DNA from: a virus
IMG/VR virus record: IMGVR_UViG_3300009152_000238
Span: 1 to 21,917 of that record
Length of the DNA: 21,917 nt
Strand: one strand, 5' to 3'
Shown: one piece after another, positions 1 to 21,917 of the stretch
How the letters are laid out: every line of letters starts with the position of its first letter
How positions within the stretch are numbered: position 1 is the stretch's first letter
The notes under the pieces: model-generated
The model's input: the letters and a program-made list of their open reading frames with translations, nothing else
The model's database searches: none
What the model was told of the DNA's origin: nothing
Made by a program: the position numbers and the translations under genes

Positions 1-578
1 GGTCCTGTAGGCCCTGTGGGTCCAGTAGGTCCAGTGACACCCTGAATGCCCTGATCGCCCGTAGGCCCTGTTGGCCCTGTAGGACCAGTAGGTCCCGTAG
101 GCCCTGTAGGTCCCGTAACACCTTGAATGCCTTGAGGTCCGGTTGGGCCTGTAGGTCCAGTGGGTCCGGTTGGGCCAATAGCGCCAGTCGTTCCCGTAGG
201 CCCAGTAGGACCTGTCGGGCCAATATCACCTTGGATGCCCTGTGAACCTGTAGGCCCAGTGGGTCCGGTTGGCCCAGTCGGGCCGGTAGGTCCTGTTGGG
301 CCAGTAGGTCCGATGTTTCCCTGTGGGCCTTGCGTTCCAGTTGGTCCTGTAGGGCCTGTGGGGCCTGTTGGTCCGGTAGGTCCGGTCGGGCCTGTTGGAC
401 CCGGAACTGTGGAGGCTGCACCTGTCGGGCCAGTAGGGCCAGTTGGGCCTGTAGGCCCCATTTCCCCAGTAGGGCCAGTAACGCCTTGAATACCCTGTGT
501 ACCAGTGGGGCCTGTCGGTCCGGTAGGTCCGGTCGGACCAGTAGGCCCGAAACCACCAGTTGGGCCTGTCGGTCCCGG
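1..578 (-). repeat. Tandem 9-nt collagen-coding repeat
   Basis: Degenerate 9-bp units (GGNCCNGTN on the + strand) run almost without break and encode Gly-Pro-Thr triplets on the minus strand. Synonymous variation between units is high (ggt/ggc/ggg, cct/cca), so the protein repeat is conserved more strictly than the DNA. Such tracts expand and contract by slippage or recombination. Confidence 0.85.
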
Positions 579-701
579 TGTAATTCCAGACACAGCACCT
601 GTCGTTGTGCGGCGGGATACGCCACCCTGCACAATCTCAAGCTGCTCCTGCCCGCTGAGGGAGGTTGCTACAGGGAGATTTGGGATTTGCACATTAGACA
701 T
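1..701 (-). CDS. Collagen-like phage fibre/adhesin protein (3' end beyond window)
   Basis: The frame starts at ATG 701 and stays open to the left window edge, giving 233 visible codons. The first ~42 residues ([17 protein letters not shown]..., RRTTTGAV) form a short non-collagen module. About 60 Gly-X-Y triplets follow, mostly Gly-Pro-Thr, interrupted by [16 protein letters not shown] and GDQGIQGV variants. Collagen-like triple-helix segments of this type occur in phage tail fibres and surface adhesins, where they act as stiff trimeric stalks; that role is inferred. The gene starts 3 nt after the TAA of the preceding gene, whose N-terminal module is a paralogue of this one. A ribosome binding site is weak (GGTGTAACGC), so translational coupling is likely. 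The distal, probably receptor-binding or trimerising, C-terminus is not in the window. Confidence 0.88.
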
Positions 702-704
702 GCG

Positions 705-980
705 TTACACCGATGTAATTGTTTGCCAGCCACCGGAAGTATACACGCAAAGCTTCTGTAATGTCGTGTCAAAGACCAATGCACCCGTCCCTGCTGACAG
801 AGCGTTTTTCTGCACTGTGGTGTAGTTCGGTGCCGTTGTGATCTGGTTCAGATTGGCAATAGCCTGTGTCGTTGTGCGGGAAGATACGCCAGCCTGTACA
901 ACCTCAACCTGTTCCGTTCCCGTAAGCGAAATGGCGACAGGCAAGTTCGGGATTTGGACATTACTAGCGTACCTAGGCAT
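705..980 (-). CDS. Small fibre-like protein, paralogue of the collagen-like protein N-terminus
   Basis: 91 aa. Residues ~6-38 ([19 protein letters not shown], then EVVQAGVSSRTTTQA) match the start of the next gene nearly residue for residue (IPNLPVA-SL-G-EQ-E-VQ-GVS-RTTT), so the two genes share a duplicated module. The C-terminal half (GALVFDTTLQKLCVYTSGGW) is a short segment often seen at the ends of phage fibre-like or head-fibre proteins, where a beta-rich tip carries the pattern 'D/NTT-K-LVY-G-W'. The start ATG overlaps the TAA of the upstream gene (TAATG), which implies reinitiation. The role as a virion surface or tail component is inferred from the paralogy and the late-gene location. 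Confidence 0.82.
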   Translation of the reverse strand: MPRYASNVQIPNLPVAISLTGTEQVEVVQAGVSSRTTTQAIANLNQITTAPNYTTVQKNALSAGTGALVFDTTLQKLCVYTSGGWQTITSV

Positions 981-1711
981 TAGAGCGGCCCTGTCCTTGG
1001 AATTTCAGTAAAGCCGTATGGCAAGCTTGGGTCGTTAATGATGTACCCGCCTGTTGTGTAAACACCAGAAAAAGTTGATCCTTGAAGGTCTATTTTAGTT
1101 TGGTTCACAACCGTGATGACCCATGATCCATTGGCCGCAGTTGCGCCTTCAACTTCTTGGACAATCACGCGCTGATTGGTAATGAAGCCGCTGGTGTCGC
1201 TTACAGTCAGACGGATCGTGCCGCTCACATTGCCAACGCCCAAGATCGGGCGGTAACTGACGGCATTCGGGTCGGTTCCCGGAAGCTGGTTTGTCCCATA
1301 AGGAGCCTCGCCAGTTTGCTGCGTGACGCGGGTATTGTCAGTTGCCTCGTCATCCAACGTTGTAACGCGGGTGTCGCCTTGCTGAACAGGGATACCTGTC
1401 GATGGGCTTGTGGCATTGTAACCAGACACCTGACGGCGATCCACTTCGTCCCAAGCATATGGCTCGACGCGAGGGTTTATGATTGGCAATGGATCGGCAG
1501 GAATAACAATAGCGCGAAGTTGTTCTTGCGGAACATCGTTGCATGTATCGCAAACAAGGATTCGCTTATTGACTAGCGATGCGCCTGCCCAATCATACTG
1601 CCATTGCAAATCGACATGGTTATACCAAAGAGCGCAACGGTCGCAGATAGCAAACGCCTGCGGGTTTCTGGAACTTGTCCTAGCGCGGCCAGATCGAGAA
1701 GCGTACCCCAT
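980..1711 (-). CDS. Zinc-ribbon virion-associated protein
   Basis: 243 aa. The N-terminus carries four cysteines as two CxxC knuckles (C23-DR-C26 and C54-DT-C57) around the conserved core HVDLQWQYDWAGASLVNKR, consistent with a zinc ribbon. The middle (DVPQEQLRAIVIPADPLPI) is a segment seen repeatedly in podovirus-like late clusters. The C-terminal ~80 residues (ANGSWVITVVNQTKIDLQGS) resemble a small beta domain often found in phage structural proteins. A TAGGAG ribosome binding site overlaps the stop of the upstream adaptor gene. It is a conserved late protein of unknown exact role; its place between adaptor and fibre genes suggests a tail or neck part. Confidence 0.85.
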   Translation of the reverse strand: MGYASRSGRARTSSRNPQAFAICDRCALWYNHVDLQWQYDWAGASLVNKRILVCDTCNDVPQEQLRAIVIPADPLPIINPRVEPYAWDEVDRRQVSGYNATSPSTGIPVQQGDTRVTTLDDEATDNTRVTQQTGEAPYGTNQLPGTDPNAVSYRPILGVGNVSGTIRLTVSDTSGFITNQRVIVQEVEGATAANGSWVITVVNQTKIDLQGSTFSGVYTTGGYIINDPSLPYGFTEIPRTGPL

Positions 1712-1720
1712 TCATCGCTC

Positions 1721-2413
1721 CTACCTGAAATAGCCAGAAAGCATCGGTGAGATGTATTGCTGTGCCGTTTCAACGTTCTGTTCAGCAGCGATTTGATAGG
1801 ATTCATCAGCCATCGGCTTCATGATGGCAACCTTGTCAGCCGACCAAATTATAGCAAGACGCTGCGCCAATCCATAAGCAAAAGCTTCAAGCCAAAGATA
1901 TGGAATCTCGACCTGCTGCCCGTTCTGAAGGTTAGCGTCCTGAATTTGACGGACGCGATAATACTTCAGGCTTTGAGGGCCGTTATCGGTATTTGGAACG
2001 GGCCAAATTGTTACCGTTGGCGAAAGAAGTCGATCAAACCAGAAAACCGTTGGAAAGCCTTGCTGCTCTTTGTTTGGATAAGAAGCATACTCTGTGCGGC
2101 TAATTGGCAAAATGATGCGGTCAATGTTTGCACCTGAGTCGTCGCTTTGGACATAAGCGTCAAGCATGACGACCGTATTTGGGTCCACAGCATAAGTAGA
2201 TTGTCCTGTAACTAGAGGAGTGGTGATAAGATCAACGCACCAGAGGTTCACGCCTTGGTTTGCCCAGCGCGACAACAACATGTTAGTCGCCATGCGGGCG
2301 GCTTCCATGTGTTCTTGCAAGACAGCCGTGTTCCTCACCCCAATGAGATTGTACGCATAAAGCGTCATCTCACCGAGAGAAGGATTGAACGTGTATGTGC
2401 CGCTCGTTGCCAT
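1721..2413 (-). CDS. Head-to-tail adaptor, P22 gp4-like
   Basis: 230 aa. The sequence begins with a beta/helix segment (TYTFNPSLGEMTLYAYNLIG), then a helix pair with LQEHMEAARMATNMLLSRWANQGVN-type spacing ('A---N-LL-RWANQG-NLW'). A long helix follows near the C-terminus (ESYQIAAEQNVETAQQYISP). This pattern matches the tail accessory factor gp4 of P22, which binds under the portal ring and closes the channel after packaging. An AAGGAG ribosome binding site sits just before the ATG. The neighbours (structural proteins on both sides) agree with a neck function. The lysozyme activity reported for P22 gp4 itself cannot be judged here. Confidence 0.8.
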   Translation of the reverse strand: MATSGTYTFNPSLGEMTLYAYNLIGVRNTAVLQEHMEAARMATNMLLSRWANQGVNLWCVDLITTPLVTGQSTYAVDPNTVVMLDAYVQSDDSGANIDRIILPISRTEYASYPNKEQQGFPTVFWFDRLLSPTVTIWPVPNTDNGPQSLKYYRVRQIQDANLQNGQQVEIPYLWLEAFAYGLAQRLAIIWSADKVAIMKPMADESYQIAAEQNVETAQQYISPMLSGYFR

Positions 2414-2422
2414 AACGGCTCC

Positions 2423-3184
2423 TTAGAGGGTCGCGTCATTCTTGATCAAGATGCCACCAACGTAGATGTTAGCAACAGCGCCCGCGCCACCAGCGCCAAG
2501 CAACTGATACTGAATGTCGCTCTTTTCGGGGAAAGCAAAAGGATAAGAGAGCGGAATGGAAAGCTGCTGAACAAACGCTGTCTGGTTGAGGGCGTGGATG
2601 ACGCCGCCAGCAGCATTATCGACAGTGTAGGTGCGCAGCTTCACATACGCACCGCTCGTGACCGATGTGTTCGTGTCGGCCTGATAATAGGTCTGATAGA
2701 ACGTGTAGCCAGCAGGAACCGTGTACAGAGACATCTGTGTGTCGCCGTTGCCAGCAGTGATCTTGGCATAAGTAACCGCACCATTGACGGCAGTCACGTT
2801 GCCAACCGCATTGCCAGACAAAGTTTCCATCTTGTTGATGCGAAGGAATGATTTGGTTGTCAGAACACCAGTTGTGCCATTCAGCGCAACATCTTCCGTC
2901 TGCAAAACATAACCAGCGCCAAGCCCAATGACACGGATAACTACCGCAGTATCAGAGGCTGAAGAGCTTGCCAGCGTCATTACAACAGCCGATCCGGGAT
3001 AAGCATAAGCGCCGCCAGCGCCAGTCAAACCTTCCCACAGCGGGCCAAAGGCAGTGCTGCCAAGAGCAGTCGTGTTGCCGAACAAGTTCAGCGGCTCATG
3101 CCAAGTGATTTGACCGCGAGAAACCTGAAGTTCAAAAGGCTCAAAACGACCATTCTGTGTGATGGACCAAGCTGTAACGGTCAT
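2423..3184 (-). CDS. Conserved beta-rich phage structural protein
   Basis: 253 aa, rich in Gly, Ala, Thr and Val, with few charged residues and no visible catalytic motif. Segments such as TALGSTAFGPLWEGLTG, VLTTKSFLRINKMETLSG and QMSLYTVPAGYTFYQTYY are recognisable from uncharacterised structural proteins in environmental phage late clusters. The composition suggests a beta-sandwich virion component. It starts 2 nt after the stop of the 55-aa gene with an AGAGGAGC ribosome binding site, and ends 9 nt before the adaptor gene. The location next to the adaptor suggests a neck, decoration or tail part; the specific role is unknown. Confidence 0.8.
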   Translation of the reverse strand: MTVTAWSITQNGRFEPFELQVSRGQITWHEPLNLFGNTTALGSTAFGPLWEGLTGAGGAYAYPGSAVVMTLASSSASDTAVVIRVIGLGAGYVLQTEDVALNGTTGVLTTKSFLRINKMETLSGNAVGNVTAVNGAVTYAKITAGNGDTQMSLYTVPAGYTFYQTYYQADTNTSVTSGAYVKLRTYTVDNAAGGVIHALNQTAFVQQLSIPLSYPFAFPEKSDIQYQLLGAGGAGAVANIYVGGILIKNDATL

Positions 3185-3186
3185 CT

Positions 3187-3354
3187 TTAGCTCCTCTTGC
3201 CAGCCCGTGCGGCGGCTACGTTATCGACCAAATTTGGATAGGGGCGTCCTGCCGCTCTGGCCGATGCCTTTGCAGACTGAACTTGCTTCCGGTTTAGATG
3301 CTTTTCTTTAGCATCCTTTGGAGCGTCTTTCTCCCAAAAAGGTTTGTCGGCCAT
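3187..3354 (-). CDS. Small basic phage protein (55 aa)
   Basis: The frame starts at ATG 3354, one base after the TGA of the DUF6321-like gene, and ends at TAA 3187-3189, immediately before the next ribosome binding site. The product starts MADKPFWEKDAPKDAKEKHL, is rich in Lys, Arg and Ala, and contains the phrase AAGRPYPNLVDNVAAARAGK, known to me from short proteins in similar late clusters. It fills an otherwise empty 171-nt gap exactly and is coupled on both sides, which supports it as real. No function is known; a charged virion-associated or DNA-binding peptide is possible. Confidence 0.85.
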   Translation of the reverse strand: MADKPFWEKDAPKDAKEKHLNRKQVQSAKASARAAGRPYPNLVDNVAAARAGKRS

Positions 3355-3355
3355 G

Positions 3356-3595
3356 TCAGCAATCCCACTTACGGAGTGACTTGTTAACGCGGCTGTTGGG
3401 ATCGGCTGCTTTTGCAGAGCCAGTCAACTTCCGCTTTAATCCAGTCATTCTAGCACAGAAGCTATCTTTGCGCGAACCACCTTCGGGTTGTGGACGCTTA
3501 ATATCGTGGCCTTCGGCCTTCAAACTAGCACGGCCCTTTTCGTTCAAACCACCAGATGGCGACTTGCCTTCTTTGCGTGTCCAAGCACCAGACAT
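3356..3595 (-). CDS. DUF6321-like phage protein
   Basis: 79 aa. It contains SGAWTRKEGKSPSGGLNEKG, ASLKAEGHDIKRPQPEGG and SRKDSFCARMTGLKRKLT, the sequence pattern I associate with the DUF6321 family of small basic phage proteins. The function is unknown. A very strong ribosome binding site (AGGAGGGG) lies 5 nt before the ATG, and an intrinsic terminator lies just upstream, so expression depends on read-through or on an unseen promoter. The high Lys/Arg/Gly content suggests nucleic acid or virion contact, but this is inference. Confidence 0.85.
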   Translation of the reverse strand: MSGAWTRKEGKSPSGGLNEKGRASLKAEGHDIKRPQPEGGSRKDSFCARMTGLKRKLTGSAKAADPNSRVNKSLRKWDC

Positions 3596-3608
3596 AATCC
3601 CCTCCTAG

Positions 3609-3633
3609 AAAAACGGGGGCATAAAGCCCCCGC
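3609..3633 (-). terminator. Intrinsic terminator after the capsid gene cluster
   Basis: On the minus strand, CGGGGGC-TTTAT-GCCCCCG is a 7-bp all-GC stem followed directly by TTTTT. It lies between the 85-aa basic protein gene and the DUF6321-like gene, so it would trim transcripts from the capsid genes and lower expression of the downstream tail genes. Confidence 0.85.
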
Positions 3634-3657
3634 AAAGTCTTAACCTTCCGAAGAAGA

Positions 3658-3915
3658 TTAGTTCATTTCGCCCTTGAAGCCCGGACGAGCCGAACCCTTA
3701 TGAGCAGATGACATGACCGAGCCACCCGACTTACGCGGCTTGCGGCCAGCGTGAGCAGCGGACTTGTCGCCCATCATCTTGGCGATCTTGCCGCCCTTTT
3801 TGAAGCCTTCAGCCTTGTTAACGGCTTCTTTGGCAACATTGGAGCCAGCGCCAGCGTAGATCGATGTCGGAGCCTTATCCGCAACCTTCACGCCCTTGTG
3901 AGATTTACCTTTCAT
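3658..3915 (-). CDS. Basic KKGGK/RKSGG-motif protein (85 aa)
   Basis: 85 aa, very basic (many Lys, Gly and Ala). Residues ~37-68 (GFKKGGKIAKMMGDKSAAH then GRKPRKSGGSV) match a module near the start of the 789-aa protein at 11099 (AFKKGGKVMGDCNAPRAD, RKPRKSGGK). The two are therefore related by a shared module. An AGGAGG ribosome binding site lies 6 nt before the ATG. It is placed directly after the decoration-like gene and before a terminator, in the highly expressed capsid region. No enzyme motif is seen. It may be a small virion protein or a DNA-binding internal head protein; the evidence is composition and context only. Confidence 0.85.
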   Translation of the reverse strand: MKGKSHKGVKVADKAPTSIYAGAGSNVAKEAVNKAEGFKKGGKIAKMMGDKSAAHAGRKPRKSGGSVMSSAHKGSARPGFKGEMN

Positions 3916-3936
3916 ATGAGCCTCCTATGACCCGGA

Positions 3937-4401
3937 TTAAGCGTTGATGCCTTGAATGTAGCGGACAACCAGAGTTCCCGCGCCATTGGTGACGTTGTTA
4001 GCTCCCGAAAGAACATAGATACGATCATCTGTCGGACCTGTGTTAATCCAAGCGGCAGTTTTGGTAGCGTCCGTACCCGGATTAAGGGCTTGACGGCCAA
4101 CCGTATTAACATTTGAGGCCGCAACCAATTCAGTTGCAGTTGCCGAAGTACCAACACTGATGGTGTAAGTTGTCGTTGCGCTTGACCAAGCAGTCGTAAC
4201 AAACAGATCAATTGATGTGATTGTGCTGTTTGCTGGGATGACAATGTTGGTTGCCAAGGCAGTTGCAGAACCTGTCTGCGTAATTGCCTGAGACTGAGCA
4301 AGCTCAACGTAACCGACATTTTTAAGCGTACCAACGGTTGTTCCGGTGGTGTTCAGAACGGTGCCAGCCTTAACTGGACCAGTAAAAGTGGTTGCTCCCA
4401 T
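3937..4401 (-). CDS. Putative capsid decoration / minor head protein
   Basis: 154 aa from the ATG at 4401, chosen because a perfect AGGAGG (4407-4412) sits 5 nt upstream; a GTG at 4416 would place that site inside the gene. The product starts MGATTFTGPVKAGTVLNTTG and is rich in Thr, Ala, Val and Asn, with alternating hydrophobic residues typical of beta-sandwich capsid-binding proteins. Its place next to the major capsid gene fits a decoration protein. The leader carries interlocked inverted repeats that touch the ribosome binding site, so translation may be structured. No catalytic residues are evident. An alternative is a minor head-fibre protein. Confidence 0.82.
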   Translation of the reverse strand: MGATTFTGPVKAGTVLNTTGTTVGTLKNVGYVELAQSQAITQTGSATALATNIVIPANSTITSIDLFVTTAWSSATTTYTISVGTSATATELVAASNVNTVGRQALNPGTDATKTAAWINTGPTDDRIYVLSGANNVTNGAGTLVVRYIQGINA

Positions 4402-4410
4402 AGGAACCTC

Positions 4411-4466
4411 CTGCACGATAAGATCACACAGTCTGTGCAGAGTCCGCTAGGTCGGTCTGTGTGATC
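4411..4466 (-). promoter_or_regulatory. Interlocked inverted repeats in the leader of the decoration-like gene
   Basis: On the minus strand GATCACACAG (4466-4457) pairs perfectly with CTGTGTGATC (4431-4422), 10 bp. CTGCAC (4440-4435), in its loop, pairs with GTGCAG (4416-4411), which lies outside and overlaps the start of the AGGAGG ribosome binding site. The order is a-b-a'-b', so the RNA could form a pseudoknot or two competing hairpins. The 10-bp arms could alternatively be a protein-binding DNA repeat. Confidence 0.6.
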
Positions 4467-4478
4467 AGGGATACCTAG

Positions 4479-4507
4479 AAAAAGGGGCGAGGATTAACCC
4501 CGCCCCT
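4479..4507 (-). terminator. Intrinsic terminator after the major capsid gene
   Basis: On the minus strand AGGGGCGGGG-TTAAT-CCTCGCCCCT forms a 10-bp stem with one G-U pair and a 5-nt loop, followed by TTTTT. In plus-strand RNA the same position is a C-A mismatch, so the structure favours the minus direction. It sits 7 nt past the capsid gene stop and would favour capsid transcripts over downstream genes. Confidence 0.87.
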
Positions 4508-4514
4508 CTCTGTA

Positions 4515-5420
4515 TTAGGTCGGGAACGAACCGTAGATCGAACGCCAGTTATAGTAACCGAAGCTGTAACGTTCGTAGCCCTTCACGAGAAGATTGTCAG
4601 TAACGAAGTCGACTTGCATGTCGGATTCAAACTTAACACGCTCCATGTAGGAGAGGCCGTCGATGTTCGTCAGCAGGAACCAAGCCGAGGTCGAGGTCAA
4701 GAAGTCCGAAACCATATAGGACTCAGGCAAGCCGCCCGAGGTCATCATGATCGCGTTAACATCATTGTCCGCTGTACCCGGACGCAGTTCTGTCTTCGTG
4801 AGACGGATTGCGACAGGTTCCAAAGCAGTCGGGACGATCAACTTGCGGGCGCGGGCGAAGACCTTGAGGCCAGCCTGATCCTTGAAGTTGGTACGAACCG
4901 CAATCATCGCGTTCAGCAGGGTGGACTCGTTGAGTTCAACCGTTGCGTAGTTCGAGATTGTCGAGCCATCGATAGGATGCGAGGCCGAAACCAGCGCGAC
5001 ACCATCACCGCCAACCGCGCCATTGTAGGTCGTGGCTGTGTTGAGGATGTTGGCACCATAGATTTCCTTCGTCTGCTGGAAGGATTCGATGAGGCCGAGG
5101 TTCGACGGCATGAACTGTGTCTTGTACAGGTTGTCATCGATGGCCTTGCGAGTGATCGCGTAGCCAAGAGCGATTTCAGTGTGTTCCTGATTGTAGACGT
5201 AGCGTTCGCCAGCCGAGTTATCGAAAGCAGTCTGACCGCCTTCTGTCTTGAGCTGGGCGAGGCCGAGGAAGCGCATTTCAGCAGTGCGTTCCAGAGCCAT
5301 CTTCGACTCATGCTTGGTGAAGATTTTGTCGTACTGAGATGGGATCATCTCGTACTTGCCTTCAACCCCACGGAGACCGGGGAGGAGAAGGTCTTTAATC
5401 GCTGAGAGATTAACAGCCAT
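4515..5420 (-). CDS. Major capsid protein, Mu gpT-like
   Basis: 301 aa, a usual length for compact HK97-fold capsid proteins. The segment AFDNSAGERYVYNQEHTEIA followed by LGYAITRKAIDDNLY is the typical pattern of the Mu gpT-like major head subunit family, including the long helix region around residues 100-130 (LIESFQQTKEIYGANILNTA). SASHPIDG and RKLIVPTALEPVA are also characteristic of this capsid type. There is no obvious N-terminal protease-cleaved scaffold domain; a separate scaffold candidate lies upstream at 8004. A GGAGTAAGG ribosome binding site precedes the ATG, and a strong terminator follows the stop. Confidence 0.9.
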   Translation of the reverse strand: MAVNLSAIKDLLLPGLRGVEGKYEMIPSQYDKIFTKHESKMALERTAEMRFLGLAQLKTEGGQTAFDNSAGERYVYNQEHTEIALGYAITRKAIDDNLYKTQFMPSNLGLIESFQQTKEIYGANILNTATTYNGAVGGDGVALVSASHPIDGSTISNYATVELNESTLLNAMIAVRTNFKDQAGLKVFARARKLIVPTALEPVAIRLTKTELRPGTADNDVNAIMMTSGGLPESYMVSDFLTSTSAWFLLTNIDGLSYMERVKFESDMQVDFVTDNLLVKGYERYSFGYYNWRSIYGSFPT

Positions 5421-5433
5421 TGGTCCTTACTCC

Positions 5434-6018
5434 TTAGATGCCCGTAAGATTGCGGGTTGTCACGTTGTTGAACGAGACAATGACATAGTTGTAAGCGCCA
5501 GCCTCAGTGCCAGCAGAACCCGGAGGCTGCGTGACAAGGCCGACGATACGGAACGGAAGGGTAGCAGTGGTCGGGCCAATGCTGGAGATGAATGCACCAG
5601 AGATGCCGTTGGCAGTGTTGCCAGTGCCGATGGTATAACCAACGGTGCCGTTAACATCTGACTGAGCAACGCCTGTCGCATCCGACTGAACGAGGAACTT
5701 AGCGTTCGGGTCGTTGATGATGTAGCCAATGACCGTCTGGGTCGAGGCAACATCTGAACCGGGCCAATAGTTGGACCAAACGGTACGCTTCTGCGAAACC
5801 GAAAGATACTGACAGCCGACGAAGATACCAGCAATGCCAGCAGCCGCAGTCGTGCCATCGCCCTGAATCACCTGACCGTTAGCATCGGGTTCAACGGGGT
5901 CGCCAAAGAAGATATTCGTAGCGTTGTAAGCGATCTGGACAGCAACCTGTTCATAGGTTGGGGCAGAACCAGTGCCGCTGTACTGACGGAAACCGAAAGG
6001 CGCATTTGTATTCGCCAT
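5434..6018 (-). CDS. Capsid-associated structural protein
   Basis: 194 aa, starting MANTNAPFGFRQYSGTGSAP. 'APFGFR' openings of this type are common in phage proteins encoded immediately before or after the major capsid gene. The sequence is Gly/Thr/Ala-rich and beta-prone, with no enzymatic motif; GQVIQGDGTTAAAGIAGIFV suggests a compact beta domain. An AAGGAGG ribosome binding site lies 8 nt before the ATG, and the stop is 13 nt before the capsid gene start. The most likely role is a head decoration or capsid-stabilising protein, inferred from position and composition. Confidence 0.82.
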   Translation of the reverse strand: MANTNAPFGFRQYSGTGSAPTYEQVAVQIAYNATNIFFGDPVEPDANGQVIQGDGTTAAAGIAGIFVGCQYLSVSQKRTVWSNYWPGSDVASTQTVIGYIINDPNAKFLVQSDATGVAQSDVNGTVGYTIGTGNTANGISGAFISSIGPTTATLPFRIVGLVTQPPGSAGTEAGAYNYVIVSFNNVTTRNLTGI

Positions 6019-6088
6019 GACGGGGCCTCCTTTTTACAGGAAGTTCATCATCGCGCGCCGGGGCGATTAAGAACCGGGAAAGTTTAAA

Positions 6089-6108
6089 ACCTCCACGCCG
6101 GGGGAGGT
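6089..6108 (-). other. Hairpin in the leader of the capsid operon
   Basis: ACCTCC and GGAGGT (6-bp arms, 8-nt loop) are followed by TTT on the minus strand. It could be a weak second terminator after the 72-aa unit, or a leader hairpin of the capsid transcripts. Otherwise the 6019-6156 gap holds nothing I can name. Confidence 0.35.
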
Positions 6109-6156
6109 AGGGCATAAAGCCTCTATGCACAAAGTAACAGAACGCGCCTGAAACGT

Positions 6157-6181
6157 AAAGAGCCGCCCCGAAGGGCGGCTC
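6157..6181 (-). terminator. UUCG-capped intrinsic terminator of the 72-aa gene
   Basis: On the minus strand GAGCCGCCC-TTCG-GGGCGGCTC is a perfect 9-bp stem closed by a C(UUCG)G-type tetraloop, followed by TTTACG. The U-run is short. It begins 6 nt after the stop of the 72-aa gene. Confidence 0.82.
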
Positions 6182-6187
6182 AGTGCT

Positions 6188-6406
6188 TTATTTATTGCAG
6201 TCTTTCAGTTCAAACTGCCCAAGGACATCGAGGCTGCGTGAGTATATTTCGACGTATTCTTTCTCCGTCACGATGATCCGACCATCCTCCATATAAAAAA
6301 TCATTGCAGATTCGCTTTTGATGCCGGGGAACAACTTCCGGTCTTCAGCATCGAATTTGTTGCACTTTGATTTAGCCAACAAATACATCATTTCTGCTGC
6401 GGTCAT
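6188..6406 (-). CDS. Moron-like small protein of unknown function (72 aa)
   Basis: Start ATG 6406 (MTAAEMMYLLAKSKCNKFDA) is chosen because GGAG lies 8 nt upstream; a longer frame to 6475 would run through a hairpin and back to the promoter. The product is a small soluble-looking protein with two cysteines and mixed charge (SESAMIFYMEDGRIIVTEKE), no membrane segment and no family I recognise. The gene has its own promoter and terminator inside the structural operon, between the 187-aa protein gene and the capsid genes. This is the layout of a phage moron, often a lysogenic-conversion or host-takeover gene; that role is inference only. Confidence 0.78.
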   Translation of the reverse strand: MTAAEMMYLLAKSKCNKFDAEDRKLFPGIKSESAMIFYMEDGRIIVTEKEYVEIYSRSLDVLGQFELKDCNK

Positions 6407-6430
6407 TTTATATCTCCATATCAAACAGCA

Positions 6431-6464
6431 AATTGGGCAAGGCCGTTTTTGACCTTGCCCAATT
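6431..6464 (-). promoter_or_regulatory. 12-bp inverted repeat at the transcription start of the 72-aa gene
   Basis: AATTGGGCAAGG and CCTTGCCCAATT are perfect 12-bp arms with a 10-nt loop. The predicted start point (about 6457-6459) falls in the first arm, so the mRNA would begin with GGGCAAGG paired to CCTTGCCC. That is a 5' terminal stem-loop that could protect the transcript. As DNA the repeat abuts the -10 box and could also be an operator. No T-run follows, so it is a poor terminator for the upstream operon. Confidence 0.65.
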
Positions 6465-6493
6465 ATATTACCCAATCACTGGCATAATGTCAA
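6465..6493 (-). promoter_or_regulatory. Sigma-70 promoter for the 72-aa gene
   Basis: On the minus strand a perfect -35 TTGACA (6493-6488) is followed by exactly 17 nt and TAATAT (6470-6465, 4/6 match). It lies just after the stop of the upstream gene and drives only the 72-aa gene before a terminator. Host RNA polymerase could use it without a phage factor. Confidence 0.72.
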
Positions 6494-6507
6494 GCGCTAA
6501 CTTGACA
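6488..6507. promoter_or_regulatory. Palindromic operator candidate over the -35 box
   Basis: TGTCAAG-CGCTAA-CTTGACA is a perfect 7-bp dyad with a 6-nt spacer. The left half contains the complement of the promoter's -35 TTGACA. A dimeric repressor bound here would block the promoter. The second TTGACA, on the plus strand, has no -10 at the right distance. Confidence 0.5.
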
Positions 6508-6508
6508 A

Positions 6509-7072
6509 TTATTTATCCGATGGAACTGGAATAGCTTCGTAGCCCTTCTTGATCTGCGGGCGAACTTGCGCGTGATCACGGGTCAACGTGCCATCAGGCG
6601 TGCCTGCGATCTGAGCTTCCTTATCGCGGACCTGCTTGCGGGCCAGATAGTCATGGCGGCGGCGAGCCTCATCAACGATCTCGGTCGGGCGTTCCATAAG
6701 GATCATGCCTTTGCGCTCAATAGTGGCACCTTGCCAGCCGTTCGGCATAAAGTTTGGGTGACGGCGCACAGGAACTGGTTCCCAACCAGCCTGTTCCAAC
6801 TCGACCATGTGGCTCGGGTCTTCTGCGCCAAGCAAAAGACGGCGGCACCACTGATAAGTCCAACCTTCTGGGGCCTGCGGAAGCGGAAACTCGTCCGAAC
6901 CCTCAGTCATGCTGTCAATGTGGCCGCGCAATTGAGCTGAACGACGATTGGCGCGTTCAAGCGGGCTTTCTTCGCGTACCTCATCACGCATATCGCCACG
7001 CGGAACCGCAACCTGTTCTGTTTCTTCGACAATTCGTGGGTCTTGTCCACGGCGTTTGATCTGTTTTTCCAT
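6509..7072 (-). CDS. Conserved phage head-cluster protein (187 aa)
   Basis: The first ~55 residues are charged and probably disordered (EKQIKRRGQDPRIVEETEQ). A conserved core follows: APEGWTYQWCRRLLLGAEDP, then LEQAGWEPVPVRRHPNFMP and GMILMERPTEIVDEARRR. I recognise this core from uncharacterised proteins placed between scaffold and capsid genes in similar phages. No enzyme motif is visible. The position between the scaffold candidate and the capsid genes suggests a role in head assembly. Its stop lies one base from the palindrome of the 72-aa unit, so that unit was inserted precisely between two structural genes. Confidence 0.82.
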   Translation of the reverse strand: MEKQIKRRGQDPRIVEETEQVAVPRGDMRDEVREESPLERANRRSAQLRGHIDSMTEGSDEFPLPQAPEGWTYQWCRRLLLGAEDPSHMVELEQAGWEPVPVRRHPNFMPNGWQGATIERKGMILMERPTEIVDEARRRHDYLARKQVRDKEAQIAGTPDGTLTRDHAQVRPQIKKGYEAIPVPSDK

Positions 7073-7083
7073 AACCTATCTCC

Positions 7084-8004
7084 TTAATTTGGCATTTTGC
7101 CTTCTTTTTGAAGGGCAACTTTGTTTTTTGCGTATTCCTGCTCAGTCATACCGAACATTTTGGCGGTTTCCGCTTCTGCTTTGGTCAAGCGAACCACATT
7201 TGGCCGTGTAGAACCGCGATTTGCGGGTGCTGCGGGCGGTGGAGCCTGCCGAGAGACAGGTTTTGATGCACTAGACAAAGCAGATTCCTCTCGATTGCTG
7301 TCATCTTGACGAGAATATCGATTTCCAACCTTCAAAGTGTCTTCAATGAAGCCAAAGTAATCGTCGGAATCAGGCTGATAGCCGTCTGCAACAGCTAAAT
7401 TATGCGCTGCAATCATCTTTTGTTGCAGGCGCTGGTCGGTTACGCACTGCGGATTTCTACGAACCCACTCAGCCGAACGCGGAGAAAGCTGTGAAGCAAA
7501 CTGTTCAACTGGGTTTGAGTAATCAGGAGCCTGTTGGCGAGGCTTGCTCTGCATAGATTGCTTGCCGTTTTCCAACTGAAGCAGCTTTGCAGCATTGCCA
7601 GACATGGCTTCTTGCAGATCAGCGACCCTATCGTAGTCCGAAAGCGCAAGTGCATTGCGATATTCGTTCTTAAGATACTCATTTTCGCGCTTTACGGTCT
7701 CAATGGCACTCGTAATCAGGTTGATATTGCTGTCTTCAACCTCATTGTAAGCTGCACTGAGCTTCTGAGAAGCAACCCGAGCGCGTTCTTCTGCATCTTC
7801 GCGAGCCTTTTGCTCTTGTTCAATGCGGCTTTTAAGACTTTTGATCGTCTTTTGAACATCATTGTCTTCGTTGTTTGCCGATGAAGCATCATGATGCCCA
7901 TCGCCCTCAAGTTGAATTTCAACTTCAGGCTCATTTGCTTCTTTAGAATTGGCTTGATCGTCAGAAACGATCTCTAATTCTATCTGTTTGTTGTCATCAT
8001 TCAT
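7084..8004 (-). CDS. Putative scaffolding protein
   Basis: 306 aa. The acidic N-terminus (residues 1-50, many Asp/Glu/Asn) leads into a coiled coil at ~50-145 (TIKSLKSRIEQEQKAREDAE, RENEYLKNEYRNALALSDYD). A helical region around WVRRNPQCVTDQRLQQKMIA follows, then a Pro/Ala-rich linker (APPPAAPANRG) and a helical C-terminal segment (LTKAEAETAKMFGMTEQEYA). Acidic coiled-coil proteins encoded shortly upstream of the capsid gene are typically scaffolds whose C-terminus binds the shell. This is assigned from layout, not from a specific motif. An alternative is a minor virion protein with the C-terminal 'MT-EEYA' helix seen in many capsid-cluster proteins. Confidence 0.78.
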   Translation of the reverse strand: MNDDNKQIELEIVSDDQANSKEANEPEVEIQLEGDGHHDASSANNEDNDVQKTIKSLKSRIEQEQKAREDAEERARVASQKLSAAYNEVEDSNINLITSAIETVKRENEYLKNEYRNALALSDYDRVADLQEAMSGNAAKLLQLENGKQSMQSKPRQQAPDYSNPVEQFASQLSPRSAEWVRRNPQCVTDQRLQQKMIAAHNLAVADGYQPDSDDYFGFIEDTLKVGNRYSRQDDSNREESALSSASKPVSRQAPPPAAPANRGSTRPNVVRLTKAEAETAKMFGMTEQEYAKNKVALQKEGKMPN

Positions 8005-8015
8005 GATTTATCTCC

Positions 8016-8408
8016 TTACCAAACTTCGTCTGGGTTCTGGACACGGCCTTTGACCTGAGTATCGCTCAAGATTCGGCACAGGACACCGTGAATGGTGATG
8101 CTCCAGCCGTCAGAAGGTCGAAAAACAAGCCAATCATGCAATTTAAACTCTTCGCCTTGAAACCAACCTTCATCATTTGGTTCAAAAGCACTCGGACCTG
8201 TCTTTACAAGCATCCCAACCTTTGATTGGAACTTGTCTTCATCAGTCGTTTTGTCAGTTAAGTAGATGCCACTCTTTGTTTTTTGCGGTCGGATGTACGT
8301 TGCAACCAAAATCTGGTTGTTAAAAAGCTCAACCGACGAAAGATCGCCAAGTTCTTCGAGCAGTTTCTTTTTTGGATCGACATCATGATCCATCATCATT
8401 GGTGGCAT
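8016..8408 (-). CDS. GroES-like co-chaperonin
   Basis: 130 aa. The pattern VELFNNQILVATYIRPQKTK then SGIYLTDKTTDEDKFQSKVG and MLVKTGPSAFEPND matches the Cpn10/GroES beta-barrel with its mobile loop region. The barrel closes with LHDWLVFRPSDGWSITIHGV. Phage GroES-like proteins (for example T4 gp31) partner with host GroEL to fold the capsid protein. Location between the 71-aa gene and the scaffold, upstream of the capsid gene, fits that role. The C-terminus is longer than in bacterial GroES, which is usually ~95 aa. Which capsid substrate it serves is inferred. Confidence 0.88.
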   Translation of the reverse strand: MPPMMMDHDVDPKKKLLEELGDLSSVELFNNQILVATYIRPQKTKSGIYLTDKTTDEDKFQSKVGMLVKTGPSAFEPNDEGWFQGEEFKLHDWLVFRPSDGWSITIHGVLCRILSDTQVKGRVQNPDEVW

Positions 8409-8411
8409 CTC

Positions 8412-8627
8412 TTAACCCCTTTTGCTTTCTGCGCCATTGGCGATTGATTCAGCCTCCTCGCAAAGCAATTTAGCTCTGAGAAGACCCTGAACAATTCCGA
8501 CATTGTGTTTGTAAGACGGGTAATCAAGGGCGCTATGCCCGTGAACTAGGCTGTCTTTTAGCCTTTCGACCTCTTGGTCGATCAATTTCAGCAATTCATG
8601 CTGAAAGAACGTTTGGTACGTCAACAT
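8412..8627 (-). CDS. Conserved small phage protein (71 aa)
   Basis: Begins MLTYQTFFQHELLKLIDQEV; nearly all helical, with no cysteine cluster apart from one Cys near the end and no membrane segment. The 'YQ-FF--EL--L---EV--L' opening and 'YK--VG-V-GL--A' middle are familiar from small proteins located in phage head gene clusters; the function is unknown. The G-rich ribosome binding site (AAAGGGGG) is in the loop of a small hairpin and can pair with the loop of a larger hairpin just upstream. It is separated by 3 nt from the GroES-like gene, so the two are probably co-translated. Confidence 0.8.
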   Translation of the reverse strand: MLTYQTFFQHELLKLIDQEVERLKDSLVHGHSALDYPSYKHNVGIVQGLLRAKLLCEEAESIANGAESKRG

Positions 8628-8646
8628 AACCGCCCCCTTTGCGGTT
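8628..8646 (-). promoter_or_regulatory. Hairpin presenting the ribosome binding site of the 71-aa gene
   Basis: On the minus strand AACCGC-AAAGGGG-GCGGTT is a perfect 6-bp stem with the purine-rich ribosome binding sequence in its loop, ending directly at the ATG. Translation initiation must open it. Confidence 0.55.
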
Positions 8647-8660
8647 CCCCTTTATGAGTT

Positions 8661-8695
8661 GGGACGGGTGGAAAAAGGGGGATTCCACCCGTCCC
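8661..8695 (-). promoter_or_regulatory. 13-bp hairpin whose loop complements the next ribosome binding site
   Basis: GGGACGGGTGGAA and TTCCACCCGTCCC form a perfect 13-bp stem. The minus-strand loop is TCCCCCTTT. No T-run follows, so it is not a normal intrinsic terminator on either strand. The loop can pair with AAAGGGG in the loop of the hairpin at 8628-8646. It could be a processing site, a Rho-associated end, or a kissing-loop regulator. Confidence 0.55.
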
Positions 8696-8729
8696 GGATC
8701 ACAGCGCCATGCCTCATGCCGCCGCGAAA

Positions 8730-11099
8730 TCAACGCTTACGAGAAGCGATCTCCGTTTTTTCAATACGACCAAGGCCCGAGCCAGCACCTGCATCCATGT
8801 CCTTGTAGGAACGGTAGACTTTGCCACCCTTCTTAAAAGCAGGAGCATCTTTGCCCTTCTTGGCAATGTCGGTCTTCTGCAAGCGGCCTTCGCCACCACC
8901 AGAACCAGCTTCCATGTCTTTGTAGGACGAGGCAACTTTAGTAACGCGACCGCCAGTTTTGCGAGCCATTGGGGCCTGTTGAGAGCCGCCAAAACCCTGC
9001 ATAGCCGTTCCCATGCCTTGAGCTTGGTTAAACTGGCCGAACGCATTAGACAGCGCCCCTTGCCCGCTTTGGATGTTTTGCCCAAATTGCTGAGGGCTAA
9101 ACGACTGATTTGTCATAGCCCCTACCATGTTTTGGGCTTGCGTAAAATCAGGCTGGATACCTTGAATGGTTCCGCCGGGTGTTGGGCCAAACGGCGACCG
9201 CTGTTGGTCTGCATACCGCGACATTACATTGTCTGGAATTTGCTGGCCTTGCATATCCATTGCAGATTCATATTGGCGACCACCCGGACCCATAGCGTAT
9301 GGGTTTGCTAGTCCCATACCACCCATCATAGGCTGCTGCATTTGCTGCGATGGGTTCAACGGAGTTATTCGCTGCTGATTATCCGGCAGGGTTGGGTCCA
9401 ACGGGGCATATTGCGGCATTCCCGGAGGAGGTGGAGGATTTCCTGCTCCCGGCATTGGCGCTGGTCCCTTAAATCCGGGATTAGCTTTCAAAAAAGCTTT
9501 CTGCATCATTTGAGGAGTGAGCTGTTGTACTTGCGTTATCGGCATCTTCTGGGCTGGCGTTGGGCGCTGCGGAACAGGCAATGGAGCGCGTCCACCAGCC
9601 ATAGGTCTGCCACCAGCGGCCATTGCACCGCCGCCAAACTTACCAACGCGACCACCTGACTTGCGGGCCATTGGAGGCTCGCCGCCCGGAGGCATTGGCA
9701 TAGGCATAGGCATTGGCATCGGCATCGGAGGAGCCGCAGCGGGAGGGCCACCAGCGCCCGGAGGCATCGGCACAGGAACAGGAATACCGCCCGGACCACC
9801 ACCCATCAACCCGGGAGGAGGACCCATGTCTTGACCACCACCTTGACGGCCAGCGGCAATCACGATGTTGATGTTGGTCTTGCCCTTACCCTTGGTCTTG
9901 CCGCCCGTAGCGCGAGCTGTACGCCCGCCGGGGACAACGCCGGGAATTTTGCCGGGATAGCCGGGGCCTGAAAAGACGCCGCCGCCTGTATTGCGACCTT
10001 TGCGTTCAGCTTTGCCACCTTTTTTCAGCATTTTAATTTTTGGCTTGACCCATGCGCCCGGCAATTCGCCGCCATCTGGATCAAAAACCATGCTGTTGTA
10101 TTTCGTCCGATCTGAAAGGTTTAGATCGGATCGCAAACCAAGATTGTCACGGGGATCAGTATCTCTAGCAATGTTGCGAAGTTTTTGCATGGCAAGGTTT
10201 TCGCCATTTCCCCCGCCATCAGCGCGGCCCTTACGGGTAGTTTTGCCTGCACGACCGCCACGGTTCTTGTCATCACCGCGAATAGCGTTGGCAAGCATAA
10301 GAGCGGGCGAGAGGAACTCACCAAACGCGCCGCCAATGGCCTTACCCTTGCGGGCTTCAGGCTTAACCATCTTCTTGATGAGAGCCATGTCCTGTTTGAC
10401 ATCATCATGCTTGGCTGCGCCGCCCTTTTTCAGGCCGAGAGCTTTGCCAAAACGGCTATCACCAGCCGAGAAATTCAAACGAGCGCCCGGAACGTCAGCA
10501 ATTTCAGAAGCTTTCTTCATCATTTCTGCTGCGCGAGTTTGACCACCAGAAGCTTTCTTGGTGCGGCCTCCCGACTTGCGAGGAGCCATCTGGTTTTGAC
10601 GCTCTTCAAGTTCCTTGCGGTACTCAGGGCTGGTCATGATGTTGGCCTGCTTGGCCTGCTTTGCCGCTTCCCGTGCTTCGATCTCAGCGTCAAGGTTCTT
10701 CGGGCGCGGAACAGGCAGCGGCATAGAGCCACCGCCGTTGTTCTTCTTAGCGCGACCACCGGACTTCATGCCACCAATGTGCTTTTTACCTTCGCGCTCT
10801 TCATTAGCCGCCTTAACATTGCGGTTAATCTTGGCGTTGGCGTATTCAGTCGCTTCCGTCTTGCCGCCTGACTTGCGGGGCTTGCGGTCAGCGCGGGGAG
10901 CATTGCAGTCACCCATGACCTTGCCACCCTTCTTGAAGGCGCGGCGGCTGATAGGGCGAAGGCCCGTCTTAACATCAGCGTTTAACAGCTCTGGGGGAAC
11001 GAAAGTTGATGAATCAACCTTTTCCAAAGGACGGTCACCGCCAAGGCGTTTTGCCTTAGCTTTCATGGCCGCTCGGGCCGTTTTTGCCATGCTCGACAT
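8730..11099 (-). CDS. Large repetitive KKGGK/RKSGGR-motif virion protein (789 aa)
   Basis: The N-terminal half (~1-420) is very basic and carries many copies of two short motifs: KKGGK (AFKKGGKVMG, LGLKKGGAAK, MLKKGGKAER, AFKKGGKVYR) and RKSGGR (PRKSGGKT, PRKSGGRTKK, ARKSGGRVGK). Residues ~420-510 are Gly/Pro/Met-rich with a (PM)6 tract. A Gln/Pro/Gly-rich part follows (QQMQQPMMGG, QAQNMVGAMTNQ). The C-terminus holds two copies of 'SYKDM-AG-G-G-GR--KT-IA'. No enzyme fold is apparent. The ribosome binding site AGGAG lies 6 nt before the ATG. The late-operon position next to the polyvalent protein suggests an internal head or ejected DNA-binding protein; this is inference. Modules are shared with the 85-aa protein at 3915. 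Confidence 0.8.
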   Translation of the reverse strand: MSSMAKTARAAMKAKAKRLGGDRPLEKVDSSTFVPPELLNADVKTGLRPISRRAFKKGGKVMGDCNAPRADRKPRKSGGKTEATEYANAKINRNVKAANEEREGKKHIGGMKSGGRAKKNNGGGSMPLPVPRPKNLDAEIEAREAAKQAKQANIMTSPEYRKELEERQNQMAPRKSGGRTKKASGGQTRAAEMMKKASEIADVPGARLNFSAGDSRFGKALGLKKGGAAKHDDVKQDMALIKKMVKPEARKGKAIGGAFGEFLSPALMLANAIRGDDKNRGGRAGKTTRKGRADGGGNGENLAMQKLRNIARDTDPRDNLGLRSDLNLSDRTKYNSMVFDPDGGELPGAWVKPKIKMLKKGGKAERKGRNTGGGVFSGPGYPGKIPGVVPGGRTARATGGKTKGKGKTNINIVIAAGRQGGGQDMGPPPGLMGGGPGGIPVPVPMPPGAGGPPAAAPPMPMPMPMPMPMPPGGEPPMARKSGGRVGKFGGGAMAAGGRPMAGGRAPLPVPQRPTPAQKMPITQVQQLTPQMMQKAFLKANPGFKGPAPMPGAGNPPPPPGMPQYAPLDPTLPDNQQRITPLNPSQQMQQPMMGGMGLANPYAMGPGGRQYESAMDMQGQQIPDNVMSRYADQQRSPFGPTPGGTIQGIQPDFTQAQNMVGAMTNQSFSPQQFGQNIQSGQGALSNAFGQFNQAQGMGTAMQGFGGSQQAPMARKTGGRVTKVASSYKDMEAGSGGGEGRLQKTDIAKKGKDAPAFKKGGKVYRSYKDMDAGAGSGLGRIEKTEIASRKR
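8735..8945 (-). repeat. Two-copy C-terminal repeat in the 789-aa protein
   Basis: Two copies of the unit SYKDMEAGSGGGEGRLQKTD / SYKDMDAGAGSGLGRIEKTE, each continuing with IA, are separated by ~23 residues that contain AFKKGGKVY. Similarity is also visible in the DNA (tccttgta...catgtc), so the duplication is fairly recent or conserved by exchange. The range given is approximate. Confidence 0.7.
9691..9726 (-). repeat. Hexamer repeat coding (Pro-Met)6
   Basis: Six tandem ggcatt/ggcata/ggcatc units encode alternating Pro and Met in the 789-aa protein. The third base varies, so selection for Pro-Met or recent slippage are both possible. Confidence 0.85.
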
Positions 11100-11134
11100 G
11101 ATTGCTCCTGATCAGGTAATCGGGCGTCCCCGAT

Positions 11135-11160
11135 GCTGCCTCCAAAGGGGCTTGGGCAGC
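11135..11160 (-). other. Small intergenic hairpin before the 789-aa gene
   Basis: GCTGCC and GGCAGC arms around a 14-nt loop lie in the 62-nt gap between the polyvalent protein gene and the 789-aa gene. There is no T-run. It may be an mRNA processing or stabilising structure. Confidence 0.35.
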
Positions 11161-11161
11161 G

Positions 11162-14146
11162 TCAAGCCTTTTTAGAGGTTAGCACAAGTGCGCGTTCTAC
11201 AACAGAGCGACCAACACCTTTGTAGTTGGGTTTGTTACGGATACGGCCACCGCGTTTTTCGCCACCGCCGCCATCACCACCACCACCACCGCCGTCCCCG
11301 CCGCCGCCATCACCGCCACCATCGCCACCATCGCCGCCATCGCCGCCGTCATCACCGCCGCCATCGTCGCTGCCATCATCCCCGTCATCACTATTATCGT
11401 CAGCTTGTTCATTTTCTTGAGAAGAAAATGCGCTTTTGGCTCCACTCAAGTCACCATAGGGACCATTTACACCCACCATTGATGCGCTTTTTCCTTCAGC
11501 AAATGACATTGGTCCAATAGATGGCTGACCAAATGCGTCAAACGCTCCTGTTAAATTACCAGCCCAAGATGTGTTTTCAGAAGATTTTGCATTATCCGAA
11601 GGAGCTGATGGGCTTGGACCATATGATGTCGATGAAGATATTGGCGAAGGACCAAAATCATAATTTGTCCCAAACATCATACCGCTACCAACATCTGGCG
11701 GCGCTGTTCCCTGTTGTTCTTCAAGGTCTTTTTTTGCTTGCTCTTCTGGAGTTAAGGGAACGCCACCAATAGCAAAACCAACGCGACCGCCTTGGGCATA
11801 TTTGCGCTTTACGGCCACATGGTTGTGGTCAAAGACAACGTAATTGCGTGTTGGCTTATCAGTTCGACCACGAGAACCTTCATCCAGATATTTAATTCCC
11901 GGAACGCCGAGCCTCGCTAAATCTTCAGATATTTTTTTAAGGTCTCCAGATTTTACCAATTGATGAAAAAATTGGCCTCTTGCTCCAACGGATTGTTGAA
12001 ACCCTTCTTCTGCATTTTTTAATGCTAATTCCGGTGTTGGAGCAGCGGGATGACCATTGGCTGAATATTTCCAATTAGGATTTTCGGAACCTGTTTCTGA
12101 AACAGAAAAAGTTGGTTTTTTAACAGGTTTAAAATTAAAATACTTTTGAACTTTTTCAGGTTGCCGCGACATAGGCTCATCCCAATCAGCAAAATGATCT
12201 GGATGTGCTTTAATATGTACCTCGTACATATGACCAGCAGGGGTAGCGTATTCAGTTTTAAGTAAAGCTTCGTAAACAGAATCTGGAATGTTTTTATTGT
12301 TCCATATGTCTGCGCTGGCTTTTTCTAAATCGCCTTGATGCTCATTGATAAGATGAGCCGCCATAACTGATGTTTGTGGGTCGTATCCTAATTTTGCAAA
12401 TGCCTTTGCAACTTCTTTCCTTGCCCAATGCGGGTGTTCTTCATCGCCAATTTTAACATTTCCGGGATTATGGCCCGCTAATCTATCACGATAACCTATG
12501 GCAACTGGCTCACTCTCAGCAAAATACAGCCCATGCCCGTAAGCCTGTGCGCCTTCGCCAGTGCCGATCTTGCTGGTGTCAAACTGCTCAAAGTCGTGCG
12601 GAGAACCGTGATAGGCTGTGATGCCGTCTTCGTCTTCGTCATCGACAGCGCCGCCATCGCGGAAGGCTGACTGTCCTTGCAAGATAGACTGACGCATCTG
12701 TGGCGTGATTGTCAGGCCAAGCGGCTTGATTGGCTCATCAGGATCGCCGCGCTCGGTGTCTGGCGGCAAAGTAAATTTGCTAGGCGCAACCTTGGCTTGT
12801 GGGTCATGTTCCTGCGCCAGTTTTTGCAAGCGGGTCGGAACCATTTTGTCGTAATAGCCTTTCATGCCCTCGCCGCCAAACTCCATATTAGGAGTTTCTA
12901 GAACATGATTGCCGCTTAGTTTATTGCGTGGCGTTGCCAAAAGTTGCTTCGCTGCGTCTTCACCAATGAGCTTGCCCAATTCATGAGGCTCTACTGGATC
13001 ATTGTGCGATTCCCAATTGCCGCCGTCTTTTGGCACATAGCTAAATTCTTTTTCTTCAGGATCGTAAGCAATTCGATCAACTGAATTTCTCAGGTTGTAG
13101 CGGTTGGCTTGTTGCTGTCCCGGCGTCCAAACAATGTGGTCATAGCCACCCTTAGCGGCTTCGTGCATAACGCGCTTCAGTGCAAGATCGGTCCATGCAG
13201 CCGTCTTGTTGACATACGGCGCATCTGGCACCCCAACGCCAGTGGTCTTAGAAAACTCATTCAACTCATTTTGAGCAGAGACATATTCAGGAGAGCCAAC
13301 TTTTGCCGCGTCTTTTTTTCTTAAAAGATCGTTAAATTTTTTATTGTTTACAGACCAAAACCCTTCTTTACGGCCCTCCTGTCCCCAATCGGATTGCAAC
13401 TCCTCAACATGCAAAATCTTTTCGCCTCGCGGTCCCAATCGATCTGACATGCGAATGTGGGCAAGTACGTCTGGTGTTTTCCAGTGACTCGACTTAAATT
13501 CAGTTTGTGGCTTATTCTGATTGTTGTTTTTCCAATCAGTAAAAGCTTTCATCTGCTCATTTTCAGCATCAGTAAGGCGTTCTTGCTCGGCCTTATTTGC
13601 AAGATCATAGTATTTTTTTTCTGAGATTGGTGGTGGGTTTGACTCATATTTAAGCAAAACCTCACGGTAATTTTTTTGATAGGGCAGCGTGAAGTCACCA
13701 AACTTAACAGGCTTGCCGTTTTCGCGTATTTCGTTCAGTTCTTCTAATCTATTGCGCCGCTGTTGAAGGATTTGCTCCCGCTCTTCGCGCTCGGGGCTTC
13801 CAACTTCATAATAGCCAAGGCTATGCTCAAGAGCATCGGTGCTTTTGCTTAATTCGTTAATTTCGCGTGTTGGGTCTTGATGATGCACAACTTCGCTTAT
13901 CTGAGGCACCGAGCCATGCAGATGTTCAATCAAGTCCTGCTTGCTGATTTTGCCGCGCTTAACCCAATCAGGGTGAGGTTTATTATTCTCGTCAATTACG
14001 CCAGCGTTTAACAATTCATCCTTGCTAATGCCGCCCTTGTTGAGAAGGGAGGCAATCAACTGTTGCGCTGGAAACGAACCTTCTGGAAGCTCATTGGCTT
14101 TCTCAGCGCCCTTTGAATAGAGACCGAGCGAGTTTAGGCGGCGCAT
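11162..14146 (-). CDS. Polyvalent protein with ADP-ribosyltransferase-like domain (994 aa)
   Basis: Domains in order: a helical N-terminus (1-150) with an 'ISKDELLNAGV' type segment; a large conserved middle (~150-455) with LPYQKNYREVLLKYE, EKILHVEELQSDWGQEGRK, PYVNKTAAWTDLALKRVMHE and GGEGMKGYYDKMVP, typical of phage and plasmid polyvalent proteins; then an ART-PolyVal-type domain (~508-784) with ITAYHGSPHDFEQFD, YGHGLYFAE and a closing GIKYLDEGSRG...RNYVVFD. Conserved His513 and Tyr541 fit the NAD-binding H-Y pattern. After it come YAQGGRVGFAIGG, a low-complexity tail, a Gly/Asp run and a basic end. Such proteins are thought to be injected with the DNA and to modify host targets. It starts in a TAATG overlap with the upstream gene. 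The target is unknown. Confidence 0.87.
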   Translation of the reverse strand: MRRLNSLGLYSKGAEKANELPEGSFPAQQLIASLLNKGGISKDELLNAGVIDENNKPHPDWVKRGKISKQDLIEHLHGSVPQISEVVHHQDPTREINELSKSTDALEHSLGYYEVGSPEREEREQILQQRRNRLEELNEIRENGKPVKFGDFTLPYQKNYREVLLKYESNPPPISEKKYYDLANKAEQERLTDAENEQMKAFTDWKNNNQNKPQTEFKSSHWKTPDVLAHIRMSDRLGPRGEKILHVEELQSDWGQEGRKEGFWSVNNKKFNDLLRKKDAAKVGSPEYVSAQNELNEFSKTTGVGVPDAPYVNKTAAWTDLALKRVMHEAAKGGYDHIVWTPGQQQANRYNLRNSVDRIAYDPEEKEFSYVPKDGGNWESHNDPVEPHELGKLIGEDAAKQLLATPRNKLSGNHVLETPNMEFGGEGMKGYYDKMVPTRLQKLAQEHDPQAKVAPSKFTLPPDTERGDPDEPIKPLGLTITPQMRQSILQGQSAFRDGGAVDDEDEDGITAYHGSPHDFEQFDTSKIGTGEGAQAYGHGLYFAESEPVAIGYRDRLAGHNPGNVKIGDEEHPHWARKEVAKAFAKLGYDPQTSVMAAHLINEHQGDLEKASADIWNNKNIPDSVYEALLKTEYATPAGHMYEVHIKAHPDHFADWDEPMSRQPEKVQKYFNFKPVKKPTFSVSETGSENPNWKYSANGHPAAPTPELALKNAEEGFQQSVGARGQFFHQLVKSGDLKKISEDLARLGVPGIKYLDEGSRGRTDKPTRNYVVFDHNHVAVKRKYAQGGRVGFAIGGVPLTPEEQAKKDLEEQQGTAPPDVGSGMMFGTNYDFGPSPISSSTSYGPSPSAPSDNAKSSENTSWAGNLTGAFDAFGQPSIGPMSFAEGKSASMVGVNGPYGDLSGAKSAFSSQENEQADDNSDDGDDGSDDGGGDDGGDGGDGGDGGGDGGGGDGGGGGGDGGGGEKRGGRIRNKPNYKGVGRSVVERALVLTSKKA
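11261..11402 (-). repeat. Trinucleotide-rich tract coding Gly/Asp repeats
   Basis: Runs of ccaccg/ccatcg/ccgccg on the plus strand encode GGGDGG- and DDG-type repeats near the C-terminus of the 994-aa protein. The acidic, flexible linker separates the enzyme part from a short basic end (KRGGRIRNKPNYKGVGR). Confidence 0.85.
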
Positions 14147-14430
14147 TACTTATCCCCGTGAAAGAACGGTTCGCCAGCCTCCGCTGTACGAATATGGACG
14201 CCGGGAATGTTCATAGCAGGATGAATTGGCATAGGGCCAATGTCTGGGTTCTTGCGTTTGCGAAGTCGAGAAATCACAGAGCCGCCACTGGCATACCCTT
14301 CAGGCTTTTCTGTCTCTGGAAGCTCCCACCAGTTCTGACGAGAGTTGCCTTCGTTGTGAAGATAGTCTTCAGCGTTTGGAAACTGTTGAATGTGGTCTTC
14401 GCCGTGCATTGAGTATTTATCATCAGACAT
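14146..14430 (-). CDS. Small phage protein with YASGG motif (94 aa)
   Basis: Start ATG 14430 (MSDDKYSMHGEDHIQQFPNA) is supported by AAGGGGA 7 nt upstream and by a 1-nt gap from the GP88 gene stop. A longer frame to 14520 would lie inside the GP88 gene. The middle holds ENWELP-like residues (NWWELPETEKPEGYASGGSV), followed by a basic stretch (ISRLRKRKNPDIGPM). The YASGG-V motif is also found in the flanking proteins (HGYAVGG in GP88, KYAQGGRV in the 994-aa protein). The function is unknown; it is probably part of the same virion cargo set. The TAATG overlap with the next gene implies coupled translation. Confidence 0.8.
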   Translation of the reverse strand: MSDDKYSMHGEDHIQQFPNAEDYLHNEGNSRQNWWELPETEKPEGYASGGSVISRLRKRKNPDIGPMPIHPAMNIPGVHIRTAEAGEPFFHGDK

Positions 14431-14431
14431 A

Positions 14432-15742
14432 TCAATTCCCCTTCTTTTTCTGCGGCATGATCGGAACAGTATTGCCATGCTTCTTTGGATCGTAGTGGAC
14501 AAAGAAGCCTTCCGAATCAACGTGAGCTGTGTCGCGCTTGCCTGTGTTTTTCAGGTTGCTCAAGCCAACAATGACCCCCTCTGGGCCTTCGTTCTCAAGC
14601 AGGTCGAGCGGACGGAAGTCGTGAGACTTGCCATCGATCACACGATACCTTTTGCCCGTCTCTTGATCATGCACAAACTCAGGCAGTTGCTTGCCCTTGT
14701 TGCTAAAGACCATCGCGACATTGTTGCCCTCATTAAGCTGACGGCGCATTTTATTCCAATTCGTATGCGGATTTTCAACGCCTTCTTGGGTCAAGCCCGT
14801 TGAGGAATGAGTATAGTGATGGTTTTCAGCCACAGGGTTCCAGCCCATTTTGGTGTAATCGTAGAACGACACATCAGGTTGGCTTTCAATCAGTTTCTTA
14901 TGAACAATCGGATTGATGTCCGACAAGGTATTTAAGCGAACACCAAGGTGATTGCCATTGCGTTCAGCCTCGCGGCGGGCGCTCTCAATGTCATCCCAAA
15001 GTCTAACAGCAAAAGCTTCTGGTTCACGCATCATGGCGATGGTGCGGTTCATGGCCCGCTTGCGAGCTGTGACGCCACCAGCTTTTTCTGTAGCGATGGT
15101 GAAGGCATCAGAATACTGGCCTGAGTGCTTGCCAAGGCATTGATCGCGACATGACGCGCTATTTGGGCAAAGCTTCATCTGCCCTTCGCGGTAATCAGGA
15201 TAAAGCGACAGGCCAATAGTTTCGACGCCACGGCCATCATCAAGCTCAATCGGCTTCTTCTCATCAGTTCCCATCTGCGCCTTCAACAGCTTTGCGTTTT
15301 GGCTGAGAAGTGCAGGCTGACCGCCGTCCTTATTACGCCCCATGTAAGGCTCAAGAGTTTTAATAGCCGCTCTGGAGTTTGCGATACGTTCGCCTTCAGG
15401 AAGTGAAAGATGACGATCAAGGCCCCGCTCAAAAGCTTCTCGAAGCGAATTTGTATTGGCACGACCGGGCTGAATTTTCTGGAACTCGTAATCTTCCATC
15501 TGCTCTGGGCGAGCTGGAGCAGTACCAGCAGACCTAATCTTAAATCCAGATCGGGCAACGGGTTGAGGGGCTACCCGAGGTGCAGCCAAGGTTTGCTTTG
15601 CCAAAGCAACAGCAGGATCAGCGGCAGGAGGAGCCACAGGTTCTGGCGCATCCACCGGATCGAGGTTTTCGGGCAACCCGCCAACGGCATAACCGTGCCT
15701 ACGAGCTAATTCGAGAGCTGCTTGGATGGCCTGACGATCCAT
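14432..15742 (-). CDS. GP88-family protein
   Basis: 436 aa. N-terminus: a helix plus RRHGYAVGGLPENLDP and a Pro/Ala-rich linker (~30-65). The family core spans ~175-300: GLSLYPDYREGQMKLCPNSA, with Cys192, Cys198 and Cys202 as a C-x5-C-x3-C cluster, then VRLNTLSDINPI and FYDYTKMGWNP. These match my knowledge of the phage 'gene product 88' family. The cysteine cluster suggests metal or Fe-S binding, but the activity is not known to me. It lies directly after the portal gene (11-nt gap) and before other polyvalent-type genes, which suggests a virion-packaged enzyme. A GAGAT ribosome binding site is 8 nt from the ATG. Confidence 0.8.
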   Translation of the reverse strand: MDRQAIQAALELARRHGYAVGGLPENLDPVDAPEPVAPPAADPAVALAKQTLAAPRVAPQPVARSGFKIRSAGTAPARPEQMEDYEFQKIQPGRANTNSLREAFERGLDRHLSLPEGERIANSRAAIKTLEPYMGRNKDGGQPALLSQNAKLLKAQMGTDEKKPIELDDGRGVETIGLSLYPDYREGQMKLCPNSASCRDQCLGKHSGQYSDAFTIATEKAGGVTARKRAMNRTIAMMREPEAFAVRLWDDIESARREAERNGNHLGVRLNTLSDINPIVHKKLIESQPDVSFYDYTKMGWNPVAENHHYTHSSTGLTQEGVENPHTNWNKMRRQLNEGNNVAMVFSNKGKQLPEFVHDQETGKRYRVIDGKSHDFRPLDLLENEGPEGVIVGLSNLKNTGKRDTAHVDSEGFFVHYDPKKHGNTVPIMPQKKKGN

Positions 15743-15753
15743 TTTCTATCTCA

Positions 15754-18096
15754 CTATTGGATTGGTTCTTCTTCAGGCGGCACACCCATAGAAGGCGGTG
15801 TTTGTGGCTCCAACGGAGGTTCAACATCACGAAGCTTCTGGATCATGTTCATGCCAACAATTTCGTTGATGATACCCAAAGAAGCAGGATTCTGCGAAAT
15901 TTCTTCAGCCAACTTCAACGTAGCCAAACGTTCACGGCTTTCGCGGTCACGCTTGCGGTTGATGGCATCCAATTGAGCGTCAAAATTGCGCTGCTGGATT
16001 TCATCTTGCTTGATCTGAAGCTCAGTCGCCTTGATGGGGTCAACCTGATTTCCCATCTGCTCGGTTTGAACCTTTGCAGCAATCTCAGCCGCTTTTGCCT
16101 GTGCCAGCATAGTTTTAGAGTCAGCTTCTTGCTGGGCAATTTGAATTTTAGCTTGAGCCTCAAGAACCTGTGGCGGCGGAGCATTTTGAGCGTCAGGTGG
16201 CGCAAAGAACTGCTCTGGATTGCTCCAACCAAGTGTGATCATCGCCTCTGTATCGACAGCAATTGGATCGTACAAAGATGGGTTTGCAGACTGTAGCTGC
16301 TTCAGCGCCATAACCTTCATCATACGTTGAGTATGGCTGGAGGTGTTTGGATCAGCCTGTGGAACCAGATCGCAATCATTGAGAGCCTGCATGAAGGTCT
16401 GCTCAGACCACTGATAGGCAGGCTTCTTGTTGCGCTGCCAAAAGCTTTCTGGATGCTCCCGAAAACAACGGACCAAAAGCTGGAACTCGTTAGCTTGAGC
16501 CGAGTGCATACGCTTGTGAACAGCGTTAAGAACTTTGGTAGCCTGATCAATGAGGGCCAGCGTGGTGCCAACGGGAGCATCAGCCTTGCCTTCACCCACA
16601 GCCATTTCAGCCGTGCCGCCCACGCGCATACCTGTCTGAGCCATGTTGTCCACAAGGGTCATCAAGGCGCTGGAAGGGTCTTTGTAAGGCAGCGGCATCA
16701 CAGCCTGCTGGATCGGCATACCGCCTGTTTTGACCAAAGCGCCGCCGCCCGGAGGGACGCGGAAGATGTTGGTGTTTTGGCGAGCGCCAGTGTCCGCATA
16801 AAGGAAGCCGGGGAAGTTTGAGTACATGCCAGCATCTAGCATCTCACGCCAAGCTGCCGTGACAGCATTTGTCGTGTTGCCAAGAATATGAAGCAAGCCA
16901 ATGTCATAGAAGCCGAGGCCGGGGACAAAGGTATATTTAACGAAGTTCTGGCGAGCTGTTGGAAGCTCTTCCTCGTCCTCATCGTAGTTGCGAACGATGG
17001 ACAGGATTTCCTTAGTCGAGGCATCGATGGTCACTCGGTAAGGAATTTCGAGGCCCGTCTCTTTGCCCTTCCACTTATGCTCAAACCCATTGATGTTGAG
17101 TTCGCAATAGCATTCGTAGATTTCACGATCCCGATCATCAGGACGCATGACAGTATTTGTCACGCCTTCGATGGAATTTTTCTCACGCTGAACAGCATTT
17201 GTCTCAGTTTGCATCGGTGTGGACAGTTCCACATCACGATAAACACCAAGAATTTGCAGGCGCTTAACCGTTGAAGGACGCATCATTACGCGGTGCGTAA
17301 CGCGACGAGCGTTCTGAAGGTCTGTTGCTGAGTTGTTAACAATTAAGTCATCTGCGTCAACACTTTCAGAAACCGGACGGTTCCGCAGCGGGCAAAAATA
17401 AACCTTTTTGAAGCTGGTGCCACCAAAGCCGAGCATTAAAAGCATTCGGTCGGTGTCTGGATAATACTCCGTGGCAGTGCTGGTCAGGTAATGATTAAGG
17501 TCTTTTTCCAAAGCATTAGAAAAAAAGTCCTGTTGAGCAGACGAAGCAATCGCATCATTGCGAATCTTAACAGGGCCATCCGTAGGCAAAAGCTCAGACC
17601 TAGCATTGGCTTGGAAGCGCAACACAGCTTCAAGAAGCAGCGGGTGGCGAACCTTGCTCATCCCCTCAATAGGAGCGCCGTCAGACGCCCCTTCAAGGCC
17701 GGGAATTTCGATCTTCAAGCCCAGAAGCTTCAGACCCTGCGCTCGGTCTTCAACCCAATCCCTGCGGCTATCAAGATCGTCTCGGATGCCATTCATCAGG
17801 GTTTCGGAGATTGCACTAAGCTCGCCCGAATCAATATCATCCACAAGGTTGCGGAACCAATTAGCAGCCTTTTCAGCCTCAGAAGCCTCTGAAGCTTCTT
17901 CAACAGGACGCCCATCCAACGAGATGGTAACGGAACCATCCTCGTGTTCGATCTTCAGGATGTTGCCGTTATCATCTGTGTCGTATGAAGGGCCTTCTTC
18001 ATCGATCTTAACGATAAGGTCATCATCAACCGAGGTTTCAGTTGGTTCTGGAGCAACTTCCCGCAAATTCGGGACAAGGCCGGGCGTCAAAGGCAT
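15754..18096 (-). CDS. Portal protein
   Basis: 780 aa, long for a portal but normal for P22-like portals with extended ends. After an acidic N-terminus (1-60) come conserved portal segments: DDLDSRRDWVEDRAQGLKLL, GMSKVRHPLLLEAVLRFQAN, SELLPTDGPVKI and the long central VNMMLP-equivalent region (DRMLLMLGFGGTSFKKVYFC). Later, YNFPGFLYADTGARQ-like and GMRVGGTAEMAVGEGKADAP segments are typical of the wing and channel parts. The C-terminal ~130 residues are Gln/Ala/Lys-rich helices (AQQEADSKTMLAQAKAAEIA), consistent with a barrel-like coiled coil. It forms the dodecameric DNA entry ring. A GAAGGGA ribosome binding site precedes the ATG. No terminase gene lies next to it in this window. Confidence 0.9.
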   Translation of the reverse strand: MPLTPGLVPNLREVAPEPTETSVDDDLIVKIDEEGPSYDTDDNGNILKIEHEDGSVTISLDGRPVEEASEASEAEKAANWFRNLVDDIDSGELSAISETLMNGIRDDLDSRRDWVEDRAQGLKLLGLKIEIPGLEGASDGAPIEGMSKVRHPLLLEAVLRFQANARSELLPTDGPVKIRNDAIASSAQQDFFSNALEKDLNHYLTSTATEYYPDTDRMLLMLGFGGTSFKKVYFCPLRNRPVSESVDADDLIVNNSATDLQNARRVTHRVMMRPSTVKRLQILGVYRDVELSTPMQTETNAVQREKNSIEGVTNTVMRPDDRDREIYECYCELNINGFEHKWKGKETGLEIPYRVTIDASTKEILSIVRNYDEDEEELPTARQNFVKYTFVPGLGFYDIGLLHILGNTTNAVTAAWREMLDAGMYSNFPGFLYADTGARQNTNIFRVPPGGGALVKTGGMPIQQAVMPLPYKDPSSALMTLVDNMAQTGMRVGGTAEMAVGEGKADAPVGTTLALIDQATKVLNAVHKRMHSAQANEFQLLVRCFREHPESFWQRNKKPAYQWSEQTFMQALNDCDLVPQADPNTSSHTQRMMKVMALKQLQSANPSLYDPIAVDTEAMITLGWSNPEQFFAPPDAQNAPPPQVLEAQAKIQIAQQEADSKTMLAQAKAAEIAAKVQTEQMGNQVDPIKATELQIKQDEIQQRNFDAQLDAINRKRDRESRERLATLKLAEEISQNPASLGIINEIVGMNMIQKLRDVEPPLEPQTPPSMGVPPEEEPIQ

Positions 18097-18098
18097 GG

Positions 18099-18311
18099 TT
18101 AATTCCCTTCAGCGGGCAAAGCTTCCATCTCCGCGACGAAACGGCGAATACCCTCTTGAGCCGCTAGTGTATCGTTTTTAGCCTGAATTTCATAGGTGCG
18201 AGTGTAATCATAGGGCGGCTGGCCCCAGACCTCGACTTTAAATATGCCAAGGCCCACCGGAGTAGCGGGTTTAACGACATCAACAACAGCACTTGCCAAG
18301 ATACGAGCCAT
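18099..18311 (-). CDS. Small late protein preceding the portal (70 aa)
   Basis: MARILASAVVDVVKPATPVG, then GIFKVEVWGQPPYDYTRTYE and IQAKNDTLAAQEGIRRFVAE. It looks like a single alpha/beta domain with no membrane segment or cysteines. Short proteins with the 'V-VWG-PP-D--R-Y-I-A-ND--AA-EGI--F--E' pattern are common just before portal genes in phages of this kind; no function is known to me. The GAGGATG ribosome binding site fits the ATG at 18311. It is the first gene of the late operon after the promoter/terminator node, and its stop is 2 nt before the portal start. Confidence 0.82.
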   Translation of the reverse strand: MARILASAVVDVVKPATPVGLGIFKVEVWGQPPYDYTRTYEIQAKNDTLAAQEGIRRFVAEMEALPAEGN

Positions 18312-18436
18312 TTCATCCTCGGAGTTTAAAGTCCGTTAAGGCGGTTGTGGAGGCCCCCTAGACCAACCCGTACCGACAGGATGATCCTTCCCCGCCACGG
18401 ATCACAGCGGTTTGTTCCACTATAACATATTGCAAG

Positions 18437-18474
18437 GAAAAAGCCGCCAGTGGGTGTCTCTTCCACTGACGGCT
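18437..18474 (-). terminator. Intrinsic terminator between accessory genes and late operon
   Basis: On the minus strand AGCCGTCAGTGG-AAGAGACAC-CCACTGGCGGCT forms a 12-bp stem (one G-U pair) followed by TTTTTCC. In plus-strand RNA the G-U becomes a C-A mismatch, so the minus direction is favoured. It lies downstream of the promoter at 18523-18551 and upstream of the late genes. Confidence 0.88.
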
Positions 18475-18516
18475 CTTGTTTTCCGAAACCCCCAAGAGAG
18501 AACCACCAACCCTTGG
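18437..18516 (-). ncRNA. Candidate ~80-nt leader or small RNA
   Basis: Predicted from the extended -10 promoter (start about 18514-18516) to the U-run of the terminator. The 5' end can fold CCAAG with CTTGG (18512-18516 and 18492-18496), and the 3' end is the terminator hairpin. There is no open frame of useful length. It resembles the short leader RNA made at a phage late promoter before antitermination. Untested. Confidence 0.45.
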
Positions 18517-18522
18517 ACCTCT

Positions 18523-18551
18523 ATTATAGCACTGGTTCTTTACAGACCCAA
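18523..18551 (-). promoter_or_regulatory. Extended -10 sigma-70 promoter, late operon candidate
   Basis: On the minus strand: TTGGGT (18551-18546), a 17-nt spacer, and a perfect TATAAT (18528-18523) preceded by TGC (TGn extended -10). The -35 lies in the last codons of the DUF551-like gene. Only about 40 nt separate the expected start from the terminator stem. Confidence 0.75.
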
Positions 18552-18749
18552 CTCTGATTTTGCGTCTGCGGGCGGCTCCGGCAGGGGCATCCAATGGGTT
18601 GGGCATACGTCCCATTCACCATCATACCAGCCGGACTGGATCGAATCCCAAGACGCAAGGGACATGATCGGCCACCCGGATTCATACCAAAACACAAAGA
18701 TTTCCGTACCGTCTTTTGGCGCGGTTGTAATCAACTTCCATTCAGTCAT
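18540..18749 (-). CDS. DUF551-like phage protein (69 aa)
   Basis: Start ATG 18749 (MTEWKLITTAPKDGTEIFVF) overlaps the end of the preceding gene and has GGAGGGGGC just upstream; an ATG at 18770 is less well placed. The pattern 'W--I-TAPKDGT-I-V', central W/D-rich part (SGWYDGEWDVC) and PTHWMPLPEPP end are diagnostic for the small DUF551-type domain frequent in phages and prophages. It is probably a small beta domain; the biological role is unknown. It is the last gene of the accessory cluster, and the -35 of the late promoter is inside its 3' end. Confidence 0.87.
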   Translation of the reverse strand: MTEWKLITTAPKDGTEIFVFWYESGWPIMSLASWDSIQSGWYDGEWDVCPTHWMPLPEPPADAKSELGL

Positions 18750-18999
18750 TGCCCCCTCCTTTGCCATCAATGGTTTTCAGATCGGCTGTCGATGGTGTCT
18801 TAATCGACATATTGACCTTACGCATCATGGTGAAGGTCAATTCTTTGGCGGTCTGGTCGTTGGTCATGTCAGAAACTCTGACCAGATAGCAGAAGGCTAT
18901 AGCCCGCTGTGCCACAAAGTCCTCAAAGGCTGTCGGGTCCAGATCGCTAAGGTCCAGCATAGTTGCGCTATCATCAATGCCATCATCGTCATCAGACAT
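18742..18999 (-). CDS. Hypothetical acidic phage protein (85 aa)
   Basis: MSDDDDGIDDSATMLDLSDL is strongly acidic at the N-terminus, followed by a helical part (DPTAFEDFVAQRAIAFCYLV) and a basic, Gly-rich tail (STADLKTIDGKGGGND). The start codon overlaps the previous stop (TGATG), with AAAGGAGG upstream, so translation is coupled. The family is not recognised. It resembles small phage proteins of unknown role. Confidence 0.77.
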   Translation of the reverse strand: MSDDDDGIDDSATMLDLSDLDPTAFEDFVAQRAIAFCYLVRVSDMTNDQTAKELTFTMMRKVNMSIKTPSTADLKTIDGKGGGND

Positions 19000-19202
19000 C
19001 AGGACCTCCTTTGCTGGCGATAAAAGGCATGGTGCCTGTCATCGCGTAGGACTTTGACTTCAGCCTCCAGCCTATCCAATTCTTTGGCTAGGCCAATCAA
19101 CTCTTCAGCCATACAGAACTCAGTAGCCATACCGCCCCGCGTTATACGGAACTCGGCTACCAGTTCCTCAATCAGCTTTTCGTCCGGGTGCAGACCTTTC
19201 AC
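18999..19202 (-). CDS. Small coiled-coil phage protein (67 aa)
   Basis: GTG start at 19202, overlapping the stop of the metallophosphoesterase by GTGA. The product is MKGLHPDEKLIEELVAEFRI followed by ELIGLAKELDRLEAEVKVLR, a heptad-like Leu/Glu helix, and a basic end. The function is unknown. The overlap at both ends supports it as a coupled member of the accessory operon. Confidence 0.72.
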   Translation of the reverse strand: MKGLHPDEKLIEELVAEFRITRGGMATEFCMAEELIGLAKELDRLEAEVKVLRDDRHHAFYRQQRRS

Positions 19203-20197
19203 GAATACTGTTCCTCTAATTGTCTCATGCTGATGTGACGGTACTGCAATATGTGGCCCGCTTGGATTTGCAGCTCGTAGATGCCGTAGGACCAGCCAGT
19301 CGTCGCCGTGCCAGCATACTTGGCAACATACCCATCCGGCATGGCTGACCCAAGGTTAAGAACCTCAATTGAGTTGTTGATCCCGATTTTGGGTACCTTA
19401 CGGAATGTGGATCGGTGTGTATGACCGAACACGATGGAATGTGTCGCGTGGTTGGCAATCTGGTTTTCAGAGTTTTGACCGCCATATGGTCGCCCCATGA
19501 TGTTCATTGGCACATGGATAAAACCAACCCCATCAACCATCAGCCACTGCCCATAGGGGTGGATGCGCCAACGGTAGCGGGCCGACATCTCCTCAAACTG
19601 GGTGTACAGGGTGCCGACTGTTTCTGGGTTCTTGTTCTCAAACCGATTGATTCGGTCCTCATGATTTCCCGCCGTCATGTCCTGCGGGATTTCGAGGTGG
19701 CTGATCTCTTTGTAGAAGGCGCTCATGGCCTCTTCGCAGCTCTCTAAATCGGTCTTGAAAGAGGGCCGCTGGGCATGGGCATAAGAGCCGCGCTCCTCGT
19801 GCATGGACACACTGTCCCATGACGCAAAGTCGCCGATATGGACAACCCGGTCGGGCTTTAATTGGGCGGCGTGTTTGCCCATCCATTTGAAGCGGTCTTT
19901 AGAGATATTTGGCTGGTCGTGGCTGTCACCGATTGCCATGATCGTCATAGACTTCTGTTTGCCCATGACAATTCTTGGCTTGGTAGGGGTGCTGGAATTA
20001 GCGAGTGCCAGCTTTAGGAGGCGGTTCTCTTCTACTAGGGTTTGATGTTTTTCAATAAGGGGGGAAACTCTCAGCGGTTTGTTTTTGAGAATAACAGACC
20101 GGACTGTGCTTTCGTTCCTACCCAAGTAATAGGCAGTTTTATTGATGCCGCCCATCTGCAAGATGAGAGCTTGTAACTCTGGTGGGCTTAATATCAT
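19199..20197 (-). CDS. HTH-linked calcineurin-type metallophosphoesterase
   Basis: 332 aa from ATG 20197 (MILSPPELQALILQMGGINK), chosen for the GAGG about 8 nt upstream. A TTG at 20248 would add 17 residues but has no site. Residues ~5-40 form an HTH-like segment (GGINKTAYYLGRNESTVRSV). The metallophosphoesterase domain has all metal-site motifs: GDSHD (90-94), GDFASWD (122-128), GNHED (177-181), an isolated His at 228 (IHVP) and GHTHR (258-262). Such enzymes hydrolyse phosphomono- or diesters with two metals; phage versions may act on nucleic acid ends, cyclic nucleotides or DNA. The substrate is not evident. It ends in a GTGA overlap with the next gene. Confidence 0.87.
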   Translation of the reverse strand: MILSPPELQALILQMGGINKTAYYLGRNESTVRSVILKNKPLRVSPLIEKHQTLVEENRLLKLALANSSTPTKPRIVMGKQKSMTIMAIGDSHDQPNISKDRFKWMGKHAAQLKPDRVVHIGDFASWDSVSMHEERGSYAHAQRPSFKTDLESCEEAMSAFYKEISHLEIPQDMTAGNHEDRINRFENKNPETVGTLYTQFEEMSARYRWRIHPYGQWLMVDGVGFIHVPMNIMGRPYGGQNSENQIANHATHSIVFGHTHRSTFRKVPKIGINNSIEVLNLGSAMPDGYVAKYAGTATTGWSYGIYELQIQAGHILQYRHISMRQLEEQYS

Positions 20198-20248
20198 GAT
20201 GAGCCTCGCCGCGCCGCACCATGCTATAGTATGTTGATATTGTGACAA

Positions 20249-20392
20249 CTATTTGATGGCTAAAAACAAACCAATGTTTGAGAACGCATATCCTGCATAA
20301 ATGATTGCCATCGGCGTATTGCCCAGCAGGTACTGATTTATGGAGATATAGCCATAAATTAGACCCACAAGGATGATCAGAGGACCACTCAC
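20249..20392 (-). CDS. Small membrane protein (47 aa)
   Basis: GTG start at 20392 overlaps the upstream TGA (GTGA), stop TAG at 20249. The product is VSGPLIILVGLIYGYISINQ followed by YLLGNTPMAIIYAGYAFSNI and GLFLAIK: two hydrophobic segments around a short polar turn, so a two-pass membrane protein. Tiny proteins with 'GYAFSN-GL' endings occur in phage accessory regions. No regulator is visible. It could affect membrane properties or be a holin-like or immunity protein, but none of this is shown. Confidence 0.75.
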   Translation of the reverse strand: MSGPLIILVGLIYGYISINQYLLGNTPMAIIYAGYAFSNIGLFLAIK

Positions 20393-20553
20393 TTAACACC
20401 CAATGGCAGAACAGGTTTACACTGGCAGGGCCACTCCATCAGGACGGACCAGTTCCCATGATGTGTTCCCAATAGACCCGGATGCGGCAGCCAACCGAGG
20501 GCAACCGCTGCATTACAGGCGTGTAGTGGCATATACCGAAAGATAGATGTCAT
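20389..20553 (-). CDS. Small cysteine-containing phage protein (54 aa)
   Basis: ATG at 20553 (MTSIFRYMPLHACNAAVALG) overlaps the previous stop (ATGA). It has one Cys near the N-terminus and a CxC pair in the WPCQCKPVLPLG end; GLLGTHHGNWSVLMEWPC is the core. Proteins ending in '-YSVLMEWPC-C' are, to my memory, recurrent small phage ORFs of unknown role. The CxC may bind a metal with the two His residues. The gene overlaps both neighbours by 4 nt. Confidence 0.75.
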   Translation of the reverse strand: MTSIFRYMPLHACNAAVALGWLPHPGLLGTHHGNWSVLMEWPCQCKPVLPLGVK

Positions 20554-20627
20554 AGGTCAAATGCCATGATCCATATAGCTACTAGTATTGCCATGAAGAT
20601 TGGGGTGATGGCTGGATTATCTGGCAT
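20550..20627 (-). CDS. 25-aa membrane micropeptide
   Basis: The ATG at 20627 lies inside the last codons of the sigma-like gene. The product is MPDNPAITPIFMAILVAIWI followed by MAFDL, a single hydrophobic segment with a short polar N-terminus. The stop is in a clean ATGA overlap with the 54-aa gene. No ribosome binding site is obvious, so it depends on coupling. The exact fit between both neighbours argues that it is translated, but a 25-codon frame could occur by chance. Confidence 0.6.
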   Translation of the reverse strand: MPDNPAITPIFMAILVAIWIMAFDL

Positions 20628-21231
20628 GGAGATCATCGAAAAATTCAATGTACTCCCGCAGCTCTCTTGATCGAGCCGGGCGCTTCATCTTGCGGATAGC
20701 TTTAGCTTCTATGTCTCTAATTCGCTGTTTACATACATTAAATTGTGTTCCAACCTCATCTAAAGTTTGAGGAACACCAGACGTAAGTCCAAAGCGTAAA
20801 TCCAAAATCCTTTGCTCACGAGGTGTAAGAGACTCTAACATGACTCGCCTAATAGTCGGCGCAAAGTCATCCAACATCTTCCTATCATCCACGGGTAGGG
20901 CGTCCATACGGAGGCTTGTAGAGACCTGCATGAGGTCAGCCTTGTTCACCTCTGTAATGTATTTATTGCGCTGTAGGGGCGCTTCTCGCCGCTCTGGCGG
21001 GTAGATGTAATCGGGAAGAACTTGCAGGGCGTTTGCTAATCTGATGATTGACCCATTAACTTGCCCCTTTTTTCTGTAAAATGGAGCTTTAAATGCAATA
21101 ATCTCATTAACACTCGGATATTGAAGGTTATTTTCACGACAAAAAGCCGGGACGCTTTCGTATCCCAATTCCTCAATGCGTTTAAGAACTGCGTTGTTTC
21201 TGACTTTGATCTCTAGTCTGTAGTCTTTCAT
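20617..21231 (-). CDS. XRE-like HTH / sigma-70 region 4 regulator
   Basis: 204 aa from ATG 21231 (MKDYRLEIKVRNNAVLKRIE); AGAGAGA lies upstream, whereas the earlier ATG at 21255 has no site. Residues ~25-80 look like an XRE/Cro-type helix-turn-helix (ESVPAFCRENNLQYPSVNEI, then IIRLANALQVLPDYIYP). Residues ~134-194 closely match region 4 of primary sigma factors: LTPREQRILDLRFGLTSGV, TLDEVGTQFNVCKQRIRDIE, AKAIRKMKRPARSRELREYI. Sigma regions 2 and 3 are absent, so the protein cannot melt promoters as a normal sigma factor. It may act as a DNA-binding activator that contacts the polymerase beta flap, or redirect polymerase. Similar phage proteins are known; their mechanism is unclear to me. Confidence 0.85.
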   Translation of the reverse strand: MKDYRLEIKVRNNAVLKRIEELGYESVPAFCRENNLQYPSVNEIIAFKAPFYRKKGQVNGSIIRLANALQVLPDYIYPPERREAPLQRNKYITEVNKADLMQVSTSLRMDALPVDDRKMLDDFAPTIRRVMLESLTPREQRILDLRFGLTSGVPQTLDEVGTQFNVCKQRIRDIEAKAIRKMKRPARSRELREYIEFFDDLHAR

Positions 21232-21261
21232 TTTAAGTCTCTCTAAATGTATCATTGAGTG

Positions 21262-21453
21262 TTATATAGGTGGTCTTCCAAAGGTAATGTTTTTTTCAGC
21301 TCGGATGTCTTGATTGCGCCAAGTCCAGCACTGACCATCTTCTTGGAAGCATACCCAAAGTAGATCATGTTCTGGACCGTAGTCAATTAAAACGTGAGCA
21401 AGAGCTTTGCCGTTTGGTGTGACCACAGGCAATGGCGGGTTAAGCTGAAGCAT
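21262..21453 (-). CDS. Conserved small phage protein (63 aa)
   Basis: MLQLNPPLPVVTPNGKALAH followed by VLIDYGPEHDLLWVCFQEDG and QCWTWRNQDIRAEKNITFGR. This 'LNPP-PV-TP-GKA-AH-LIDYG-E-DL-WVCF----G-CWTW-N--IRA--NIT-GR' pattern is a familiar conserved phage protein of unknown function; the Trp/Cys pattern suggests a small beta barrel. A GGAGAAGAAAG site precedes the ATG, which lies 14 nt inside the end of the preceding gene. Confidence 0.85.
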   Translation of the reverse strand: MLQLNPPLPVVTPNGKALAHVLIDYGPEHDLLWVCFQEDGQCWTWRNQDIRAEKNITFGRPPI

Positions 21454-21679
21454 CTTTCTTCTCCGTCAATCCTAATCCAACAGCCAAAATCAAAGCAACA
21501 ACGCCAAGCTGATCATCAACCTTCATTCCGTTCTCTTCCCACGCTTTTACTGCATGATTCATGGCTTCAGTCATATTCGATTGAAGCCCTTCAATATAAT
21601 CGGCTGCTTCCATTGCGAGGCTATGGCGCAAGCCGCACTCAGGGTCTTCGGCGCGTAGGCGCTTTACAATATCATTCAT
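21440..21679 (-). CDS. Hypothetical phage protein (79 aa)
   Basis: Start ATG 21679 (MNDIVKRLRAEDPECGLRHS) is chosen because it makes an ATGA overlap with the upstream stop; a GTG at 21688 would add three residues. The opening 'D-V-RLR------------AADYIE-L' is common in small phage proteins. The C-terminal half has one hydrophobic stretch (LGVVALILAVGLGL), possibly a membrane segment, then a charged end. The function is unknown. Confidence 0.77.
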   Translation of the reverse strand: MNDIVKRLRAEDPECGLRHSLAMEAADYIEGLQSNMTEAMNHAVKAWEENGMKVDDQLGVVALILAVGLGLTEKKDASA

Positions 21680-21882
21680 ACGCCACACATCCCTTCACAG
21701 TCGTTATTGAACAGGTCAGACTGACCAAGCTCGGCTGCCGTCCGAAGATCAACTTGATCAAGCGGCTTACAGCTTCGATGAATATATGGGATCGCCTTCA
21801 GAACCTTTGTGTGGTCCAAAGCCCGAATGGCATGATCGACATCAACAGCTTCCTGAAAAGCCGTAGGGTCGGTCGCCTTCAT
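21676..21882 (-). CDS. Hypothetical small phage protein (68 aa)
   Basis: MKATDPTAFQEAVDVDHAIR, then ALDHTKVLKAIPYIHRSCKP and a Cys-containing end (DLFNNDCEGMCGV). The conserved-looking tail with CxxxC is typical of a small phage protein family that I recognise only by pattern. Co-translation with the next gene through ATGA supports it. No function is known. Confidence 0.75.
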   Translation of the reverse strand: MKATDPTAFQEAVDVDHAIRALDHTKVLKAIPYIHRSCKPLDQVDLRTAAELGQSDLFNNDCEGMCGV

Positions 21883-21917
21883 ATGTATCCAGCTCTCATC
21901 CGATCTGAACGGACAGA
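21879..21917 (-). CDS. 3' end of an upstream gene (partial)
   Basis: A frame that is open at the right edge ends ...SVRSDRMRAGYI with TGA overlapping the next ATG (ATGA). Only 12 codons are visible. The overlap style matches every other junction here, but the evidence is slight. Confidence 0.35.
   Translation of the reverse strand, partial: SVRSDRMRAGYI

Follow-up and report, generated by a model that had tools for sequence, protein, structure and literature searches.

Between two genes of the head operon, the 21,917-bp virus record analysed here (the window, in which the unit and all neighbour genes named below lie on the minus strand) carries what is probably an exchangeable accessory-gene unit, sited at a fixed slot in a lytic phage and transcribed independently of its neighbours. 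Across a large group of aquatic phages, this slot just before the capsid genes is vacant in some members; in others it contains a small gene of one of six or more unrelated types, preceded by a promoter of one kind and a hairpin. The unit consists of a putative promoter, a predicted start-site hairpin, a ribosome site and an ORF, and is bounded by the stop codon of the upstream gene on one side and a terminator-like hairpin on the other.

Layout of the junction

The unit begins directly after the stop codon of a 187-aa gene (6509–7072 in the ORF list), a conserved neighbour in 241 loci. From the end of this stop codon at 6509 it is 15 nt to a −35 box, TTGACA (6493–6488), which is followed after a 17-nt spacer by a −10 box, TAATAT (6470–6465). 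Next come a 14-bp hairpin with the loop AAAAAC (6464–6431; z −5.2 versus shuffles), a Shine-Dalgarno sequence, GGAG, read from the sequence (6417–6414), and the 72-aa accessory gene (6406–6188; ATG at 6406–6404, stop at 6190–6188). A UUCG-capped terminator-like hairpin (GAGCCGCCC-TTCG-GGGCGGCTC; 6181–6160) then follows, outside the inserted unit. The 141 nt between this hairpin and the next ATG (6018) hold a promoter-like sequence of the head genes, TTTACG-17-TACTTT (6131–6159, likewise read from the sequence and overlapping the terminator tail), and a conserved, structured leader RNA (6019–6108). Downstream lie the 194-aa head-operon gene (5434–6018; PHROGs match to phrog_37556) and the gene for the major head protein (4515–5420; phrog_371, annotated in relatives as major capsid protein). 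The minus-strand gene set as a whole comprises a sigma-region-4 protein, an SU10-type portal, a GroES-like protein, a 306-aa gene, the 187-aa gene, the unit, the 194-aa gene and the major head protein. The elements listed in an earlier note on this DNA (TTGACA-17-TAATAT, a 72-codon gene and a UUCG hairpin between two head-operon genes) were thus all found. Its statement that no spare sequence is present held on the side of the upstream gene, with 15 nt to the −35 box, but not on the other side, where the 141-nt stretch carries the promoter-like sequence and leader that it had passed over, as it had the 14-bp hairpin right after the −10 box.

Among sigma-70-type sequences in the first 20 kb, TTGACA-17-TAATAT scores highest (10/12, all others being at most 9/12). 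The window-wide total of promoter- and terminator-like sites is no higher than in shuffles, so the promoter by itself would not have persuaded us. When 498 kb were scanned blind for promoter, hairpin, Shine-Dalgarno sequence and ORF together, eight matches were found versus 0.2 in shuffles, and the full arrangement reappears at this position in 13 distinct gap sequences. At the sequence level, the claim that the gene has a promoter of its own is borne out by the 10/12 match and by the invariance of TTGACA in all 11 cassette 5′ ends.

The promoter-like TT[TG]AC after the terminator was present at 121 of 129 sites, while the −10 of the head genes was moderately enriched (at least four matches in 51% versus 28%). 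The leader contains hairpins at 6108–6089 and 6074–6043, and then a short hairpin whose pairing of TCC (6041–6039) with GGA (6030–6028) covers the ribosome site. Alignment with 59 homologous leaders (alignment A3) showed two hairpins with CCCCGGYG-type loops and 145 double-changed cells versus 38 in shuffles. The search for known RNA families returned no Rfam match, the conserved head-gene leader included, and this leader is possibly a new RNA family. Within the 34 nt upstream of the leader, a hairpin of at least 5 bp occurs in 47 of 127 junctions versus 8.2 in shuffles; the head transcript, too, may start with a hairpin.

Elsewhere in the window, a protein with sigma-70 region 4 (20617–21255, minus strand; Pfam E 1.3e-12) could steer the polymerase of the host towards TTGACA-type promoters; it had no match in 11 other records, in a search run without a positive control. 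A 994-aa protein (11162–14146, minus strand) has a weak, below-cut-off match to the ART-PolyVal domain, and long GPVGP-type repeats can be read at 160–761 on the plus strand, opposite to the other genes.

Gain and loss of the unit among relatives

The survey started from 254 loci with the 194-aa gene, which gave 241 junctions and 133 distinct sequences: 84 empty (140–214 nt), 45 loaded and four short. Of the loaded junctions, 13 distinct ones contain the unit, complete with its TTGACA promoter and start-site hairpin; the ORFs that it carries there fall into six families: A (this window, L003, L004), B (L051, L100), C (L085, L086), D (L025, L102), E (L008, L010, L015) and F (L119). Other loaded junctions hold an HNH endonuclease gene (L059), a tRNA-like sequence with anticodon TGT, recognised by eye (L039, L053, L055), or further small ORFs without this unit's promoter. 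A small cysteine-rich protein (MELxERMxxTVxGQxTWADP...) recurs at the same slot in L057, L073, L078, L083, L126, L155, L168, L174, L183 and L189; it too is without the TTGACA-hairpin promoter, and some of its junctions also contain a tRNA-like sequence. Named relatives, compared by head protein, are MW202675.1 (87.5%), Pelagibacter phage HTVC023P (40%) and phage DSL-LC04 (35%), the junction being only 53 nt long in HTVC023P and 17 nt in DSL-LC04.

Precise presence and absence of the segment in close relatives, the comparison that the earlier note had proposed, was seen in two pairs, alongside the 84 empty sites among 133. Both flanks are ~97% identical between L129 (loaded, family F) and L130 (empty); the stretch in which they differ extends from the stop codon of the upstream gene to that of the cargo, and the terminator hairpin after it is identical in both. 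L010 (family E, loaded) and L178 (empty), with flanks 96–97% identical, behave in the same way. What comes and goes is therefore the promoter, the 5′ hairpin, the ribosome site and the gene. As contrary to its reading, the earlier note had named a gene shared by all relatives with no signals of its own; the comparison did not show this.

A terminator-like hairpin ahead of the leader was found at 77 of the 84 empty sites, versus 0 of 84 in shuffles. Since the hairpin is present in empty sites and unchanged within the loaded/empty pairs, it is resident: by this comparison, it belongs to the site and not to the inserted unit. The description of the unit as self-contained consequently had to be given up. 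The U run in the terminator tail (TTTACGTTT) is impure, which suggests that some read-through is possible. We also considered a self-mobile element and rejected it, as a repeat search found no repeat pair at the ends of the unit.

A recurring 5′ module and its unrelated cargos

Covariation supports the start-site hairpin: in 11 aligned 5′ ends, 12 of 12 pairs have changed on both sides, a result reached by none of 500 shuffles, and pairing is kept in 96.9% of cells. The 5′ regions resemble one another across cargo families (pairwise z 3.2 to 12.8), whereas the ORFs do not, and one 5′ module is used by six mutually unrelated small ORFs. A covariance model recovered the module in the cassette records tested; across 96 other loci (685 kb) it produced nothing convincing, with one match at E 0.35. 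A free DNA-pattern scan of viral contigs likewise matched it only at this slot, and no second site was found at which the module has such cargo. In a 62-kb relative, the same layout of promoter, hairpin, GGAGAT and ATG also occurs ahead of a UvrD helicase gene, and again before a small gene that precedes HTH-like and terminase-like genes (both named by eye). This points to a wider promoter design and is not proof of early timing. Transcription would be expected to start at ~6460–6458, in which case ~10 bp of the stem would be contained in the RNA.

Several families have inverted repeats that span the −35 box or lie within the spacer (p 0.002–0.2); the copy in the window, TGTCAAG-6-CTTGACA (6488–6507), is weakly supported as a possible operator (p 0.08). 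In record G005 (L282/L266, 35.4–40.5 kb), two promoters have the spacer GCAGAAAAAATTTCTGC in common, a palindrome that could be an operator, and a third promoter, near an HTH-like gene, carries AGACATTTTGTCT.

The 72-aa gene is under purifying selection, with dN/dS of 0.015 (window/L003), 0.17 (window/L004) and 0.06 (L003/L004), which rules out a spurious ORF. Its G+C content is 42.5%, compared with 56.4% and 54.5% in the neighbouring genes. In agreement with the earlier note, which could place the protein in no known family, cargos A–F had no significant hit in Pfam, PHROGs or PADLOC. No named phage homologue of the 72-aa protein was found by tblastn in phages, and none in genome contigs. Searches placed families A, C and E at this slot alone, in some cases in fragments that end before one flank. 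In the structure check, the model of the 72-aa protein (pLDDT 74) had no Foldseek match below E 0.001 in BFVD or PDB, and that of the family E protein (pLDDT 92) had no BFVD match below 0.001 (best VIA Z 3.7); neither model demonstrates a new fold. The six ORF families gave no blastp cross-match below E 0.1, so that a single diverged family lacks blastp support, although small proteins can diverge beyond detection.

Interpretation and relation to known systems

The earlier note had read the segment as a moron of the kind often expressed in lysogens. Such a classical lysogenic moron, in which a temperate phage expresses the gene as a prophage, to the benefit of the host or to exclude superinfection, would fit the separate promoter, the presence/absence pattern and the low G+C. 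Against it, no integrase was found in 13 records (integrase control positive in 14 of 14 genomes) and no resolvase in nine (controls positive in 10 of 14); the records include MW202675.1 (61 kb, a complete circular genome) and five or six of 56–62 kb. With neither found in these near-complete relatives, expression in lysogens is unsupported, and the missing genes lower the likelihood of the lysogenic reading, which we regard as unlikely. A scan of genome contigs found seven loci in MAG contigs.

Three further explanations were weighed. The promoter and hairpin might form an antitermination module of the put or boxB/boxA kind, driving polymerase through the resident terminator into the capsid genes with the ORF as a secondary feature. 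The structural conservation of the hairpin would suit this, as would a boxA-like TCTTTGAAAAC after the hairpin in L085/L086, the only close match, and TGYTNTTTGA in families A, B and F. We nevertheless consider it doubtful, given that the boxA-like stretch is absent from families D and E, that the capsid genes do without the module in most relatives and that the ORF is under purifying selection. Little weight can be given, too, to the idea that the cargo forms a minor part of the head or its decoration and is sited where it works: its position between head-operon genes is consistent with this, but six unrelated families and many empty sites speak against a needed virion part, for which a separate promoter would also be unnecessary. 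Still less probable is a repressor-controlled promoter, with the inverted repeats over or near the −35 box (seen, as above, in several families) as operator and the hairpin partly a DNA site. The repeat is broken in the close relatives L003 and L015, and the hairpin keeps its pairing while its sequence changes, which suits an RNA better than a protein site.

The reading that we favour is that of an exchangeable unit in a lytic phage. Host-type sigma-70 RNA polymerase would transcribe the 72-aa gene apart from the flanking genes, and the RNA would start with a hairpin that might protect its 5′ end, or act as some other 5′ signal, and would give steady expression. Transcription would then stop at the resident terminator, which would shield the promoter and leader of the capsid genes beyond it. 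For the product, the most likely role is that of a small accessory protein directed at the host or at defence, and the cargo may be replaced often because its target varies between hosts. A broader proposal is more tentative: a large group of lytic phages would keep this slot as a permanent plug-in site, exchanging unrelated host- or defence-directed ORFs between a resident terminator and a recurring expression head made up of promoter, covarying start-site hairpin and ribosome site, and the hairpin would be an RNA element not described before, with a function of its own in timing or stability. The site would provide a coordinate rule, in that small accessory genes that no family search detects lie between the 187-aa and 194-aa genes of this phage group, and would make every cargo a candidate host- or defence-directed protein. 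It would also illustrate a way for a phage to place a separately expressed gene before its capsid genes while leaving these undisturbed, and the exact loaded/empty pairs open gain and loss to direct testing.

A moron is a single acquired gene that frequently has a promoter and a terminator of its own (PMC2147016); lysogenic accessory loci are treated in PMC7067206. Like phage morons, the unit is a single gene with its own promoter and a differing base composition, which lies between genes adjacent in relatives and comes and goes. Unlike them, it is served by the terminator of the site, and one kind of 5′ module is used for six unrelated genes; unlike lysogenic morons, it comes with no sign of lysogeny. 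The moron reading thus stands as regards presence/absence, promoter and lower G+C, and is unsupported as regards self-containment and expression in lysogens. Lacking its own terminator and signs of lysogeny, and with one 5′ module for many cargos, the unit is moron-like, yet a variant rather than a strict member.

Stem-loops at the 5′ ends of phage mRNAs are known from the late messages of T7. The hairpin described here resembles these in its predicted place at the transcript start, between promoter and ribosome site, and differs from them in the sigma-70-type promoter, in a stem whose sequence varies while pairing is kept and in the swappable gene that follows. RNA hairpins near the transcript start are also found in the put sites of HK022 and in the boxB-boxA elements of lambda and rrn operons. 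Here, too, the hairpin is near the predicted start, with a boxA-like stretch next to it in some copies; unlike in boxB-boxA, the boxA-like part differs between families, being absent from D and E, and read-through is hypothetical.
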